From Candidatus Woesearchaeota archaeon (lineage in GTDB: Archaea; Nanobdellota; Nanobdellia; Woesearchaeales; UBA9642), in assembly GCA_003599145.1 (NCBI GenBank), contig QZIT01000006.1, forward strand, positions 310,001-374,000: 64,000 nucleotides of DNA. Direction: 5' to 3'. Below the pieces are notes generated by a model, which made no database searches, was not told the origin of the DNA, and saw nothing but the letters and a program-made list of their open reading frames with translations. The position numbers were made by a program, and so were the translations under genes. This document shows positions 1-64,000 of this stretch, piece by piece (position 1 is the stretch's first letter; each line of letters begins with the position of its first letter).

Positions 1-834
1 GGAGAGCTCTATGTAGCGTCGCTTGATTTATTGCATAGGGAAAATCCAGAATTTTTCTCAGGAAAACCGTATACTGCAGATGACTTGAAAAAAATTCATC
101 ATTGGCTTACTGATAAAGCGCACCTGCTTGCAAGACCATTGTATCAGACGCTGAAAAACTGGTCTGCAAAAATATTGAAGCAATGCATAGATGCTCTTGA
201 ATTTCCCTTTTCCGTTATTGATGGCCATCCTTCTGTCTATCAGGCTCCTTTTTCATTGTTTGAGGATTTTTATGGCTCTTCAGCAGGAAAAGTATTTGCT
301 CCTCATCACTTGTTGTTGGATATTGAGACATCAGGATCGAGCAGCAGGGAAGGCATGATAAGCATGATTGGTTTAGGCTATGCTGTTGGCGATACAATGA
401 TTGTGCATATTCAGCATGCAAGGACTCCTTTTGAAGAAGAAGACTTGCTGAAAACATACGATGCGTTGGCAAGATCAGGACAATTTACTCATGTCGTTAC
501 CTTTAACGGAAGAAGCTTTGACATTCCCTTTATCAATAAAAGATTGCTTGCGCATTTTATCAATCCAAACTATGCATTAGAGCATCTTGATTTGTATCCT
601 TTGTTTAGACAATATGCAAAACAGCATCAATATCCCAATGCAAGATTGCAAACATTTGAGAAAGGCGTTTTGGGTGCTTCCCGTCATAAAGACCTTCCAA
701 GCAAGGATGTTCCTGAAGTCTTAACGAATGTCATGTTTGGCGTTGGCGATCATAGGTTGCAGAAAGTGGTGTTGCATAACCAGTATGATATTGTAACGCT
801 GGGTTTGATGCTGGATTATTTTAAAAATTCCTAA
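1..834 (+). CDS. RNase H-fold 3'-5' exonuclease, YprB-like (5' truncated by window edge)
   Basis: The reading frame is open from base 1 with no convincing start, so the N-terminus lies outside the window; the TTG at 31 is probably internal. The C-terminal two thirds show the three DEDD exonuclease motifs: Exo I around LLDIETSG, Exo II around VTFNGRSFDIPF and Exo III around LHNQYDIVTL, with the Tyr/Asp spacing of the YprB/RNase_H_2 group. By family this would be a metal-dependent nuclease acting on nucleic acid 3' ends. The region before Exo I is alpha-helical and not diagnostic. Its stop lies 10 bases from the convergent aIF2-gamma gene. The fold is clear; the substrate is unknown. Confidence 0.8.
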   Translation, partial: GELYVASLDLLHRENPEFFSGKPYTADDLKKIHHWLTDKAHLLARPLYQTLKNWSAKILKQCIDALEFPFSVIDGHPSVYQAPFSLFEDFYGSSAGKVFAPHHLLLDIETSGSSSREGMISMIGLGYAVGDTMIVHIQHARTPFEEEDLLKTYDALARSGQFTHVVTFNGRSFDIPFINKRLLAHFINPNYALEHLDLYPLFRQYAKQHQYPNARLQTFEKGVLGASRHKDLPSKDVPEVLTNVMFGVGDHRLQKVVLHNQYDIVTLGLMLDYFKNS

Positions 835-844
835 ACGAGGATAC

Positions 845-2191
845 TTACGCCTTAATAATTCCATACCCAATCAATCTAAACCTATTTCCTATTCTTCTTG
901 AGATGGTTACCCTGCTGTCTACTTCACCACAAACAGGAATCTTTAATTTGCACTGAAATGTGTTTTTTCCAAAATCATAAACCAATCCTACAGTAGAAGA
1001 GCTATTGACATTAAGCAAGAGCATTTCGTTTTTTTTGATAGGCTCTACTTTTAAGTCTTCTTTTGAGCCTACAACTCTGTCCAGCAAATGCAATTCAAGT
1101 TTTAATTCATACCATATCTTTGGAAGCTTTCCCGGTAATCCAACAACACTTCCTGTTAAGCTGTCTCCTTTGACAATTCCTGGGTCTAAAGCAGTCATTA
1201 ATCCAATGCTTCCTCCTGGAACAACTTCAGAAACTTCTTTGCCTCCTGTAACCAATTGAGTGATGATGGTTCTTAATGGCTTAGCAACAATCTGGTTTGC
1301 TTCTTCAAGAATTCTTCCTGGGCTTATTTCAATTTCATCTCCCAGCTTAAGTTTTCCTTGGGTTACTGCACCGCCTAAAACTCCTCCCTTCAGCTGCTTT
1401 GGTTTTGTTCCAGGTTTATTGACATCAAATGATCGTGCAATAAGCATTAAGGGTTCTTTGCGGACGTCTCTTTCCGGAGTTGGAATGTGTTTTTCTATTG
1501 CATCAATAAGCAGGTCAATATTGACTCTTTTCAATGCGCTTATTGGGATAATAGGAGCATGCTCATATTCGGTTCCTTTCAAGAATTCTTTTATTTGCTG
1601 ATAGTTCTTTAATGCCTGCTCTTTGCTTATCAAGTCTATTTTGTTCTGTACAATAACAATATTTTTGATGCCTGAGATGTGCAATGCCATAAGATGCTCT
1701 CTGGTTTGCGGCTGAGGGCATTCTTCATGGCTGTCGATGAGCAGCAATGCACCATCCATAATCGTAGAGCCGCTTAACATAGTTGCCATTAAGCTCTCAT
1801 GTCCTGGTGCGTCAACAAAACTCACTCTTCTTTTTGGAATTGCCGTTTCATTGCAATCTTTGCAGGTTTCAAAAATAGTGTACTTCTTGCAATGTTCGCA
1901 ATAGTAGAATGTGCAGTCCGCATATCCTAATCTGATGGTGATTCCTCTTTTTATTTCTTCGCTGTGCGTATCTGTCCATTTGCCAGACAGCGCTTCAGTT
2001 AGTGTTGTTTTGCCATGGTCAACGTGGCCTACAAGGCCAATATTGATAGAAGGCTGGACAGGAAGCGTTGTTACGGCTGAGTCCTCTGTTTTTATTTTCT
2101 TTGGTTCAGCTTTTTCTGTTTTTTCTTTTTTCTCTGTTTTTTTACTTTTTACTTTTTTTTCTTCTGTTGCTTTCTCTGCCTTTTTAGCCAT
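845..2191 (-). CDS. eif2g: translation initiation factor aIF2 gamma subunit
   Basis: This is the GTPase subunit of aIF2, which delivers initiator Met-tRNA to the small ribosomal subunit. The G-domain shows GHVDHGKTT (P-loop), DAPGHE (G3) and NKIDL (G4). A family-specific four-Cys zinc knuckle (CEHC...CKDC) sits between G1 and G3. Beta-barrel domains II and III follow and end in the usual FRLIGYG. The first roughly 45 residues are an extra Lys/Glu/Thr-rich extension with repeated KTEKK-like units, similar in composition to the tails on L24e and S28e in this window. A TATA-like element at about 2210-2218 places the transcript start at the ATG, so the mRNA should be leaderless. Confidence 0.97.
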   Translation of the reverse strand: MAKKAEKATEEKKVKSKKTEKKEKTEKAEPKKIKTEDSAVTTLPVQPSINIGLVGHVDHGKTTLTEALSGKWTDTHSEEIKRGITIRLGYADCTFYYCEHCKKYTIFETCKDCNETAIPKRRVSFVDAPGHESLMATMLSGSTIMDGALLLIDSHEECPQPQTREHLMALHISGIKNIVIVQNKIDLISKEQALKNYQQIKEFLKGTEYEHAPIIPISALKRVNIDLLIDAIEKHIPTPERDVRKEPLMLIARSFDVNKPGTKPKQLKGGVLGGAVTQGKLKLGDEIEISPGRILEEANQIVAKPLRTIITQLVTGGKEVSEVVPGGSIGLMTALDPGIVKGDSLTGSVVGLPGKLPKIWYELKLELHLLDRVVGSKEDLKVEPIKKNEMLLLNVNSSSTVGLVYDFGKNTFQCKLKIPVCGEVDSRVTISRRIGNRFRLIGYGIIKA

Positions 2192-2287
2192 GATGCAAGA
2201 AAACGTGTTTTATTTATAAAGGTTTAGTAAACGCAGGTATATAATTATAAGCGTAATCTTCATACATATACGATCAATTCCCCAAGT

Positions 2288-2470
2288 ATGGCAAAATCAC
2301 TCCTGAAATCGAAAACGTTTTGGGTGAATCTTGTTGTTGCTGTTCTTTTAGGCCTGATGGATAAACCTTTAGGAATAGATCCTCAAATGGAGATTGCTGC
2401 TGTCTGCATGGCAAATATTCTTTTGAGATTGCTGACAACAGAACCTGTTGTTGTGGCAAAAGCTTTATAA
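2288..2470 (+). CDS. small hydrophobic protein, 60 aa
   Basis: A 60-residue ORF with a basic start (AKSLLKSKTFW), one hydrophobic segment at about residues 12-23 and a second amphipathic stretch. The pattern KSKTFWVNLV...RLLTTEP resembles small phage or membrane proteins of unknown function. A TATA-like stretch lies at about 2239-2249, but no Shine-Dalgarno is visible. Its last codons and stop overlap the TATA box of the S7 gene. An antisense ORF covers the same DNA; this frame is preferred for its membrane-like composition. Function unknown, and it may not be expressed. Confidence 0.45.
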   Translation: MAKSLLKSKTFWVNLVVAVLLGLMDKPLGIDPQMEIAAVCMANILLRLLTTEPVVVAKAL

Positions 2471-2493
2471 ACCCCCTGCTATTTCTTTGGGAA

Positions 2494-3090
2494 ATGGAGA
2501 TTAAGGCTTTTGACAGATGGTCAACAGAGGGCATTGTTGTTGAAGACTTGGGACTGCAGAGATATATTTCTTTAGAGCCAAGGCTGCTGCCAAAAACAGG
2601 AGCAAGATATGCCCAAAACAAGTTCTATAAGTCTAAAATATTTATCGTTGAACGATTAATCAATAAACTGATGAATCCTGGTCACAGAGGAAAAAAGCAC
2701 AAAAGAACGTCTGGATCATGCACAGGAAAATCCAACACAACCTATAAATTAGTCTATGATGCTCTTGATATTATTGAGAAAAAAACAAAATTAAATCCTC
2801 TTGCAGTTTTTGTAAGAGCATTGGAAAATGCAGCGCCAAGAGAAGCTACCGTTACCATTGAATACGGCGGAGCAAGATACCCTAAGGCAGTTGAAGTTTC
2901 TCCTCAAAGAAGGATAGATATTGCCTTGAGAATGATGATTCAGGGAACTCATGCCAAGGCGTTTAACAAGAAAAAAGGAGCTGTTCAGGCTCTTGCAGAC
3001 GAAATTCTTAACGCTTACCAGATTAGTCAGGCAAGCGATGCCATTGCCAAAAAAGTAGAATTGGAAAGGCAGGCAGATGCAAGCAGGTAA
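2494..3090 (+). CDS. rps7: 30S ribosomal protein S7
   Basis: Small-subunit protein uS7, which nucleates assembly of the 30S head and contacts the mRNA exit channel. The archaeal form is recognisable from KAFDRWS at the N-terminus, the central FVRALENAAPREA and EYGGARYPKAVEVSPQRR, and the C-terminal HAKAFNKKKG...LADEI. The length of 198 aa is normal for archaea. The TATA box (about 2463-2472) is centred 26 nt before the ATG, predicting a leaderless transcript. The usual archaeal partners S12 and the elongation factors are not adjacent, so the str operon is broken up here. Confidence 0.97.
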   Translation: MEIKAFDRWSTEGIVVEDLGLQRYISLEPRLLPKTGARYAQNKFYKSKIFIVERLINKLMNPGHRGKKHKRTSGSCTGKSNTTYKLVYDALDIIEKKTKLNPLAVFVRALENAAPREATVTIEYGGARYPKAVEVSPQRRIDIALRMMIQGTHAKAFNKKKGAVQALADEILNAYQISQASDAIAKKVELERQADASR

Positions 3091-3147
3091 GGCTACTTTT
3101 TACTCGTTTTTATGTTTATTCAGTGGTTAGCAGGTTTCTTGATACTT

Positions 3148-3846
3148 TTAATAATACTCTTTCACTTTTCCAAACTTATACACTTTATCTCCAACAATAA
3201 AAACCTGAAAATTATCAACGTTCTTTAAAAAAGGGCTGAGCAGTTTTTCCTTTAAAATATCGGTGCCTTCGGTAACTAAATTCATGGAAGGCATGACAAT
3301 CAGATTTTTGCGATGGAACTTGCCAACTAAAAAACATTTGAATTTTTCTGTTCGTACGCCGTCATTCAGGCTGATGGCAGGATGTTCATGTCCTATAATG
3401 ATCGTTTTGGCTTTCTGAAATTCCTTGTCCTTAGGAATCTTGTGGCCGTGCGTAATATAGACCTGTTTATGTATATAATAATCAACCATGGCTAATTTTC
3501 TTTTCCTGATGATGGGCATCAAGATTGCATCGTGGTTGCCCTTGATAAAAACGACTTTTGCAGTCTTTGAAAGATAATCAATAAGCTTCAGGATGTTTCT
3601 CCATTCTTCGTTGGATATGCTTCCAAATTCATGCTTTACATCGCCGTTGATAACAATGAGTTTCGGCTTTGTTTTTTTCAAGATAGCTTCTATTTTTTCT
3701 TGCAGTTCTTTATAATGAAACTTAGGCAGCAAGACTCCTGTTTGTGCTACGTAATCTTCATAGCCCATATGCAAATCTCCTATAATGAGCATATCGTCTA
3801 TGGTAATGGCAAGGTCGATTGCAGTAATGCCTTTCAGGAGTTCCAT
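3148..3846 (-). CDS. archaeal metallophosphoesterase (COG1407-like)
   Basis: A calcineurin-like phosphoesterase of 232 aa. Metal-binding motifs appear in order: IIGDLHMGYED (D-x-H), VINGDVKHEF (GD), FIKGNHDA (GNHD), VYITHGHKIP (H) and IIGHEHPA (GHxH). The arrangement fits the archaeal COG1407 group, whose substrate is not firmly established; some members sit beside DNA-repair helicases, but none is near here. A TATA-like stretch at about 3867-3876 is positioned for a leaderless start. Confidence 0.85.
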   Translation of the reverse strand: MELLKGITAIDLAITIDDMLIIGDLHMGYEDYVAQTGVLLPKFHYKELQEKIEAILKKTKPKLIVINGDVKHEFGSISNEEWRNILKLIDYLSKTAKVVFIKGNHDAILMPIIRKRKLAMVDYYIHKQVYITHGHKIPKDKEFQKAKTIIIGHEHPAISLNDGVRTEKFKCFLVGKFHRKNLIVMPSMNLVTEGTDILKEKLLSPFLKNVDNFQVFIVGDKVYKFGKVKEYY

Positions 3847-3924
3847 ACTTCAGGAAGGGACCATGATCTTAATAAGTTTTTGATTTTGAAAAAACATTTA
3901 AATAGGCTTTCTCATGAATGAAGT

Positions 3925-5919
3925 ATGAAACAGGCAGTACTCTCTTTGCTCATTGTTTTGATAGTGCTTCAAGCAGTCTATGCTGAAAAAGTATCCCCTG
4001 GCAAATATTTATTGCTGAATGCAACGCTCTATTCTGGAGAGAAGCGAGAGGTTGAAAATAAAACATTGTATGTTTATATTAATAGCGATTTGGATGTCAA
4101 CCTTCAGTATAATGGCTCAAGCTATTTTCTTAACAAATACCAATGCAAAACCAATATGCCGTATCGTGTCTGCCTGCAGAATGTGAGTTTTGATGAGCAG
4201 GATAACAAGATTGCTGTTACTGAGCTCTATTTCATGACTGCAGATATTGCTGTAGAACGAGTGATTACAGAGCATGAAGCCATTCCGCTTGGAGCCATAC
4301 AAACCATAACGGTAACGCTCTTGAACAACGGCAGCCTGCCTGCAAATGATATCCTGTATACGGATATTTTTCCAGAGAATATAGGTATTGCTTCTGTAAC
4401 CAATGCTGAACGCTTAGGAAATGTGATACAGTGGAAAGGAAGCCTTGCTCCTGGCAACAGCAGGGAAATTGAATATGAGATTTATGGCAAAAATGCATCA
4501 GTGCAAACCCTGGTGGCAAATATAACCTATCACGACGGCAATACGACCATTGTTGATAATTCTTCAGAACTCGAACTTGAGTTCGTTAATGACTTTTTTT
4601 CTGCAACACTGCTGAATGATTCCTTGGAAACCTACGAACAAAGTGAGATTAATATTTCACTAGAAAATCTCACCACTGATTTTTCATCTGTTTTGAATAT
4701 TGCCTTTCCTGATAGTTTTATTGTTTCTGCTCCGTCTGGATTTTCAAAGTCTGGAAATGTTTTCTCTATCGATGTTGAGCAAAGCACAGGCGATGAATTT
4801 ACGTTTTCCTTTTATGGAACAAGAACGGGAAATTACTCTCTTATAATTGTATCTGCTTCGCCTAAAATGGAAAGCTATTTTATTGACTCCCTGATGCTGA
4901 ATGAGAGCATTGAGATTGCCCATCAATCGCTGATATTAGCGACTAATTATGCCGATGGCGATGAGGTAAAGGAAAACACAGAAAAGCAGATTGTGCTCGA
5001 ATTGACCAACCCTAATGCGTTTACTGATTTTGTCAATGCGCGGTTGGTTGTCTTATTAGGAAACCAAACCATAAAAGATGAAAAAATAGAGAATCTCATA
5101 AAAGGAAAAGCAACTTCATTAAGCTTTACCACAACCGTTCCCGAAACTGAACTTGAAGAGTCAAGAGTGCTGAACATTACCGTTCACTATGAAAATGATG
5201 ATAAGCAAAAGTTTTTCTCTGAAGAGCTGGTTTCTTTAACGCTTGTTCCTGACGACGGAATAGAAATTATAAAGACCTTTTCCAACGTAACGGTGTATCC
5301 AAATCAAACACTGAACGTTACCGTGAGCATTAAGAATAACAGGGGGTTTGACCTTGAAAAGGTTGTTGTTACTGATGCCTATCCTGTAGCTTTCGAATTT
5401 CTTCAGGGGTTATATGCAAAGGGAGTTGCCCTTGATGCAGCTGAAACGCTTGAAGTCTATTCCTATCTTTTAAAAGTTCCTGATATTGAGTATGACACCG
5501 ATTATGTTTTTGAAACCTCTGCAGTCAATGAATTTGCAGGAATTGCAGCAGGCTATTCTGTTCAATCCACGGTTCACGTTTTAGGGCCTTTAGGCGTAAA
5601 TCCAGATGACGAGAGGGGTGAAGATTCTGTTAATGTAAGCTCGAATGAATCAACTTTTGGAAACAATCAAAGTCAGCTGCAAAATATAACTCAAAACGCT
5701 TCTGAAAATAATAAAGCTTATAAAGAAGAACTTGTTAAAAATGATGAAGGTGAAGAAATGACAACACTCATGCTCGTATTGTTTATGGTTATTATTCTGA
5801 TGCTCTTTGTGCTGATGTATTTCAATATGAAGATGATGAAAGCAATCCTTCCTCAGCAGCCAAAACAGCAACCTGTGCAGCAGCCAGTGCAACCACAGCA
5901 GACTCAACAGCAGAAGTAA
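3925..5919 (+). CDS. secreted, membrane-anchored protein with Ig-like/COG1361-type repeats
   Basis: A 664-residue surface protein. It has an N-terminal signal peptide (hydrophobic residues 4-20, ending AYAEK) and several beta-sandwich repeats of the CARDB/DUF11 kind, for example ITVTLLNNGSLPANDILYTD and LNVTVSIKNNRGFDLEKVVV. There are many N-x-S/T sequons, a single transmembrane helix near residues 612-634, and a short Gln/Pro-rich cytoplasmic tail. The topology is outside repeats with a C-terminal anchor, as in archaeal envelope proteins. The TATA box at 3897-3904 lies about 25 nt before the ATG. The ligand or partner is unknown. Confidence 0.7.
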   Translation: MKQAVLSLLIVLIVLQAVYAEKVSPGKYLLLNATLYSGEKREVENKTLYVYINSDLDVNLQYNGSSYFLNKYQCKTNMPYRVCLQNVSFDEQDNKIAVTELYFMTADIAVERVITEHEAIPLGAIQTITVTLLNNGSLPANDILYTDIFPENIGIASVTNAERLGNVIQWKGSLAPGNSREIEYEIYGKNASVQTLVANITYHDGNTTIVDNSSELELEFVNDFFSATLLNDSLETYEQSEINISLENLTTDFSSVLNIAFPDSFIVSAPSGFSKSGNVFSIDVEQSTGDEFTFSFYGTRTGNYSLIIVSASPKMESYFIDSLMLNESIEIAHQSLILATNYADGDEVKENTEKQIVLELTNPNAFTDFVNARLVVLLGNQTIKDEKIENLIKGKATSLSFTTTVPETELEESRVLNITVHYENDDKQKFFSEELVSLTLVPDDGIEIIKTFSNVTVYPNQTLNVTVSIKNNRGFDLEKVVVTDAYPVAFEFLQGLYAKGVALDAAETLEVYSYLLKVPDIEYDTDYVFETSAVNEFAGIAAGYSVQSTVHVLGPLGVNPDDERGEDSVNVSSNESTFGNNQSQLQNITQNASENNKAYKEELVKNDEGEEMTTLMLVLFMVIILMLFVLMYFNMKMMKAILPQQPKQQPVQQPVQPQQTQQQK

Positions 5920-5922
5920 TTC

Positions 5923-7236
5923 TTAATGTATTGGCTGATTAAATTTATATCTTTCAAGCTGTCCTGAAGCATATAATTTGTTCCATCGATTCTTAAAGTT
6001 CTCGTAGAATTTCGAATTGGATTCTTTTTGCACGGCAATTCTGAGAAATGGAGGCGATGTTCCTGCATCAGTGATGTGATGGTAAAAGATAATGTGGCTG
6101 TCTAATGCAGATAATCTTGATTTATTAAGCTCTAAAAATCTTCTTTGTGAGCACGAAGGATAACAGTTTCTTACGTCCACATCTACCGATGCTAAGTAAA
6201 TAACGCGCAAGACATCTTCTTCTTTTAATCGTATGCCTAATTTTCCAGTGCGCAAATCTCCAAATACTTTTTTGCTTAGCGCTTCATCCTGCCCTCCATA
6301 GGTTATGACTGAAGCAGATTTATCCAATGTGTCGATGGCATCTGCAAGAAAGAATCCCAAGCCGGCTTCAAATCCATACATTAAGCAAAGCGCTAAAAAC
6401 GCTGCGTCATCGCTCACTCCGAATCCTTTCTTAAGCTCAAAATACCCTGTGCAGAAATTCTGCGTCCAGTCAACTGTTTTTTTAGGAATAACGCCTTTAT
6501 TGGTAAGCTCATCAAGGCTGAGTTCTCCACCATTCCTTGCCAAATCCTGAAGTGTAAGGTTTTGCTGTGAAAGCGAGCGCAAGTTGATAGGAACGCAAAT
6601 GCCCTGATGTAAGTCAATCTTAAATGCTGCTTCTGCTTTTCTCCTGTATTCATGATTATCTAGCAATCCTCCAATAGCTAATCCAATCAGGACAACTTCA
6701 GGATGCTTGAGCATGGTGTGATCAAATAATCCGTAGTCGAGCAGAGGTGATCCTTGCTCATTAACCAGTTTGTATATTTGAACAGGTCTGTCGCTTTTTC
6801 TTAATAGATATCTGGTGACTATATTTTTCCATCGTATAATCTCATCGATATATTCCTGTCTTTCATCATGTATTCCCGGCACAGTAACGCCTTTATTCTC
6901 TTTCTTTTTTCCTATTGCGGCAATAACGTCTTCTATGGTTGCATTTTGGTATCTGACATGAACGTCTCCATGCATATAGCCGTTTCTTTTTCCTTCTCTT
7001 TTAAGGGTGCTTCTAATAATGTCTTTTGTGTCTTTATGGCCTGTAGCAAATGCAACATGCCCTTCGTGGGCATGCCCTTGCACGCTTTGCATAAGAATAA
7101 CTTCTCTGTATCTTGCATCATCATTAAAATGCACGTGGGTCATTAAATAGTTATAGCTGGCTTGCGCAAGAACAGTGAATAAATCATCAACATAGGGCCT
7201 GTTTTCAACAATAACAAGTTTCTGCTCTTCCCCCAT
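5923..7236 (-). CDS. hypothetical protein, 437 aa
   Basis: I do not recognise this protein. It is soluble, with no signal peptide and no clear transmembrane helix. A His-rich stretch (MTHVHFNDDARYR, GHAHEGHVAF) lies near residues 34-65. The middle contains a small hydrophobic segment (GLAIGGLLD) and a region alternating Gly and acidic residues. Codon use matches the neighbours. The stop is 3 bases from the convergent surface-protein gene. A TATA-like sequence at about 7257-7266 is 26 nt before the ATG, supporting the start. No function is proposed. Confidence 0.6.
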   Translation of the reverse strand: MGEEQKLVIVENRPYVDDLFTVLAQASYNYLMTHVHFNDDARYREVILMQSVQGHAHEGHVAFATGHKDTKDIIRSTLKREGKRNGYMHGDVHVRYQNATIEDVIAAIGKKKENKGVTVPGIHDERQEYIDEIIRWKNIVTRYLLRKSDRPVQIYKLVNEQGSPLLDYGLFDHTMLKHPEVVLIGLAIGGLLDNHEYRRKAEAAFKIDLHQGICVPINLRSLSQQNLTLQDLARNGGELSLDELTNKGVIPKKTVDWTQNFCTGYFELKKGFGVSDDAAFLALCLMYGFEAGLGFFLADAIDTLDKSASVITYGGQDEALSKKVFGDLRTGKLGIRLKEEDVLRVIYLASVDVDVRNCYPSCSQRRFLELNKSRLSALDSHIIFYHHITDAGTSPPFLRIAVQKESNSKFYENFKNRWNKLYASGQLERYKFNQPIH

Positions 7237-7332
7237 GCCTTTTTTGTTTTCTTTTGAGTTTATATTCTTTTCTATCCTTCAGTTGATATTTCTTTCCAAA
7301 ATATTTATATAGGTTCAATGCAAAGAAGGGTT

Positions 7333-7821
7333 ATGAAAGAATTATTTGAGCAGCTTCCTAAGTCTTCGGTGTACCAAAAAAACGTAGTTCTCATAGATAC
7401 CTGCTTTTTCATTGATATGTTCAGAAATGACAAACGAAAAGAATTTGCTTCGTTTTGCGACCAGCATACGGTGGCGTTTACCTCCTTTAACGTCGAGGAA
7501 TTTCTTTATAATATCCATCAGTTTTCTCCGCAAATTAAAGATGGTGTAAGAAAATTTCTCAAGCAACAGCCGAATTTAAATATTCTGCAAATTCCCCTTA
7601 TGCCTGGAAATAGAAAAGAGGAAGAGGATTTTATCAAATCAGTTGAGCCTGCATTATTGAAACTCATTCCTGATCCAAGCGACGCAGTTTTAATGGCTGT
7701 TGCAATTTTGACGCATGCAACCATCCTGACAAAAGACAAGCATCACTTGTTCACTACCAAACTTGAGAATTATCTGCAGCAATACGGATTGCGGGTGCAT
7801 AAAGAACTTCGTGACGTATGA
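7333..7821 (+). CDS. PIN-domain ribonuclease-like protein
   Basis: A PIN-fold protein of 162 aa. The acidic quartet is visible: Asp in VLIDTCFFIDMF, Glu in NVEEFLY, Asp in PDPSDAVLM and Asp in LTKDKHH. PIN proteins cleave RNA with Mg2+ or Mn2+. Many small ones are VapC toxins, but no antitoxin gene is adjacent, so a solitary PIN enzyme or an RNA-processing role is equally possible. The first ATG (7318) is only about 12 nt from the TATA box at 7303-7310; the ATG at 7333 is at the normal leaderless distance and is chosen. Confidence 0.8.
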   Translation: MKELFEQLPKSSVYQKNVVLIDTCFFIDMFRNDKRKEFASFCDQHTVAFTSFNVEEFLYNIHQFSPQIKDGVRKFLKQQPNLNILQIPLMPGNRKEEEDFIKSVEPALLKLIPDPSDAVLMAVAILTHATILTKDKHHLFTTKLENYLQQYGLRVHKELRDV

Positions 7822-8799
7822 TCAGGATCTTTCCATTTTTGGATAAACATTGGGCTGCATGAATACCTGATTTAATTTTACCACAACGCCTTTTTCGTTT
7901 TTCAGAACATCTTTTGATTTCATGGCAGCGTGTCCTACAGCAACCAATTCATTTTTTAAAGTCATGATGGCAATTTCATCTTCAATCTCAAAATGATTCA
8001 GTTGGGCAACTCCAGGAACTTTTAATTGGGCTCCATGGCAGATGGCATCAACAGAACTATCTGCAATCCAGATTTTTGCAAGATGCTCAACTCCTCTTTC
8101 TATAGGCATGATGAGTTTTTTTAGCATTGCATCGTTGCCCTGCTTATAAAAAATAAATGCATCCTTTAATTCCTGCAGTGTGACTAAGGAAGATTCATTA
8201 AAGGGGCCTGCTTTTGTCCTTCGCAATTCTATCATATGTGCTCCCCCAATTTTCTGTCCTATATCATGCACTAATTTTCTGATATACGTTCCTGCCTGAC
8301 AACCAACAAGAAACAAAACATCCTGCTCTTTTATTTCAAGAATTTCCAGATAATAGATTTTTCTCCATCGTTCCTGTCTTTTGACTGCGCTTTTTACAGG
8401 CGGCAGCTGTTTTATTTTGCCAACAAAAGATTCACAGGCAGCCCTCAATTTCTTTTCAGGAACTTCATGATGCAAATGCATTAAGCAGATGTATTCTTTT
8501 CCGGCATTCAATAACGATTGTACTATTCTTGTTCCTCTGCCTAACGCAACAGGCAATACTCCTGTTACTTTCGGATCTAGGGTTCCAGAATGCCCTGTTT
8601 TTTCTATCTCTAAAATTTGCCTTACATAGGCGCTTACTTGATGAGAGCTTGGTCCAGAGGGCTTGTCGACATTGATAATGCCATAGCTTGCCAGTTCTTT
8701 TGCCGTTCTTTCTTCAGGTTTTTTTCCGAATCGTGAAGAGGGCTCTGACTTTTTCTTGACAATAATTTCTCTCTTTATTCTTTCAAATGGAAGCTGCAT
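7822..8799 (-). CDS. cbf5: tRNA/rRNA pseudouridine synthase Cbf5 (dyskerin family)
   Basis: Catalytic subunit of archaeal H/ACA RNPs, also able to make Psi55 in tRNA. The TruB core shows GIINVDKPSGPSSHQV, the catalytic Asp in GHSGTLDPKVTGVL, and KEYICLMHLH. A C-terminal PUA domain follows from about residue 245 (LAKIWIADSSVDAICHGAQL, then VGHAAM). The 325-aa length is normal. The TATA element at 8821-8829 places the start at the ATG at 8799 rather than the one at 8808. No Nop10 or Gar1 gene is adjacent. Confidence 0.95.
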   Translation of the reverse strand: MQLPFERIKREIIVKKKSEPSSRFGKKPEERTAKELASYGIINVDKPSGPSSHQVSAYVRQILEIEKTGHSGTLDPKVTGVLPVALGRGTRIVQSLLNAGKEYICLMHLHHEVPEKKLRAACESFVGKIKQLPPVKSAVKRQERWRKIYYLEILEIKEQDVLFLVGCQAGTYIRKLVHDIGQKIGGAHMIELRRTKAGPFNESSLVTLQELKDAFIFYKQGNDAMLKKLIMPIERGVEHLAKIWIADSSVDAICHGAQLKVPGVAQLNHFEIEDEIAIMTLKNELVAVGHAAMKSKDVLKNEKGVVVKLNQVFMQPNVYPKMERS

Positions 8800-8847
8800 A
8801 TTGCTCAAGAATTTGCGAATTTTAATAAATGTTGTGGTTTAGGATGA

Positions 8848-9495
8848 TTACGGAAAGATGTAGACTCTTTTATCACTCAATATAGACGGCATGAATAATT
8901 TTAATCGTAATGGGTTTCCTGTTTTAGGAAGATAGGTAAAGCGCATTTCTTCTGTTCTTCCTACGGTTCTTGGTGATTTAAAGCAAATTTTGACCATGTC
9001 TCCATCAGAAAGATAGCCTGATGCATAATTAGGGCCTTGCATGATGTATTCTATGCCGAAATAGCCGTCATTAGTTGAGTTAGACAATGAACTTGCATCG
9101 CTGCTTGCGCCAGGGTCAACAGAGCAATTGATAAAGCTCTCTCCGCTGGTGTTGTTTCCATCGTACGTATAATCCTGGCTTTGATTGTTTAAGTTCATGG
9201 TAAATAGAATGTAATTGTTGGTAAATTTAAACGGTTCTGAGCCAGAAGCCAGCTTTATGGTGTTGTAAAAATAACTGACGCTGTCTGCAGTGCCGTCAGT
9301 AGCATACATTTCTACATTTACTAAAGAAGAGCCAATTTCGTCTGCAGCTGCTTTTCCCGTATTCAATGCTTTGTTTTGCAACAACGATGTTGTGCTGATA
9401 AGGACAGCAGCAGCAACAGTAGCTATAACGATGAAAGAAATAAACAGTATCAGTGTACCAATACCCATCTCTGCTTTTTTCGCAGTATATTTCAA
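8848..9495 (-). CDS. archaellin-like (type IV pilin-type signal) protein
   Basis: A 215-aa protein with a class III signal: short basic leader KYTAKKAE followed by GIGTLILFISF and an Ala/Val-rich hydrophobic helix, the pattern of archaellins cleaved by the prepilin peptidase FlaK/PibD. The rest is beta-rich and Asn/Ser/Thr-rich with N-x-S/T sites. It is short for a major archaellin, and no motor or assembly genes (arlI, arlJ) are in the window, so it could be a minor filament protein. The start appears to be TTG preceded by GGGGTG; the TATA box lies at about 9529-9536. Confidence 0.75.
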   Translation of the reverse strand: MKYTAKKAEMGIGTLILFISFIVIATVAAAVLISTTSLLQNKALNTGKAAADEIGSSLVNVEMYATDGTADSVSYFYNTIKLASGSEPFKFTNNYILFTMNLNNQSQDYTYDGNNTSGESFINCSVDPGASSDASSLSNSTNDGYFGIEYIMQGPNYASGYLSDGDMVKICFKSPRTVGRTEEMRFTYLPKTGNPLRLKLFMPSILSDKRVYIFP

Positions 9496-9555
9496 ACCAA
9501 CACCCCGAAAATATCATGCATGAGGGGATTTATATAGTTTTCGTTTGATCAGGTT

Positions 9556-10698
9556 TTATAGTCCTGCGTCTTCTCTTAATAGTTCTGCCTTGTCAGTTTT
9601 TTCCCATGAAAACTCTTCCCTGCCAAAATGTCCGTAAGCAGCAGTTTTTTGATACACTGGCTTTTTTAAATCAAGGCTTGCAATCATGCCTTTGGGAGTA
9701 AGTTTGAAATGCTTTCTGATTAAGCTGACAATTTTCTCTTCAGGAATTTTATTGGTGTTATAGCAATTGACATAGACGCTGGTTGGTTCTGCAACTCCTA
9801 TAACATAGGATAGTTGCACTTCGCATTTTTTTGCAATGCCACTTTTGACAATGTTTTTTGCAACGTATCGTGCCATGTAAGCACCGCTTCTGTCAACTTT
9901 GCTTGGGTCTTTTCCTGAAAACGCCCCTCCTCCATGCCTTCCTATACTTCCATACGTATCGACAATAATTTTTCTTCCTGTTAAACCAGTATCTGCTTCA
10001 GGTCCTCCTTTCACAAACTTTCCTGTTGCGTTGATGAAAATTTTTGTGTCTTCTCGCATGTATTTTTTGCATATGGGCATGATGACTTCATGCGTTATTT
10101 CTTTTCGCAATAGTTCTTCAGAAATGTCATCTTTATGCTGTGCCCCTATGACTACTGCCGTAAGATATTGTGGAATTTCGTTTTCATAAGCGACAGTCAC
10201 TTGGCTTTTTCCATCAGGCCCTAAATAAGGAATGATTCCTTTTTTTCTCACTTCTGCAAGTTTCCTTGCAAGCTGATGCGCTAAAACAATAGATAAGGGC
10301 ATTAATTCAGGAGTTTCATCGCATGCAAAACCAAACATCATTCCCTGATCTCCTGCACCCTGTTCATGGGCATTGTTTTCATTGACGCCTTGTGCAATAT
10401 CAGGGCTTTGCTCTTGAATGCTGACGAGAATTCCTGCATCTTCATAGTCAATGCCGAATGCAGGATCAGTATACCCAATCTCTTTTAATTTTGTTCTTGC
10501 AACTTTTTGAATATCACAAAATCCTTTTGTGGTTACCTCCCCTGCAACAACAATCAATCCTCTTGTGGTTAAACATTCTACAGCAACCCGGCTGTCAGGG
10601 TCTTGTCTTAATAAATCATCAAGAATGGCATCGCTGATTTGATCGCAGAGCTTATCTGGATGTCCTTCGGTAACACTTTCGCTGGTAATCACATGCAT
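9556..10698 (-). CDS. metK: S-adenosylmethionine synthetase, bacterial type
   Basis: Makes S-adenosylmethionine from methionine and ATP. The 380-aa sequence carries bacterial/eukaryotic MAT signatures: SVTEGHPDKLCDQISDA at residues 8-24, GAGDQGMMFG, the GGGAFSGKDPSKVDRSGAY loop, and a FGREEFSWEKTDK end. Most archaea instead encode the divergent archaeal MAT, so this gene was probably acquired from bacteria (inference). It follows the winged-helix gene on the same strand by 22 bases and has a strong Shine-Dalgarno (GGAGGGAT), consistent with an operon. Confidence 0.96.
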   Translation of the reverse strand: MHVITSESVTEGHPDKLCDQISDAILDDLLRQDPDSRVAVECLTTRGLIVVAGEVTTKGFCDIQKVARTKLKEIGYTDPAFGIDYEDAGILVSIQEQSPDIAQGVNENNAHEQGAGDQGMMFGFACDETPELMPLSIVLAHQLARKLAEVRKKGIIPYLGPDGKSQVTVAYENEIPQYLTAVVIGAQHKDDISEELLRKEITHEVIMPICKKYMREDTKIFINATGKFVKGGPEADTGLTGRKIIVDTYGSIGRHGGGAFSGKDPSKVDRSGAYMARYVAKNIVKSGIAKKCEVQLSYVIGVAEPTSVYVNCYNTNKIPEEKIVSLIRKHFKLTPKGMIASLDLKKPVYQKTAAYGHFGREEFSWEKTDKAELLREDAGL

Positions 10699-10720
10699 AG
10701 ATATCCCTCCATAGTGCTGC

Positions 10721-11116
10721 TTATAACTCTAGCCGTTCATCAATTTCTTTGGCAATCTGCTCTAGTTCTTTGAAAGAAGTCTCAGCGTGTTTTTTCATTA
10801 ACGCTATCAGTTCGCTTAAGCGCTCTGCTCTCATGACATACTTTCCTTTTTCGCTTACTACAATGCCTGAATCAATCAATTTGTTGAGATGGTGTACAAC
10901 GGTTCCTCTGGTTAAATGCAGGTTGTCAGCAAGTTCATCGCTGGTTAATCCTGTTTTCATATTCTTTACCAGAACAATAAAAATTCTGAAACAGCTTTTA
11001 TCCTTATCACGCAAGCTGAATAATCCTATAGATTGGCCAAACCACTGCAGCTCTTCATTGATGTTTCTCGTTTTTGGCTTTTCAGTTCTGTAAATGGTGA
11101 TTTTCATAAAGGCCAT
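10721..11116 (-). CDS. winged-helix transcriptional regulator
   Basis: A 131-aa DNA-binding protein. The wHTH is clear at about residues 56-92: GLTSDELADNLHLTRGTVVH, then LNKLIDSGIV and the wing EKGKYVM, as in ArsR/MarR-like archaeal regulators. A C-terminal helix (MKKHAETSFKELEQIAKEID) probably dimerises. The TATA box at 11135-11146 is 26 nt before the first ATG. Being immediately upstream of metK, it may regulate methionine or SAM genes or itself; that is inference from position only. Confidence 0.8.
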   Translation of the reverse strand: MAFMKITIYRTEKPKTRNINEELQWFGQSIGLFSLRDKDKSCFRIFIVLVKNMKTGLTSDELADNLHLTRGTVVHHLNKLIDSGIVVSEKGKYVMRAERLSELIALMKKHAETSFKELEQIAKEIDERLEL

Positions 11117-11175
11117 TGTCTGATAAAGCGCAATTTTATTTATATGTATTATGATTTTTAAGGATGAAAAAAGAA

Positions 11176-11559
11176 TTATTCAACTAAAACGCCGCTTAAT
11201 CCTGCGTCCTGTCCAGGCCTTGAGGTTATTTTTACTTTTCCTTTTTTTGTTTGGACAATGGCTCCTTTGGTCATGATGTTTCGTCTGACGAATTGGGAGT
11301 TTGCAGTGTTTTCCTTGATGGTTTCAATGTCCTCAACAGAATGCTTTTTTGTTTTTGGATCATAGACATTTATTTTGTTTGCAAGGATTAATTTAAATTT
11401 GGCATGGCCGCCTCTTACTCTTATCTGATGTGCTTTGCGTTCATCAAGCTTGGTTAATGCTGGAGTTCTTCCTAGCAAATGTTTTTTCTTTTTGATGAGC
11501 TTAGCCTTGTATCTTCCGCCTGAAGGCTTTCTCCTGCTTCGTGCTTGAATGATTGCCAT
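11176..11559 (-). CDS. rps8e: 30S ribosomal protein S8e
   Basis: Small-subunit protein eS8. Matching features are the N-terminal QARSRRKPSGGRYK, the KKKHLLGR segment, VRGGHAKFKLI, and the end VKITSRPGQDAGLSGVLVE. The length of 127 aa is standard for archaeal S8e. The TATA box at 11581-11589 (tttataaag) is centred 26 nt from the ATG, so the mRNA is predicted leaderless and the gene is probably monocistronic. Confidence 0.97.
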   Translation of the reverse strand: MAIIQARSRRKPSGGRYKAKLIKKKKHLLGRTPALTKLDERKAHQIRVRGGHAKFKLILANKINVYDPKTKKHSVEDIETIKENTANSQFVRRNIMTKGAIVQTKKGKVKITSRPGQDAGLSGVLVE

Positions 11560-11597
11560 ACTGCAAGAAAAAAGAAGCTCTTTATAAAGCTTTTTGT

Positions 11598-12119
11598 TTA
11601 GAGCGCAACGATAAATTTATTCTCGCCTATTAATTGCAAATAATGTTCAGGAAAGTGCATTGCATTTACATTGTACTGAAATGTCCAATAGGCTCTTGAA
11701 AATTGAATTTGTAGTTCTCTTGGAGGGCTGATGGCAACAGCATAATTTGCATTGAGATAATCTGCTACTTTTTCTTTTTCTCTTTCTGAAAAGGGAGTTT
11801 CATCTGTAGGATTTCTTTGCAAGACGGATCCTCCTTTAAATTGTTGGTCTGGAGAAAACTCATAGCTCTGCAGGTCATGAGGGCTCATCTGCAGAACAAC
11901 ATATCCTTGAGGCTGCCATGAAGCTACTTTTTGATAAAGTGGTTCAACAGCTTTTTCCCTGATATCTGCAACTGATTTTTGATTTGGCTTGGGAAGAAAA
12001 AAGACAACATCTGCAAGAGTAACTGGCAGTATTCTAGTTACGGTAACTACTTCTGCGATAGAGATTCCTCGTTCACTACAGCTATCTGCAGCAAAAATCC
12101 TGTTGGTCCTCTGTTTCAT
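11598..12119 (-). CDS. hypothetical protein, 173 aa
   Basis: I do not recognise this protein. It is soluble, with a Cys near the start (AADSCSERG), a hydrophobic strand (TLADVVFFLPKP) and an acidic helix (PFSEREKEKVADYLNANYA). The upstream ATG at 12191 would give 24 extra residues, but the TATA box (12142-12150) fits a leaderless start at 12119. It shares a short divergent promoter region with dph6. Confidence 0.55.
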   Translation of the reverse strand: MKQRTNRIFAADSCSERGISIAEVVTVTRILPVTLADVVFFLPKPNQKSVADIREKAVEPLYQKVASWQPQGYVVLQMSPHDLQSYEFSPDQQFKGGSVLQRNPTDETPFSEREKEKVADYLNANYAVAISPPRELQIQFSRAYWTFQYNVNAMHFPEHYLQLIGENKFIVAL

Positions 12120-12224
12120 GACTGTCAGAATTATTTTTTCTTTTATATACTTTTGCCAAATTATGAAAAAATTCTCTGCGTAAATTACCAAAACCTTTAA
12201 ATACTCCCTGCGTTTCCAGTGACT
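12120..12224. promoter_or_regulatory. divergent promoter region between hypothetical gene and dph6
   Basis: Two TATA boxes point outward: one at 12142-12150 for the minus-strand gene starting at 12119, and tttaaatac at 12196-12204 for dph6 starting at 12225. Both are centred about 25 nt from the start codon, leaving no room for a leader. No other structure is seen. Confidence 0.6.
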
Positions 12225-12932
12225 ATGAACGTTGCAGTATTATATTCAGGCGGAAAGGACTCTAACTATGCAGTCCAGTATGCAAAGGAAAAAAATTGGA
12301 ATATCCAGTATCTGTTAAGCATTAAACCAGATAGAAAAGACTGCTTTTTATTTCATTACGCTACGGTTGAGCATACACCCCTACAAGCTAAACTCTTAGG
12401 ATTAAAGCATTTCTTGATACCTTGCACGGTTGCAGACCCTGAACAGGAAGCTGCCCTTGTAAAAAACTTTGTTGAAACTATGCAGACATCTTTGCCTGTA
12501 GATGCGGTTATTTTAGGCGGTACAGGATTGCAGATGACCCAGTTAAAATCTATTCAAACTGCCTTGCAGTCAATGCATATTGAAGTCTTTGCAGCTCATG
12601 CAGGATTGGACCATGAAACCGTATTTAGAGACATGGTTGATAAGGGTTATGAAATCATGATTACCCAGGTTGCCAGCGATGGACTTGCAAGCTGGCTAGG
12701 AAAAAAAATAACAAAAGAAAATTTTGCGCAGTTGGAAAGCGATTCTAAAAAATTCGGCTTTCATATCGGATTTGAAGGCGGCTATGCAGATACGTTTGTT
12801 TGCAACATGCCTCTTTTTCCAAAAAAATTACATATTGATGCTTTCTCAAAAGTGTTTGATGATGCCTATTGTGGGCATGTTCTGTTCAACAACATAGAGG
12901 TATTAGATAAGCCTGTTGTGCTTGATTCTTAA
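12225..12932 (+). CDS. dph6: diphthine-ammonia ligase Dph6
   Basis: ATP-dependent amidation of diphthine, the last step of diphthamide synthesis on aEF-2. The N-terminus has the PP-loop NVAVLYSGGKDSNYA. The family signatures LGGTGLQMTQLKS and the C-terminal GFEGGYADTFVCNMPLF are present. The length (235 aa) matches archaeal Dph6 (COG2102). The ATG at 12225 is placed by the TATA box; the upstream GTG at 12219 would precede the transcript start. It leads an operon with the Sm-like protein and L37e. The target histidine is present in the aEF-2 gene at 36.7 kb. Confidence 0.9.
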   Translation: MNVAVLYSGGKDSNYAVQYAKEKNWNIQYLLSIKPDRKDCFLFHYATVEHTPLQAKLLGLKHFLIPCTVADPEQEAALVKNFVETMQTSLPVDAVILGGTGLQMTQLKSIQTALQSMHIEVFAAHAGLDHETVFRDMVDKGYEIMITQVASDGLASWLGKKITKENFAQLESDSKKFGFHIGFEGGYADTFVCNMPLFPKKLHIDAFSKVFDDAYCGHVLFNNIEVLDKPVVLDS

Positions 12933-12944
12933 TGGAGGGAAACA

Positions 12945-13169
12945 ATGGATGCGGCAAGACCTTTAGATGCGTTGAACAACGCGAGAAACAAAAGGGTAAT
13001 TATAGAATTAAAAAATAATAAGCAGTATGTGGGCAATTTGAAAGCCTTCGACATTCACATTAATTGTGTCTTGGAAAATGCTGAAGAAAACGTCAATGGT
13101 GAGTTGAAAAGAAAAATTGGCGTGGTTTTCATTAGAGGAGATACCATAACAATTATTTCCCCAGAGTAA
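12945..13169 (+). CDS. Sm-like archaeal protein (SmAP/LSm)
   Basis: A 74-aa Sm-fold protein that forms RNA-binding rings. Sm1 is seen as [20 protein letters not shown] with the RNA-contacting [10 protein letters not shown], and Sm2 as [13 protein letters not shown], the usual V-x-R-G-D/N motif. A good Shine-Dalgarno (GGAGGGA) precedes the ATG, as expected for an internal operon gene. Its position between dph6 and the L37e gene repeats a common archaeal LSm-L37e pairing. Confidence 0.95.
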
Positions 13170-13170
13170 A

Positions 13171-13347
13171 ATGAAAGGAACACCTTCAAAAGGAAAGCGA
13201 AATAAGACCTTGCATATAGCGTGCAGGCGATGCGGCAGAATTACCTTTCATAAGAAAAAGGCAATCTGCTCAAGCTGCGGCTATGGCAAAAGTGCCAGAT
13301 TAAAAACATACAACTGGACAACGAACTCTGGAAATAAGAAGAAGTAA
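13171..13347 (+). CDS. rpl37e: 50S ribosomal protein L37e
   Basis: A 58-residue zinc ribbon protein eL37. It starts [12 protein letters not shown], then has two Cys pairs, CRRCGR (residues 18-21) and CSSCGY, and ends in a basic tail ([14 protein letters not shown]). The start lies one base after the LSm stop, so the two are translationally coupled. The following 117 bases are T-rich and contain the promoter of the next gene. Confidence 0.93.
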
Positions 13348-13464
13348 GGTTCTTTATTATTTTTATTTATTATTTACATTTGTTATTCTTTGAGTCGTCC
13401 TTTTCTATTTTTTTTCCACTGAACGAGAGTAAACTTATTTAAATGCTGAAATGTTTCTGATGCT

Positions 13465-14304
13465 ATGTCCCTTTCCCATATGATTCTTGATTTCGACGGA
13501 ACCTTGGCTGATGCAGAAATAGAAGGGCGAAGTTTTAAGGAGCATTTTTTGGAAGAATCTGCAAGAAAATTAGCAATGCCTCTGCAATCGTTAAAAATAC
13601 TCTATGGCAGGGCAGAACATAAAGTGAAACAGGACCATACACGCGCTTGGGTGTATCAGGGAGTTGCAGTTTGCACTGCGTCTGATCCCTACATATTGCC
13701 TCAGGTTGTCATGGAAGACGTTCTGAACTATCTTGCTTCAGGAAAAACAAGAATTCCTCATGATACAGACGCGTTGCAGGACCTTAATAAATTACTTTAT
13801 GATCTGTTTGTTTATGCCTATGCAAACAAAGAAACTGCCTTTCGTGAAGGTGCTGAAGCAACCAAAGGATTTTTAGATGCATTGTTGCCTAAGCACCCTG
13901 CTGTCATAGTGAGCAATAGCAGTACTGCACGGATAACTGAAAGACTTGCTCTTCTTGGTGACTATACAAGAATGCCTTTAGTTGGAGGGGCAAGTAAATT
14001 TTCTATTGACCACAGTTTTTCTGAAACTCCTGAAGATGTTCTTTTGCCTGGTTTCGGAAGGCCTGTTTTATTGAGGAGAAAATCATACTATGATGTTTTG
14101 CATGGCCTGCAAAAAACAGGATTCAAGCCAAGAAACACGCTTGTTCTTGGAGGTAATTACGAACTTGACCTTGCATTGCCTGAGCTTTTAGGGTATCGAG
14201 TGATGTTAATGCAAACATCGTTTACGCCTGAACATGAAATGAGATATATGCAAAGAAAAGATGCACTGGTTACTGATTATGAAGGCGTTTTGAAAAGATT
14301 GTAA
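13465..14304 (+). CDS. HAD-superfamily hydrolase
   Basis: A 279-aa HAD protein. Motif I is MILDFDGTLAD (nucleophile Asp9 and Asp11), motif II is VIVSNSS, motif III probably the Lys in LLRRKSYYDV, and motif IV a degenerate LGGNYELDLALP. A helical cap lies between motifs I and II. Substrate unknown; phosphatases of this type act on small phosphate esters. The TATA box (about 13436-13443) supports the ATG. It abuts the convergent GNAT gene with no spacer. Confidence 0.75.
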   Translation: MSLSHMILDFDGTLADAEIEGRSFKEHFLEESARKLAMPLQSLKILYGRAEHKVKQDHTRAWVYQGVAVCTASDPYILPQVVMEDVLNYLASGKTRIPHDTDALQDLNKLLYDLFVYAYANKETAFREGAEATKGFLDALLPKHPAVIVSNSSTARITERLALLGDYTRMPLVGGASKFSIDHSFSETPEDVLLPGFGRPVLLRRKSYYDVLHGLQKTGFKPRNTLVLGGNYELDLALPELLGYRVMLMQTSFTPEHEMRYMQRKDALVTDYEGVLKRL

Positions 14305-14721
14305 TTAAGCAAGAACAATATAAACATGGTCCATGTGCTTTCTTGAAAATCCATTTTTTTGAAAGAACTCTTCTACACCTTTACTTGCTGTTTGTGCATA
14401 GACTGCTTTAATATCTCTTTTTCTTGCATCTTCTAAAACAAAATCCAATGCCTGAGAGCCAATGCCATGAAGTCGAGTGCTTGTTTCGCTGTGAGGATAA
14501 AAAAAGGTTTCTGCTACTTTTGAGCCTAAAGGAACGCCTGCAGCAAGAAGTCCATAGGCCATGAAATGAGATTGTTCTAATTCCATAATCCTTAAATCAG
14601 CAGAGCCATGGCTTCCATCGTCATGAATTATTTTGTAGTCTACATATTCTGCTTCAAGATCATCTTCTGTTAAGGCTCCATCGCTGCCATGCTGTTCAAT
14701 TTCTATGCTGTCAATGCTCAT
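14305..14721 (-). CDS. GNAT-family acetyltransferase-like protein
   Basis: A 138-aa protein with the GNAT acetyl-CoA binding region LHGIGSQALDFVLEDARKRD (a variant of the R/Q-x-x-G-x-G/A loop) followed by the final strand-helix VEEFFQKNGF. The N-terminal 40 residues are acidic. Acceptor substrate unknown. The TATA box at about 14743-14751 fits the start. Confidence 0.65.
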   Translation of the reverse strand: MSIDSIEIEQHGSDGALTEDDLEAEYVDYKIIHDDGSHGSADLRIMELEQSHFMAYGLLAAGVPLGSKVAETFFYPHSETSTRLHGIGSQALDFVLEDARKRDIKAVYAQTASKGVEEFFQKNGFSRKHMDHVYIVLA

Positions 14722-14857
14722 GAAGAAGGGTGAAGATGTGTTGTTTATAAAAGTTGTCTTTTTGTTATTCTTTAATAGTGGTAAAAATGAACTGTTTTTA
14801 GTGGAGAATACCGTACCGTCATGATCAGGAGTCCTCTTTTAGAGAACGTACGAAAGA

Positions 14858-14890
14858 TTTATATAGTGGTAAGTTGTACCTTACTTTGGT
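14858..14890 (+). promoter_or_regulatory. promoter and candidate operator of the toxin-antitoxin pair
   Basis: The TATA box is tttatata at 14858-14865. An inverted repeat GTAAG-N6-CTTAC (14869-14884) lies between it and the expected transcript start near 14888. This is a natural place for autorepression by the AbrB-type antitoxin. A Shine-Dalgarno, GGTGAT, begins right at the predicted start of the transcript. Confidence 0.5.
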
Positions 14891-14896
14891 GATACT

Positions 14897-15163
14897 ATGG
14901 AATATGCTATTGCAAAGGTGAGTACAAAGGGCCAAATTGTGATTCCCACATCTTTACGGAATGACATTCAAAATGGTGATGAGTTTTTGATGGTTAAGGA
15001 TGAAGGAAGGATAATTCTGAAAAGCATGAAAAGTCTGGCTTCAAACCTTAAGGATGACCTTATTTTCGCTGAAAGAGTCGAGAAAGCTTGGAAAGACTAT
15101 GAGAAAGGAAAATTTGAAACTAAATCCAAGACAGATTTTCTTAAGGAACTTCGCGCATGCTAA
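14897..15163 (+). CDS. AbrB/SpoVT-type antitoxin
   Basis: An 88-aa swapped-hairpin DNA-binding protein: KVSTKGQIVIPTSLRNDI followed by GDEFLMVKDEGRIIL is the SpoVT/AbrB fold of MazE- and VapB-like antitoxins. The C-terminal half is a charged helix that would wrap the toxin. It overlaps the toxin gene by 7 bases and has a Shine-Dalgarno (GGTGAT) 5 nt upstream. It should repress its own promoter. Confidence 0.9.
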   Translation: MEYAIAKVSTKGQIVIPTSLRNDIQNGDEFLMVKDEGRIILKSMKSLASNLKDDLIFAERVEKAWKDYEKGKFETKSKTDFLKELRAC

Positions 15164-15405
15164 CTGTTGAAAGAAAACAGGAATTTCTGAAAACCATAAG
15201 CAAAATAAAAGACCCTGTTTTCAAAGAAAAAGTCATAAAACAAATAGAAAAAATAGTGAAAAATCCAGAAATTGGAAAGCCCATGAGACATAACAGAAAA
15301 GGAACAAGGGAAGTTCACATATCTCCTTATCGACTCGCTTATGCATATTTGAAAAATGAAAATAAAATAATCTTTCTCGATATCTATCATAAGGACGAAC
15401 AGTAA
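15157..15405 (+). CDS. RelE/ParE-superfamily toxin
   Basis: An 82-aa toxin-like protein: helices with KIKDPVFKEKVIKQIEKI, the strand core GTREVHISPYRLAYAYL, and the end NKIIFLDIYHKDEQ, typical of archaeal RelE (mRNA interferase on the ribosome). The conserved basic, Tyr and His positions are present (R46, R53, Y58, H79). Overlap with the antitoxin gene suggests coupled expression. Confidence 0.85.
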   Translation: MLTVERKQEFLKTISKIKDPVFKEKVIKQIEKIVKNPEIGKPMRHNRKGTREVHISPYRLAYAYLKNENKIIFLDIYHKDEQ

Positions 15406-15467
15406 CAACCAGTTCATGTGATGCGGTTGTGTTCATAGAACATAAAAGTAGTGAGTCACTGTGCGCG

Positions 15468-15806
15468 TTACTCTTTCTTATATTGAGATTTTTCTGCAGT
15501 ATCTTCTTGCAATGCTTTCTTTACTGTTCGAAAGCTTTGGAAGATAATTACCGCTATAGAAACTATAAGTATGATTGCACAGCCGGCTATGAAATAAGGA
15601 TTTTTGAGAAATGCAGATGGCAGAAGCAAGGCCCCTGCAGCACTGCTGACATAGACCCAAAAGTTGTTTTTTTGCTCAGGATGCCGAGCACGAAATCGAT
15701 CAAGCATTGCTGCATACTTCTTTTTATAACTTGCAAGTATCCCTATTGCAGTGAGCAAAATCGCAAATGGTCCAAAGACGATGAGAATATTAAGCCATGC
15801 TTCCAT
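15468..15806 (-). CDS. small integral membrane protein, 112 aa
   Basis: I cannot assign a family. There are three hydrophobic helices at about residues 7-25, 50-66 and 70-90, a basic loop (KKKYAAMLDRFRARHPEQKN) between the first and second, and a charged tail. The TATA box at 15830-15840 is at the leaderless distance from the ATG. A plus-strand ORF across the same DNA lacks a promoter and membrane pattern and is taken as a shadow. Confidence 0.6.
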   Translation of the reverse strand: MEAWLNILIVFGPFAILLTAIGILASYKKKYAAMLDRFRARHPEQKNNFWVYVSSAAGALLLPSAFLKNPYFIAGCAIILIVSIAVIIFQSFRTVKKALQEDTAEKSQYKKE

Positions 15807-15846
15807 GGATAATGCTCTAGTATGAAAACTTTAAATATATTTCGAT

Positions 15847-15925
15847 TAGCAGGTATCAGTCGCAGCGATGACGCGTGACGAAGCTCACTAAGATTCTAGG
15901 CGGACTTCTGACGACTATACTGCTA
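15847..15925. ncRNA. structured RNA candidate with K-turn-like C/D motif
   Basis: A GC-rich island in AT-rich DNA. The ends pair over 14 bp with two single-base bulges: TAGCA, GTAT and AGTCG on the left (15847-15862) with CGACT, ATAC and TGCTA on the right (15912-15925). Just inside the stem are CGATGA (15866-15871) and CTGA (15908-15911), laid out like box C and box D of a K-turn. A small hairpin GTGA-CGAAGC-TCAC lies at 15875-15888. On the minus strand it overlaps the end of the EamA gene and could instead be a 3' UTR structure. No clear D'/C' boxes were found. Confidence 0.4.
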
Positions 15926-16769
15926 GCAAAACTAATCCTAAAATTACAGACACTATTCCTAATTTTTGATTGATGTCTATTGACTCTTTGAAAATAATTT
16001 TAGCAAGAATGACGGTAACCATAGGCACTCCTGCAATGATAGGGGCTACTAGTGATGTTGAATGAAAAGAAATTCCCAGTCCATATGCAAATATTGCCAA
16101 AACTTCAAAAAGTCCTACGAGCATGATAAAAATAAGGCCTGCTTTAGGCAAGCTGAATTCTCTTTTCGTTGTTTTGAAGTAGATGAGCAGATAGAGCATG
16201 GTAATTGTTTTAATAAGAACCATGGGAAAAAACCAACCAATTTTCGTAACAAGGTATCCGACAAATGAGAATAATATTCCCCACCCTAAAACTCCCACTA
16301 AAGCATATTTCACACCTACAGCGGGGTTTTTTAGCTTTAACAAATCTTTGAATTTAAAAGATACCAAAGCACCGCCAATAATAACAAAGAAAACACCTAT
16401 CGCTTGCATCCATGTTAAAGATTCTCCCAAAAAAAGTATGCTTATGACAATGGTAATAACAGGCCAAGAGTTCGCTATAGGGCTGATGATTGCTACTTTA
16501 TCTATTTGTAGTCCTTTATAGAAAGCGCCCCATGAAACAGCACTCAGTAAACCACAAAGAAGAATCATGCCGATAATGGTTAGGTTTAAATTTGGCAAGC
16601 CTAGAAAGATGGCTGCAACGATAAATGCGATTATTACGCTGGTCAATAAGCTCCAAAATAGCACTTTAAGGGTTGATGTTTTGCGTACAGAACAAGCCAC
16701 GAAAAAATCAGCAGTACCCCAAGAAATCATAGCAAGAACCCCGAAAAGCAGTCCTAACGTCGTGTTCAT
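15915..16769 (-). CDS. EamA/DMT-family transporter
   Basis: A 284-aa protein with about ten hydrophobic helices in two EamA halves (residues 5-138 and 152-284). The first ends with the typical LGESLTWMQAIGVFFVIIGGALV and the second with FKESIDINQKLGIVSVILGLVLL. The family exports metabolites or drugs across the cytoplasmic membrane; the substrate cannot be read from sequence. A TATA-like cttataaa at about 16792-16800 fits the ATG. Confidence 0.9.
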   Translation of the reverse strand: MNTTLGLLFGVLAMISWGTADFFVACSVRKTSTLKVLFWSLLTSVIIAFIVAAIFLGLPNLNLTIIGMILLCGLLSAVSWGAFYKGLQIDKVAIISPIANSWPVITIVISILFLGESLTWMQAIGVFFVIIGGALVSFKFKDLLKLKNPAVGVKYALVGVLGWGILFSFVGYLVTKIGWFFPMVLIKTITMLYLLIYFKTTKREFSLPKAGLIFIMLVGLFEVLAIFAYGLGISFHSTSLVAPIIAGVPMVTVILAKIIFKESIDINQKLGIVSVILGLVLLAV

Positions 16770-16843
16770 GTTTTTTCAATAATGCCACGCTCCTTATAAA
16801 TGTTTTTATGGGAAACTTAAAAAGTAAAATGCTCCGGCCGGGA

Positions 16844-16865
16844 TTTTCGTGAATTTTTAATATCG
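16844..16865 (-). other. tRNA-Glu intron 3, T-loop, 22 nt
   Basis: The intron lies between A59 and T60. Exon TTCG pairs with intron CGAA, the bulges are AAC and AAT, the outer helix is the T-stem CCGGG/CCCGG, and a short inner helix (GA.ATT/AAT.TC) is closed by AAA. Removal gives the invariant loop TTCGAAT. Confidence 0.9.
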
Positions 16866-16886
16866 TTCGAACCCGGGTCTTTGCCT

Positions 16887-16921
16887 TTCTCCGAAAGGCC
16901 AGGGAACTTTTTCCAAGGCCT
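16887..16921 (-). other. tRNA-Glu intron 2, anticodon loop, 35 nt
   Basis: The intron is at the canonical position after nucleotide 37. Exon CTCT pairs with intron GGAG, the bulges are CGA and AAA, and the inner helix is GGCC/GGCC with GGAA/TTCC beyond it. Removal gives loop CTCTCGA. Confidence 0.9.
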
Positions 16922-16941
16922 CGAGAGGGCAAAATGATTGG

Positions 16942-17027
16942 TTGTCCCATCTTGTGCGCTGTTTCTTCTTTAGGGGCTTGAGCGAAGCGAAACCCCTGCT
17001 TTTGGTGCAGCTTTTTGCAAAAGATGC
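16942..17027 (-). other. tRNA-Glu intron 1, D-loop, 86 nt
   Basis: The intron sits between G19 and C20. In the bulge-helix-bulge, exon GTCC pairs with intron GGAC, the bulges are GGG (cut GG/G) and AAC (cut AA/C), and the inner helix is CATCTT/AAGATG extended by TGC/GCA. The interior holds a GC-rich hairpin closed by GGGG/CCCC. Confidence 0.88.
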
Positions 17028-17122
17028 CCGGACTACACTACCGGAGCATGCTATTAAGAAAAAGAGTTCTTTTTTAAATGTTATGGCAAAAGATTTATAA
17101 TCCCTCGTTTTATTCTGCAGTC

Positions 17123-17650
17123 ATGAGAAAACAAGCCATCATTCCTTATTTTAAAGTAAAAGAAACTGAAGTTTACATTTCTTCAGGAGATCTTTCTCAA
17201 ATGCCTTGCGATATGCTCTGTGTTGACATAAATCCTATAGACCCTTTGGAGGGCATCCTCAGCAAACAATTTTCAGTAAAAACCAACGGCCAGTATCTTG
17301 ATATGCTTACCTTTCCTGTTGCTCCTAATATTGCCAGTGTAGTATTAGATAGACAAGTGCAGACTCATAATTTTAAGCATGTCGCATTTGTTTTTGACCA
17401 CAAAAAATACGCTATTGGAGAGCTTGTGCACACTGCTTTAGAGGATGCTGAATCAAGAAAATGTTCTGTAGTTATTCTTCCTCTTTTGAGGGCAAATGCG
17501 TTTTATGATGCCAGTGATGTTGCTCAAGGAGAACAGTGGTTAGATTTTAACATGGCTCTGTTTGCCTATTGCATAACAGAAGAAACTGCCATAAAAAGAG
17601 TGTATATCGGAGTGCCTAAACCAGACCCTGTAGAAACTCCCCAGCCATAA
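17123..17650 (+). CDS. hypothetical protein, faint macro-domain resemblance
   Basis: A 175-aa soluble protein. The start EVYISSGDLSQMPCDMLCVDINP and the later AIGELVHTALEDAESRKCSVVILPLL recall the first and last segments of macro domains (ADP-ribose binding), but the conserved Asn and Gly loops are not evident, so this is weak. The TATA box at 17092-17100 puts the start at 17123, not at upstream TTG codons. The stop is 33 bases from thrS, which has its own TATA box. Confidence 0.5.
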   Translation: MRKQAIIPYFKVKETEVYISSGDLSQMPCDMLCVDINPIDPLEGILSKQFSVKTNGQYLDMLTFPVAPNIASVVLDRQVQTHNFKHVAFVFDHKKYAIGELVHTALEDAESRKCSVVILPLLRANAFYDASDVAQGEQWLDFNMALFAYCITEETAIKRVYIGVPKPDPVETPQP

Positions 17651-17682
17651 ACTTTATATAATCCTTGTTGTTCGTTCTTTCT

Positions 17683-19818
17683 ATGAAAATATTGACCATT
17701 CATGCAGACTATATCAATTATGAAAGCACGAAAAAAGCCATAAAGTCTGCTGAAGACGCTGAAAAAGGAAAACAGGAAGTCAAAGATTGCTTGGTAGTTT
17801 TTACTGCAGTTGAAAAGCCTGATGAAGCTGATATTGAAGCTATCAGCGAAAAATTAAAAGAAGAAATTGAAAATGTCGCTAAACAAGTAAATGCAAAAAC
17901 AATAGTCTTATATCCTTATGCTCATTTGAGCAGTAATCTTTCAAATCCTGAAACTGCAGTTGCTGTTTTAAAAACAACTGAAAAGCTCTTAAAAGATTAC
18001 AAAGTGTATAGGGCTCCTTTTGGATGGTACAAAAGCTTTGAAATAAAAAACAAAGGGCATCCTTTAAGCGAATTAAGCAGGGAGTTTACTATTGACACTA
18101 AAAAAGAAAAAACAGAAAAACACGTTTTTGCATTGGAGAAAAAAAAGCTGTCCGATGAAGATAAAGTAAATTATACCACGGCATTGATTGCTGCAAAGGC
18201 AATCCTTGCAAAGCATAAAGGAAATATTGGATTAATAGGCATTAAAGGAGAAACTGCTTTTGTTGATATTGATGTTAAGTTAAACAATGCAGACATTCCT
18301 GCACTTGAAGCAGATATTCAGGCATTATTAAAAAAAGAAATTGCTATAAAAAAAGGAGCTGCAAAAGACGCTGAACATTTTCAAAAAGAGATTTTAGAGG
18401 ACATAAAACATGCACAAGTATATTCTTATGAAGACCTTGTTGTTGTGCCGTTGCATGAAAGTCCGTTTGCACCAACAAAAAACATCAAGTTTTGCAAGAT
18501 TGTTGAATTAGGAGGAGCGTACTGGAGAAACAATGCAGGCAATAAACAATTAACCAGAGTGTATGTCGTTGGCTTTGAAAATGATGAAGCAATAAAAGCG
18601 TTTGAGCAGAAAAAACAGGAAGCTGCATTGAGAGACCATAGAGTCATTGGAAAGCAGATGGATTTATTCAGCATGCAGGATGAAGCTCCCGGAATGCCTT
18701 TTTTCCATCACAATGGAACCATTATCTATAACGCACTTATTGAGTACACGACAGAAGAACTGCGCAAACTAAATTATGAAATCAATAAAACACCTATTAT
18801 TCTCAATAAAAAATTGTGGTTGCAGTCTGGACACTGGGACCATTATAAGGACAACATGTATTTTACCAAAATTGACAATCAGGATTTTGCAGTGAAGCCT
18901 ATGAATTGTCCTGGCAACATGCTTGTTTTCAAATCAAATGTGCACAGCTACAAAGATCTTCCTATAAAAGCAGCAGAGTATGGGTTAGTGCACAGGCATG
19001 AATTAAGCGGTGTTCTTTCTGGATTATTCAGAGTAAGAGCATTTACGCAGGATGATGCCCATGTTTTTTGCATGCAAGAGCAATTGGAAGAGCAAATTAT
19101 TGAACTTATCGAGCTTATCGACAGGGCGTATCAAAAATTCGGATTTGCTTACAGCGTCGAACTTTCCACTAAGCCAGAAAAGGCAATGGGAGACCCTAAA
19201 CAATGGAGCATTGCTGAAGACACTTTGGAAAAAGCATTGAAGAAGAAAAAGCTTGCCTATAAAATTAACCCAGGAGATGGAGCATTTTACGGTCCTAAAA
19301 TTGATTTTCACATTAAAGATGCCATTGGAAGAAGCTGGCAGTGCGGAACAATCCAACTGGATTTTTTCATGCCTGAAAGGTTTGATTTAAGCTATGAGGG
19401 AAAGGACAGCAAAAAACATAGACCGGTAATGTTACACAGGACTATTTACGGTTCTGTAGAACGATTCATGGGAGTTCTCATAGAGCATTTTGCAGGAAAG
19501 TTCCCTTTATGGTTAAGCCCTGTTCAGGTAAAGATTGTTACGGTTACCGATAGAAACATTCCTTTTGCAAGGCAAATGCTGCAGGAATTCCTTAAGCAAA
19601 ACATTCGCGTTGTTTTAGATGACCGAACAGAAACCATAGGCAAAAAAGTAAGGGATGCGCAAATGGAAAAAGTGAATTACATTGTAACCATTGGCGATAA
19701 GGAAGATGCCAGCAAAGCCCTTGCTATACGAACAAGAACAGGCGAAGTGCAGTTTAATGTCTCTTTATCTGCATTTTTAGAGCAATTGCACCAGGAAATA
19801 GCATCAAGAAAAATATAG
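17683..19818 (+). CDS. thrS: threonyl-tRNA synthetase, archaeal type
   Basis: Charges tRNA-Thr. It has the archaeal D-aminoacyl-deacylase-like editing domain (KILTIHADYINYE; FGWYKSFEIKNKGHPLSELS) in residues 1-140. The class II catalytic core has the zinc ligand in KPMNCPGNM, motif 2 in LVHRHELSGVLSGLFRVR, GDGAFYGPKIDF, and motif 3 in RTIYGSVERFMGVLIEH. The anticodon-binding domain follows (LSPVQVKIVTV; DDRTETIGKKVRDAQ). The length is 711 aa. The TATA box tttatataa (17653-17661) fixes the ATG at 17683; the in-frame TTG at 17665 would be inside the promoter. Confidence 0.97.
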   Translation: MKILTIHADYINYESTKKAIKSAEDAEKGKQEVKDCLVVFTAVEKPDEADIEAISEKLKEEIENVAKQVNAKTIVLYPYAHLSSNLSNPETAVAVLKTTEKLLKDYKVYRAPFGWYKSFEIKNKGHPLSELSREFTIDTKKEKTEKHVFALEKKKLSDEDKVNYTTALIAAKAILAKHKGNIGLIGIKGETAFVDIDVKLNNADIPALEADIQALLKKEIAIKKGAAKDAEHFQKEILEDIKHAQVYSYEDLVVVPLHESPFAPTKNIKFCKIVELGGAYWRNNAGNKQLTRVYVVGFENDEAIKAFEQKKQEAALRDHRVIGKQMDLFSMQDEAPGMPFFHHNGTIIYNALIEYTTEELRKLNYEINKTPIILNKKLWLQSGHWDHYKDNMYFTKIDNQDFAVKPMNCPGNMLVFKSNVHSYKDLPIKAAEYGLVHRHELSGVLSGLFRVRAFTQDDAHVFCMQEQLEEQIIELIELIDRAYQKFGFAYSVELSTKPEKAMGDPKQWSIAEDTLEKALKKKKLAYKINPGDGAFYGPKIDFHIKDAIGRSWQCGTIQLDFFMPERFDLSYEGKDSKKHRPVMLHRTIYGSVERFMGVLIEHFAGKFPLWLSPVQVKIVTVTDRNIPFARQMLQEFLKQNIRVVLDDRTETIGKKVRDAQMEKVNYIVTIGDKEDASKALAIRTRTGEVQFNVSLSAFLEQLHQEIASRKI

Positions 19819-19855
19819 GTTTAACTCTCCATATTTAATTTTCTATGTTTTAACC

Positions 19856-19880
19856 ACTATTTTTTTTCTTCTATCTTTCA
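19856..19880 (+). terminator. T-rich probable terminator after thrS
   Basis: A pyrimidine tract with a run of eight or more T lies 40-60 bases after the thrS stop and before the next promoter, in the style of archaeal oligo-T termination. Confidence 0.4.
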
Positions 19881-19920
19881 CTTCCACAATGAAGATAAAT
19901 AACCTCTGTTTAAAGATAGG

Positions 19921-20517
19921 ATGCATCAAATTATTCAGCCGGGAATTATTGAAGTCTATGCAGGCCCCATGAAAAGTGGCAAGACAAAAAAAATTATTGA
20001 TAGAGTCATGCTGCTTGATTACATGAACCCTCATGAAATTTTCTTTTTCAATCCTGCGGTGAATACCCGTCAGAATTTGTTAGTTTCAAGAAGCTCCCAA
20101 AGGCAGTATGCATGGCAGAATGTTGATGAGCAGAATCCTTATGCGCTTTTGGGGATTATTACGCAAAAAACAGAAATAGTAGTTATTGACGAAGCGCAGT
20201 TTTTTTCAAATGATTTGATGCAGGTTGTTGAACGCATGGCCAGAAGTAATATTAATGTCCTTCTTGCAGGGTTGGATACTGATTTCAGGGGAGAGCCTTT
20301 TGGATGCATGCCTTATTTGTTAAGCATTGCAGATTACGTTGAAAAAATGACCGCTGTCTGTGATTTTCCAAACTGCGAAAAGCCAGCAACAAGAACACAG
20401 CGATTGATTCATGGAAATCCTGCTCCTTACGATGCTCCGCTTATTCTTATAGGAGATGCAGAGCATTATCAGGCAAGATGCCTAGACCATCATCTTGTTC
20501 CAGGTAAAAAGATTTAA
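19921..20517 (+). CDS. tdk: thymidine kinase (type II)
   Basis: Phosphorylates thymidine for dTTP salvage. The P-loop AGPMKSGKT is at residues 15-23, the Walker B-like VVIDEAQFF is central, and the lasso and zinc region shows GLDTDFRGEPFG, Cys pairs (CDFPNCEKPA, RCLDHH) and TQRLIHG. The 198-aa length is typical. The family is common in bacteria and rare in archaea. A TATA-like stretch near 19893 is at the leaderless distance. For a small-genome organism this fits reliance on nucleoside salvage (inference). Confidence 0.93.
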   Translation: MHQIIQPGIIEVYAGPMKSGKTKKIIDRVMLLDYMNPHEIFFFNPAVNTRQNLLVSRSSQRQYAWQNVDEQNPYALLGIITQKTEIVVIDEAQFFSNDLMQVVERMARSNINVLLAGLDTDFRGEPFGCMPYLLSIADYVEKMTAVCDFPNCEKPATRTQRLIHGNPAPYDAPLILIGDAEHYQARCLDHHLVPGKKI

Positions 20518-20544
20518 AAACACTTTGCATTTCTCATGCTTTAT

Positions 20545-20618
20545 GGGCCTTTAGCTCAGCTTGGTAGAGCAGCAGACTCTTAATCTGAAGGTCAGGGGTT
20601 CAAATCCCCTAAGGCCCG
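20545..20618 (+). tRNA. tRNA-Lys (CTT), intronless
   Basis: A 74-nt cloverleaf: acceptor GGGCCTT/AAGGCCC, D-arm GCTC...GAGC, anticodon loop CTCTTAA with anticodon CTT, T-arm AGGGG-TTCAAAT-CCCCT, and discriminator G. CCA is not encoded. The TATA box atttaaaaa at about 20512-20520 is placed for initiation at or just before the 5' end. The next gene starts 7 nt after the 3' end. Confidence 0.96.
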
Positions 20619-20625
20619 CTTTTAT

Positions 20626-21429
20626 ATGAACCTTCTCAAACTCAGCAGACCAGTATTTTGGATTGTTTTTATAGTAGTGTTCACTGCAGGTTTTGTTGTT
20701 GGCAAGGGAACTTTCTCAGTTATTTTTCTTTTGCAATTGCTTTCGTTTTCATTCCCATTTTCTCTTTTTGTCTTCGGCATCAACGATATCTATGACTATA
20801 AAACTGATTTACTGAATCCAAGAAAAAAGAATATTGAAGGCATTAAACTGCAAAAAAAACATCATAAAGATATTAAAATTATTTCTCTTGTCGCAGGTGC
20901 ATTGGTTTTATTGATTTCTTTTTTTACGTTCAACGTGCAGACAATTATTTTAACGTTTCTTTTGCTCATGGTCATGTATATCTATTCTGCACCACCACGT
21001 CTAAAGGAAATTCCGTTTCTTGATTCGATAAGCAACGGCATCATGTTTTTGTTATTATTCAGCGTCGGTTATAGCTATGGAAGTGATAGCTTTACGCTGC
21101 ATCATTCTTTATTTTTTGCTGCACTCATCGTCGTTGCCATCCATGCCTATACCACTATTCTCGACTATGAACCTGATAAAAAAGCAAATGTAAAGACGAT
21201 GGCAACGGTCTTTGGAAAAAAATTTACTGTAGTTGTTTCCCTTGCAATGCTTTTGTTTGTCTTGCTTTCAGGGCAGATACAATCATGGATAATCAATGCC
21301 TATATTTTATTGTGCATACTGCTTATGTTTATTTCTCTTTTTTATATGCATTTAGTAAAGCTCTTCATCAAAGCGTTGTTTGTTTTTTTCGTCATAGGAG
21401 CAGCATGTTTTCTCATTTTCTTTCTGTAG
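20626..21429 (+). CDS. UbiA-family prenyltransferase
   Basis: A 267-aa membrane protein with about eight helices and both Asp-rich metal/diphosphate motifs: NDIYDYKTDLLNPRKKN (residues 63-79) and DYEPDKKAN. These enzymes attach isoprenoid chains to aromatic or lipid acceptors; in archaea one makes digeranylgeranylglyceryl phosphate for membrane lipids. Only 7 nt separate the ATG from the tRNA-Lys 3' end, and no TATA box fits in between, so the mRNA is probably made by cleavage of a tRNA-mRNA transcript. Confidence 0.88.
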   Translation: MNLLKLSRPVFWIVFIVVFTAGFVVGKGTFSVIFLLQLLSFSFPFSLFVFGINDIYDYKTDLLNPRKKNIEGIKLQKKHHKDIKIISLVAGALVLLISFFTFNVQTIILTFLLLMVMYIYSAPPRLKEIPFLDSISNGIMFLLLFSVGYSYGSDSFTLHHSLFFAALIVVAIHAYTTILDYEPDKKANVKTMATVFGKKFTVVVSLAMLLFVLLSGQIQSWIINAYILLCILLMFISLFYMHLVKLFIKALFVFFVIGAACFLIFFL

Positions 21430-21463
21430 AAACATTTATAAACTCTTTTCCTTCAATCAAACT

Positions 21464-22231
21464 ATGAATATCCTTCCCGTTATCATTCTTTTTTTAGCAA
21501 TCTTTGTCATCATTATTTTAATGAAGCTCGTAAAAAATGTGTTGAAAGTCATTCTCTACGTTGTTTTTCTGACAGGGCTTGTGCTTCTGGTTACTGGATT
21601 TTTAGTGGTGACTGATGCAAAGAATTTCAAGAATAACATGCAAAACTCGAGCAATACCTTTATTTTGGTGAAAGACAAAACCGTCATGGCTGGCATGGTT
21701 GTTGACAGAAGCCAATTGCAGCAGGCAACCTATTTGAGCAAAGAAACCATCAATACTTTCCAAGAGTACTATCAGAACAGATCTCTTGACAAGCTGAAAG
21801 GCAAAACCTATAAATTATTTATCCTTAACTGGAGCCTTATGGATGATGTGAAAACAAACCTTAGCCTTCAAGGGTTTACCTTAAGCAGCGCGGATGTTCA
21901 GAAAATACTGCAGAGCAATAACGCAATTCATGATGCTGCAAGCCTGATAAGCCAGCGATACCATGCCCCTGAAATACAGAACGCAGTAAAAATTCAGCTG
22001 ACTGCAGATTTCAAAACTGACCAGCAGCTGAAAGATGCTGTTTTTGCTTTGTACTTCAATGAACTCTTTACAGGGAAAGCTTTAAATATGGTGAAGAGTA
22101 TAAAAAATGAGGAGATTGTTGTTTATCCTGAAACTGCATTGTTTTCGGCGATTCACTTTGTGCCCTCAGGATGGATAAACGACGCTTTAGAGGTGAGGAA
22201 TGAATCTCAAATTTTGGAAAAAAAAGGATAG
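21464..22231 (+). CDS. membrane-anchored hypothetical protein, 255 aa
   Basis: I do not recognise this protein. Two hydrophobic helices at residues 3-20 and 27-50 are followed by a soluble domain of about 200 residues rich in charged helices. The TATA box (catttataaac, about 21433-21443) is at leaderless distance. It overlaps the next gene by 32 bases, so the two are probably co-translated. Confidence 0.6.
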   Translation: MNILPVIILFLAIFVIIILMKLVKNVLKVILYVVFLTGLVLLVTGFLVVTDAKNFKNNMQNSSNTFILVKDKTVMAGMVVDRSQLQQATYLSKETINTFQEYYQNRSLDKLKGKTYKLFILNWSLMDDVKTNLSLQGFTLSSADVQKILQSNNAIHDAASLISQRYHAPEIQNAVKIQLTADFKTDQQLKDAVFALYFNELFTGKALNMVKSIKNEEIVVYPETALFSAIHFVPSGWINDALEVRNESQILEKKG

Positions 22232-22598
22232 CTTAGATTTAACAAAAGATAGCTTAGGGCTTCCTGAAACACCGTCTTTTAATCAGGATTTTGGATTTCC
22301 TGACAGCAACCAGCAATTTCAGTCATTTCAACAGCCTTTGCAACAGCCTATGATGGATCCTTTAAGAGATGCAAGTCCTATGCGAGAGGTTAATCGTTTC
22401 TCTCCTCAGCCAGTTCCTCAACAGCAAAACGACTCTGTGCAAAAGGACATGGAGCTTATTATTGCAAAGATAGACGCCATTAAAAGCGAGCTTGATTCTA
22501 TCCATCAGAGAGTTATGAAAATAGAAAAAGTGCTAGATTCTGGTCCATGGGAGCCTTCTATGCAAAAAAATATCAAGCGCTACGCTTCTGAATACTAA
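22200..22598 (+). CDS. Gln/Pro-rich protein with C-terminal coiled coil
   Basis: A 132-aa protein. A basic start (MNLKFWKKKDS) leads into a low-complexity Gln/Pro/Phe-rich linker (residues 25-75) and a coiled-coil helix (MELIIAKIDAIKSELDSIHQ, then RVMKIEKVL). The gene begins 32 bases before the preceding stop, in another frame, which suggests a functional pair with the membrane protein upstream. No enzymatic motif; perhaps a scaffold. Confidence 0.6.
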   Translation: MNLKFWKKKDSLDLTKDSLGLPETPSFNQDFGFPDSNQQFQSFQQPLQQPMMDPLRDASPMREVNRFSPQPVPQQQNDSVQKDMELIIAKIDAIKSELDSIHQRVMKIEKVLDSGPWEPSMQKNIKRYASEY

Positions 22599-22629
22599 GC
22601 TTTAAATATGCTTATCTTTTTTTACTGTT

Positions 22630-23115
22630 GTGAAAACAAAGGCTGTAAAGAATAAAGTGCCTGTGAAGAACATAAAAGGCAAAAAGAATAAACAAGCGCA
22701 ATCAAATCTACAGCATTATCTAAAAATAACAGCCATCATCCTTTTTCTTTTTTTGCTGGATAGGATAACAAAAATTCTTATCCTAAAAAATGCCATAACC
22801 TTTGACGGCAGTTTTCTTTCTTTTGTTTTTGTCAAGAATACAGGCGCAAGCTTTGGAGTGCTGAAAAATTTTAATGTTGTTTTGATTGTGGTTGCTCTTT
22901 TGGTTATCGCTTTATTCATGTTCTATAGAAAAGCAATTCCCTTTTTGCCTTTTACGTTGATTCTTGCAGGAGCACTGGGAAATGTGATTGACAGAATTTT
23001 TTTTGGGTATGTCGTGGATTTTATTGACTTTAAATTCTGGCCTGTGTTTAATGTTGCAGATTCCTGCATCAGCATAGGCATTGTTATGTGGATTATTCTT
23101 TTGTTAAAGCGCTAG
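22630..23115 (+). CDS. lspA: lipoprotein signal peptidase (LspA/SPase II)
   Basis: An aspartic peptidase of the membrane that cleaves lipoprotein signal peptides before the lipobox Cys. Four hydrophobic helices and the family blocks [26 protein letters not shown] and [11 protein letters not shown] are present; the catalytic pair is Asp130 and Asp144. The N-terminus has about 28 extra Lys-rich residues. The start is a GTG placed by the TATA box tttaaatatg (about 22601-22610). The family is mainly bacterial. Lipobox proteins at 46.7 and 63.1 kb are plausible substrates. Confidence 0.93.
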
Positions 23116-23438
23116 AATTCGTCTGACTGCTCTAATTTATCCAAAAATCCGTTCTTTCTCAGCCATTGGACTTGATTGCTTCTGTACTTATAGATGATGT
23201 CTCCTCGTTCATCGCCGCCAAATTCCCATGGCTCAACCAAAACAACATCACCTTCCCTTACCCATAACTTTCTTTTTAATCTTCCAGGTATTCTGCAGTT
23301 TCTTGTTTTTCCATCAAGGCATTTGACAACGCACCTGCTTGCTCCAACTCGTTGGTCTAAGATTCCAAGGCTTTCTGTATTTCTTGGCGTTCTGACTCTT
23401 AGAACCTCTTCCTCGCCTTCTTGTTGGTGAAATGCCAT
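23112..23438 (-). CDS. eif1a: translation initiation factor aIF1A
   Basis: An OB-fold factor that binds the ribosomal A site during initiation. The blocks EVLRVRTPR, the OB core [20 protein letters not shown] and [21 protein letters not shown] are diagnostic. The 108-aa length is normal. The ATG at 23453 would add five residues, but the TATA box (23460-23467) places a leaderless start at 23438. The 3' end overlaps the convergent lspA by 4 bases. Confidence 0.97.
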
Positions 23439-23509
23439 ATTCTTGTGAAACAAGGGACTATTTAAATAGTTTTGGATATATTTATATGCTAGTTGTTTTT
23501 CTTGATGGC
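23439..23509. promoter_or_regulatory. divergent promoter between aIF1A and a Cys-containing small protein
   Basis: Two TATA boxes lie back to back: 23460-23467 (tttaaata) for aIF1A on the minus strand and 23480-23487 for the plus-strand gene starting at 23510. Each is centred about 26 nt from its start codon. Confidence 0.6.
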
Positions 23510-23788
23510 ATGTTAGGTGACGACGAAGATGGATTGGTTAATGAAGTGACGAGAGCAGCAGGAAGAGTAATGTTAGCAAAAACATTGCATCTTGATACGG
23601 TAGTGCAGAAAACAGTGTGTCCTTATTTGCGTAAAGCAGGTCAAAAACCGTATTGCGCAGCTAAAGCAGCTGATGCTGCAGATATTCCCAATCATCCTGT
23701 TCCTCAAAGAAGATATGACTTGAACTGCACTACTGCTTTCAAAATGTGTTCTTATTTTCCAAAAGAAGTTCCTCCAAAAACCATATAA
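23510..23788 (+). CDS. small Cys-containing protein, 92 aa
   Basis: No family recognised. Five cysteines, the first two in CPYLRKAGQKPYC and the last two in CTTAFKMC, could bind metal or form disulfides. The ATG at 23510 (MLGDDEDGL) is chosen because the TATA box is 26 nt upstream; earlier in-frame ATGs would lie upstream of the transcript start. The next gene begins 22 bases later with its own TATA box overlapping this gene's stop. Confidence 0.5.
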   Translation: MLGDDEDGLVNEVTRAAGRVMLAKTLHLDTVVQKTVCPYLRKAGQKPYCAAKAADAADIPNHPVPQRRYDLNCTTAFKMCSYFPKEVPPKTI

Positions 23789-23810
23789 ATAGAAAAAGAA
23801 TTCTCTTAGC

Positions 23811-24350
23811 ATGGAAGGAACAGATAGTTCAGATGATGTTGGTGGCATCGGACGGGAAAATCGAGAGGGATTGCATCATAAAGATAACACAATCATTACT
23901 GATATTGCACTTACGCTTTATCTTGTAGATAGTGGTAGCATAGACATCTGTCAAGTTTTACTCTCTGGAGAACATCTTGCACTTCATGATTCTCGAGGCT
24001 TAGACATTTTAACCTATCAATTGGCAATGGTTGAGGTTTATAGAGAGGGATGCAGTGATTGTGAAAGAGTAGAAAATCCTTACAAAGCATTGGCATTGTT
24101 AAACAAACCGACAGGAATTTACTTTGGAAAATTACAGGTAAGAAAAGGCATTGCAGACAATAACAGAACAATGGCAATGTCATTGGCAGAAAGGGCAACA
24201 GGAGAGCCTTTGAAAGGAGTTCCAACATTTTTTTATTTCAGATCTGGAAGAATTACCGGTTTAAGCGTAGAGCCAACAGAACAGCAATTGTATGCTGATG
24301 CGCAAAACTATTTAGGCGTCGGTTTAATTCTGCCCAATCAAGGAGAGTAA
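23811..24350 (+). CDS. thioredoxin-fold protein with CxxC
   Basis: A 179-aa protein. The C-terminal part looks like a thioredoxin fold: VEVYREGCSDCERVE carries the CxxC, and GVPTFFYFRSGRI carries the cis-Pro strand. The N-terminal 60 residues are acidic and not recognisable. The redox partner is unknown. A TATA box (23784-23790) precedes the ATG by about 25 nt. The end overlaps the convergent phosphomutase gene by 27 bases. Confidence 0.65.
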   Translation: MEGTDSSDDVGGIGRENREGLHHKDNTIITDIALTLYLVDSGSIDICQVLLSGEHLALHDSRGLDILTYQLAMVEVYREGCSDCERVENPYKALALLNKPTGIYFGKLQVRKGIADNNRTMAMSLAERATGEPLKGVPTFFYFRSGRITGLSVEPTEQQLYADAQNYLGVGLILPNQGE

Positions 24351-25655
24351 TTCTTTTTTTACTTTTTCTAGAATTATCTGATTGTCTGCTTCTATCCTTA
24401 TTCTTATCAAGGGTTCGGTGTTGCTTGCCCGTATATTGAACCAGAAGTCGGTGCTTTCAACAGTAACTCCGTCTAAAAAATACAGTTTTTTTTGCTGGTA
24501 ATGCTCTCTTATTTTTTTTAGAATTGCCTGCTTTTCATCGTGACTTTTTAACTGGATGTTGATTTCAGGCGTCTGCACATATTTCTGCAAGGGCTTTATC
24601 AGCGCAGAAATTGCTTTTCCTTCTTTTTTTGCCTTGGAGACAATGTTTAAGAATTTTACCGTACAAAACAATCCATCATCAATGTAATAATTTTCCTTAA
24701 ACATGACATGGCCTGAAAATTCCCCTCCCAGCAACCCTTTTGATTTTAACAGTGCTTCTTTGTAGATAGGATTGCCCACTTTTTCCATAATAGGAATGCC
24801 TTTATGCTCGAGAATTTTTTCCTTGACGACTTTGCTGAATCTCAAGTCATAAAACACTTTCTGCTTTGGCTTTAACTCCTCCATTGCCAGCAAGCAAAGA
24901 GAAAAATCTGGAGGGATGATTTCAGCATGTTCATCAATAAAAATAGCGCGGTCTGCGTCACCATCAAAAAAGATTCCCAAATCTGCTTTTTGCTTTTTGA
25001 CTTCATCCTGCAAAAACTGAAAATTCTTGAGTTCGTGAGGATTTGCTTCGTGATTAGGAAAGTTTCCATCAGGCTTTTTAAAAAGAACGTTTCGTTTGAG
25101 TTTTATTTTGGTAAAAGCAGGTTCAGCAGTTAAACTGCCAACGCCATTGCCGTAATCAACAACAACTTTGACATCTTTTATTTTTGCGTGGCTGACAACA
25201 TGTTTTAAGTAATCTTTAAACGGATTTTTTTTGTAAAGCTTTCCTTTTTTTGCTGTTTTGAAATTTCCTTTTGTTGCCAGCTCTTCTATATGGCTCATGC
25301 CTGTTTCACTGCCTAGCTGAACAACAGGGTATTTTATTAATTTTAATGCATTGTACTGTCCTGGATTATGAGATGCTGAAATCATGATGCCTCCATCAAA
25401 CTTATAATGAGCAACGGTAAAGTTAAGCAGAGGTGTTGTTACCATGCCTATGAAATAAACATCTGCTCCCTGGTCAGTAATGCCTTTTGCAAGGTTTTTA
25501 TAGAGGCTTTTTGAAGAATGCCTCATGTCTATGCCAACAGCAACCTTTTTTGCTTTTAAGAACGTAACAAATGCCCTTCCAACATTATAGGCTAATGCCT
25601 CGTTGATTTCACTTGGGTATAAACCCCTGACATCGTATGCTTTGAAAATGCCCAT
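24324..25655 (-). CDS. phosphomannomutase/phosphoglucomutase
   Basis: An alpha-D-phosphohexomutase of 443 aa that interconverts hexose 1- and 6-phosphates, supplying sugar nucleotides. Four motifs: ISASHNPGQYNALK (phosphoserine loop), FFDGDADRAI (metal), GGEFSGHVMF (sugar), RASNTEPLIRIR (phosphate). KAYDVRG opens the protein as in archaeal ManB. TATA-like tttttaaag at about 25677-25685 supports the start. It may feed glycosylation of the sequon-rich surface proteins nearby (inference). Confidence 0.95.
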   Translation of the reverse strand: MGIFKAYDVRGLYPSEINEALAYNVGRAFVTFLKAKKVAVGIDMRHSSKSLYKNLAKGITDQGADVYFIGMVTTPLLNFTVAHYKFDGGIMISASHNPGQYNALKLIKYPVVQLGSETGMSHIEELATKGNFKTAKKGKLYKKNPFKDYLKHVVSHAKIKDVKVVVDYGNGVGSLTAEPAFTKIKLKRNVLFKKPDGNFPNHEANPHELKNFQFLQDEVKKQKADLGIFFDGDADRAIFIDEHAEIIPPDFSLCLLAMEELKPKQKVFYDLRFSKVVKEKILEHKGIPIMEKVGNPIYKEALLKSKGLLGGEFSGHVMFKENYYIDDGLFCTVKFLNIVSKAKKEGKAISALIKPLQKYVQTPEINIQLKSHDEKQAILKKIREHYQQKKLYFLDGVTVESTDFWFNIRASNTEPLIRIRIEADNQIILEKVKKELLSLIGQN

Positions 25656-25738
25656 AGCTGTTTTTTAATTGCGGGGTTTTTAAAGTTATTGGAAAACTTT
25701 ATATACTGCTGTTAGCTGAGAGTATTGAGGTGAGGTAT

Positions 25739-26320
25739 ATGAAATTTAAAATACTCTTATATGTGCTATTATTGTTTACTGTTCCTGTTTTTGTTCATGC
25801 TCATTTAATTGGAGGTCTGGGTTTTGGAAGCGGTATAACACATCCTTTGTTTGGGATAGACCACTTATTGGCCATGATTGCTGTGGGCATAATAAGCGTT
25901 CAGTATGGCGGAAAGGCAGTGTGGATGGTTCCAGCAACGTTTGTTTTGATTATGCTCTTGGGAGGTTTATTGGCAATAGCAGGATTGCCTTTGCTTTTCG
26001 TTGAAACAGGAATAGCATTGTCTGTTCTGTTTTTAGGATTGACTATTGCTTTTGCAAAAAAAATTCCTTTAGTTATTTCTATGGTTGGTGTAGGTTTGTT
26101 TGCTTTTTTCCATGGCCATGCTCACGGAACAGAAATGCCCTTGATTGCAAATCCGCTGTTTTACGCTTTAGGTTTTGTTTTAGCAACAGCAGCATTGCAT
26201 GTTTCAGGTATCTTGATAGGGCTTTATGCAAAAAAATCCTCACTCAAGTTGAAATTGTTGCAGTATTCAGGCATAGGCATGGGCATCATGGGCATATGTT
26301 TCCTTTTCAGCATTATTTAA
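25739..26320 (+). CDS. HupE/UreJ-family protein (probable Ni/Co permease)
   Basis: A 193-aa protein with a signal-like first helix ending VHAHL, then about six membrane helices. Family metal motifs are HPLFGIDHLLAMIAVG and FFHGHAHGTEMP. HupE/UreJ proteins import nickel or cobalt for metalloenzymes; no hydrogenase or urease gene is visible here. The ATG at 25739 has a Shine-Dalgarno (GAGGTGAGG) and the TATA box ttatata lies at about 25699-25705; the GTG at 25730 is an alternative. Mostly bacterial, so transfer is possible. Confidence 0.88.
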   Translation: MKFKILLYVLLLFTVPVFVHAHLIGGLGFGSGITHPLFGIDHLLAMIAVGIISVQYGGKAVWMVPATFVLIMLLGGLLAIAGLPLLFVETGIALSVLFLGLTIAFAKKIPLVISMVGVGLFAFFHGHAHGTEMPLIANPLFYALGFVLATAALHVSGILIGLYAKKSSLKLKLLQYSGIGMGIMGICFLFSII

Positions 26321-26359
26321 AAGCAAAATATTTATAAACGCACTGTCTTAAAATAGCCT

Positions 26360-26983
26360 ATGGGAAAAGAGGTGGAGGAGTATATTACGAAGACTCATAA
26401 AAAAGGCTATAGCTATCAACAAATTGAGCAAAAATTGATGAAAGCAGGCTATAGCCAAAAGGAAGTTGAAAAAGAGATAAGAAAAATAGAGCGAAGAGTC
26501 TATGTTGAAGTGTTTTTCTTTATTGCTGTTGTCGTTCTTTTATTGCTTGCTTTGTTCTTGACTAACCCTTTTGAAAAAAATAATGGGCAAAACGAGGTAA
26601 TAACACCTGAAGACCGTGCAAAGTTTGAATTGGCAGTGCAAGAAAAAAATCCTGCAGATTGCCTTGCCATAAACAATAATGCGCTAAAACAGGAATGCTC
26701 AAGGCTTGCTGCAAAACCTATAGAAACAGGGCCTTCTGCAGATGATAGGGCAATCTTTGAGATTGCTGTTCAGCAAAAAGCTCCTGAAAACTGCCAACAA
26801 ATACAGTATGAGCAATTGAAAAATGAATGTGTCAGACTGGCAAGCATGCCTGAACAGCAAAATGAAATAACTATTGATGATAGAACTTTGTTTGAGCAGG
26901 CAGTTGCCGATAAAGATCCATCCTTATGCTCTTCAATTACTGATCAAGATTTACAAAATGAATGTCTGAGATTAACGAGGTGA
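26360..26983 (+). CDS. membrane protein with three Cys-pair repeats
   Basis: A 207-aa protein. An N-terminal helical domain (residues 1-45; GYSYQQIEQKLMKAGYSQ repeats the style of short UBA-like or SHOCT-like helices) is followed by one transmembrane helix (48-68). Outside are three repeats of about 40 residues, each reading D(D/E)R..FE.AV..K.P..C....and then ..EC.RL. Each repeat holds one Cys pair, probably a disulfide. The gene starts an operon with the fibre-like protein 5 bases downstream. The TATA box is at about 26327-26336. Function unknown; the repeats resemble those of the 46.7-kb lipoprotein. Confidence 0.65.
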   Translation: MGKEVEEYITKTHKKGYSYQQIEQKLMKAGYSQKEVEKEIRKIERRVYVEVFFFIAVVVLLLLALFLTNPFEKNNGQNEVITPEDRAKFELAVQEKNPADCLAINNNALKQECSRLAAKPIETGPSADDRAIFEIAVQQKAPENCQQIQYEQLKNECVRLASMPEQQNEITIDDRTLFEQAVADKDPSLCSSITDQDLQNECLRLTR

Positions 26984-26987
26984 AACT

Positions 26988-29870
26988 ATGAGAAAAATAA
27001 TACTTTTTGCACTGTTCTTTTTGGTTATCGGATTGGTTACTGCAGTAACGCCAAATCCAGGACATGCCTGTACTACTGTCGATACGATTGGTTGTAATCC
27101 TATTTCTGCAACAAGCACTGCAGGAGGAACGCCTGCAGTAGTTGGTGTTGGTTCAGGTGGAATTTCGGGTTATCTTGGCTATTCTGGCTATGGCCTGTAT
27201 ACTCCTCAGTCAGGAAGCGTTGGAGGTTATTGGGAAGTTGTTGGTCAGGTGAGATCAAATCAGTATTGCAATTTAGCAGGAGGCAACTGCAATAATTGGG
27301 ATGATGTCTATAACTCTGTTAATTGGTATACTATTACAGGAGGCAATACTGGATGGACAGATAATGCAAATAATGTTTATACAACAACCGATGCAGATGT
27401 TGTTGGCATTGGAGATACAACTCCAGATGCTCGTTTGGAAATAAGCGGAAATGGCGGAGCAACAGATTTGCTAAGAGTGAGTTCTAATGATGCAAACGAT
27501 GGAGATAGATTTGTTGTTAAGAATTCGGGAAACACGGGAGTGGGAGTTGCAAATCCTTCTAATAGATTAGAGGTTGCTGGAACAGTAAATGCTTCTGGTG
27601 ATGTTTGTACTGCACTTGCTGGCGGAAGGTGTTTGAGTACGGTTTCTGGAGGTGCTGTAGGACCTGGTACTTCAAGCAGAGTTGCAAAGTTTAATGCAGC
27701 AGGCAATAATGTTATTGATTCTCAAATTTTTGATGGCGGAGGAAATGTCGGTCTTAATACGATATTTCCTGGAGCTAAACTTGAAATTTATAGCACGAAT
27801 GCTGTTGAAGCTGAATTGTTGCGCTTGAGAAATGGTGCATGGAATGCTAATCAATTATCCACCCTTAGCTTTTTTTCAGGAGATGGCACTACGAATAATA
27901 GAAATACTGCTTCTATTAAGAGCAAGTTGTATAGTGGTGGTACTGCTGGAGATTTATCTTTCTGGACAAACGATGCTGGAACATTGACACAAAAAATGGT
28001 CATTACTAATACAGGAGATGTTCTTGTTACTGATAATGTTAACGCAACAGGAGATGTTTGTACTGCGCTTGCTGGCGGAAGGTGTTTGAGTACTATATCC
28101 GCAGGTGGTGGTTATTGGTCTAGGACTGCTGGAGGTTTAGTATATCCTACTACGTTAACAGATAGTGTTGGTATTGGCACATCTTCCCCTACACAAAGAT
28201 TGCAGGTTGCCGGTGCTATACGTGCAGATACTTTTTTAGCAGCAGGCACTCCCTTGGCTAATGCGGGAACAGGCGATATATCAGCTCAAAACACTATTGC
28301 TGCCGGAAACTACATTGCTGCAGGATGTGAAGAACAATCTCAATGTGGCACTAATGGATATTCCACTATGTATGCTAACGGTTGGGGAATGTTCAGCAAA
28401 AGTATTAAAGTCGGGGGATGGGAAGATCCTGGACAAGGAAATATAAAAGCAGATAATATTGTAAGCGGTGCGTATGTCGGAGCAGGAACTGCAAGTCCTA
28501 CAGCCACTTTAGAAGTTGCTGGAAACCAAGGTGGCGTTGGTGGGAAGAATTTTAAAGTTACGTTTCCTGGAGGAGGAGCACTTACAGGCACAGAAATGTC
28601 AGGACTTGCACACGTCAATGGCGTTTGGACTGCATTGTATGCAAAACAGGGTTCTGCAACTTCTGCAGCTTTCTTCAATGGAAGTGTTGGTGTTGGAACA
28701 GCAATTCCTAGTGGAAAATTACATGTAGTTTCAACAGATAATACTGGCGCTGGAGATTTTGGCGTATATGTTACTTCTCAGGGCTCAGATGCTATAGATG
28801 CAGCAATCTATGCAAGTGGAGTGGGAAACGGTCTCTTCGGCTCAGGTAATTTCGTTGGTGTTAAAGGAACAGGAGGAACTAGAGGCGTTGAAGGATTTGG
28901 TCCCATTGGCATCTATGGTGGAGGATCTGCCTATGGAGTTCAGGGCATTGGCCCAACAGGTGTGTTCGGTAGAGATAGTACCTTGGGAACTGGATGGGCA
29001 GGCTATTTTGAGGGCAGAGGTTACTTTTCCCAGAATGTTGGCATAGGAACGTTAAGCCCTACAGAGAGGTTGCACGTTAATGGCGGTTCTGCAGATACAA
29101 AGATAATGGTTGAAGCTACTGGCGGTAATAATGTTGCTCTGCGTTTGGCTAATGGCAATAGAAGATGGACTCTTCAGAATATGGGTACAGGTACCTTGAG
29201 AATTTATGATGAGACAGCAGCTTCTGAAAGGTTATCTATATCTAGTTCTGGTGATGTTGGTATTGGTAAATCAACTCCCACTGCAAGACTTGATGTGGTG
29301 GGTGTTAGTTCTAGCAATGTTGCTATTCGAGGAGTTGGAACTGGAGGAACGGGTGTTGAGGCATCTGGAACTACAGGTGTGCGAGGCACAGGCACGATAA
29401 CAGGACTGGTAGGCGTAGGAACTGATTTTGGATTAACTGCAAGTGCAACAGGAGCAGGCTCTAGAGGAGTTTATTCAATGAGCAGTAACGGTATTGGAGT
29501 TGAGGGCAGTGGAACCACAAATGATTTCTATGCGTCTGGAACAGGAACGAATTATGGAGCAGCATCTTCAATCAGATGGAAATCTGATGTGAAGGAAATA
29601 GACGACGCTTTAGACACAGTTACTAAAATAAGAGGAGTTACGTTTACTTGGGATAAAGAACATGGCGGCCAAGAGGATATGGGTTTCATTGCTGAAGAAG
29701 TTGGAAAGGAAATTCCTGAAATAGTTTCTTATGAAGAAAATGGCGTTGATGCTGTAGCTGTTGATTATGGAGCAATAACGCCTGTGCTTGTTGAAGCTAT
29801 CAAGGAATTAAAAGCAGAAAACGACGAGCTTAAAAAAAGAGTAGATGCATTGGAAAAGAAAAACAAATGA
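26988..29870 (+). CDS. secreted tail-fibre-like protein with C-terminal S74 chaperone domain
   Basis: A 960-aa protein with signal peptide (residues 1-19). The body has repeats of the type VGIGTxSPTxRLxVxG, at least six times, as in phage tail fibres and bacterial adhesins. At the C-terminus (860-960) is an intramolecular chaperone auto-processing domain, peptidase S74: SSIRWKSDVKEIDDAL with the Ser860/Lys865 pair, GFIAEEVG, VDYGAITPVLVEAIKEL and a closing coiled coil. By family, the chaperone trimerises the fibre and then cuts itself off. The gene sits in an operon with two surface proteins, so a cell-surface trimeric adhesin is the simplest reading. A captured prophage tail gene is the alternative, but no other phage gene is near. 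Confidence 0.85.
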   Translation: MRKIILFALFFLVIGLVTAVTPNPGHACTTVDTIGCNPISATSTAGGTPAVVGVGSGGISGYLGYSGYGLYTPQSGSVGGYWEVVGQVRSNQYCNLAGGNCNNWDDVYNSVNWYTITGGNTGWTDNANNVYTTTDADVVGIGDTTPDARLEISGNGGATDLLRVSSNDANDGDRFVVKNSGNTGVGVANPSNRLEVAGTVNASGDVCTALAGGRCLSTVSGGAVGPGTSSRVAKFNAAGNNVIDSQIFDGGGNVGLNTIFPGAKLEIYSTNAVEAELLRLRNGAWNANQLSTLSFFSGDGTTNNRNTASIKSKLYSGGTAGDLSFWTNDAGTLTQKMVITNTGDVLVTDNVNATGDVCTALAGGRCLSTISAGGGYWSRTAGGLVYPTTLTDSVGIGTSSPTQRLQVAGAIRADTFLAAGTPLANAGTGDISAQNTIAAGNYIAAGCEEQSQCGTNGYSTMYANGWGMFSKSIKVGGWEDPGQGNIKADNIVSGAYVGAGTASPTATLEVAGNQGGVGGKNFKVTFPGGGALTGTEMSGLAHVNGVWTALYAKQGSATSAAFFNGSVGVGTAIPSGKLHVVSTDNTGAGDFGVYVTSQGSDAIDAAIYASGVGNGLFGSGNFVGVKGTGGTRGVEGFGPIGIYGGGSAYGVQGIGPTGVFGRDSTLGTGWAGYFEGRGYFSQNVGIGTLSPTERLHVNGGSADTKIMVEATGGNNVALRLANGNRRWTLQNMGTGTLRIYDETAASERLSISSSGDVGIGKSTPTARLDVVGVSSSNVAIRGVGTGGTGVEASGTTGVRGTGTITGLVGVGTDFGLTASATGAGSRGVYSMSSNGIGVEGSGTTNDFYASGTGTNYGAASSIRWKSDVKEIDDALDTVTKIRGVTFTWDKEHGGQEDMGFIAEEVGKEIPEIVSYEENGVDAVAVDYGAITPVLVEAIKELKAENDELKKRVDALEKKNK
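27600..28093 (+). repeat. 41-bp direct repeat inside the fibre-like gene
   Basis: Copies at 27600-27640 and 28053-28093 differ at one base and encode DVCTALAGGRCLST both times. They mark an internal duplication of the coding unit. Confidence 0.8.
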
Positions 29871-31210
29871 AGAAATTAGTGCTACTGTTAACATTGGTAC
29901 TTTTCCTTACAGTCATCGCTGTAAAGGCAGATTGTTATTTTGCTAATTCATGCAATGCAGGAGATGTTGCCTTTATCAGAGCTTCTGCAACGAATAATGC
30001 ACATGCAGAATTACGAACGCAATCAACTGCGGGATATCAGAATGTTTGCTGCCCCAACACTTGGAATTATACCTGCACTATTCCTGCGGATAGGGCATTG
30101 AAATTACAGGCAGTTACCAATTCACATGTACAGAGAGCAAGTTTAGCAACATATGCAAATGATGTTTGTATTAAAGGGGTAACGTATTACACTGCTGCAG
30201 GCGTTGCATGTAATGTTGGTGATGATTGTGTTTTGAAAATGAGTGGTTCAGATAATGCCCATATTGCAGACTGCACTGCAGGTGTTATTTGGGAAAGACT
30301 CTGCGTTCTTCCTTCAGTTAGCCCTTCACTGAATTTTCAATGTACACTTTCCAATGTAACTATAAAGCCTAATTGTGCAAACTGTAATGTAGGAGCAAAT
30401 ATTTCTCTTACAGGCTATGTTTCAGGAAATTGCTCTAATGTGAGAACAGTTCAGGTTGATGCAAGAAACGTTGCAGGTACTTGTGTTGTTAATGCATCTG
30501 GAGGCGACATTGCTGGTTTACGAGGAAGCTTATCCTTAGGCAATGATCTGGGAAACACGTTTATTAATACTTCATGGCTGGTTCCAGCTATCAATGCAGA
30601 TTGCCAAGGCCAGACAGTCAATGCAACCGTTGGCTTTTTGTTTAACAATACCAATCAGTTAGAGGGAGAAACAACTAATGCATATGGTGGTTTAACGTTT
30701 GCAGGTGGCTTTCCTATAGCCATGAGATGCGGAAATGTAAGTATCAATGGAGTAACTACGTTTGATCCTGCATGCAACGCAACAACACCACCGCCTAGCT
30801 TATTCTGCGGAGCTGCAGACAATTGTGTTTATGGCAATGAAACCACTGGGTTGAATCCAAGCTGTTATGGAAAGTTCAATACGAGATTGAATGAGAAAGG
30901 AAAGAGCATATGGTGCAGTGAGAGTAATTATTGGTGTCCTGAGAATTACGATTATAATCCTGCTACTCAGAAATGTGAGTATGGTACAACGATATGTGAT
31001 GAAGGGTATTTACCTCCAAGTCCAAAAGTGCCTCAAGTTACTTGCAATACTATCTTAGATATGATTCTGAATACTAGCAAGTGCTTTAATAATTATGTTC
31101 CTCCGCCAGAACCTTTGCCCTATGCTGAAGCTTGTTGCTATGACTTTAACTGGACAGTAAACGGAACAGATTATAATTATTATTCTGGAAAAGATATAGT
31201 TGTTTACTGA
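29867..31210 (+). CDS. secreted Cys-rich protein, 447 aa
   Basis: A signal peptide (residues 1-21, ending VKADC) leads into three degenerate repeats around (S/T)NNAHAEL, TNSHVQR and SDNAHIAD, each followed by a Cys. A beta-domain rich in N-x-S/T sequons follows, then a Cys-rich C-terminal third. There is no C-terminal membrane anchor. It overlaps the fibre gene by 4 bases (ATGA), implying translational coupling and probably a shared role at the cell surface. No known family. Confidence 0.65.
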   Translation: MKKLVLLLTLVLFLTVIAVKADCYFANSCNAGDVAFIRASATNNAHAELRTQSTAGYQNVCCPNTWNYTCTIPADRALKLQAVTNSHVQRASLATYANDVCIKGVTYYTAAGVACNVGDDCVLKMSGSDNAHIADCTAGVIWERLCVLPSVSPSLNFQCTLSNVTIKPNCANCNVGANISLTGYVSGNCSNVRTVQVDARNVAGTCVVNASGGDIAGLRGSLSLGNDLGNTFINTSWLVPAINADCQGQTVNATVGFLFNNTNQLEGETTNAYGGLTFAGGFPIAMRCGNVSINGVTTFDPACNATTPPPSLFCGAADNCVYGNETTGLNPSCYGKFNTRLNEKGKSIWCSESNYWCPENYDYNPATQKCEYGTTICDEGYLPPSPKVPQVTCNTILDMILNTSKCFNNYVPPPEPLPYAEACCYDFNWTVNGTDYNYYSGKDIVVY

Positions 31211-32922
31211 ACATCCAAAAGATTGATTATTGTACTTTTATCAGATTGAATTCTTTTATTTGCAAATGCCATTCCAATTTTCATATAGGCTACGTCTTTT
31301 GGTTGTGTTGGTACTAAGGGCGGATCATTCATGTTAGAAAGGTAGGCATGTACGTCATCTGCGTTTGTGTTTAATGCGCCACTAAGCTCTTGTAGTCTTT
31401 TATCAAATGCTGTGTGTGATCCACTAGTCATCCTAATATAAGATCCAACTAAATAATCTGCAGATATGTGATAGTTATGGCTTGCGCTCCATCCAGTACT
31501 TTTTCTAATAACAAAGCCAGGATCTGTCAATTGTAAACTGTCTGTCGTAACTGTATACATATCAATATCCATTATGTTTTCAAACCAATCTAATGTATTT
31601 TTAATACTGTCTTCTTCTAACTGTGTCCATCCCTGTAAATCTGTTGGCAGGGGAAAGTCAGAAAATCTAAACGTGATAGGGTAGGCATTAGGCCAAACAT
31701 CCTTCAACTCAGTTGCATCAACATCAACCATTTCCCCAGAAGGTATCTGATACTGCAAGGGTATCATGATTGCACTTTTTGTAGTAGTTCCAGCAATGCT
31801 TACAGGAGTTTTATAGTTATGAAAGCTTGGATGTTCTATGATGAGCGTGTAATCCTGAGCAGGTGCATTCAAAGAATAATTTCCCTGAGCATTGCTCTGT
31901 GTTTCCAACGTATCTGTTATTGTTGCAAGTTTAATCGTTGTACCAGGTAAAACTCCATCAAACGTATAGATTGTTCCGTTTACAGAAGGTGGTGCAATTG
32001 CTGTCCACGTAAACTGATTTGATTGTGCGGATAAAGCATTAAAAGCGTCGTTTGCAGTTATTTGCCTTTGTATGCTCTGTTCTGTTAAAGGATTCCAAAT
32101 GGCTGTGTCTCCATGGAACGTGATGTTTGCTGCTGTATATTGAGTAATATCATCATTGTTTATAGGCATAGCTACTTTGAGTGTTTCTCCAACATTTATT
32201 GTTGTATCTCTTATAGAACCAGTAAAAGAAGGCCCTCTGTTTCCTGTTATCATGATGTTTGCATCTTCATCAGGAACAATGGTTTCATCAAAGACATAAT
32301 TATTTTTCTGGGCAGTTATAGTTATATTATTCGTTGGTTTTGAAAGCGTTGATATGTTTGACGTTGAAGGGAATGTCCTTCCTGCATTATGCGTATTTCC
32401 ATCCATCAACACCATTTTCTTTGCAGATTGAAAATTGCCTGTTTGCATTCTTAGCAAGTAAACTCCAGCAGAAACACCATTGCCTCTGTCATCTGTTCCA
32501 TTCCATTCAATAGCATGATTTCCCAATTCTTGATAGCCATCAACAACAGTTTTTACTTTCTGCCCTAGAATGTTGAATATTTCTATGGAAACTCTTCCGT
32601 CTTTTTCCAAAGTATACGGAATGATAGTAGAGGGATTAAAAGGATTGGGATAATTTTGCTCTAATTGATAGGAAAAATTGCCGTTTGAAGCAGGCCCATC
32701 TAAAATGCCTGATACTGTAAGATTCAAAGAAAAATTTCCCTGGGCATCGGTTGTGTCTGAATCAAGAGCACTGCCATTATTTGCCATAACAACTGCGTTT
32801 GCAACGGGCTGAGAAACTGAACCGAATTTTCCATCCTGTACTTTTCCTGTTATGGTTGCAGCAGATACCTGTGCAACTGTCGTTAAGGCAAGTATGCTTC
32901 CCAGTATGCTCTCGAGCTTCAT
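31204..32922 (-). CDS. secreted protein with carboxypeptidase-like repeats and an internal FlgD/T9SS-type module
   Basis: A 572-aa protein. The signal peptide is residues 1-21 (ending QVSAAT). A carboxypeptidase regulatory-like domain at 23-75 has VANAVVMANN..TDAQGNFSLNL. At residues 87-175 is a module matching the FlgD Ig-like/Por-type sorting domain: NYPNPFNPSTIIPY, VSIEIFNILGQKV, GVYLLRMQTG. A second regulatory-like repeat near 320-390 (ITDTLETQSNAQGNYSLNAP) precedes an uncharacterised C-terminal 170 residues. In Bacteroidetes such modules are C-terminal; here it is internal. The TATA box at 32943-32952 fixes the start at 32922 rather than 32961. Bacterial origin of the module is likely (inference). 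Confidence 0.75.
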   Translation of the reverse strand: MKLESILGSILALTTVAQVSAATITGKVQDGKFGSVSQPVANAVVMANNGSALDSDTTDAQGNFSLNLTVSGILDGPASNGNFSYQLEQNYPNPFNPSTIIPYTLEKDGRVSIEIFNILGQKVKTVVDGYQELGNHAIEWNGTDDRGNGVSAGVYLLRMQTGNFQSAKKMVLMDGNTHNAGRTFPSTSNISTLSKPTNNITITAQKNNYVFDETIVPDEDANIMITGNRGPSFTGSIRDTTINVGETLKVAMPINNDDITQYTAANITFHGDTAIWNPLTEQSIQRQITANDAFNALSAQSNQFTWTAIAPPSVNGTIYTFDGVLPGTTIKLATITDTLETQSNAQGNYSLNAPAQDYTLIIEHPSFHNYKTPVSIAGTTTKSAIMIPLQYQIPSGEMVDVDATELKDVWPNAYPITFRFSDFPLPTDLQGWTQLEEDSIKNTLDWFENIMDIDMYTVTTDSLQLTDPGFVIRKSTGWSASHNYHISADYLVGSYIRMTSGSHTAFDKRLQELSGALNTNADDVHAYLSNMNDPPLVPTQPKDVAYMKIGMAFANKRIQSDKSTIINLLDVQ

Positions 32923-32984
32923 AGATGCTGCTAAGCGTTCTTTATTTATAAATGTTTCCATTTTTCTAACTACTAAGTAGTGAA

Positions 32985-33161
32985 TTAAAGCTTATCCAAA
33001 TAATTCAAGAACTTAAAATATTCTTCTGCGCAGTCTCTGCAATACGTGCTTGTGGGTATGCCTCGCATGCAATACTCCGCAGTTTCCCCGCAGACAATGC
33101 ACTTTCTATTATTTTTTACAATAACTTTTTCTTCTTTTTTTACTTTCTTGATGACATTCAT
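32985..33161 (-). CDS. small zinc-ribbon protein, 58 aa
   Basis: A basic N-terminus (NVIKKVKKEEKVIVKNNRK) precedes CIVCGETAEYC and YCRDCAEEYF, giving two CxxC knuckles with an extra Cys, ending in FKFLNYLDKL. This looks like a small archaeal zinc-finger protein that could bind nucleic acid. It starts 2 bases after the sppA stop on the same strand and is probably cotranscribed with it. Confidence 0.75.
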   Translation of the reverse strand: MNVIKKVKKEEKVIVKNNRKCIVCGETAEYCMRGIPTSTYCRDCAEEYFKFLNYLDKL

Positions 33162-33163
33162 GA

Positions 33164-34069
33164 TTAGGTGGTTATGAATGACTGTTTAAACAGATTACTT
33201 CCAAAGCCCTTGCCAAAATAATATGCCTGATGGCTACTCATTTCAGAGAGTTTAGCAAACAATCCTTTGTACTTCGGATACTCTTTTGTTGTAACAGTAC
33301 CCTTTAATTGACTTTCCAAATACGCAACAGCTTCTTTTTTGCTGCCGATTTCGTCAATTAATCCTAAGTCTTTTGCCTCGCTTCCTAAAAAGAAAACGCC
33401 TGTTGAAATTTGATCGACGGTTCTATCATCAAGTTTTCTGTTGTCCTTAACTTCTTCTAAAAAGAATTCGTGCAAAATATCTATTTTTTGCTGTAAAATT
33501 TCCTCTTCATCATAAGATAGCTCTCTCAAAGGAGTTCCTATGTCCTTATACTCCCCTCCAACTAATCGCTGATAGGTAATATTGTATCGTTGCATGAATC
33601 CTGCTAATTCTATATAAGAGCCTAAAACTCCAACAGAACCTGTAATAGACATTCTGCTGGCAACAATATAATCAGAACTGCTTGCAGCCCAGTATGCTCC
33701 TGAAGCTCCAACTTCCCTAATCCATGCAACATTGGGTTTTTTCATGTCTTTAATGGCATGTGCTATTTCTTCGCTGGCTACAGCACTGCCTCCTGGAGAA
33801 TTAATTTCAAAAATAACTCCCTTGACTGTTGGGTCTTTCTCTGCTTTTTCTATGTCTGCAATAACATCTTGAGAGTTTACAACCGTATCAAAAAAGCCTC
33901 CTTCGCTTCCTGAAATAGTACCTCTTATGGGAATAATGACTACATTGCCCATGCTTACCTCTCCGCTGAATAACGAAACAACGCCTGCAACAAATAAGCT
34001 TGCAATAAACAAACCTCCTAAAATAAGAAGGATAATCCATATTCGAGGTTTTTGCTCTTCACTCTTCAT
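33164..34069 (-). CDS. sppA: signal peptide peptidase SppA (S49)
   Basis: A membrane-anchored serine protease that degrades signal peptides and membrane protein fragments. One N-terminal helix (residues 10-33) precedes the S49 domain: VKGVIFEINSPGGSAVASEE, the nucleophile Ser123 in REVGASGAYWAASS, TGSVGVLGSY, and the catalytic Lys175 in GGEYKDIG. The 301-aa short form is usual for archaea. The TATA box near 34094-34104 fits the ATG. Confidence 0.94.
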   Translation of the reverse strand: MKSEEQKPRIWIILLILGGLFIASLFVAGVVSLFSGEVSMGNVVIIPIRGTISGSEGGFFDTVVNSQDVIADIEKAEKDPTVKGVIFEINSPGGSAVASEEIAHAIKDMKKPNVAWIREVGASGAYWAASSSDYIVASRMSITGSVGVLGSYIELAGFMQRYNITYQRLVGGEYKDIGTPLRELSYDEEEILQQKIDILHEFFLEEVKDNRKLDDRTVDQISTGVFFLGSEAKDLGLIDEIGSKKEAVAYLESQLKGTVTTKEYPKYKGLFAKLSEMSSHQAYYFGKGFGSNLFKQSFITT

Positions 34070-34105
34070 GAAGCATGGTAAAATGTTTCCTGTTTTTAAA
34101 TGTTT

Positions 34106-34426
34106 TTAATACTTGAATTTTCTTTCATAGTTTTTATGTTTCATCCAATCTAGGATTATAGAAAGGACGATAATTTCATCTCTTTTTATAGTATAAAACA
34201 GTCTCCATCCAGAGGGTAAATTACATTTCCATAAGTTGTCAGCCGAAAAGTTCTTTTTATAAGAGACAGGAATGAGTTTTTTTGGTATTTGAATGCCTGA
34301 AAATGCATTTTTTTCAAGTTGCTGAAATATTCTCGTTATTGATTTATATAAACTAACATTTTCAGTTTTGAGCCTTTCAAAATCTCCTTTTAATTTTTCA
34401 TCTCCAAAAACAATGCGTGATTTCAT
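34106..34426 (-). CDS. RelE/YoeB-like toxin
   Basis: A 106-aa RelE-fold protein: N-terminal helices (FERLKTENVSLYKSITRIFQ) and the beta-sheet core LWKCNLPSGWRLFYTIKRDEI ending in LSIILDWMKHKNYERKF. It starts within the last 4 bases of the upstream gene (ATGA), the arrangement of a toxin after its antitoxin. Predicted mRNA-cleaving activity is from family only. Confidence 0.75.
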   Translation of the reverse strand: MKSRIVFGDEKLKGDFERLKTENVSLYKSITRIFQQLEKNAFSGIQIPKKLIPVSYKKNFSADNLWKCNLPSGWRLFYTIKRDEIIVLSIILDWMKHKNYERKFKY

Positions 34427-34686
34427 CTCCAGAATAAATGTTTTTTTGTCAAATAGTTTCTTACTCCTTCAGGATCCCAAATCCATGCAATTTTTCCTTC
34501 TCTGTCTTGAGCAATTTTTCCTGAAGCATGTAAATAGTCAAAAACAACGCAAAAGGTCTGATACATCATTTTTTTAGGAAGGTGTTCCCATAAATATTTT
34601 TTCTTATAGGTTCCAGAATGCTTTGTTATGAACTGTTCAACCATGAGTACCGTATCTAATTGAGGATAATGAATGATTTTTCTCAT
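34423..34686 (-). CDS. probable antitoxin partner, winged-helix-like
   Basis: An 87-aa protein starting MRKIIHYPQLDT. The pattern VEQFITKHSGTYKKKYLWEHLP followed by VFDYLHASGKIAQDREGKIAWIWD reads as a winged helix. Its place directly upstream of and overlapping the RelE-like gene suggests antitoxin and autoregulator. The ATG at 34686 is 26 nt from a TATA box at 34711-34717; the upstream ATG at 34734 lies above the promoter. Confidence 0.6.
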   Translation of the reverse strand: MRKIIHYPQLDTVLMVEQFITKHSGTYKKKYLWEHLPKKMMYQTFCVVFDYLHASGKIAQDREGKIAWIWDPEGVRNYLTKKHLFWR

Positions 34687-34874
34687 AAAGGTATATAAGT
34701 CTATATAACTATTTAAATGTTGTGTTTTATGCATACTCTAGCATTATTTTTTTGCTTCATAAATATTTGCCAGTCTGAAGCGCAATTTTTTTGTGTTCTT
34801 CCGTTGTTTTTCCCTACATTTTCTGTAATTTTGCCGTTAGAAAGATTTAAAAGCAAGCTATTACTCCTTTCGCC

Positions 34875-35216
34875 ATGGGCATTGAATTATTGTGTGAAAG
34901 CGAAAGAGTTTCTGATGAAGATATAGTGCAAATCTATGGCATGTTTCAAACTGCGTATGTAATCCCTGAAAGTCCCGATAATGCAGTTGCATTTTCAGCC
35001 AAGCTTCCCAATTGGAGAAACGGCAAATTTGAGCATGTCTATGGAAAATCAAAATTTACGGTTCTTCCAACGTTAACAAGAGTTCGCATTACCGGTTATG
35101 CTCATTCAAGAGACGATGATTCTGAAAAAAAACAGCAAAAGTTTTTGAAATCCGTCGCTGATTACTTGAAACCAAGGCATATTGACGTAAAAATATATGA
35201 TCCTTTGGCTAAATAG
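34875..35216 (+). CDS. hypothetical protein, 113 aa
   Basis: A soluble protein of unknown family. The central part FTVLPTLTRVRITGYAHSRD followed by QQKFLKSVADYLKPRHIDV looks like a small alpha/beta fold. The TATA box atttaaaag (34846-34854) fixes a leaderless start. It ends 8 bases into the convergent RDD gene. The 188 bases upstream hold only the two promoters. Confidence 0.5.
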   Translation: MGIELLCESERVSDEDIVQIYGMFQTAYVIPESPDNAVAFSAKLPNWRNGKFEHVYGKSKFTVLPTLTRVRITGYAHSRDDDSEKKQQKFLKSVADYLKPRHIDVKIYDPLAK

Positions 35217-35661
35217 CAACATATTCTACTGTCTGCGTTTTTGTCCAGATTTCAGTTAGTCTATCGCCTTTAAAAATATAATATAACGGATCGAGAATTA
35301 AAAATACAGAAAAAGGAAATACCGGAACAATGTACATATGCCTGATAACACACGTCCAGAACGTCAAATTTCCCTGTGCATAAATATTCAGCAGCATCAT
35401 GCCGATGGTTCTTTTAGCGTAGACTTCCATAAGGGTAAAATAGAATAAAGATAATATTCCCATCAAGATAATCATGACGTAAAATGATGCTGGCAATGCT
35501 TCTGCCATGATTATTGCTTTTGGAGTATATTGGGAAAACATTGGCTGAAAAGGCAAGAAAATAATAAAGTTCAGAACAAAAAGATCCAAGATGAATGCAA
35601 AGAGTCTTTTAAAAAAGCCTGCTTTTTTCTCCATGATTCTTTGTTGAGGAAGATTCAGCAT
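35209..35661 (-). CDS. RDD-family membrane protein
   Basis: A 150-aa protein with RDD features: FFKRLFAFILDLFVLN (the R...D in helix 1), a second helix, EVYAKRTIGMMLLN, and a third helix before GDRLTEIWTKTQTVEY. Three to four membrane helices. The family is linked to transport or stress, without a settled function. The TATA box atttataaac at about 35680-35689 supports the ATG. Confidence 0.85.
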   Translation of the reverse strand: MLNLPQQRIMEKKAGFFKRLFAFILDLFVLNFIIFLPFQPMFSQYTPKAIIMAEALPASFYVMIILMGILSLFYFTLMEVYAKRTIGMMLLNIYAQGNLTFWTCVIRHMYIVPVFPFSVFLILDPLYYIFKGDRLTEIWTKTQTVEYVAI

Positions 35662-35714
35662 GCTGTTTTAATTATGCTCTTGTTTATAAATCTTTTTTAA
35701 AAAGCGACAAATTA

Positions 35715-36632
35715 TTAAGGGTTTTGCAGATGTTTCTCAAGATAGCATTCCGTATCTGTGGTTATGCCCGCATTTCTAATAACCGGAGCATAGTTTCCTA
35801 AGAATCCATTATGCCCTTCAATAAACATAAGGTGTTCTTCTGGTTTTATGACTCTTATTCTTCTGTATCCTTCTGCTTTTCCGTAGTTCGCTAGTCCCAT
35901 AAGCACAAATCTTCTCGGACTCATCCCTAGGATGTTTCCTATGCCGCTATATTCTCGCTCTGCATCAAGCCTTTTTTTTTCTCCAATGGGATCTGCTGCT
36001 CTGACAGGGTCGCGATAGCCAAATCTTCTACCTTGGACGGTTATCACATAAATGTCTTTGTTTGTTTCATCTAGAAAAAAAGAGCATTTTGCTATATATC
36101 CTGTCGCGCTGTTTGGTGTTTGTTCCTGTTTTGAAAATAAATATGCGATTCCAAAGTAATCATCGGTCATGCCGTCTGACATGCTGAGCTTAAACGCGTT
36201 ATGCACTGTTTGAACTCCATATGATGCTATGACTTCTTTCCTGCATTCAAGCGTTTCGTGGATAATTCTAGAATTTTTGGATATTTTCTTTACAATGCCT
36301 TCAAGTGTTGGCTGTGCTATTCCATGAAATAAAAAATGAGGGTAGCATAAATTATCTTGTTCGGGAAACGGTTGCGCAAATTGTTGCACTGCATCTGCAA
36401 TGGCACTTCCAAATGCAGAAGGTTGGCAATTTTGTAGGCAGGAATACGCTCTTGCTATAGCCATCATCATGGCTTCTGTATATGCAAATTTTATGCCTAT
36501 TCTAGATTCCCATGCTGAATTAGGATCGATAAGGTCTAAAGTGCTAGTTATTGTGTCTTCGCTAAACTGTTCTGGACATTCTAAATATTCCTTGACTTTT
36601 TCAGCAAATCCTGCGATGTTAATTGCTACCAT
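35715..36632 (-). CDS. hypothetical protein, 305 aa
   Basis: No clear family. The C-terminal third (KDIYVITVQGRR..., RFVLMGLANYGKAEGYRRIR, EEHLMFIEGHNG) has a shape reminiscent of DUF535/VirK-like proteins, but the match is too weak to call. It is soluble, with five or six scattered Cys. The TATA box near 36655-36662 fits the start. Confidence 0.5.
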   Translation of the reverse strand: MVAINIAGFAEKVKEYLECPEQFSEDTITSTLDLIDPNSAWESRIGIKFAYTEAMMMAIARAYSCLQNCQPSAFGSAIADAVQQFAQPFPEQDNLCYPHFLFHGIAQPTLEGIVKKISKNSRIIHETLECRKEVIASYGVQTVHNAFKLSMSDGMTDDYFGIAYLFSKQEQTPNSATGYIAKCSFFLDETNKDIYVITVQGRRFGYRDPVRAADPIGEKKRLDAEREYSGIGNILGMSPRRFVLMGLANYGKAEGYRRIRVIKPEEHLMFIEGHNGFLGNYAPVIRNAGITTDTECYLEKHLQNP

Positions 36633-36721
36633 GCAATCTAGAGAATGAACTCTTATTTTTAAATGTTACTAAAGTTATCACTATTGAGTGGTCAATTATT
36701 TTGATGGTGTGCTATAGAAAC

Positions 36722-38887
36722 TTACTCTTCTTCAGCCTTAAGCCCTTTTCTTTCTCTTATTTGTTTAATAATCTTTCCTTGCAATTCTTCAGGAAGCTTT
36801 TCAAACATCTGATCCTGAACAAAAAAGTTTCCTCTTCCTTCAGTGCCGCTTCTTAAGTCATTGCTCAATCCAAACATCTCTGCAACAGGCAATTTTCCAA
36901 TAACTCTGACATGATTGCCCTCTTGTTGAACATCCATTAACTGCCCTCGTTTGCTGCTGACTAATTTGCTGATTTCTCCCATGTATTCAACAGGAGCATC
37001 AAATTCAAGCACTTGTACAGGTTCAAATAATAGTGAGCGTGCATCTCTAAACGCTAGTCTAATACCGTCTCTTACTGCAGGATACATCTGTGCAGGGCCT
37101 CTGTGGATAGCATCTTCGTGCAGTTTGACATCATCCAAAACAACTTTGACGCCAAAGCATGGTTCGTTTGCTATGGGACCTTTTTTCATGACGTCTTCAA
37201 ACATATCTAAAACAAGTTCCATGATTTCTCCTATATGCACAATGCCTCTTGTTCCATCAATGAAAAGATTTCCGTTAAAAACATCTCTGACTTTTCTGCT
37301 TTCTTGGCTGTCCATGCCTGCTTTCTCTAGTCCTTCCCATAATTTGTTGTCTTTTTTCTTGACCCTGCCTTCAGGGATTTCTCCTGATTTTATCCCTTTT
37401 CTGATTTCATCGCTCAATGGAGAGACATAGAAATATAATTTATTGTGCTTGTTTGGGCTTTTTCCTTCATGGATTCCTGATTCCTTCATGACGGTTTCCC
37501 TGTAAACAACAATTGGTGGTGAGGTAGAAACTTCAACGCCTTTTTCAGATTTAATTCTGTTTTCAATAACCTCTAAGTGTAATTCTCCCATGCCTGACAT
37601 TAAATGCTCTCCTGTTTCCTGATTGATTTCTATTTTAATAGAAGGATCTTCTTTCGTTACCTGAATAAGTACTTCAATTAATTTTGGCAGGTCGCTTGGC
37701 TTTTTAGCTTCAATTCTTTTTGTTATGACCGGATCAAATAAATGCTTGATTTCTTCAAAAGGATCGCACTGTTCAACAGAAATGGTTTCTCCTGGATAGA
37801 CATTTCTTAATCCAGCAATGCCTATGATGTTGCCGCAGGGAATGTCGTCAACAATTTCTCTTTTTGCGCCATTGTAGATAAAAATTTGCTGCACTCTTGA
37901 ATGTTGCTTTGCTCTGTTCAAGTAGACAGCATCTCCTTTGTGGACGGTTCCGCAGAATAACCTTCCTGCAGCTATTTCTCCTGCCTGAGGGTCAACGGCA
38001 ATTTTGGTAATGACAAACATCAAAGGGCCTTTTGGGTCGCATTTTCTCAACTGCAATCCTAAAGGGCTTTCTGGATCTCCCTGCCAGATTCTTGGAATTC
38101 TGTAATTCTGTGCAGTAATAGGATCAGGATGGTGCGTAATAACTGCGTTTAAGACTACTCTATGCAAAGGGCATTTCTTTTTTAATTCCTTCCAGGTATC
38201 AGCTTCATAGGCATCGATGATTTCTTTGAAAGAAATGTTGTTCTTTTTCATGTACGGAAAGCTCAAACCCCAATTATGGAATGCGCTTCCAAAGCACACA
38301 CTGCCATCCTGTACATTTACTTTCCATTTTTCCTTGTATTCTTCAGGAGCAATGTCCTCTATTAATTTATTGACGCTTGCGATAATCTTGATAAATCGTT
38401 CCTGCATGCCTTCTGGCGTTAATTTTAATTCCTTAATCATTCGGTCTACTTTATTGATAAATAAGATTGGTTTTACTCTTTCCCTTAACGCCTGCTTTAG
38501 AACCGTTTCTGTTTGGGGCATGATGCCCTCAACAGCGCAGCATAGTACAATAGTGCCGTCAACTGCCCTCATTGCTCTCGTTACATCTCCTCCAAAATCA
38601 ACATGTCCTGGAGTGTCAATTAAATTGATTAAGTAATCAGAGCCTTCTGCATGGTGAATCATGGAAACGTTTGCAGCATCAATCGTAATGCCTCTTTCCT
38701 GTTCATCTGCATGAAAATCTAACTGCAATGCCTTTCCTGCTAGCTCTTCGCTCATCATTCCTGCGCCTGCTAAAAGGTTATCTGAGAAAGTAGTTTTTCC
38801 GTGATCAATATGTGCAGAGGTGGCAATATTTCTAATATTCTTGGGATTCTTCATCAACTCAGTTACTTTGTCACCCACGCCTGCCAT
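36722..38887 (-). CDS. fusA: translation elongation factor aEF-2
   Basis: The translocation GTPase. The G-domain has AHIDHGKTTFSDNLL, DTPGHVDFGG and NKVDR. Domain IV holds the diphthamide loop LHEDAIHRGPAQMYPAVR, with the modifiable His after AI. It ends with domain V and a short acidic tail. The 721-aa length is normal. The TATA box tttttaaag (about 38909-38917) supports the start. Presence of the loop His agrees with Dph6 and the Dph2-like gene in this window. Confidence 0.98.
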   Translation of the reverse strand: MAGVGDKVTELMKNPKNIRNIATSAHIDHGKTTFSDNLLAGAGMMSEELAGKALQLDFHADEQERGITIDAANVSMIHHAEGSDYLINLIDTPGHVDFGGDVTRAMRAVDGTIVLCCAVEGIMPQTETVLKQALRERVKPILFINKVDRMIKELKLTPEGMQERFIKIIASVNKLIEDIAPEEYKEKWKVNVQDGSVCFGSAFHNWGLSFPYMKKNNISFKEIIDAYEADTWKELKKKCPLHRVVLNAVITHHPDPITAQNYRIPRIWQGDPESPLGLQLRKCDPKGPLMFVITKIAVDPQAGEIAAGRLFCGTVHKGDAVYLNRAKQHSRVQQIFIYNGAKREIVDDIPCGNIIGIAGLRNVYPGETISVEQCDPFEEIKHLFDPVITKRIEAKKPSDLPKLIEVLIQVTKEDPSIKIEINQETGEHLMSGMGELHLEVIENRIKSEKGVEVSTSPPIVVYRETVMKESGIHEGKSPNKHNKLYFYVSPLSDEIRKGIKSGEIPEGRVKKKDNKLWEGLEKAGMDSQESRKVRDVFNGNLFIDGTRGIVHIGEIMELVLDMFEDVMKKGPIANEPCFGVKVVLDDVKLHEDAIHRGPAQMYPAVRDGIRLAFRDARSLLFEPVQVLEFDAPVEYMGEISKLVSSKRGQLMDVQQEGNHVRVIGKLPVAEMFGLSNDLRSGTEGRGNFFVQDQMFEKLPEELQGKIIKQIRERKGLKAEEE

Positions 38888-39194
38888 ACGTTTAGAATTA
38901 GGCAGTCCTTTTTAAAGGTTTCGGCAGATTCTTGAGTGTGCCCTAGCAGAGTAAATAGCGATATTTATAAATAACAAGGAATTTCTTCAATCCATGAAAT
39001 CATCACTATTCGATTCTGTCAGAACAAGCGGCTCTTAATTCTAGTTTTATTGCTATTTTGAAAAATTATATTTTGTTTATTAAAAAATGGGTATAAAAAC
39101 GCCAAGTAAAAAAAATAAAAAAAGAATTAAAAAAACTTCAAGAAAATAAAAAAAGTAAACAACTAAAATAATAGAAATTAACGAAGGTGAAATA
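38888..39194 (+). promoter_or_regulatory. long leader upstream of deoxyhypusine synthase with small ORFs
   Basis: A 307-base gap. A good TATA box (tttataaa, 38964-38971) would start a transcript at about 38994, exactly at an ATG opening a 14-codon ORF (38994-39038, MKSSLFDSVRTSGS). A second short ORF of 20 codons (39087-39149) is extremely Lys-rich (12 of 20 residues Lys or Arg). The rest is A-rich. The synthase ATG follows with its own Shine-Dalgarno (GGTGA). A roughly 200-nt leader is exceptional here, where most transcripts appear leaderless. Confidence 0.5.
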
Positions 39195-40169
39195 ATGAAA
39201 ACAATTGATATCAATCAGCATCACAGTTACCAAGTAAAAAACACAGAAACTCTCGATGGATATCCTGAAATCAAAGGCTATGATTTTGAAAAGCCATTTG
39301 ATTTTAAAAAATTCTTGCAGTCTTTTTCAACAACGGGATTTCAGGCAACGAATCTTGCAAGCGCAATAGAAATAGCAAAATCCATGAAGAGAGAAAAGGC
39401 AACTATTTTTTTATCCTACACTTCCAACATGATTTCTTCAGGAGTGAGAGACGTTATTAAATTTTTAGTCAAGCATAAACAGGTGCATTGTTTAGTGACG
39501 TCTGCAGGAGGCATTGAAGAGGATGTTATCAAATCATTAAAGCCGTTTGTCATCGGAGATTTCAATGCAAAGGGAAGCATTTTATTTGAAAAAGGCGTCA
39601 ATAGAACAGGAAATATTTTTGTTCCGAATGACCGATTTGCTTACTTTGAAAAGTTTATAACGCCAATGCTAGAAAATATTTATCAAAAGCAAAAAACTAT
39701 TTCCGCAAAACAGCTCATACAGGAGTTAGGAAAAGCAATAAACAGCGACGATTCTGTTCTGCACTGGGCATATAAAAATGACATTCCTGTTTTCTGTCCT
39801 GGATTGATGGACGGTTCTTTTGGGGACTTGATTGTTTTCTTTAAGCACAAGCATCCTGATTTTGCCATCGATATAACTCAGGATGTTTATGATATGAGCA
39901 GGTTAACGCTCAATGCAGAAAAAACAGGCGTGATTATTTTAGGAGGAGGCATTGCAAAGCATTTTTTATTGAACGCAAACATCTTTCGTGAAGGTGCAAA
40001 TTTTGCAATCTATATCAATACGGCAGATGAGTTTGACGGTTCAGATTCCGGAGCAAAGCCTGATGAAGCAGTAAGCTGGGGAAAAATTAATGTTAATGCA
40101 CCCTCAGTAAAGGTCCATTGCGATGCAACGATAGCCTTTCCGCTTTTAGTTGCTGGAGTGTGGACTTAG
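39195..40169 (+). CDS. dys: deoxyhypusine synthase
   Basis: Transfers the aminobutyl group of spermidine to one Lys of aIF5A with NAD+, making deoxyhypusine. Family blocks: FLSYTSNMISSGVRD (S/T-N-x-x-SG), CLVTSAGGIEED, PVFCPGLMDGSFGD, the active-site Lys in ILGGGIAKHF, and NTADEFDGSDSGAKPDEAVSWGK. The length is 324 aa. It uses a Shine-Dalgarno (GAAGGTGA) rather than leaderless initiation, and its leader carries two tiny ORFs. It overlaps the convergent gpmI by 4 bases. Confidence 0.96.
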   Translation: MKTIDINQHHSYQVKNTETLDGYPEIKGYDFEKPFDFKKFLQSFSTTGFQATNLASAIEIAKSMKREKATIFLSYTSNMISSGVRDVIKFLVKHKQVHCLVTSAGGIEEDVIKSLKPFVIGDFNAKGSILFEKGVNRTGNIFVPNDRFAYFEKFITPMLENIYQKQKTISAKQLIQELGKAINSDDSVLHWAYKNDIPVFCPGLMDGSFGDLIVFFKHKHPDFAIDITQDVYDMSRLTLNAEKTGVIILGGGIAKHFLLNANIFREGANFAIYINTADEFDGSDSGAKPDEAVSWGKINVNAPSVKVHCDATIAFPLLVAGVWT

Positions 40170-41662
40170 AATAAACTCTTTCCCGTCATTTCCTTTGGGG
40201 GTTTGATGTTCATGAGTTTTAAAATAGTGGGAGCAACATCTGCTAATTTTCCTGTTTTTAATTTTCCTTTCTTGGTCACAATCAAGGGTACAGGGTTTAA
40301 CGTGTGGGAGGTTAAAGGCCTTCCAAATTTGTCCTGCTTTTCCTCTGCATTGCCGTGGTCTGCAGTAATGATTGCAATGCCTTTCTTTTTCTCAACAATT
40401 TCAACAATTTTGCCTACACATTTGTCGACGGTTTCAACTGCCTTGATGGTCTCTTTTAATTTGCCGGTATGCCCGACCAAATCGCAGTTGCATAAATTGA
40501 CAACATAAAAGTCATATTTGTTTCTCTTCAAGCATTCAATAACCTTGTCTGTTATTTTTTTGGCGCTCATTTCAGGCTTTGTATCGTAATGCTGTATGGC
40601 AGGAGATTTGATGTGTATTCTGTCTTCTTTTGGAAATGGCTTTTCCATGCCTCCGTTAAAATAGGTTGTAACATAGGCAAATTTTTCTGTTTCTGCAATT
40701 CGCAGTTGTTTTATTTTTTTCCCTGCCAGCACTTCTCCCAGGCTATTTTTAATGATGGGAGATGGAAATGCAATTTTAAGATTGTAATGGGGATCAACTT
40801 CAGCCAAACTAACTAGATTTAGATTTAATTTTTTGACAGGGAAGTCCCTGAATTTAGGATCTGTTAATGCTCTAATCAACTGTTTTGAACGTTCTGATTT
40901 GAAATTAAAGTAAACAACAGCGTCGCCTTCTTTAATCAAGCCTCCTTGGTTGATAATCGTCGGCTCAACAAATTCGTCTGATAATCTTCTTCTATACGCT
41001 GAGTTGACCGCTTCCATAGGGTCCCTGATTAAAATTCCCCTTCCTTTTACTAACATGTCATAGGCTTTTCGCGTTCTGGCATAGTTTCCAGAAGAATCCA
41101 TGGCATAGTATCGTCCTATGATTGTTGCAACGGTGCTGGTGCCTGCTTTTTCCCTCTGCTTTTCCAGCATTCTTAAGTATTTTTTTGCAGATTGCGGTTC
41201 AACATCTCTGCCGTCAAGAAATAAATGCAGGTATACTTTGTCTAGAAAGTGATGCTGAGCAAATTCCAGAAGCGCAAATAAATGGCTGATGTGGCTGTGA
41301 ATGCCTCCATCGCTGAGCATGCCTATGAAATGCAATGAGCAGTTGTTTTCTTTAACATATTTAGTGAGCTCTAGAAAGTGAGGGTGGGTGAAAAAAGTTC
41401 CTTTTGCAATGGCGTTGTTGATAACGCTTAAATCCTGTTCGATAACCCTTCCTGTGCCTAAATTGAGATGGCCTGCTTCACTGCTTCCTGACTGGCCTTT
41501 AATTAAGCCAACATGCTCTTCAGAAGCTTTTAATGTGGTGTTGGGGTATTTTTTTATTAAGGCATCTATGTTTGGCGTTTTTGCGAGAGCAGTAGCATTG
41601 AACTCTTTATGCTCGCTTATCCCATAACCGTCCAGTATGACAAGGACTGTTGGTTTTCCCAT
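40166..41662 (-). CDS. gpmI: 2,3-bisphosphoglycerate-independent phosphoglycerate mutase, bacterial GpmI type
   Basis: Interconverts 3- and 2-phosphoglycerate. Alkaline-phosphatase-fold signatures: VLVILDGYGIS, the catalytic Ser in GQSGSSEAGHLNLG, DGRDVEP, GRYYAMD (substrate), and ITADHGNAE. The 498-aa length and the inserted transferase domain define the GpmI type; many archaea use the shorter ApgM, so transfer from bacteria is plausible. The TATA box (ctatataaa, about 41691-41699) and a GGGGGA Shine-Dalgarno precede the ATG. Enolase, the next glycolytic step, lies 3 kb away. Confidence 0.95.
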   Translation of the reverse strand: MGKPTVLVILDGYGISEHKEFNATALAKTPNIDALIKKYPNTTLKASEEHVGLIKGQSGSSEAGHLNLGTGRVIEQDLSVINNAIAKGTFFTHPHFLELTKYVKENNCSLHFIGMLSDGGIHSHISHLFALLEFAQHHFLDKVYLHLFLDGRDVEPQSAKKYLRMLEKQREKAGTSTVATIIGRYYAMDSSGNYARTRKAYDMLVKGRGILIRDPMEAVNSAYRRRLSDEFVEPTIINQGGLIKEGDAVVYFNFKSERSKQLIRALTDPKFRDFPVKKLNLNLVSLAEVDPHYNLKIAFPSPIIKNSLGEVLAGKKIKQLRIAETEKFAYVTTYFNGGMEKPFPKEDRIHIKSPAIQHYDTKPEMSAKKITDKVIECLKRNKYDFYVVNLCNCDLVGHTGKLKETIKAVETVDKCVGKIVEIVEKKKGIAIITADHGNAEEKQDKFGRPLTSHTLNPVPLIVTKKGKLKTGKLADVAPTILKLMNIKPPKEMTGKSLF

Positions 41663-41855
41663 TTTCCCCCGTATAATTGACTTTATGCACTATATAAACC
41701 TTTGGGTTGCATTTTATTATTTTATTGTATTCTTATATGGTTAATAGTATATTAATATGTGTTTTACTATATTAACAATGTATTTTTGAATTACTTGCCA
41801 TATAGAAAATTAATAAAATCGACAGGTATTTATAAGAAAAAAAGTTTTTATCGGC

Positions 41856-42209
41856 ATGAACGCCTACGACCCTATAAAATTAAGAGAATACCTTGCGCAG
41901 GTTCTGGCAGACGGGGATGCACGTTCATGCGGGATGTACCTTCAAACTCTTGCCCAGAAGCAAGATAAGATACTCTTTTCTGCATTTGAAAACATACTGC
42001 AGAATGCATTGCTTACGGAGCTCGAAAAGTATGTCCTTTGTGCAACAGAAGATATCTTTACGTTAGGGCACACCAATCATTATCACGCAGTAAGCAAACA
42101 TTTTGGCATATCCGACAAGTCTGTAATCGATAGAATTCATAAGCAGGCGTTGTCAAAAATAAGATTATATCAAAGAACAAACCGTACGCTGGATGCGTTG
42201 CTTACATGA
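41856..42209 (+). CDS. small HTH protein, sigma-70 region 4-like
   Basis: A 117-aa protein. The C-terminal part, HYHAVSKHFGISDKSVIDRI followed by HKQALSKIRLY, is a helix-turn-helix of the sigma region 4/LuxR type. The N-terminal part is a helical bundle (LREYLAQVLADGDARSCGMY). Probably a DNA-binding regulator; the target is unknown. TATA box atttataag at about 41828-41836. Confidence 0.6.
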   Translation: MNAYDPIKLREYLAQVLADGDARSCGMYLQTLAQKQDKILFSAFENILQNALLTELEKYVLCATEDIFTLGHTNHYHAVSKHFGISDKSVIDRIHKQALSKIRLYQRTNRTLDALLT

Positions 42210-43065
42210 AATACTCTGGATGTGTTTTTTTCAGCTGTTTCAATAATTTTTGTAACGGTTTACTATCAAGCGTATCTTTATACCCTTGTTCGTAAATGGC
42301 CTTAATAGTTTCGCTGTTAAACGAATAATTGGGAAGCTCTTTCTTAGGGCGTATGATGATATCCTTTTTTTTGATGTGCTTCTCTAAATCTTTATGAAAC
42401 TGCATTCTCAATTCGGAATAATTTCGTATGAGCAATCTCATCGCCTTGGAGAACCTTACGGAAAAAATATAGCTTATCCATTTCTCAAGTCTTCTTCCCT
42501 TATCCTGCTCTTGGGTTTCTGTCAGGATGATTATCTTTTTCGATGCCTTTATTTCAGGAAGTTCCAAGGGCAAAGGGCAGCTATAGACGCCGTCATAGTA
42601 TCTGTTTTTGTTTATTCTTACAGGAGCTGAGAAAAAAGGGATGGAGATGCAAGCTTGTAACAATCGAAAAAACTTTTCTTTGTCATGGTTGGTAAAAAAT
42701 TCAGTCTTTCCTGTTTTGGCATTTGTGAGCGGGATGATGAGCTTGGTAGTGCTTTCCCTTATTTTTTGTACATCGAGAGGATATTTTTTCTTGAAAACAG
42801 TGTTGATGATGTATCCCTTCTGCAAAATAGGCTTTTTGGTGAACAGGTTCATCCTTTTGACAAAATGATTGCCAACCTCTTTAACCCAGATGTCATGGCC
42901 CATGAACAATTGCCGGGAAACAAAATAGGCAACGTTACATATACCCCCTGAAGAGCCGGTAGCATAATCGACGTGCTTTAGGCCAAGGTTTTCCTGTAAT
43001 GCAACAACGGCTCCTGCAGAATACGCTCCTCTCAATCCGCCACCTTCTGCAATGAGACTTAGCAT
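42202..43065 (-). CDS. patatin-like phospholipase
   Basis: A 287-aa acyl hydrolase with the patatin Ser-Asp dyad: oxyanion loop EGGGLRGAYSAGA, nucleophile in ATGSSGGICN (G-x-S-x-G), and Asp in NRYYDGVYSCPLPL. It resembles bacterial YjjU-type patatins in length and order. Lipid substrate unknown; it acts in the cytosol or at the membrane. The TATA box cttataaac at about 43088-43096 fits the start. Confidence 0.88.
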   Translation of the reverse strand: MLSLIAEGGGLRGAYSAGAVVALQENLGLKHVDYATGSSGGICNVAYFVSRQLFMGHDIWVKEVGNHFVKRMNLFTKKPILQKGYIINTVFKKKYPLDVQKIRESTTKLIIPLTNAKTGKTEFFTNHDKEKFFRLLQACISIPFFSAPVRINKNRYYDGVYSCPLPLELPEIKASKKIIILTETQEQDKGRRLEKWISYIFSVRFSKAMRLLIRNYSELRMQFHKDLEKHIKKKDIIIRPKKELPNYSFNSETIKAIYEQGYKDTLDSKPLQKLLKQLKKTHPEYFM

Positions 43066-43113
43066 ACCCTAAGAATTCCCGTTTTTCTTATAAACGTTTT
43101 GTTTTTTAACAAA

Positions 43114-43536
43114 TTACTTGCAAAGTTTGTTTAAGGCTATAAACGCCTTCACGTTAGCTTTTATTTGGGCAGCAACTTTTTCATAGCCTTTATCATCCAT
43201 GCCTTGAGGATCCTGAATGTTCCAGAATTCTGTATTTTTGTTTTTTGACAGGTATTCCGGAATTATCTCTGGTTCAGACATGACTATGATTTTATCAAAG
43301 TGCGATAGCATCTTTTGAGTTACTTGTGTTCGTTTATTCTGAGAAACATCAAGGCCTTCTTTTTTCATCAAGGTTATGACAGGCTTTGCCAAAGGATGAT
43401 CTTTCAGTTTTTGGTTTTCGTTTTCAAAAACTTTTATGCCCGCAGAAAATGCCTTTATTCCTGCGTATTGCGTAAACAATGCTGCAGCCATTTGGCTTCT
43501 TCCAACATTGCCGCTGCAAATAAAGAGGATATTCAT
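43114..43536 (-). CDS. low-molecular-weight protein tyrosine phosphatase/ArsC-like
   Basis: A 140-aa protein with the P-loop FICSGNVGRSQMA (C-x5-R-S) and the general acid Asp in WNIQDPQG. This is the LMW-PTP fold shared by tyrosine phosphatases and thioredoxin-coupled arsenate reductases; the additional Cys pair of arsenate reductases is not evident, favouring a phosphatase. The TATA box tatatataa (about 43559-43567) fits the start. Confidence 0.85.
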   Translation of the reverse strand: MNILFICSGNVGRSQMAAALFTQYAGIKAFSAGIKVFENENQKLKDHPLAKPVITLMKKEGLDVSQNKRTQVTQKMLSHFDKIIVMSEPEIIPEYLSKNKNTEFWNIQDPQGMDDKGYEKVAAQIKANVKAFIALNKLCK

Positions 43537-43640
43537 AGCCTAGAGAGGGGGTTACTTCTATATATAATTTGCTCTATAATTCCTTGCGCCAGCATTTTTT
43601 AACAAACTATTTAAAGTTTAAAGCAGTTTTCTTCTTTTTA

Positions 43641-44105
43641 ATGAAAAAGGTTTTTATTTCGGCAGATGCTCTTTACGCACAGTGCTTTGCCCTTGCGAAA
43701 AAAATCCATACTGCAGGATTTATTCCAGAGTATATGCTTATCCTTATGCGAGGCGGTGCAGTTCCAGGAATTATCATCCACGAGTATTTCAGAAAAAAAG
43801 GCATAACGATAAGCCATGGCTCCATTACTTCAGTTTCCTATAAGGAAATGGGGAAACAGAGCAATGTTGTTTTTCACGGGTTATCATCGCTGAAAAGAAT
43901 ACAAAAGAAAAAAATTCTCATTGTAGATGATGTGTTTGATACGGGAAAAACCATTGAAACGCTTTTAAGCGTATTGGACAAAAGTAATAAAGTAAAAATA
44001 GCAACAGTATTCTTTAAATCAAAAGCAAATAAAACAAAACTAAAGCCTGACTTTTATGTGAAAAAAACAGCCGCGTGGATTGTTTTTCCGCACGAATCAC
44101 AGTAA
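43641..44105 (+). CDS. phosphoribosyltransferase
   Basis: A 154-aa type I PRTase: LILMRGGAVPGIIIHEYF near the N-terminus and the PRPP motif ILIVDDVFDTGKTIETLL. It resembles archaeal hypoxanthine/xanthine PRTases used in purine salvage; the base specificity cannot be read. An earlier in-frame ATG at 43569 is upstream of the TATA box (43608-43617), so the start is 43641. It ends 9 bases into the convergent Nudix gene. Confidence 0.88.
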   Translation: MKKVFISADALYAQCFALAKKIHTAGFIPEYMLILMRGGAVPGIIIHEYFRKKGITISHGSITSVSYKEMGKQSNVVFHGLSSLKRIQKKKILIVDDVFDTGKTIETLLSVLDKSNKVKIATVFFKSKANKTKLKPDFYVKKTAAWIVFPHESQ

Positions 44106-44489
44106 GTTTTCTTTCATCAAATCAGCAATCAGTTTTTCATTCTCCTCAATCATCGGATAGTTCTTGCCATCGTCTTTTCCATACCAGATTATTGCTTCAA
44201 TTTCCTTTTGAGGTTTTGGAGTTCCGTTTACCGTGGCAAAGAAGCATTTTGTTTCGGTCATCCAATCTTTGCTGTACGGAGATTGGTTAAGATACGTTTT
44301 GAAAAACTTCATAGAGAGAACTTCAAGGTTTATTTCTTCCTTCAATTCTCTTTTCAGCGTTTCTTCTTGAGTTTCTCCCTCCTCAATTTTTCCCCCAGGT
44401 GTCCATAATTCATTATAGCCTTTTCCCTTGACTAAAAGAATTTTTTTATTTTTTATGATGATGGCAACTATTCTTTTTCTGATGTTCAC
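44097..44489 (-). CDS. Nudix hydrolase
   Basis: A 130-aa Nudix fold with the box GGKIEEGETQEETLKRELKE followed by EINLEV, matching GX5EX7REUXEEXGU apart from Ile for Gly near the end. It hydrolyses nucleoside diphosphates linked to another moiety; the substrate is unknown (housekeeping dNTPs are possible). The start is taken as GTG at 44489 because the TATA box cttatatag (44511-44519) is 26 nt away; the longer ORF would cross the promoter. Confidence 0.88.
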   Translation of the reverse strand: MNIRKRIVAIIIKNKKILLVKGKGYNELWTPGGKIEEGETQEETLKRELKEEINLEVLSMKFFKTYLNQSPYSKDWMTETKCFFATVNGTPKPQKEIEAIIWYGKDDGKNYPMIEENEKLIADLMKENLL

Positions 44490-44564
44490 TGTTTTTTTTA
44501 AATTCTCCTGCTTATATAGTTTGCTGTTCACAAAGTTTAAAAAGAGCAAAAAGTTTCTGCAATC

Positions 44565-44948
44565 ATGGTTTTACGAAACGCTGAAAGCATATCCACTATG
44601 GTTACTGAAGATAATGATGCTGCATTGACTGATAAGCTTAAAACAGGCAGATCAGCAGTTTTGTTCATGGCTGATTGGTGTGGTCCATGTGCTATGCTTA
44701 TGGATGCTTTGGCAACTACTGATCATTTTAAAGATTATTTTAAAAAGAACGAAATCGCTGTATATTATGTTGATGTCGATAAACTGCCTGTCATTGCCAG
44801 AGCGCGTAATATCTTAAGCATACCAGATATGCATTTTTATCGAGATGGTTTAAGAACAGGACGAATTATTGGCGCAGTTCACAGTCAAGTTTTATTAGGG
44901 CAAATGAATGCTGCGTATAACATTTCAGAACGTGTTCATCCTTCCTAA
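44565..44948 (+). CDS. thioredoxin
   Basis: A 127-aa thioredoxin: active site FMADWCGPCAMLMDAL, the buried core VYYVDVDKLP, and SIPDMHFY with the cis-Pro. It reduces disulfides in the cytosol. The TATA box gtttaaaaa (about 44536-44544) is at leaderless distance. The last 24 bases overlap the convergent enolase gene. Confidence 0.93.
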   Translation: MVLRNAESISTMVTEDNDAALTDKLKTGRSAVLFMADWCGPCAMLMDALATTDHFKDYFKKNEIAVYYVDVDKLPVIARARNILSIPDMHFYRDGLRTGRIIGAVHSQVLLGQMNAAYNISERVHPS

Positions 44949-46178
44949 TTTTCCCAGCTCTTCTTCTATTCTTAATAATTGGTTATATTTTGCTGTTCTT
45001 TCCCCGCGTACAGGTGCTCCTAATTTTATCTGACCGCAGTTAATGCCAACAGCCAAATCTGCAATAAATGCATCTTCTGTTTCTCCAGATCTATGGCTTA
45101 CCATGACATTCCATTTGTTGTCCATGCACAATTTTGCAGCAGCAAATGATTCTGTCAACGACCCTATCTGGTTTACCTTTAACAATAATGCGTTGCAGCT
45201 GTTTTTTTGCAAAGCCATCTGAATTCTTTTGACATTGGTAACCAACAAGTCATCGCCAACAATCTGAATAGGAACTTTTTGTTTTAGCTCAGCAAAGGCA
45301 TCGAAGTCTTCCTGCTGAAAAGGGTCTTCCAAAGAAACAATGGGATATTTTTTTATTAAATTTACATAATAATCAACCATTTCTCCTGTTGATAATTTTT
45401 TGTTTTCCTCAACATAATAAAACTTTTCCTTGTAAAATTCAGATGACGCCGGATCCATGGCTATTTTTACCTTTCCAGCATAACCAGATTGCTTTATTGC
45501 ATTGACTAACAATTCGAGTGCTTCATCAGGATTATTTAAAGGAGGTGCAAAGCCGCCTTCATCTCCTACGTTCACTGCAGCTTTTCCATATTTTTTTGCA
45601 ATAAGGTCTTTTAATAAACCAACAATCTCTGCATTCATCTGGGTTGCTTCTGCAAAGGATTTTGCTTTTACAGGAGCTATCATAAATTCTTGAAACTGCA
45701 ATTTGCCTCCTGCATGCTTTCCGCCGTTGATGATGTTTGAAAAGGGAATAGGCAGCAGAAATTTGCTGGAAAACTGGAAATTCTTGTTTAAGTATTCATA
45801 TAAGGGAATCTGCAATGCAGTTGCAGCGCATCGTGAAGCTGCCATGCTCACTGCTAAAATAGCATTAGCTCCAAGCTTGCTTTTGTTTTCTTTTCCATCT
45901 AACGCGATCATTACCTGGTCTATTTTTTTCTGGTCAGTTAATTCAATGCCTTTAAGCTTTTTTGCTATTGATTTGATATTGTCTATTGCTTTCAAAACGC
46001 CTTTTCCCTGATAGGCCTTTTTTTTATCGCGCAATTCAACAGCTTCATAGATGCCTGTGCTTGCTCCTGAAGGAACAATAGCCCTTCCCCTAATGGCATC
46101 AGAAAAAACTTCAGCTTCGACAGTAGGGTTTCCCCTGCTATCTAAAACTTGTCTTGCCCTCACCTCGGTAATAAACAT
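44925..46178 (-). CDS. eno: enolase
   Basis: Converts 2-phosphoglycerate to phosphoenolpyruvate. Signatures: VRARQVLDSRGNPTVEAEV, PSGASTGIYEAVELRD, the Mg-binding EDPF and GDDLLVTN, the catalytic Lys region LLLKVNQIGSLTE, and MVSHRSGETED. The 417-aa length is standard. The TATA box tatttatatag (46199-46210) fits the start. Confidence 0.98.
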   Translation of the reverse strand: MFITEVRARQVLDSRGNPTVEAEVFSDAIRGRAIVPSGASTGIYEAVELRDKKKAYQGKGVLKAIDNIKSIAKKLKGIELTDQKKIDQVMIALDGKENKSKLGANAILAVSMAASRCAATALQIPLYEYLNKNFQFSSKFLLPIPFSNIINGGKHAGGKLQFQEFMIAPVKAKSFAEATQMNAEIVGLLKDLIAKKYGKAAVNVGDEGGFAPPLNNPDEALELLVNAIKQSGYAGKVKIAMDPASSEFYKEKFYYVEENKKLSTGEMVDYYVNLIKKYPIVSLEDPFQQEDFDAFAELKQKVPIQIVGDDLLVTNVKRIQMALQKNSCNALLLKVNQIGSLTESFAAAKLCMDNKWNVMVSHRSGETEDAFIADLAVGINCGQIKLGAPVRGERTAKYNQLLRIEEELGKLGRMNTF

Positions 46179-46285
46179 AGTTTTACCTTATTTCTGATTA
46201 TTTATATAGTTATTGTTTTTTCAATCCGAAAATCTTTCGAAAACTTCCCAGAAAAATTTATATAGGTTGACACTTCTTATCCATC

Positions 46286-46390
46286 ATGGTAAAAAAACTA
46301 TCCAAAAGAGAAAAAGCAATTTTAGCATTCAATAAGCCTTTGATAGATGTTTGGGATAATGAATATGACGAACGATGGAACGACGTATAG
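46286..46390 (+). CDS. tiny probable antitoxin, 34 aa
   Basis: A basic start (VKKLSKREKAILAFNKP) is followed by an acidic, aromatic tail (IDVWDNEYDERWNDV) of the kind that fills the groove of MazF-type toxins. It overlaps the mazF-like gene by about 30 bases in another frame. The TATA box atttatata at about 46256-46263 is 26 nt from the ATG. Confidence 0.7.
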   Translation: MVKKLSKREKAILAFNKPLIDVWDNEYDERWNDV

Positions 46391-46727
46391 CCAAAGAGAT
46401 ATTATTTTTGTGTATTTTCCTTTTTCTGATTTTACAAAAATAAAAAAAAGACCTGCAATTGTTTTATCAAATAGCCGTTTTAACATGCAACATAAGGACG
46501 TTCTTTGCTGTGCACTCTCAAGCAATATTGCAGAATGTGAACCTGCAGTGAAAGTCACAAATGACGATTTGGAATTCGGAACATTGCATTATCCAAGCGT
46601 CATAAAACTAGCTAAGCTTTTTTCATTAGAAAAAACTCAAATTCTCTATAAAATAGGGCGCTTGAATATGAATAAAAGTAAAGAAACAGTTGCAGACCTG
46701 TACTCTTTCATCAGTATTGTTGAATAG
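46359..46727 (+). CDS. MazF/PemK-like mRNA interferase toxin
   Basis: A 122-aa PemK/MazF fold: SQRDIIFVYFPFSD, KKRPAIVLSNSRFN, VLCCALSSN, the core HYPSVIKLAKLFSL and the final helix. Members cut mRNA at short sequences. The start could be 46359 or 46365; both lie inside the antitoxin ORF, so translation is coupled. It abuts the convergent lipoprotein gene. Confidence 0.85.
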   Translation: MNMTNDGTTYSQRDIIFVYFPFSDFTKIKKRPAIVLSNSRFNMQHKDVLCCALSSNIAECEPAVKVTNDDLEFGTLHYPSVIKLAKLFSLEKTQILYKIGRLNMNKSKETVADLYSFISIVE

Positions 46728-47780
46728 TTATTGTTTTTCTTCCAAGCTGTCAAAATATGCTCTGCACTGTTCATCTGCGCATACTGTTCTGTCTTTTTTT
46801 ATCTTTGCAATTTCAAAAAGACAGTTTTCCTTTGAAGAGCTTAGGGTGCACAGCGACGTATCCTGAAAAGCTACTGCGTAGCTAAAGTAACACTTTGCTG
46901 TTGCAGTTGACTTTGTGCACAGCGATTCTTTTTGGGTTTTTATTGCTATGGTTTCATAACAGGAATTATGTATTGCTTCATCAGCAATGTCTTTGCATGT
47001 TGTTTCCTGTAGCGTGGCAATAGCAACCTGAAGATAGCAGTTATCGTTAAGCACTTCTACTTTTTCGCAAATGTTCTTGTCTTTTCTTAACACTGCAATC
47101 TCGGTGTAGCATTCTTTCATATTTTTTCCAGTTTGTTCGCAAAGTTCAACTTTGTTTCTTAGTTTAGCGATCTCAAAATAACAGCTGTCTTTGAAAGAGT
47201 CGGCTTTTTCACAGAATAGTTCATTCTTCAATTGCACGGCAAATCCCATATTGCATTTTCCCTTTAGTTCAACAGCCTTTTCGCAGAGAAGAGTGTCATG
47301 GTTGATAAATGCCATCTCATAATAGCATATGCCTGTCATGGTTCCAGCATTGTTGCAGATGGTTTCATCTTCTTTAAGAATGGCAACTTCATAGAAGCAA
47401 TTATCTTTTTTTGACGATGCATTGTTGCATAAAGAAATATCTTCTCTTTTTTTTGCAAATTCGTAGTAGCAATGACCCTGCCTGCTCTCTGCAGTGTCGC
47501 ATGCTTGGATATTGTTCATATTCACTGCAACGATGGTTATGCATTCATCCCTGTTTTGACCTGCCTGTTCGCAAAGCTCTATCCTGTTCTGGTTTACTGC
47601 AACTTCCTTATAACAGTACATCTGCCAATAACTATCTAACCTCTCACAGTCTTTGGTGTTGTTATAAGAAATTCTTCCCACACCATTAACGTCCAGCGTT
47701 ATTTCTCCTGTAACGCCGCCTTTGCATGCAGAAAGCGTAAATAAAAGAGCGAATATAAGCAAAATATAGTACTTCATCAT
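46728..47780 (-). CDS. lipoprotein with tandem Cys-pair helical repeats
   Basis: A 350-aa protein. A signal peptide with lipobox LSAC (residues 3-18) precedes KGGVTGEI. Then about twelve repeats of 24-27 residues, each like C(Y/F)xE(I/V)Axxxxxxx.Cexaxxxxxx, carry two Cys per repeat. This is a regular alpha-hairpin array probably stapled by disulfides, anchored to the outside of the membrane by a lipid. It may bind peptides as TPR or Sel1 arrays do, but that is inference. The start is ATG at 47780 (GTG codons precede it); the TATA box tatttatata is at 47808-47817. Confidence 0.72.
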   Translation of the reverse strand: MMKYYILLIFALLFTLSACKGGVTGEITLDVNGVGRISYNNTKDCERLDSYWQMYCYKEVAVNQNRIELCEQAGQNRDECITIVAVNMNNIQACDTAESRQGHCYYEFAKKREDISLCNNASSKKDNCFYEVAILKEDETICNNAGTMTGICYYEMAFINHDTLLCEKAVELKGKCNMGFAVQLKNELFCEKADSFKDSCYFEIAKLRNKVELCEQTGKNMKECYTEIAVLRKDKNICEKVEVLNDNCYLQVAIATLQETTCKDIADEAIHNSCYETIAIKTQKESLCTKSTATAKCYFSYAVAFQDTSLCTLSSSKENCLFEIAKIKKDRTVCADEQCRAYFDSLEEKQ

Positions 47781-47892
47781 CACCACCCGCTTTTCTCTTG
47801 TTTGCCGTATTTATATAGTTTGTTGTTTAAAAACCAAACCTTTTTATAGAGAAAATAACTCTTAGCAGTATCAATGAATGAAGGTGATTTTA

Positions 47893-48180
47893 ATGAGTAG
47901 ATTTTGGAAAACAACAGCATTAATTCTTGGTGCAGCTTCTTTGACTGCATTGCTTACACAGGAAATTCCCCATGTTTCTAATGAACAGAGTTGCGATATT
48001 GCAGGCTTGAATGTTGAGTTCTTGCCTAAACAGTATGAAGCAAATACTTTTTTTGCGCAGTCTGCTCCTGTTGGTTATGCTATTTTTGAAATGGACGGAG
48101 CAACGTTTGCTAAGCCAACAAATCAAGAATTAACAGAAGCAAGACAAAATGCAGCGGTTGTCATTATGGCGCTTAGATAA
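47893..48180 (+). CDS. small secreted protein, 95 aa
   Basis: Unknown family. An N-terminal hydrophobic segment (FWKTTALILGAASLTALL) gives a signal peptide or anchor; the rest is short and polar. A Shine-Dalgarno (AAGGTGAT) sits 5 nt before ATG 47893, and the TATA box is near 47839-47848; an in-frame ATG at 47878 is the alternative. It ends 8 bases into the convergent permease gene. Confidence 0.5.
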   Translation: MSRFWKTTALILGAASLTALLTQEIPHVSNEQSCDIAGLNVEFLPKQYEANTFFAQSAPVGYAIFEMDGATFAKPTNQELTEARQNAAVVIMALR

Positions 48181-50071
48181 AAGGCACATTCCTGTCTGTT
48201 TTTATGCCGTAGACAAAAACATAATTCCAGAACCATCCTTTTACTCTTTTCACTTCTACAGAAAACCCTGCTTCTCGAAACGCCTGTTTGATGATTTCAT
48301 TATTGGAAAGCCATTTTGGATTAGGCAATACCTTAAAAAAATCAACGTAATCTACCATGCATATTTTCCCTGAATCTGGCAAAATGCCGTTAAGGTCGTG
48401 GAGCACTTTTTTTACATCCTGAATATAGCTGAGCATGCCTACGGAAAATACCATATCTACTTCAGGAATTTCTGGATGCACTCTGTTCATCTGATGCACA
48501 TCATGCAAAACATAGACGTTGTTCAACCCTCTTTTCTTTATCCTTTTTTGCAGCAATGCAACATTGTTCTCTGTAAAATCTGTTGCGTAAATTATTCCAT
48601 TGCCCACTTTTTCAGACAATTGAACAGTTAATGTTCCTACACCTGCGCCAAATTCCAACAACCTTTTTCCCTGAACGTCGCTGAAAATATCAAGAATTTT
48701 TTTCCGTATTCTTTTAGGCAACAGCCAGTTTTCCATCCATAAATTCAACCCTGCAAAGAGGTTATTGAACCCTCTTGCTGTAGAAGGGTTGTGATAAAAT
48801 AAAAGCAATAAGTAAATAGGAATCCCAAATAATACAAAAGAAAGCCCTATTTCTAATAATCCCTGTGCTCCAGGAGTGAACAGAACCCAAAGCTCTACTA
48901 TGGCAATATAAATTAAGGATATGATTATTGGCCCAACAGTTCCAAAGGGCGCTTTGTAAGGCCTTACTCTGTAGGGTTGTTTATAGCGCAAAATAGGAAC
49001 AGTCATGATTATGGCAATATACATCAATAATGCCAGTGGCACTAAGATGCTTAACAGTGTTTTGTAAACGCCAAAACCAATAAACAAAACAATAACCGCA
49101 ACAACGGTTTGAAAGAATATCGCTTTGTAAGGTGTTTTATGTTTTGGGTGAACATCTGCTAATTGTTCAATAAACAGTTTGTCTCTTGCCAAAGCCAAAA
49201 GCAATCTTGGAGAGCCAACAATGCTTCCTGCTGCAGTGCCCAATAAAGAGAAAGCAATGCCAAAGCTGACAATTTTTACCCCTATAGGCCCATATACGTT
49301 GATAGCCATATCTGCAAAAGGCGCTGCTGACAACTGCTGCCATGGAATTATTCCTAAGGTAACAAAGGGAATTGCAATAACTAACACTGCAACAATGACC
49401 GTTGACCAGATAAGCGATTTAGGGATAACTTTCTCAGGATTATTGGTCTCTTCTGATAAAAAGCTGATATTTTCCCATCCAAATAAACTTTCCATAATGA
49501 AAAAGAGGCTTGCAAAAATCAAAATAAACGGCGTTGAAAAAAATGGCTGATAGTTTTCCGGTTGAACATGAAATACTGCAGGAGCTAAAACTGCTAAAAT
49601 CAATATGAGTGTTATTGATGCAAAAACGATTAATACTTTAGTGCTTCCTTCAATGCCCTTATAGGCGATGGTGTTAAGCAAAAAAATGAATGCAAGTGCA
49701 ATAGTTATTTTTAAGGCTGCAGGTGTTGATGCAGGAAAAACGAGAATGATTGCTGCAACAATTGCTAGCGTGATTCCTATATTGGAAACTATCCAAGCAA
49801 GCCATCCTATCAAAAAAGAAGGAAACCTTCCATAGGCTTGTTTGGCAAATTCATAGACGCCTCCTGCATTGGGAAACATTGATGCGAGCTCTGCAAATAA
49901 GGTAGATACATAAATGGCTATTGCTCCAAGAATAAGCCATGCGATAAGCGATGCGTTTCCTGATTTTTGTGCAGCTAAGGTAGTTCCAAAAAACAACCCT
50001 GTGCCCATCATAGAGGTTATGCCTAAGGCAATGATTGCAGGATAGCCTAAACTCCTCTTTAATTCAGCCAT
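48173..50071 (-). CDS. amino-acid permease (APC) fused to a SAM-dependent methyltransferase
   Basis: A 632-aa single ORF. Residues 1 to about 440 are a 12-helix APC-superfamily amino acid/polyamine transporter, starting LGYPAIIALGITSMMGTGLF with substrate-loop glycines and the GVYEFAKQAYG signature. Residues about 455-632 are a class I Rossmann methyltransferase: motif I LLEFGAGVGTLT, the acidic YATDFTENN, and DMVFSVGMLSYIQD with GKICMVDYVDF. The methyltransferase would lie in the cytosol at the end of helix 12. The coupling suggests modification of the imported substrate, or sensing; both are inference. The TATA box ttttaaatg near 50093-50101 fits the start. Confidence 0.88.
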   Translation of the reverse strand: MAELKRSLGYPAIIALGITSMMGTGLFFGTTLAAQKSGNASLIAWLILGAIAIYVSTLFAELASMFPNAGGVYEFAKQAYGRFPSFLIGWLAWIVSNIGITLAIVAAIILVFPASTPAALKITIALAFIFLLNTIAYKGIEGSTKVLIVFASITLILILAVLAPAVFHVQPENYQPFFSTPFILIFASLFFIMESLFGWENISFLSEETNNPEKVIPKSLIWSTVIVAVLVIAIPFVTLGIIPWQQLSAAPFADMAINVYGPIGVKIVSFGIAFSLLGTAAGSIVGSPRLLLALARDKLFIEQLADVHPKHKTPYKAIFFQTVVAVIVLFIGFGVYKTLLSILVPLALLMYIAIIMTVPILRYKQPYRVRPYKAPFGTVGPIIISLIYIAIVELWVLFTPGAQGLLEIGLSFVLFGIPIYLLLLFYHNPSTARGFNNLFAGLNLWMENWLLPKRIRKKILDIFSDVQGKRLLEFGAGVGTLTVQLSEKVGNGIIYATDFTENNVALLQKRIKKRGLNNVYVLHDVHQMNRVHPEIPEVDMVFSVGMLSYIQDVKKVLHDLNGILPDSGKICMVDYVDFFKVLPNPKWLSNNEIIKQAFREAGFSVEVKRVKGWFWNYVFVYGIKTDRNVPFI

Positions 50072-50123
50072 GCTGTTTTAGGAGAGGGAAAGTTTTTAAA
50101 TGCTTCTCTTGATTGCAAAGTGG

Positions 50124-50777
50124 TTAAACTTCCATGACGTAAGCAACTTGCATTTGGAATGCTCTTTTGGCTTTGCGATAGATTCCGTGAAGCAGACCTT
50201 GCGTTATAGACACGGTTCTGCCCTGTTTTTGCGATGGGAATCTTTCTTCTACTTTGCCTTTTCTGTACCAGAGTGCATTGTGATCTGTTTCGCTTGCAAT
50301 AAGAACATCTCCTATAAAATTGCTTGCCCATTGCGCTGTACTGTGTCCTGTTCTTCCTTGGTAATAAGGATCTAATTCGTACGTTGAAGAGTCAAATGCT
50401 TCTATGTGCGCACGAACAGCAACGACCTTTCCGTCTTGGACGACAATAGCTCCGTCGTTATTTGCTCCTGAAGTTACCATATCCATAAGTGCAAGCATGC
50501 TTTTTTCATCTCGTATATCGATACTTCCTATTTCCTGGTTTGCATTGTAGTTCATAATCTGTGAAACATTAACCTCAAGTTGTCTATTAAAATTAGGCGT
50601 ATTGACCATAAGCAATCCTCTTTGATAAACTGCTACGAACTCTTTCAGGTAGCCAAAAAGAATTTTACTCTCATCATAGTCTCCTCTTACAGGTTTATCT
50701 TGTAACGCTCTCGCTAATTGATAGACATCTCTTTTTCTGGTTTTTTTATCGTCTGTTATTATTCTATCTATGGTCAT
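50124..50777 (-). CDS. divergent DisA_N (diadenylate cyclase)-like protein
   Basis: A 217-aa protein. NNDGAIVVQDGKVVAVRAHI at residues 107-126 matches the DGA motif of DAC domains, and GRTGHSTAQWAS at 141-152 lies where GxRHRAA occurs in active enzymes, followed by VLIASETDHNALWYRKGKV, like the serine-acid strand. The RHR motif is altered (GHS), so cyclase activity is uncertain. Family enzymes make c-di-AMP. A GGGGGA Shine-Dalgarno precedes the ATG. The 240 bases upstream, up to the next gene, are AT-rich and hold promoters only. Confidence 0.5.
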   Translation of the reverse strand: MTIDRIITDDKKTRKRDVYQLARALQDKPVRGDYDESKILFGYLKEFVAVYQRGLLMVNTPNFNRQLEVNVSQIMNYNANQEIGSIDIRDEKSMLALMDMVTSGANNDGAIVVQDGKVVAVRAHIEAFDSSTYELDPYYQGRTGHSTAQWASNFIGDVLIASETDHNALWYRKGKVEERFPSQKQGRTVSITQGLLHGIYRKAKRAFQMQVAYVMEV

Positions 50778-51018
50778 GTTTTTTCCCCCAACACGGCCCT
50801 TTGTTTCTTTCTTTGCTTAATATACGAAATAGTATACTTATTACTTATTACATATACTAGTATCATAACTACTATTTAAATATTTTCATTTATACAGGAT
50901 TTATGCGTAAAACGCTTTTTTTTGTTTGTTTTTACTACTGCATGTATAGAACAATAAAGAGAAAAATATATAAATGAGAAATAGAATAACCATTGGATAT
51001 TCAATAGGGGGTGAATAT

Positions 51019-51351
51019 ATGAAAAACGTTATGGCTACCATTGGCAGCTGGTTGTTTATTTTAGGCATTGTTCTTGCAATTGTTGCAGGATTATGGCCAT
51101 TGACAACCTTGTGGGTCGCAATCTTGATTATTATTGGATTGCTTGTCGGTCTGCTTAATGTAACCGCAAAAGAAGCAAAGCCATTCTTGCTTGCTGCAGT
51201 ATCCTTGGTCATCGTTGCCACATTCGGCGGAGATGTTGTAGGAACTGTTTGGGCAGGATTGGAAAGAATGTTAAACGCCATGATTGTCCTTACCATACCA
51301 GCAACAATCGTTGTTGCCATTAAGGAAATCTTCGGTATGGCCAGAGACTAA
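51019..51351 (+). CDS. small membrane protein, 110 aa
   Basis: Three to four hydrophobic helices: WLFILGIVLAIVAGLW, LWVAILIIIGLLVGLLN, FLLAAVSLVIVATFGG and MIVLTIPATIVVAI. Family not recognised, but the composition is typical of small conserved envelope proteins in DPANN genomes. The ATG has a strong Shine-Dalgarno (GGGGGTGA), and the TATA box atatataaatg (about 50965-50975) predicts a leader of about 23 nt. A T-tract follows the stop. Confidence 0.65.
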   Translation: MKNVMATIGSWLFILGIVLAIVAGLWPLTTLWVAILIIIGLLVGLLNVTAKEAKPFLLAAVSLVIVATFGGDVVGTVWAGLERMLNAMIVLTIPATIVVAIKEIFGMARD

Positions 51352-51354
51352 GGC

Positions 51355-51376
51355 CTTTTTTCTTTTTTTTATTTTG
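51355..51376 (+). terminator. oligo-T terminator
   Basis: Right after the stop of the small membrane protein is a nearly uninterrupted run of about 20 T with one C, the usual archaeal intrinsic terminator form. Confidence 0.6.
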
Positions 51377-51396
51377 ATCTTCTTTATGCAGTACAT

Positions 51397-51993
51397 TCAG
51401 TCTACAATAACAGAATAAGATGCCAGTTCTTTTTTTAATTGGTCAATACCTGTAAAGAGTATTGGTTTCATGCCAAGCTCTTTTGCAGGCGGAATGTTCT
51501 TTTCTCTATCATCGATATAGACGCATTCAGACGGTTTTACGTGTAGTTTTTCAACAATTTCCTTGAAAATCTCAAGTTCTGGCTTTGCAATTTTGCTTTT
51601 ATAGGATGTAACAATGACTTCAAACGTTTTACCCAGATGGTGGCTTTGAATAAGTTCTTCTAACCAATCTTCTATATGATTTGAAAGCAAGCCTAATTTG
51701 TACTTGCGTTTAAGTTTCTTTGCTAATGTAAAAACGTCTTCTTTAAATTTGAAGCCGTTCATGAAATCTTTGCGCAAAGCTGTTTCATCAATTCCTATGA
51801 ATTGAGCCAGTGTTTTCCAAAACTGTTGAGACTCTATAGTGTTTACTCTTGCTTCAATCCAGTTTTCGATAAGTACTTTGCGAAACTCTTCTGGGTCTTT
51901 CCCAAACTTTGAAGCATACGCCCTTCCAAAAGAAGAAAGGCTGACGTTTTCTGATAAAACTCCTCCGTAATCAAAAATTATAGCTTTTATCAC
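51397..51993 (-). CDS. HAD-superfamily hydrolase
   Basis: A 198-aa HAD: motif I AIIFDYGGVLSEN (a variant with Gly for the usual T/V position), motif II GLLSNHIEDW, motif III Lys in YKSKIAKPE, and motif IV VYIDDREKNI. It resembles haloacid dehalogenase/YihX-like phosphatases. The start is taken as GTG at 51993, because the TATA box gtttatatatac (52011-52022) is about 24 nt away; the longer ORF crosses the promoter. Confidence 0.85.
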   Translation of the reverse strand: MIKAIIFDYGGVLSENVSLSSFGRAYASKFGKDPEEFRKVLIENWIEARVNTIESQQFWKTLAQFIGIDETALRKDFMNGFKFKEDVFTLAKKLKRKYKLGLLSNHIEDWLEELIQSHHLGKTFEVIVTSYKSKIAKPELEIFKEIVEKLHVKPSECVYIDDREKNIPPAKELGMKPILFTGIDQLKKELASYSVIVD

Positions 51994-52075
51994 TGTATTA
52001 AAAGAGAGCACGTTTATATATACTTTTCTAGAAACCATCAACAACCTTTATTAATCCTTCTCAATTTCTGCAATC

Positions 52076-52759
52076 ATGAAAGTCGCCTTTATAGCAGCAA
52101 AGTATGACAACCCTATCTTATTGCCAGAAAAGCTGTTCAAAATACTGCCAAAGAAGGTCTGTTTGTTTACTACAATACAGTTCATGCATCAGTTAGAGAG
52201 CATAAAGCAACAGTTGGAAAATAAAGGCATTACGGTTACGTTAAGAGAAAGCACGAACTATTACTATCAGGGCAAAAAGACAAGAGAAGGACAATTATTA
52301 GGATGCAATCTTGAGGAATTTGATAACATTGATGCATTCTTATACATAGGCGATGGCCTGTTTCATCCTAAAATTTTAATGGTTAAAAATAACCAGTCAG
52401 TCTATGGCTATGATCCTATAGCGGAAGTTGTTGAAAAGCTTGATAGCAAGGACATTGAAAAACTCAAGAAAAAACAGCAGGGAGCTTATGCAAAATTCCT
52501 TTCAAGCAAGGAAATTGGAGTTTTAATTTCAACAAAACCTGGTCAGAATTATCTTAACAAAGCTGAAAAGCTCAGGGAAAAGTTTCCAGAAAAAAACTTC
52601 TATTTTATCCTTTTCAATGATATTAACTTTACAGAGCTGGAAAACTTTAACTTTGTTGAGTGCTGGATAAACACTGCCTGTTACAGAATAGGCTATGATG
52701 ATACCAACAAGATGACCAAAGCTGTTATTAATATATTGGATATTCCTGATTTTTTATGA
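52076..52759 (+). CDS. dph2: short Dph2-like protein lacking domain 1
   Basis: Dph2 makes the first diphthamide intermediate, transferring the aminocarboxypropyl group of SAM with a 4Fe-4S cluster. Domains 2 and 3 are recognisable: CLFTTIQFMHQLESIKQQLE, GQLLGCNLEEFD (Cys77), FLYIGDGLFHPKILM, STKPGQNYLNKAEKL and WINTACYRIGYDD (Cys202). Domain 1, with the first cluster ligand, is absent: 227 aa against about 340 usual. The TATA box tttattaat (52046-52054) sits 26 nt before the ATG, so the short form is the genuine gene product. It overlaps the convergent MazG-like gene by 6 bases. Confidence 0.8.
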   Translation: MKVAFIAAKYDNPILLPEKLFKILPKKVCLFTTIQFMHQLESIKQQLENKGITVTLRESTNYYYQGKKTREGQLLGCNLEEFDNIDAFLYIGDGLFHPKILMVKNNQSVYGYDPIAEVVEKLDSKDIEKLKKKQQGAYAKFLSSKEIGVLISTKPGQNYLNKAEKLREKFPEKNFYFILFNDINFTELENFNFVECWINTACYRIGYDDTNKMTKAVINILDIPDFL

Positions 52760-53140
52760 TTTCTCAAACTTTCCGTCATAACCTCCCGCTTTGACATTGG
52801 CATGTTTGCCTTTTACTTTTTCTATAGGAAACCTGTTTTCATAATCCTTCATGGTTCTTGCAAGGGCTTTGTCTGCATCAACATTGCTTAAATAGGCTAT
52901 CTTGAGAACCAAAAACAGCATATCTCCTATATAGTCTTCAAATTCATCTTGGTTTTTATGGATGGCTTCAAGCAGTTTTTCTTCTTTTAGCCATTTGACG
53001 ACATTCCATATTTCTCCTGTTTCCTCAACAACATTCAAAAGAAAATCATGCATGTGTTCTGGACTGCTCCATAACCTCTCATCATTGAACTGTTGAATCC
53101 AGTCTTGAGATTGTTTTAAAGTATAATTTCTAGTTTCCAT
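52754..53140 (-). CDS. MazG-like NTP pyrophosphohydrolase
   Basis: A 128-aa all-alpha NTP pyrophosphatase: LNVVEETGEIWNVVKWL (first EExxE helix), DEFEDYIGDMLFLVLKIA (second, ExxD) and YENRFPIEKVKGKHAN (conserved basic loop). It removes pyrophosphate from abnormal or excess nucleotides. The ATG at 53140 follows GGGTGAT, a Shine-Dalgarno placed just after the predicted transcript start; the longer TTG start is less likely. Confidence 0.85.
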   Translation of the reverse strand: METRNYTLKQSQDWIQQFNDERLWSSPEHMHDFLLNVVEETGEIWNVVKWLKEEKLLEAIHKNQDEFEDYIGDMLFLVLKIAYLSNVDADKALARTMKDYENRFPIEKVKGKHANVKAGGYDGKFEKS

Positions 53141-53196
53141 ACTATCACCCAAAACAATGAAAAACAGTCTGTTTAATAAAGTTTGCTTAAAAAGAA

Positions 53197-53835
53197 TTAA
53201 AGAACGTCTTCAATAGTGCTTAATTTCATTCTGCCAATCATTCTATCAGTGTAATCTTGCCATTGATTTCTTACCAGGGCAGCGCTTTCATAGTCTTCTG
53301 CTTCAATAAATTCATCTAGTTCAACATTCATTAAATCAAGCTCTTCCTGATGCGCCATTGCTAGAGGATAATCTTGAGGAAATGCCATAGTCAAGTAAAT
53401 TTTCTTTTTCAAAAAGGCAACATGGTCTTCTAAGGTTTCATAAGAAAGTGCCAAATCATAAAATCCCTCTGTTTCAGGGCACAATAACTGCACTCTCTGC
53501 AAATCCTTTTCTGCCCTGAGTGCCATTTTCCAAGCTATACCTATATTTTCCTTAAAATCCTCGCTGGGATAATCATCATCATGCGCTCTTTTCCAATACA
53601 TGTTTGCCAGTGTCTGTGTTTTGAGAAAGTCTTTTTGAAAGTAAGCGTAAGCAAGCGCGGTTTGTTCGTCAGTGATGCTTCCAGGATCACATCTATACAC
53701 GTGTTCTAATCTCTCTCCGTAATTATCTGTAGGAACTTCATACATCCATTCCTTTGCATACTGCATGGTTCTGCCATCGCCTGCAATTGCTCTTTTGGGC
53801 AGTTCTTCCCCTAATCTGTCAAAAATGTTGTCCAT
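53197..53835 (-). CDS. hypothetical protein with UVR-like C-terminal motif
   Basis: A 212-aa helical protein. The C-terminal ELDEFIEAEDYESAALVRNQ continuing WQDYTDRM resembles the UvrB/UvrC interaction (UVR) motif, a helical hairpin that binds partner proteins. The rest reads like TPR-type helices. The start is ATG 53835 because the TATA box (53855-53865) is 26 nt away; the longer ORF overlaps the divergent promoter. It is transcribed divergently from the HELGH peptidase gene. Confidence 0.55.
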   Translation of the reverse strand: MDNIFDRLGEELPKRAIAGDGRTMQYAKEWMYEVPTDNYGERLEHVYRCDPGSITDEQTALAYAYFQKDFLKTQTLANMYWKRAHDDDYPSEDFKENIGIAWKMALRAEKDLQRVQLLCPETEGFYDLALSYETLEDHVAFLKKKIYLTMAFPQDYPLAMAHQEELDLMNVELDEFIEAEDYESAALVRNQWQDYTDRMIGRMKLSTIEDVL

Positions 53836-53889
53836 AGAAACATCTATACTGAAGTTATATATAAACCTTTCTATTTGTAGTAACTTATG

Positions 53890-53916
53890 AGTGGTAAAAA
53901 TAGAAATATTTATAAA
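53890..53916 (+). promoter_or_regulatory. promoter with shared upstream element (copy 1)
   Basis: AGTGGTAAAAA followed by the TATA box tttataaa. The same 27-base arrangement occurs at 62595-62621, with 24 of 27 bases identical. It drives the HELGH peptidase gene. Confidence 0.5.
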
Positions 53917-53947
53917 GAGTGCCTCCTTAAAGAAAGGTGTGGACCCT

Positions 53948-55144
53948 GTGAAGATCTTTGGAGTGGGATTAGCAGCCATAGCTTACCTTGCTATAGATCC
54001 TTTTGGATTCAGGCAGAGGGCAATTGATAACCTTCCAGCATATGTTGAAAAGCAAGCTCCTATAATCATGGAAGCACAGGAAAAAGCGTTAGGCATTAAG
54101 TATTCTGGAAAACCAAATTTTAAGTTCGCATTACCTCAAGACGCTGAAGATAAACCTTTAGATCCTTTTCTTGCTGTGTATAAACCAAGTGATACTACTA
54201 TTTATTTAAGCAATGCTAAAGTCCCCATAACAAGCGAGAATTCTTTTACTAATTTTCACGTCTCTTTTGATATTTTTGCAAATGTCTATTATGCTGATGA
54301 AACAATAGCTCATGAGCTAGGACATTTTTACGTTGACCAGCTGAATAACTCTTTGCAATTCAAGGCTCCAGGTTTTATTGCAGATACCCTTCCTGATTTT
54401 GGGGTGCGGCTTGTTTCAGAAGGCATTGCAGAGTACTTTTCAAGAAAATTAGGTGATTCTACTGATTATTTTAGTGATTCACAATGGCCTATTCTTCCTA
54501 TTCATATCTTCAAGCCATTTCATCTTTATGAAGGAGGTTATCACTTAGTTAAACCAGTTATAGATAACTACGGAAAAGAGGGTATTGAATATCTTATGTT
54601 TCACCTACCTGATACTTTGGATGATATTTATGACTTGCCTGAATATCAGAAACAAACATTGGAAGAGTTGTCTACCGTTGTTTACAGAAAAGAAGTGCCT
54701 CATGGAGATTCCATAGAAGTTCCTATTGGCAAACTAGGCTATTCTTCTGAAAAGGAATTGTTTTCTACCGATTATAATTCCTGTTCTGCATTGCTTGTTG
54801 ATGGAGAAAAAGGAGCAGTTCTTGCACACGTTTTTGCTTCTTCAAGGTATCAGGGAATATTGGATGCAGAGCATGCCGTGAAAACCTCCCTCGATGTTCT
54901 TCAAAAAGAAGGCAATCAGCACGCTGAAGCAATACTTATAGCAGGAAACCAACAACATTTTGACATCATCACAAAAGATTTAGAACGGTACGGCATTCCC
55001 ATCAGAAAAGTAGAGCTTGCAGATAATTACAGAAACGCAGGCGTTATTGGCAGTAAAATATTTTTTGGAGCAAGAGATGTTTCCTATAATCCTCTTACAG
55101 ATTCATTAACCGTTACTGAAAAAACGCGTGTTTTTAAGAACTAA
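53948..55144 (+). CDS. HELGH zinc metallopeptidase with CheD-like C-terminal domain
   Basis: A 398-aa protein. A hydrophobic N-terminus (residues 3-16) is followed by a gluzincin-type site: HELGH at 122-126 and SEGIAEYF at 157-164 supplying the third ligand Glu. The C-terminal region (270-398) resembles CheD deamidase: Cys279 in NSCSALLVDGE, His294 in VLAHVF, then AILIAGNQQHFDIITKDLER and FFGARDVSYNPLTDSL, the order of CheD blocks. The joint function is unknown. The GTG at 53948 is chosen because the TATA box (53906-53915) starts the transcript at about 53937, and AAGGTG provides a ribosome site. Confidence 0.65.
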   Translation: MKIFGVGLAAIAYLAIDPFGFRQRAIDNLPAYVEKQAPIIMEAQEKALGIKYSGKPNFKFALPQDAEDKPLDPFLAVYKPSDTTIYLSNAKVPITSENSFTNFHVSFDIFANVYYADETIAHELGHFYVDQLNNSLQFKAPGFIADTLPDFGVRLVSEGIAEYFSRKLGDSTDYFSDSQWPILPIHIFKPFHLYEGGYHLVKPVIDNYGKEGIEYLMFHLPDTLDDIYDLPEYQKQTLEELSTVVYRKEVPHGDSIEVPIGKLGYSSEKELFSTDYNSCSALLVDGEKGAVLAHVFASSRYQGILDAEHAVKTSLDVLQKEGNQHAEAILIAGNQQHFDIITKDLERYGIPIRKVELADNYRNAGVIGSKIFFGARDVSYNPLTDSLTVTEKTRVFKN

Positions 55145-55716
55145 TTTCCTTCTCTGTATAATAAATCTTCATCTATTCTTTTCCAGGCATGAATCTCTTC
55201 TGGTTTGAACCAGATTTTTATTTCTGTTTGTGCTTCTTCAACGCTTCCCGATGCATGAATTAAATTCTGCACAGGCCTTTTCTGCATATCTCCCAGCATG
55301 GGAGTGTCAAAGGTAAAATCTCCTCGGATAGTTCCAGGAGCAGCGTCTGCAGGGCTTGTTGGGCCTACAATTTTTCTTACATTTCTGACTGCATTATGGC
55401 CTTCAAGAATCAATGCAACAATAGGGCTTGCAGTAATATAATCCAAAAGCCATTCTCTGACTTGTTTTCCTTGTGTTAAAGGATCAACGGTTAATTTTTT
55501 CCCCTGGTTTTCATAGCTTTTGATGCTTTTTTCCCCAACAGATTTTAGCCATGCTTCATCATCAGTATAGTGCTTTCCTGCTAACTCTCTGCTGGCATAG
55601 ACCATTTTAATGCCGATAATTTTCAAGCCGCATTTCTCAAATCTGAGGATGATTTCACCTATCAATCCTCTCTGCACTCCATCCGGCTTGATAAGAACAA
55701 GTGTTTTTTCAATCAT
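55141..55716 (-). CDS. ndk: nucleoside diphosphate kinase
   Basis: Transfers gamma-phosphate between NTPs and NDPs. Blocks: TLVLIKPDGVQRGLIGEII, the catalytic His in NLIHASGSVEEAQ and the GPTSPADAAPGTIRGDF loop. At 191 aa it is longer than the usual 150, mainly from an insertion after the first third (AWLKSVGEKSIKSYENQGKK). It overlaps the L24e gene by 4 bases. The L7Ae-S28e-L24e-NDK order is a conserved archaeal operon. Confidence 0.96.
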   Translation of the reverse strand: MIEKTLVLIKPDGVQRGLIGEIILRFEKCGLKIIGIKMVYASRELAGKHYTDDEAWLKSVGEKSIKSYENQGKKLTVDPLTQGKQVREWLLDYITASPIVALILEGHNAVRNVRKIVGPTSPADAAPGTIRGDFTFDTPMLGDMQKRPVQNLIHASGSVEEAQTEIKIWFKPEEIHAWKRIDEDLLYREGN

Positions 55717-56087
55717 TTTTTTGGTGTCTTATTATTTTTTTCAGCAGATTTTTCAGTTTTCTTTTTTTCTGTCTTCTCTGCAGTTTTTTTACTGTCGTTT
55801 TTTTGAGTTTTTATTGCTTCAGTTTTCTTTTCTGTTTTCTCATCTGCGTCATGCTTTAATTTTTTAGCGTCTCTTTTTTCTTTTGCGTCGTGCTTTGCCG
55901 CTTCTGCCTCTTTCTTGGCTTTTTTATAGTCAACTGTCCACGTTGTTTCTCTTGGTTTTCGCTGTAATTTTAATAAGTTCTTTTCGCATTTTCTTGAGCA
56001 AAAATGAAAAATCGTAGCATCGGTTTTCACATACATGAGCCCCGTGCCCTTCTCTATCAGCATACCGCAAAATGTGCATCGTGCCAT
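55713..56087 (-). CDS. rpl24e: 50S ribosomal protein L24e with Lys/Glu-rich tail
   Basis: The core (1-57) is eL24: ARCTFCGMLIEKGTGLMYVK and FHFCSRKCEKN form the zinc site, then RKPRETTWT. About 65 extra residues follow, with runs of Lys, Glu, Asp and Ala (KTEKK, KKTAEK), predicted disordered or helical. Such tails are uncommon in archaeal L24e. It overlaps S28e by one base and NDK by four. Confidence 0.95.
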   Translation of the reverse strand: MARCTFCGMLIEKGTGLMYVKTDATIFHFCSRKCEKNLLKLQRKPRETTWTVDYKKAKKEAEAAKHDAKEKRDAKKLKHDADEKTEKKTEAIKTQKNDSKKTAEKTEKKKTEKSAEKNNKTPKK

Positions 56088-56401
56088 TAGTTTCCACCTC
56101 TGCCGGTTTTGTTTAATGGGCGAGCTTCAATTTCGGTTTCTCTAAGCATTAAGATATCTCCTTTCTGTACAGGCCCCATGACATTTCTTCGCAGAATTTT
56201 ATTTTTGTCTCTGCCATCCAAAACTTTGCATCGTACTTGAGTTGCTTCTCCTCTCATGCCTGTTCTTCCTATAACTTCTTCTACACTAGCAGGATAGGCT
56301 TTCGTAAAGACAATGCCGCCTTTTTGCTCAGCAGGAGCTTTTTGTTCTGTTCTCTCTGGTTTTTGTTTTTCTGCTTGTGCAGGTTTCTTTTCTTCTGCCA
56401 T
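56087..56401 (-). CDS. rps28e: 30S ribosomal protein S28e with N-terminal extension
   Basis: The C-terminal 70 residues are eS28: AYPASVEEVIGRTGMRGEAT, QVRCKVLDGRDKNKILRRNV and GDILMLRETEIEARPL. The first 30 residues are an extra Lys/Glu/Gln/Pro-rich segment (EEKKPAQAEKQKPERTEQK). It starts one base after the L7Ae stop. Confidence 0.95.
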   Translation of the reverse strand: MAEEKKPAQAEKQKPERTEQKAPAEQKGGIVFTKAYPASVEEVIGRTGMRGEATQVRCKVLDGRDKNKILRRNVMGPVQKGDILMLRETEIEARPLNKTGRGGN

Positions 56402-56402
56402 T

Positions 56403-56705
56403 TCACTTCATCTCTTCGATCAATGCTTTGGCTTCTCCTTCAACTAATACAGCAATTGCCGCAGTTCCTCTGCCTAATCCGGCAGCTGCTCCAAGTTCTT
56501 CTTTTGAAGGAACTTCCATGCAAGGGATTCCTTTTTCTTTTGCCATTAAGGGAATATGCATCGTGATTTCCTTAGGAGTAACGTCGGCTGCATAAGCAAC
56601 AAACTTTGCTTTTCCTCTTTCCAATGCCTTTGTAGTTTCATTGGCTCCTTTTTTGATTTTGCCTGTTTTTTTGGCAAGTTCGACAATTTCGTATACTTTT
56701 TCCAT
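56403..56705 (-). CDS. rpl7ae: ribosomal protein L7Ae (K-turn binding)
   Basis: L7Ae binds K-turns in rRNA, box C/D and H/ACA guide RNAs and RNase P RNA. Signatures: GKIKKGANETTKALERGKAK, FVAYAADVTPKEITMHIPLM, IPCMEVPSKEELGAAAG. The preferred start is ATG 56705, with a Shine-Dalgarno (GGAGGATAAA) in front; a longer N-terminus from 56747 would not match the family. This leaves a leader of about 50 nt that holds a K-turn-like sequence. Confidence 0.95.
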   Translation of the reverse strand: MEKVYEIVELAKKTGKIKKGANETTKALERGKAKFVAYAADVTPKEITMHIPLMAKEKGIPCMEVPSKEELGAAAGLGRGTAAIAVLVEGEAKALIEEMK

Positions 56706-56756
56706 TTTATCCTCCAGAAGCATCACTTCATTCAGCTTTCGCTTCATCAATCAGTA
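56706..56756 (-). promoter_or_regulatory. L7Ae leader with K-turn-like motif
   Basis: The transcript should begin near 56756 (TATA box at 56778-56786). The leader contains TTGATGA, then a hairpin AGC-GAAA-GCT whose end forms CTGA. This gives tandem GA/GA pairs under a GNRA-capped stem, as in box C/D K-turns. L7Ae binding to its own leader is known from other archaea, so autoregulation is plausible. Confidence 0.45.
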
Positions 56757-56862
56757 AACTAAAGAAAAAAGAGGGTGTTTATAAATGTTGTGCTATGGTT
56801 CATTTGCTTGACAATAAATTGAAATAAAAAACTATATAAAACCCCTGCCTTTAACTTTTTTT

Positions 56863-57897
56863 ATGAATCTTCCTATGCAGATTATTATTCCTGTAGCTAT
56901 TGTGGTGGGAGCGTATCTTGTTTCTTTTGTTGCGACATTCCTGCTAGATAAAATACGGCACTTTACTTCAAAAACTAAAACTACGCTTGACGATGAAATT
57001 ATTCATGCATTGCATAGGCCTGCAAGATTTATATTTATTCTTATAGGCTTATATATTGCTCTGGATTATGCAATGCCAGAACTTACTTTTTTAGGGCTGC
57101 ATTATTCTAAATATATCGTTATACTAGCAATAATACTTTCAGCGTATCTTGTTGTGCGCATTGTTGGGGCAATTTTCACTTGGTATGGCCATGAAATAGG
57201 GCCTGAGAATAAAAATATTGATAAAACGCTTTTCAGGTTTCTTAGGCGTTTTAGTGCAGTCCTTATTTATGTTATTGCGTTGATTATCGTTCTTGATAGG
57301 TTAGGTATTGAAATAGGTCCCTTGCTTGCAGGTCTTGGAATAGCAGGTTTGGCCGTTGCTCTGGCCTTGCAGGATACTTTGGCGAATGTATTTGCGGGTT
57401 TTTACGTTGCTGCAGATAAGCCTTATGAAATAGGCGATTTCATAGAGATAGATACAGATACGAACGGTTATGTTGAAGATATCGGCTGGAGAAGCACCAT
57501 TATCAGGACTTTGCCAAATAATAGAATTATTGTTCCAAATTCAAAAATGACGCAGAGTGTTATCAGGAATTTTCATAAAGGCGCACAGGAAATGTCTGTT
57601 CTTGTTCAGGTTGGTGTTGCTTATGGAAGTGATTTGGACAAAGTAGAAAAAGTTACTGTTGAAGTTGGAAAACAAATTCAGGAAACGATTGAAGGAGCTG
57701 TTAAAACACATGTTCCCTTCATCAGATACCATACCTTCGCTGACTCGAGCATAAATTTTTCTGTTATTTTAAGAACTACTGAGTATACAGGCCAGTACTT
57801 GCTCAAACACGAATTTATCAAGGCATTGAAAAAGCGCTACGATAAAGAACGTATAGAAATTCCTTATCCTCACAGAGTCATACAAAACAAGAATTAA
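56863..57897 (+). CDS. mscS: MscS-type mechanosensitive channel
   Basis: A 344-aa small-conductance mechanosensitive channel. Four membrane helices lead to the pore helix GPLLAGLGIAGLAVALALQD with the Gly/Ala pattern, then TLANVFAGFYV, the beta-domain KPYEIGDFIEI, and RTLPNNRIIVPNSKM. It releases solutes on hypo-osmotic shock. The TATA box ctatataaaa (about 56831-56840) fits the start. It abuts the convergent alarmone hydrolase gene. Confidence 0.95.
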   Translation: MNLPMQIIIPVAIVVGAYLVSFVATFLLDKIRHFTSKTKTTLDDEIIHALHRPARFIFILIGLYIALDYAMPELTFLGLHYSKYIVILAIILSAYLVVRIVGAIFTWYGHEIGPENKNIDKTLFRFLRRFSAVLIYVIALIIVLDRLGIEIGPLLAGLGIAGLAVALALQDTLANVFAGFYVAADKPYEIGDFIEIDTDTNGYVEDIGWRSTIIRTLPNNRIIVPNSKMTQSVIRNFHKGAQEMSVLVQVGVAYGSDLDKVEKVTVEVGKQIQETIEGAVKTHVPFIRYHTFADSSINFSVILRTTEYTGQYLLKHEFIKALKKRYDKERIEIPYPHRVIQNKN

Positions 57898-58449
57898 TTA
57901 TGCATGCATATTTGCGTATCGCTCAATATCTCTTGCAAAATCTTTTAATTTGAATTTTTGTGCAATAGGAAGATAAAAAACAAGGCATGCCCTGCTGTAC
58001 GTCGATGCTTTCGGTTTTCCCAATACTTCAATGTCTGATAAATTATCGACGACGTCTGCAAGCTTAATCAAAAAAACTCTTTTGTCTTTTTCACCATAGG
58101 CAAGAATTTTTTTGTGGGTTAAGGTGACGTTGATAGAGTTTTCTTCTGCTGCTTCAATTTTGGTAAGTGCATCAACGAGCATCACGACGTCGTCATTAAA
58201 ATTCTTTTTAATGTCTGCAAGCGTAATAGTGGTATCTTCAACCGTATCGTGCAATAAGGCTGCAACAATAGTGTCCGTATCGACATCGAGTTCTAGCAAT
58301 CTGTTGGCGACGCTTACAGGATGCTTGAAATACTCATCGCCTGTTACTCTCTTCTGTCCAGTATGGGCTTTCTTTGCAAAGTCATATGCTTTTTTGACGA
58401 GAGCAAAATCAAGCTCACTCTTTTTTATTTTCTCCAAAAAAGGCTCCAT
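57898..58449 (-). CDS. HD-domain small alarmone hydrolase (SpoT/MESH1-like)
   Basis: A 183-aa stand-alone HD hydrolase. The metal site reads His43 in KHPVSVANRLLE, His67-Asp68 in ALLHDTVEDT, and Asp132 in LIKLADVVDN; YDFAKKAHTGQKRVTGDEYF matches the SpoT N-terminus. There is no synthetase domain. Family members remove the 3' pyrophosphate of (p)ppGpp or act on NADPH. The archaeal substrate is uncertain. The TATA box near 58471-58479 fits the start. Confidence 0.85.
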   Translation of the reverse strand: MEPFLEKIKKSELDFALVKKAYDFAKKAHTGQKRVTGDEYFKHPVSVANRLLELDVDTDTIVAALLHDTVEDTTITLADIKKNFNDDVVMLVDALTKIEAAEENSINVTLTHKKILAYGEKDKRVFLIKLADVVDNLSDIEVLGKPKASTYSRACLVFYLPIAQKFKLKDFARDIERYANMHA

Positions 58450-58471
58450 ATTGCATGGAGAAGCGGTTGCA

Positions 58472-59299
58472 TTAAAAAGATTGTGGTTTTATATGTGCGA
58501 GAAGATTGGGCAGTAATAGGAGCAATAAATTGATGAGCAGTATTGGTGAGATAATAGAAAATGATTGGTTAATGATGAACATAGCTCCCAGTCCTATGGC
58601 AAGAATAAAGAACACGCTGATGGTAATCTGGTCATCTGCATATTTCCTAAAAAAAAGATCGATATGTTCTTTTGTCTCTCGAGTGCCGCTGTTTTTGTTA
58701 GGGAGAATGGAAATAAGCGGTATCGTTTGCATGGAAACATAGAAGGTAAAAATTCCAAAGATAAACAGAGTGATGATTTGCATTGCTGGATGCTGGTTGC
58801 CTTCTGCAACATGAAAAACCTTGCTGAAAAATTGTGTCAGAAGAATGATGACTAACGCAAAAAGGTTCCAGATGTAGAGAAAGATTTTTGCTCTTTTCGA
58901 AATTACCCTTTTAGAAAATGTGCTGTTAAGTATTAAGAGTGTAGGCATCGCTGCTAAAATCATCAGCAAAACTCTTGCAGTATTTGAAGAGACTATGGCA
59001 AAAATAAAATACCAAAAGATGAGTGTGTTGACAAGCAGCTGTGTTTCATCAATGCGGGGAAGGAGCACTTTTTTATAGTAGCCGTAAAATGCGAACATGA
59101 AAAGGAGGATGCACATCAGTATGGTAAATGGTACTATAGGCTTTCCCGTAATGGCGTGGTAAATTAAAAGGATGATGAAATATACAGGAAGCAACCCTAA
59201 GGCGATGAGAAAGTTTTTTTTGTTTTCATGCCTTATGCTCAGATAAGCCTGGAGAACAACTCCTAGAAGAAAGGCAATAACAAGGAGATATTCATTCAT
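58472..59299 (-). CDS. multi-pass membrane protein, 275 aa
   Basis: Eight or so hydrophobic helices along the whole length, with basic loops (KRVISKRAK, KNSGTRETKEH). No conserved catalytic motif is seen and I do not recognise the family. TATA-like ctatttaaa at about 59319-59327 fits the start. Confidence 0.6.
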   Translation of the reverse strand: MNEYLLVIAFLLGVVLQAYLSIRHENKKNFLIALGLLPVYFIILLIYHAITGKPIVPFTILMCILLFMFAFYGYYKKVLLPRIDETQLLVNTLIFWYFIFAIVSSNTARVLLMILAAMPTLLILNSTFSKRVISKRAKIFLYIWNLFALVIILLTQFFSKVFHVAEGNQHPAMQIITLFIFGIFTFYVSMQTIPLISILPNKNSGTRETKEHIDLFFRKYADDQITISVFFILAIGLGAMFIINQSFSIISPILLINLLLLLLPNLLAHIKPQSF

Positions 59300-59370
59300 G
59301 CTGCAGTTAGTCTTCTTCTATTTAAATTTGTTTTGAAAATCTTTTTAAACATTTCATTATTCTTAAAACT

Positions 59371-60345
59371 ATGATAACCTTGGGAATAGAAAGTACTGCC
59401 CATACGCTGGGAGTTGCTGTAGTTAAAGATAAACATATTTTGTCGAATGAAAAGTCTTCCTACACAACAGCATCAGGAGGCATGATTCCCGTAAAATTAG
59501 TTGAGCATCACCTTGAGCAGTTTAGCAATGTTTTAGATAGAGCATTGGCAAAAGCAAACATTGCTATCGACGATGTTGACGTTATTGCGTTCTCTCAAGC
59601 ACCAGGCATAGGTCATGCATTGCGCATAGGAGCAACACTGGCAAAATCCATAAGTCTCGTCTATAAAAAACCGTTAATGGGAGTCAATCATTGCATTGCC
59701 CATCTTGAAATTGGAAGGCATTTTGCAAAAGCAAAAGACCCTGTGTTATTGTATGCAAGCGGAGCAAACACGCAAATCATTGCCTATGATGCAGGAAAAT
59801 ACAGAGTTTTTGGGGAAACATTAGACATAGGCATAGGAAATTTTCTTGATAGTTTTGGAAGATACTTGGAATTGGGATTTCCCGCAGGCCCAAAAATAGA
59901 AGAGCTTGCAAAAAAAAGCAAAAAATACATTGAACTTCCCTACGCGGTAAAGGGCATGGACGTTAGCTTTACAGGAATATTGACTAATCTCTCTCAAAAA
60001 ATAGCTCATCACAAAAAAGAAGATTTGTGTTTTTCTGCTCAGGAAACGGTTTTTGCCATGCTCATTGAAGTAACCGAGAGAGCCATGGCTCACTGCAATA
60101 AGAATGAATTAGTTTTAGGAGGAGGAGTTGCCTGCAACAAACGGTTGCAGGAGATGGCATCGTTGATGTGCAAAGAACGAAATGCAGTTTGTTTCACTCC
60201 TGAAAATCAATTTTTAGTTGATAACGCTGCCATGATTGCACTCACAGGAGAAATCATGCATCGTGCAGGAAATAAAACAACGTTGAAGGATGCAGGCATT
60301 AAGCCGTATGAAAGAACAGATGATGTTAAGGTGAACTGGAGATGA
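59371..60345 (+). CDS. kae1: Kae1, tRNA threonylcarbamoyladenosine synthase subunit
   Basis: The catalytic ASKHA-fold subunit of the KEOPS complex, making t6A37 in ANN-decoding tRNAs. It starts ITLGIESTAHTLGVAVV; the metal ligands are in GVNHCIAHLEIGRH (H-x3-H); further blocks are YASGANTQIIAY, DIGIGNFLDSFGR and VLGGGVACNKRL. It is not fused to Bud32. The TATA box tttttaaac (about 59342-59350) fits. The stop overlaps the next gene by 4 bases. Confidence 0.97.
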   Translation: MITLGIESTAHTLGVAVVKDKHILSNEKSSYTTASGGMIPVKLVEHHLEQFSNVLDRALAKANIAIDDVDVIAFSQAPGIGHALRIGATLAKSISLVYKKPLMGVNHCIAHLEIGRHFAKAKDPVLLYASGANTQIIAYDAGKYRVFGETLDIGIGNFLDSFGRYLELGFPAGPKIEELAKKSKKYIELPYAVKGMDVSFTGILTNLSQKIAHHKKEDLCFSAQETVFAMLIEVTERAMAHCNKNELVLGGGVACNKRLQEMASLMCKERNAVCFTPENQFLVDNAAMIALTGEIMHRAGNKTTLKDAGIKPYERTDDVKVNWR

Positions 60346-60971
60346 ATCATCCACATTTTGGATTGATTGCTCCTGTAAAAATAACAGGACATTCAGGCAA
60401 TACGGTTTATGGATGGTCTGGGTATGTCGAAGGTTGTGGTTTTGACAGACAATATTGTGCAGTGCGCTATTTTGGCATACGGCCTGACAGATTGTTAGTA
60501 AGATTAAACACGCCTTCAAAAAGCAGCAATTTAGATGGAGATATTATCACGGCAAATTTTGTTTCATCTGAATTCCCATCAACCTTGCCTTTGCGTTCAA
60601 GTGAGACACTGCTCTATGGTGTTTTTACAGAGGAGATGAAAAAAGCAACAGGTGCTCAAAACATTCCTCGTTTGAAACATATACGGCATTTTTATGATGC
60701 TGGTTTTGTGTGCTTGCTTATGTATCTTACTTCTGAAAACGGATATCCCACAGCATACTCGCTTATGTCTAACGGTTCTATTTCACGAGAAGAAAAATCT
60801 CTTGGAGGCTCTATGAGAAGATATGCGCGAAGAGTTGAAGGAGAAGCTTTAAGGATTGCACTCGTCGATGAAAGTTTGTTCATTGACGATGTTATTGATA
60901 CTTTAGCAGAATCAAATCTCAGACTATTGCGCATGGAACCCGTAAAGCCGTTAACTAAAGTTCCTTCCTGA
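60342..60971 (+). CDS. hypothetical protein co-transcribed with kae1
   Basis: A 209-aa soluble protein of unknown family. A glycine-rich beta start (GHSGNTVYGWSGYVEGCGFD) is followed by an alpha/beta middle and a helical C-terminus (RRYARRVEGEALRIALVDE). It overlaps kae1 (ATGA) and is translated from within it; a link to t6A or KEOPS is possible but rests on position alone. Its end overlaps the convergent DHH gene by 17 bases. Confidence 0.55.
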   Translation: MNHPHFGLIAPVKITGHSGNTVYGWSGYVEGCGFDRQYCAVRYFGIRPDRLLVRLNTPSKSSNLDGDIITANFVSSEFPSTLPLRSSETLLYGVFTEEMKKATGAQNIPRLKHIRHFYDAGFVCLLMYLTSENGYPTAYSLMSNGSISREEKSLGGSMRRYARRVEGEALRIALVDESLFIDDVIDTLAESNLRLLRMEPVKPLTKVPS

Positions 60972-61971
60972 TATTGTCTAAGAATTTTGGAAAATCATGG
61001 GTTTTAATGCAGCAGCCAGAGGCATGTTCATGACCACCACCATAACCTTCGATGCCTACAAGGCTTTTCTTTAAAATGTCCAGCACGTTGTACGTTGATC
61101 CTCGCAATGAGCATCGGTATTCATCATCTTTTTGCCTTACTACGATGATAAAACTTTTTGGATAATGTGCAACAAGGTAATTGCTGATGTCTGCGGTGAA
61201 GGAATATTGTTTTTCCTGATAATAAAAGACGATGAATGTTTCATCTGCAATTTTGATATTTTGTATCTGTTCTTCATATTCCTTATTCACTTTTTCGTAT
61301 TTTTTTAGAATATACTTTCCCTGCGATGTTTTTTGCTGGGTGATTTCATAGGGCTCTTTTATTCTTGTCATTACTTTTACGGATTGCATAGCTTGTTTTG
61401 CCGTGCCTTTAAGATTAAAATTAATAATTCGGAATAAGGTTCCGAGGTTTGAGTGGTAGAGCAAGTCTTCAGGTGTTGTTATGGCTTCAATCATGTCAGG
61501 ATACTGTTTTTTAAACTCTTCAAGAACAGGAGAAATATACCAGTCTGCGATGGTTCCAACAGCCGCTATCCATATAGGCCCTCCTAAAGCACGATAGCAC
61601 CAATAAGTTACAGGACTGTTGTCTTCAGCGTCATGTTTTCTTGGGTTGTAATAATTGACTTTTTCCCTTTCTAATAGCTGATGGTGGTCTATCCAGACAA
61701 TAGTGCAGTTGCATCCGTCGATAAATTCTTGGTCTACTTCTGCAAGATCGAGAATAAAAACTGCATCTGGTTGATATTCTGCAACTTTTTTAAGGTGCTG
61801 TTTTGTTAATCGCGGAGTGCTGTTGACTAAAACTCCATAGCCTTCTTTTTTGTAATAATAGCAAAGCAAAAAACTACAGGTTCCATCTCCGTCGTCATCA
61901 AAGAAAAATAAGGGATTTTTTGATTCGTCAAGATAGTGTTTTATCTCCTTTAATTCCTTGTCTGTCAACAT
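60955..61971 (-). CDS. DHH/DHHA1 phosphoesterase (RecJ-like)
   Basis: A 338-aa DHH-superfamily enzyme: FFFDDDGDGTCSFLL (motif I), VFILDLAEVD (II), VWIDHHQLLERE (III, DHH), VGTIADWYIS (IV) and DHHA1 with GYGGGHEHASGCCIK. It resembles archaeal RecJ-like or nanoRNase proteins that hydrolyse phosphodiesters of DNA, RNA or cyclic dinucleotides. With a DisA_N-like gene at 50 kb, a cyclic-dinucleotide role is imaginable but unsupported. TATA-like tttttataaa near 61991-62000. Confidence 0.85.
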   Translation of the reverse strand: MLTDKELKEIKHYLDESKNPLFFFDDDGDGTCSFLLCYYYKKEGYGVLVNSTPRLTKQHLKKVAEYQPDAVFILDLAEVDQEFIDGCNCTIVWIDHHQLLEREKVNYYNPRKHDAEDNSPVTYWCYRALGGPIWIAAVGTIADWYISPVLEEFKKQYPDMIEAITTPEDLLYHSNLGTLFRIINFNLKGTAKQAMQSVKVMTRIKEPYEITQQKTSQGKYILKKYEKVNKEYEEQIQNIKIADETFIVFYYQEKQYSFTADISNYLVAHYPKSFIIVVRQKDDEYRCSLRGSTYNVLDILKKSLVGIEGYGGGHEHASGCCIKTHDFPKFLDNIRKEL

Positions 61972-62029
61972 AATTTTAAGAACTGGGGTGTTTTTATAAA
62001 GTTATTGCATAATCTTCTTAGAGTGTAGT

Positions 62030-62542
62030 TTATCGTTCCTGCACGAAATAAGGTGATGGGTAAAATCCTTCAGCAGATTCATGCAGTTTAGCATTGAGTT
62101 GTTGGATTGCTGATGCATACATCTGTTCTCCCTCTGCTTTCTGGTAATAAAAAACAAAGCCATCGCGGAGTTCAAAGGCAGATTCGTAGTGCAAACCGTC
62201 AACTCCCAAATCAACCATGCCTTTTACTGATGCTGTGTCGAAGGGAACAAGATTGATGACAAAGGCATCGTTTTCTTGCAAATCTTTTGCTGTATTTGCA
62301 ATGGGGTAGTGGTCGATAATACACGCACTTCCTGCTACGGAATCTCCTTCGTAGGCAATGGTTCTTAAAATAGAGTATCCTGCTTCTCCGTGCTCAAAAT
62401 CGAAGTCGAGATGATCTGCATGGTCAAAAACAAATGCAACTAACTGCTCTAGCCCTTCTGGCTTTGGAAGTTTAGGCTGGTGAAAGTCTATGGCTGTTGC
62501 AATGGCAAGTCCTGTTGCAAAGCTGAGCATTTTCCAATTCAT
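62030..62542 (-). CDS. hypothetical protein, 170 aa
   Basis: No recognised family. A short hydrophobic start (LSFATGLAIATAI) may be a signal or anchor; the following region is acidic and His-rich (VFDHADHLDFDFEHGE), then a beta-rich part. The TATA box (about 62563-62572) supports the ATG. It is divergent from the operon at 62.6 kb. Confidence 0.5.
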   Translation of the reverse strand: MNWKMLSFATGLAIATAIDFHQPKLPKPEGLEQLVAFVFDHADHLDFDFEHGEAGYSILRTIAYEGDSVAGSACIIDHYPIANTAKDLQENDAFVINLVPFDTASVKGMVDLGVDGLHYESAFELRDGFVFYYQKAEGEQMYASAIQQLNAKLHESAEGFYPSPYFVQER

Positions 62543-62594
62543 GCTTTAAGAACTTCTTCTTGTTATTTAAATGTTTATACTATTTTAACTAATA

Positions 62595-62621
62595 AGTGGT
62601 AAAAAAGAAAATATTTATAAA
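62595..62621 (+). promoter_or_regulatory. promoter with shared upstream element (copy 2)
   Basis: AGTGGTAAAAA plus the TATA box tttataaa, 24 of 27 bases identical to 53890-53916, including spacing. It drives the operon starting at 62644. Confidence 0.5.
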
Positions 62622-62643
62622 ACAGGAGCTTATCCTTTATTTT

Positions 62644-63087
62644 ATGACGTGGATGCCGTTTTATGAAACCGTGGACATGCTCTTTGATAAAGTCATGGCC
62701 TATGCGCCAGATACTGCAAAAACTCATCCAAAAACAAGTGCATTTGTTTTGGGAACGATCGGTACGTATTTGACGGTTAAAGCTGCACAGAAAATATCAG
62801 AGCATGGCATAGATAGATTACTTGCAGGATTTGACAGAAAAATTTTTGGTTTTGCAGAAAGGCTTTCAGGAACTGCGTCGATTACTCTCGGTTTAATGTT
62901 GGTAACTTCAGATGTTCCTGAACAACATCCTGTTTATACGTGGGGCATGATAGGCGTTTGGACAACGTATGCTGCAAATACCATTATGCATGATAGAAAT
63001 GCCGTTCAATATCTTACTTCAGAACATAATAGAAGAGTTCTTGAACATACTGCAGATAAACTTGAGAGCAAACGAAAGAAAAGGTGA
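62644..63087 (+). CDS. membrane protein, 147 aa
   Basis: Hydrophobic segments occur near residues 30-46 (SAFVLGTIGTYLTVKAA), 71-88 and 97-113, with a charged His/Arg-rich C-terminus (SEHNRRVLEHTADKLESKRK). Family unknown. The ATG at 62644 is 27 nt from the TATA box; an earlier start at 62596 would lie in the promoter. It leads an operon with a lipoprotein and a kinase-like gene. Confidence 0.55.
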   Translation: MTWMPFYETVDMLFDKVMAYAPDTAKTHPKTSAFVLGTIGTYLTVKAAQKISEHGIDRLLAGFDRKIFGFAERLSGTASITLGLMLVTSDVPEQHPVYTWGMIGVWTTYAANTIMHDRNAVQYLTSEHNRRVLEHTADKLESKRKKR

Positions 63088-63091
63088 TACT

Positions 63092-63601
63092 ATGATGAAA
63101 ACAATTTGTGCATTAGCAGCAGCGACGTATATCGCTTTAGGGTGCAGTGCAAAACCAGTAGAACCATCAAGGCCATTAAGCAATCATGGAAGCATTCTTG
63201 GAGACGCTTATGAAAAACACGTTGAAGGAAATTGGACTTTTGTTAAGGATACGGTGCCTGAAACAGAATTTGCGCTAGCGCCAAAAACCTATGACTTCAA
63301 TAAAGATGGAGCTAAGGACTTCATCCAAGTAGATGAAAAGGGAACTGCAGTTGTCTTGACAGGGCCTATGGGATGGGAAAGAAAATACACACCTGTTGGA
63401 ATATTGTTTGAGTCTGTTCCGGAAAAATCTGCGTACTCCATCGCTCCGCAGTTTGGCTTTCCTGAAATCAGAGTGCAGGAAAGATATGGGAATCCTGATT
63501 TATTGTTAAGGTGGCCAGGTGGCGTAGTCCATAGGATGATGTACACCAATGCAATTGAAACCATGACTGCATTGCCTGATCCTTCTGAATATGCAGAATG
63601 A
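63092..63601 (+). CDS. lipoprotein with DFNKDG (FG-GAP/VCBS-like) segment
   Basis: A 169-aa protein. The signal peptide has a lipobox, YIALGCSAK (Cys at about residue 18), so it is predicted to be lipid-modified by enzymes acting with LspA. The segment TYDFNKDGAKDFIQVDEKGT resembles the Asp-rich Ca-binding loop of FG-GAP/VCBS repeats. A Shine-Dalgarno (GGTGAT) precedes the ATG. It is coupled to both neighbours (4-base gap upstream, ATGA overlap downstream). Confidence 0.7.
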   Translation: MMKTICALAAATYIALGCSAKPVEPSRPLSNHGSILGDAYEKHVEGNWTFVKDTVPETEFALAPKTYDFNKDGAKDFIQVDEKGTAVVLTGPMGWERKYTPVGILFESVPEKSAYSIAPQFGFPEIRVQERYGNPDLLLRWPGGVVHRMMYTNAIETMTALPDPSEYAE

Positions 63602-64000
63602 TTTTAAAAAGTGCATTTCAGGATTCTGAATTTCACGAAGTAAATAGCAATAGGAGAGAATGGTTTGATGCATCTCCTTTTTCTCGTTCTAAGCTCTATG
63701 CAGGTGTCCATGAACTTTTGGACGAGATGCAGATTCCAGAAGCAACCATAGATTTATTGCGCAGACCTGATGGCAGTGCTCGATGGGGTTCTTACAGGCT
63801 GCCGTTAAAAGTGGTGACTCCTGAACAGATTTTTGTTGCAAAGCCTTATGAAATGAATCCTCTTAAAAGAGTAAAGATGGTTGCAAGAGAAACGGAAAAA
63901 GCATTACTGAGAACCGTTTCTAAAGTGATTGCTCCAGAAGTTGTTTATTTTGGAGAGCGATGGTATGCAGAAGAACTTATTGATATTCCGTCTTTAGATG
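63598..64000 (+). CDS. partial gene, kinase/aminoglycoside-phosphotransferase-like N-terminus
   Basis: The first 134 codons of a gene that runs off the window, starting in the ATGA overlap with the lipoprotein. The part VFVAKPYEMNP-like (FVAKPYEMNPLKR), ARETEKALLRTVSKV and APEVVYFGERWYAEELID has the order Lys, Glu helix, hinge seen in the N-lobe of protein-kinase-like folds. The catalytic loop is outside the window, so this is tentative. Confidence 0.5.
   Translation, partial: MILKSAFQDSEFHEVNSNRREWFDASPFSRSKLYAGVHELLDEMQIPEATIDLLRRPDGSARWGSYRLPLKVVTPEQIFVAKPYEMNPLKRVKMVARETEKALLRTVSKVIAPEVVYFGERWYAEELIDIPSLD

Follow-up and report, generated by a model that had tools for sequence, protein, structure and literature searches.

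A tRNA-Glu(CTC) gene interrupted by three introns

The 64,000-nucleotide stretch of Woesearchaeota DNA analyzed here, referred to as the window, carries a tRNA-Glu(CTC) gene on its minus strand between positions 17047 and 16830, where four exons alternate with introns in the D-loop, the anticodon loop and the T-loop (Table 1). The original prediction, which did not state the strand, had placed the gene and its intron lengths of 86, 35 and 22 nt exactly. Removal of all three introns yields a 75-nt sequence that ARAGORN calls tRNA-Glu(ctc), in which the acceptor, anticodon and T stems are all complete; alignment with the tRNA-Glu genes of relatives, proposed earlier as a check, gives 96% identity over positions 1-75 to the intact tRNA-Glu(CTC) of G006, a genome from another family of the same order. 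By contrast, ARAGORN recognizes no tRNA in the unspliced 218-nt locus and still makes no call when intron 1 alone is removed, while removal of intron 3 alone leads to a false Phe(aaa) assignment and the anticodon intron is seen only after both noncanonical introns have been taken out. Scans of the whole window with ARAGORN and with the Rfam model RF00005 report tRNA-Lys(CTT) at 20545 as the sole tRNA, so that the locus had rightly been described both as unlike a tRNA before splicing and as one that scanners may miss.

Table 1. Exons, introns and putative flanking signals of the tRNA-Glu(CTC) gene, in order of transcription from upstream to downstream.
Feature	Position in window	Strand	Description
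Putative TATA box TTTAAA	17073..17078	-	31 nt upstream of mature 5' end; sequence match only
Exon 1	17028..17047	-	20 nt, nt 1-19: acceptor 5' strand, D-arm 5' part, GG18-19
Intron 1	16942..17027	-	86 nt, D-loop 19/20; strict BHB GTCC/GGAC, 6-bp inner helix
Shared core in intron 1	16970-17003	-	AAAAGCAGGGG...CCCCTAA
Exon 2	16922..16941	-	20 nt: D-arm 3' part, anticodon stem 5' strand, CTC anticodon, G37
Intron 2	16887..16921	-	35 nt, canonical 37/38, 1-nt slip possible; CTCT/GGAG central helix, weak inner helix
Exon 3	16866..16886	-	21 nt: anticodon stem 3' strand, variable loop, T-stem 5' strand, TTCGAA
Intron 3	16844..16865	-	22 nt, T-loop 59/60; TTCG/CGAA central helix, no adjacent inner helix (relaxed)
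Exon 4	16830..16843	-	14 nt: T60, T-stem 3' strand, acceptor 3' strand, A73; CCA not encoded
T-rich tract TTTTACTTTTT, possible terminator	16819..16829	-	Just downstream of tRNA-Glu(CTC); sequence match only

A 4-bp central helix with 3-nt bulges is present at every junction (GTCC/GGAC, CTCT/GGAG and TTCG/CGAA), as had been predicted. When the letters of each intron were shuffled and a 4-bp match was required at the fixed place, the chance of such a helix came to 0.012, 0.020 and 0.016 for introns 1, 2 and 3, or jointly to ~4e-6. Together with the 96% match to the intact G006 gene, the bulge-helix-bulge (BHB) core at each junction indicates that the locus does not resemble BHB junctions by chance. 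The inner helices are less uniform, with 6 bp in intron 1, 2 bp in intron 2 and 0 bp directly beside the bulge in intron 3; moreover, the forced BHB fold of intron 2 lies 3.6 kcal/mol above the MFE, the better fold being in a non-BHB register. The term 'strict', originally applied to all three BHBs, thus holds for intron 1 but not for introns 2 and 3.

An intron-rich tRNA complement

The genome (1.3 Mb, G000 in locus labels) is represented by an assembly that is ~97% complete. A search of this assembly for another tRNA-Glu(CTC), suggested with the original prediction, found none, although at this completeness an intact copy, like a second EndA subunit, could be missed. Glu(TTC) is encoded by a separate gene at C1:120611, with two introns, one in the anticodon loop and one of 73 nt in the T-loop. 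The Rfam tRNA model places 23 tRNAs of the genome above its cut-off, and at least ~41 are findable when Rfam matches are combined with a T-loop pattern and a BHB-aware parse of the stretches around tRNA-like sites, a discrepancy which suggests that inventories of genomes of this kind probably include too few tRNAs. In this hand-built parse, from which all tRNA and intron counts derive and which misses ~7 isoacceptors, introns occur in ~30 of the ~41 tRNAs, at ~1 intron per tRNA, and an intron at T-loop position 59/60 interrupts at least 17 of them, tRNA-Glu(CTC) included.

Three introns each are also found in Lys(TTT) and Pro(TGG), both explicitly respliced to valid tRNAs, and probably in Ile(TAT), whose first two junctions are placed approximately (the chosen ones give only 2-bp helices). 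With Ile(TAT) counted as probable, tRNA-Glu(CTC) is probably one of at least four triple-intron tRNA genes in this genome, and further probable cases elsewhere in the order include Ile(TAT) of G020, Val(TAC) of G009 and several tRNAs of G102. A triple-intron tRNA had been predicted as an unusual feature for a DPANN genome: the gene is real and its host is a DPANN archaeon, but with at least three further probable triples in the genome and more in the order it is not a lone oddity.

Several other interrupted tRNAs of the genome were observed in passing. A tRNA-Leu (L174, G000:C4:66700-67550) carries D-arm and T-loop introns and has the anticodon loop CTAAGGA, which gives the anticodon AAG; A34 tRNAs are unusual in archaea. 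A tRNA-Trp(CCA) (L021, G000:C3:152255-152357, minus strand) has an apparent 29-nt intron at the T-stem/T-loop border (53/54) with the BHB helix TCTG/CAGA, and a tRNA-Ser(TGA) (L027, G000:C1:112556, minus strand) has a D-loop intron of ~45 nt.

For comparison, 353 genomes of the order of Candidatus Woesearchaeota were available. Within the same family, the Glu(CTC) gene is intact in G003, bears the anticodon intron only in G004 and G005, and in G002 is interrupted by introns in the D-loop and the anticodon loop, at the sites also used here. Because these two sites are common to G002, which is without the T-loop intron, we infer that the latter was gained on this genome's branch. A T-loop-intron pattern scan across the order returned the highest counts for this genome and for G318, with 9 matches each (0 for a reversed-pattern control).

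A core shared by introns of different tRNAs

Over ~60 nt, the T-loop introns of Glu(TTC), 73 nt long, and Gln(TTG) share 90% identity, and a core of the form AAANGCAGG...CCCCTWA, which includes a hairpin, recurs in the T-loop introns of Glu(TTC), Gln(TTG), Met(CAT) and Arg(CCT) as well as in the D-loop intron of Glu(CTC). Genome-wide, the core pattern has 5 matches, all within these tRNA introns (0 for the control). The simplest reading of this sharing would be transposition between tRNAs and between positions, since the core is confined, within this genome, to five introns in five tRNAs. Homologous introns in unrelated tRNAs and at differing positions have been described for Thermoproteales (Fujishima et al. 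2010, as cited in PMC4033280 and PMC4090602); compared with that work as cited there, the present case differs in that the core lies within otherwise different introns, four in T-loops and one in a D-loop, of one genome only. In relatives, candidate matches to the core motif were discarded: they sit outside tRNAs and look like chance. Separately, in G018, from another family of the order, Glu(CTC) and Lys(CTT) carry T-loop introns of 76 nt (L207, G018:C1:292284) that are homologous to each other and unrelated to the G000 core.

An apparently single-gene splicing endonuclease

One EndA gene was found in the genome (L031:1105-1788), encoding a 227-aa protein with an N-terminal PF02778 and a catalytic PF01974 domain, and an RtcB gene is likewise present (E 1.6e-168). 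The Y/H/K triad of EndA is present at residues aligned with those of M. jannaschii 1a79, and the nearest solved chains are the alpha subunit of N. equitans (3iey_A, E 5.8e-39) and the M. jannaschii alpha4 enzyme. Neither a second EndA subunit nor a three-unit protomer was found in the genome, although a highly divergent beta subunit could have escaped the search; stop codons interrupt the one other match in this genome (E 0.13). The pattern extends to relatives, as PF01974 is matched in 57 of 60 genomes searched and a second time in only two, the two matches of G042 being fragments. The CSL/ASL specificity loop with its lysine is absent from EndA: Y160-K161 of 4fz2 fall in an insertion missing here, A. 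pernix 3p1z_B is 9 residues longer across the corresponding stretch, and the ASL insertion occurs in none of 30 aligned EndAs, nearly all of them from the order. As to the EndA subunit type, which had been singled out for checking, the gene thus appears to be of the single-subunit alpha type without the ARMAN/crenarchaeal specificity loop; in gene count, domains and triad it is alpha4-like, and a homotetramer is predicted.

In the literature, alpha4 enzymes are characterized as having a narrow specificity (PMC6379350). The splicing endonuclease had been predicted to be relaxed in its site choice, and given a single-subunit, loop-free EndA and a 3-4-3 central BHB at all junctions, introns 2 and 3 may plausibly involve relaxed recognition, which intron 1 does not require. 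Either this alpha-type EndA has a wider specificity than supposed, or the 3-4-3 core is enough when the pre-tRNA is complete, or the search overlooked a divergent partner. The enzyme also has a lysine-rich N-terminal extension of ~57 aa, shared with some relatives (G002, G041). As a cause of broad specificity this extension was rejected, because it is not general: the genomes G018, with T-loop introns, and G020, with a triple-intron Ile, have plain EndA enzymes of 177-178 aa.

Proposed splicing scheme and alternative explanations

We consider it very likely that the locus encodes a functional tRNA-Glu(CTC), made from a precursor with three EndA-type introns. In the proposed scheme, transcription would probably start from the gene's own TATA box. 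The alpha4-like EndA, of homotetramer type, would act on the BHBs of all three loops (D, anticodon and T), RtcB would ligate the exons to give the 75-nt tRNA, and CCA would be added post-transcriptionally. The introns would have been gained stepwise, the T-loop intron as part of a spread of T-loop introns through the genome's tRNAs, and the long D-loop intron would share its core with the T-loop introns of four tRNAs by way of intron transposition. Counting against a functional scheme are intron 3, with no adjacent inner helix, intron 2, which folds better in a non-BHB form, and the reported narrowness of alpha4 enzymes. In addition, GAG can be read by Glu(TTC) too, so the tRNA-Glu(CTC) gene need not be essential.

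That last point, along with the imperfect BHBs of introns 2 and 3, could speak for a decaying pseudogene, broken by insertions in a cell where Glu(TTC) alone reads GAG by wobble. We regard such decay as hardly credible: once spliced, all stems are intact and 96% of positions match the gene of another family, all three insertions end exactly at EndA-type junctions, and the same kind of T-loop intron occurs in 16 other tRNAs, including the apparently single-copy His and Asp, so that the cell could not survive without splicing junctions of this sort. It is also quite improbable that the introns are retained for another role, for instance as guide or regulatory RNAs with the GCAGG...CCCCTWA core as their functional part. 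A conserved, hairpin-containing core in five introns would suit such a role, but the introns that bear it match no Rfam family, most introns of the genome are without it, and its chance-like matches in relatives lie outside tRNAs.

A further alternative leaves the introns real and assigns their cutting to a second, unrecognized EndA subunit, as in heterotetrameric enzymes, rather than to a homotetramer. Structural beta subunits diverge in sequence and may escape detection, and the chain nearest to this EndA is an alpha subunit from Nanoarchaeum equitans; yet nearly every relative has a single PF01974 gene and the sole other candidate in the genome itself is disrupted by stop codons, and we judge a hidden partner unlikely. 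With the homotetramer-type enzyme preferred, we tentatively propose, as a possibility that falls somewhat short of an even chance, that archaea of the Woesearchaeota order splice about one intron per gene in some genomes, many of them T-loop introns with relaxed BHBs, by means of a lone, loop-free alpha-type EndA, while the introns spread by transposition.

Relation to known splicing systems

Repeated interruption of tRNA genes and the spread of introns between them are known so far chiefly from the heat-loving Thermoproteales. There, tRNA genes contain a mean of 0.84 introns, as against 0.21 across 217 archaea, and Pyrobaculum calidifontis has 71 introns in 46 tRNA genes (PMC8450103). The present genome resembles these organisms in that its tRNAs contain as many as three BHB introns, located at both canonical and noncanonical sites and missed by scanners, and in the similarity of intron sequences between different tRNAs; it differs in that the host belongs to a Woesearchaeota order (DPANN), in that neither a second EndA subunit nor the crenarchaea-specific loop was found, and in its dominant noncanonical site, T-loop 59/60. 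Among DPANN archaea, ARMAN-2 (Micrarchaeum) has noncanonical tRNA introns and an epsilon-2 EndA with the ASL loop (PMC12397907, PMC6379350). The likeness to ARMAN-2 lies in a DPANN archaeon with noncanonical introns, whereas the EndA described here is single-unit, 227 aa long and without the ASL Y160-K161 insertion. Nanoarchaeum equitans, another DPANN archaeon, possesses split tRNAs and an (alpha-beta)2 EndA; its enzyme provides the closest solved chain, but the introns here are in cis rather than in split genes and no beta subunit was found.

Intron-rich, multiply interrupted tRNAs have so far been tied to heteromeric or loop-bearing EndA, as in Thermoproteales, Nanoarchaeum and ARMAN-2, and the same genomic outcome is reached here in a lineage that apparently has a plain alpha-type EndA only. 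If true, this would contradict the accepted rule by which broad splicing depends on a heteromeric or loop-bearing enzyme, and one recombinant enzyme is enough to test directly whether EndA type and tRNA intron number have co-evolved, as is supposed. Both triple-intron tRNAs and intron transposition belong to kinds already known, and the EndA mismatch is the more interesting part, which could become more; no reports of either phenomenon in Woesearchaeota were found in the open-access literature, and prior reports may exist in subscription papers.

Other genes in the window

Three further genes of the window stand out. In the threonyl-tRNA synthetase (17665-19818), residues 7-140 form an archaeal editing domain, which is followed by a bacterial-like core with many Firmicutes sequences among its best matches. 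A single open reading frame at 48173-50071 fuses an amino-acid permease to a methyltransferase domain. Finally, a 585-aa protein (31204-32961) contains a match to a T9SS type A sorting-like domain at residues 104-184 (E 7.8e-10), which is odd in an archaeon.

Follow-up and report, generated by a model that had tools for sequence, protein, structure and literature searches.

Organization of the three-gene locus

The window analyzed here is a 64 000-nucleotide stretch (C2:310001–374000) of a 1.3 Mb woesearchaeotal genome, and its forward strand carries three closely spaced open reading frames that encode a membrane protein, a 960-aa fibre ending in a Peptidase_S74 (S74) domain and a Cys-rich secreted protein. 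The features of the locus are as follows (positions in the window):

26331–26338 (+), archaeal-type TATA-box-like sequence TTTATAAA, putative promoter judged from sequence
26360–26983 (+), gene 1 ORF, 207-aa membrane protein
26612–26980 (+), three gene 1 repeats of the type DR..FE.AV..K.P..C..I....L..EC.RL, from sequence
26988–29870 (+), gene 2 ORF, 960-aa S74 fibre
26988–27047 (+), predicted signal peptide or membrane anchor at the N-terminus of the fibre, from hydropathy
27051–27065 (+), PNPGH box right after the signal peptide, with related boxes in other archaeal fibres
27402–29297 (+), shaft with capping-loop repeats (residues 139–770), from sequence
29565–29867 (+), S74 intramolecular chaperone/autoprotease with C-terminal helix (residues 860–960), from Pfam, alignment and model
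29565–29567 and 29580–29582 (+), codons of Ser860 and Lys865, the predicted dyad
29867–31210 (+), gene 3 ORF, 447-aa secreted Cys-rich protein, by sequence
29945–30280 (+), domain of gene 3 named NAH here (residues 27–138), with ..LS..TNAH..E....Y...CC repeats

The order, spacing and character of the three genes, as claimed in an earlier note on this DNA, were confirmed from the ORFs, hydropathy and Cys positions. Genes 2 and 3 share 4 bp, in agreement with the claimed spacing of –4, and the claimed spacing of 5 between genes 1 and 2 is the stop-to-start distance, the gap itself being 4 bp. A GAGGTG motif is located directly upstream of the fibre ATG. The center of TTTATAAA, one of 13 matches to the TATA-like pattern in the window, where 4.87 would arise by chance, lies approximately 25 bp upstream of the gene 1 ATG. 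The usual archaeal distance from TATA box to start would put the transcript start at or near this ATG, and the spacing of TTTATAAA would fit a leaderless or nearly leaderless transcript beginning at gene 1. On the opposite strand, a convergent neighbor (31204–32961, –), the stop of which overlaps the end of gene 3, encodes a protein in which carboxypeptidase-regulatory and FlgD-Ig domains are accompanied by an internal match to the type A sorting domain known from bacterial type IX secretion, which is odd for an archaeon.

According to hydropathy, the gene 1 protein contains one hydrophobic helix (approximately residues 49–67) preceded by a short N-terminal module; its three repeats start at residues 85, 129 and 174 and hold two each of its six Cys residues. 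Homologues, mostly of the N-terminal module, were found in 35 of 193 phylum genomes. This module (window 26360–26494) precedes transmembrane helices in many diverse membrane proteins of the phylum and is, as judged from these sequences, widespread and unnamed. The gene 3 protein has a signal-peptide-like N-terminus and 29 Cys residues. Its NAH domain of approximately 114 residues had no match in Pfam or PDB and occurs in 129 of 371 phylum genomes. A single-sequence structure model of the gene 3 protein reached a mean pLDDT of 32.6, too low for use.

The S74 domain and its predicted self-cleavage

Peptidase_S74 (PF13884) was the sole Pfam domain of the fibre, with none upstream of it, and matched residues 860–913 (E = 4.6e-12; 46.5 bits against a cut-off of 22; 52.2 bits in the whole-genome search). 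The motif SSIRWK begins at residue 860, so that 101 residues would be cut off; the S74 chaperone end proposed earlier is borne out by a match above the cut-off, and the predicted cut comes close to the 'last 100' residues claimed. The Ser-Lys pair was present in all 48 archaeal rows of the alignment that have letters at both columns, the remaining 3 of 51 rows being gapped, and among all 165 rows from archaea, bacteria and viruses we counted 151 Ser-Lys pairs, 13 gaps and one row with other letters. The spacing of Ser860 and Lys865 matches that of the dyads of MyRF (S587/K592) and endoNF (S911/K916), which are likewise five residues apart (PMC8326128).

We modeled residues 736–960 with AlphaFold2, using 16 sequences. 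The S74 part of the model, with block-mean pLDDT values of 89–97, shows the chaperone fold with its C-terminal helix, and residues 46–115 of the model, the tip proper, have values under 50. In comparisons with VIA-align, four S74 entries were matched at Z scores from 6.1 to 9.0, namely the MyRF ICA (7dc3; Z = 9.0, 28% identity), endoNF (3gw6; 7.2), the T5 fibre (4uw8; 6.3) and a phage chaperone (3gud; 6.1), and the next non-fibre row had a Z score of 2.4. Structures of mosaic adhesive trimers (MATs; 8onc, 8ond and 8oml) gave weak matches over the capping-loop part (Z = 2.3–2.8). By every test run, the gene 2 product is an S74 fibre. Because the S74 match and the fold are accompanied by Ser860 and Lys865, conserved as in MyRF and endoNF, self-cleavage of the fibre is very likely; trimerization together with cleavage is predicted by analogy with the relatives MyRF, endoNF and Bd3182.

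Shaft and N-terminus of the fibre

Capping loops of the form VGIGT..P..L occur seven times along the shaft, whereas 2000 shuffled sequences gave 0.004 on average and never more than 1, and an eighth, looser loop is found at residue 183. A PDB sequence search at E ≤ 1 returned only one match, the Bdellovibrio MAT protein Bd2133 (E = 1.1e-4), which was aligned through the capping loops. The best PHROG matches were mostly to tail fibre families and covered the C-terminal part of the fibre. Of 64 archaeal fibre ORFs, some of them truncated, 24 have a GH-type box close to the N-terminus, according to a permissive pattern that picks up unrelated letters as well.

Conservation of the neighborhood

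The S74 matches outside the genome of the window numbered 51; two partial matches in one genome (G131, profile positions 24–57) were dropped, which left 49 loci. All three gene types were found together at one of these (L033, genome G347), in another family and in the order NAH gene, membrane protein, fibre, separated by 3 and 21 bp. The NAH domain of L033 is carried on an N-terminus that looks pilin-like by eye, with no call by Pfam. The earlier claim would have failed had the neighbors been absent from every relative with the fibre, and it survives barely, through this single reordered trio. In the strict sense, a three-gene operon conserved across the phylum was rejected.

The partners recur separately. 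A NAH gene lies close by on the same strand at 5 of the 49 loci (L032, L033, L045, L056 and L067), compared with 0.36 expected if NAH genes were placed at random (Poisson, P = 3.6e-5). At the level of genomes, NAH was found in 19 of 43 with S74 against 129 of 371 overall, and this co-occurrence was not significant (P = 0.11). Proteins resembling gene 1 lie beside the fibre at L033 with both modules, at L035 with the Cys hairpins (divergent) and at L076, where the gene 1 N-terminal module is located near the C-terminus of the neighboring protein. At most archaeal S74 fibres, neither type of neighbor was present. Conversely, capping-loop genes were absent from 19 of 20 stretches around other strong NAH genes (the exception being L223), and among 10 other stretches with gene-1-like proteins a capping-loop neighbor was found only in L248, with a single match. 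Gene 3 as a fibre-specific partner was rejected, since NAH is a general surface domain.

We also compared the genes within 5 kb of S74 fibres with those of 20 control stretches, bearing in mind that the genes of one locus are not independent and that some rows counted below as Cys-rich or second-fibre genes are doubtful ORFs or pieces of broken fibres (for example, L035 6351, L038 6759 and L067 3097). Cys-rich secreted genes accounted for 21 of 397 genes against 2 of 384 in the controls (by locus, 15 of 49 against 2 of 20, the control stretches being longer), and second fibres for 13 of 397 against none of 384. Pilins, detected with a loose pattern, were not significantly enriched (7/397 versus 2/384, P = 0.18). 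The linkage between fibre and neighbors is therefore real but loose: it holds for the type of surface gene, and the exact trio is rare.

Distribution and relationships of the tip

S74 was detected in 43 of 371 phylum genomes. Within the family, which is represented by six genomes, it occurs only in that of the window, and the fibre is therefore dispensable in close relatives. A scan with the tip alignment found 69 loci in named genomes (Phycisphaerae, Patescibacteria, Pacearchaeota, Saprospiraceae and others) and 20 viral ones. In a quick tree of 131 short rows, from which five rows duplicating named records had been left out, the window tip stands beside a patescibacterial sequence (support 84, not starred), within a cluster of 11 rows comprising seven archaea and four bacteria (support 80). 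The tip thus appears to group, weakly, with Pacearchaeota and Patescibacteria and not with viruses, and the poorly resolved tree suggests exchange of tips between cellular lineages.

Second fibres with a shared N-terminus and another tip lie beside S74 fibres, most clearly at L042, where two nearby fibres have a near-identical N-terminus (VPNPGHSA...) and different tips, of which only one is S74. The combination of a constant end and exchangeable tips is described as the hallmark of MAT fibres (PMC10769870), and the shared N-termini and swapped tips seen here would amount to a MAT-like mosaicism.

Several other S74 fibres have unusual forms. In a Desulfurococcales archaeon MAG (L169, 111–4151, +), a 1346-aa fibre has an archaeal pilin-like N-terminus, recognized by eye with no Pfam call, and its coiled coil is followed by a hydrophobic segment. 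A fibre in a Paceibacterota MAG (L147, 2306–4345, +) begins with a type IV pilin-like N-terminus (GVRGVVLVEILMYTAILGI), again with no Pfam call, which suggests fibres mounted on pili. A Pacearchaeota genome encodes an S74 fibre of 5212 aa in which the capping-loop pattern matches 27 times (L061, 4241–19879, –), and one genome (G277) contains four S74 loci, of which L067 (3097–4789, +) is split over two ORFs and is probably a broken copy.

Chromosomal setting and alternative explanations

The genome contains one copy of the fibre gene. The genes flanking the locus encode an archaea-specific ThrRS editing-domain protein, a UbiA prenyltransferase, EF-2/EF-G and enolase and, further, iPGM, phosphomannomutase, HupE and an S49 peptidase. 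Profile searches of the whole genome gave no match to the contractile sheath (PF04984) or Baseplate_J (PF04865), each of which was matched in 3 of 14 control genomes. The T2SSE family had five matches, which may represent secretion or pilus ATPases. The possibility that the locus is a decayed prophage, raised beforehand as a refutation, failed on these housekeeping neighbors and on the missing sheath and baseplate matches; together with a tip cluster that holds no virus, they led us to reject a prophage or eCIS origin.

A related explanation is that the protein was domesticated recently from, and is still deployed on, a particle, as the tail fibre of an archaeal virus, a contractile injection system or another phage-derived particle, and is not fixed to the cell. 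It would account for the PHROG matches to tail fibres and for the occurrence of related S74 tips in viral contigs and phages, and eCIS fibres can carry S74 (PMC12923769). We regard it as improbable, however: the company of virion or contractile-tail genes expected of such a fibre was not found, the genome has no sheath or Baseplate_J match (with profiles that matched 3 of 14 control genomes each), the 11-row tip cluster includes no virus, although its support is only 80, and the phage match at the top of the listing extends over 28% of the fibre, with an identity of 27%. Moreover, the N-terminus resembles a signal peptide, whereas tail fibres are generally synthesized in the cytosol. Still more remote is a release device of the MyRF type, in which the S74 cut would release the upstream portion from the membrane, to act as a signal or a secreted factor, and would have no part in adhesin maturation. 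The MyRF ICA is indeed the best structural match, but upstream of S74 the fibre has shaft repeats only and no Pfam domain, and its hydrophobic segment is N-terminal, whereas that of MyRF sits after the S74 domain.

The alternative that deserves most weight, although we think it rather unlikely, is an ordinary surface or matrix fibre that serves self-adhesion or the binding of sediment or glycans in a cell living freely or in loose association, genes 1 and 3 being merely co-located surface genes and a dedicated organelle being absent. The single recurrence of the trio among 49 loci agrees with it, as do the tandem fibres and assorted Cys-rich secreted genes near S74 fibres, which suggest a shuffling surface-gene region, and the similar tips in Phycisphaerae and Saprospiraceae, groups with no indication of episymbionts in this analysis. 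On the other hand, the near-overlapping genes behind a single TATA-like box, the excess of NAH-type genes near the fibre and the re-formation of the trio in a different order in another family argue against mere co-location.

Proposed function

We consider it probable, at roughly 0.6, that the fibre is an autoprocessed trimeric cell-surface adhesin that works like a MAT fibre of Bdellovibrio. According to this model, the gene 2 product would be exported and three chains would fold together into an intertwined beta-helical shaft stabilized by the capping loops, for which the C-terminal S74 domain with its coiled coil would serve as the folding template. After trimerization, Ser860 with Lys865 would remove the last 101 residues, which would lock the fibre and expose a tip (residues ~790–859) that would bind a surface glycan or protein, and the hydrophobic segment and PNPGH box would retain the N-terminus at the envelope. 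The products of gene 1 (in the membrane, with its Cys hairpins outside) and gene 3 (secreted, with its disulfide-rich NAH domain) might act as accessory proteins that anchor or decorate the fibre.

The computed support covers the S74 family, the dyad, the fold, the capping loops, the chromosomal archaeal location and the loose linkage. The adhesin role is likely, the accessory roles of genes 1 and 3 are conjectural, and a host cell as the target of the fibre is our hypothesis. The earlier note had read the locus as a surface operon, possibly for an attachment organelle, in an archaeon dependent on host contact. What we uphold is an archaeal S74 fibre in a cellular, not a prophage, setting and tightly spaced with genes for a membrane and a secreted protein; a single structure formed by the three proteins, the organelle and the host dependence are conjectures.

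On a broader scale, DPANN archaea and Patescibacteria might share, through gene transfer, a family of mosaic adhesive fibres that process themselves and select the cell for attachment, some of them mounted on pilin-type N-termini. The trio of the window would then be one complete version, equipped with a membrane anchor and a disulfide-rich partner of its own; we offer this as a tentative possibility. The proteins by which DPANN archaea recognize partner cells are largely unknown, as has been said of the YN1 organelle (PMC11420986). The S74 fibre, built from known parts but archaeal, predicted to be autoprocessed and testable, provides a handle, since the residue at which it would be cut can be named, a trimer is predicted and the tip lends itself to glycan arrays, and its patchy distribution (43/371 genomes) could be set against the range of partners. 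The fibre is similar to those with which a predatory bacterium recognizes its prey, and it is a candidate for how archaea with tiny genomes hold other cells; if this is true, the MAT logic of that predator would extend to another domain of life.

Comparison with known systems

By title and abstract opening, no description of archaeal S74 or DPANN fibres was found in the open-licence literature. The nearest solved S74 fold is the MyRF ICA (7dc3), but MyRF is a eukaryotic membrane transcription factor. Phage S74 tailspikes and fibres (K1F endosialidase, 3gw6; T5 L-shaped fibre, 4uw8) and the chaperone 3gud have the same fold and dyad, whereas the window fibre is cellular, apparently exported and not beside virion genes. 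In general biology, and as likened by description, the locus recalls the inter-archaeal filaments and fibres reported as the YN1 attachment organelle in Nanobdellota, whose protein composition is described as unknown (PMC11420986), and as the ARM-1/AS-7 antennae, which are described on the AS-7 (host) cells and have tips recalling phage tail fibres (PMC11329633).

The closest likeness is to the MAT superfamily, reported in a paper the main text of which does not contain the word 'archaea' (PMC10769870). The window fibre is likewise long, with a predicted signal peptide, an S74 end carrying the Ser-Lys dyad and a shaft of seven regular capping loops and one looser loop, and its alignment with Bd2133 pairs loops with loops; its archaeal relatives share N-termini and swap tips. 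The MAT capping-loop consensus is printed as V-G-G/N-pi-X-X-P-X-X-X-L (PMC10769870), and the window loops, in which Pro comes one residue later, do not match it literally. The window fibre further differs in being archaeal and the product of one gene, compared with the 21 MAT fibres of B. bacteriovorus (PMC10769870), in having SS and not SD at the cut, and in its membrane and Cys-rich neighbors. Directly after the signal peptide, MATs have a conserved beta-rich domain of ~130 aa, and at this position the window fibre has the archaeal GH-type box. By analogy, the fibre is MAT-like, a candidate member of the superfamily, and would work as a MAT does, a likeness set by the loops and the S74 end.
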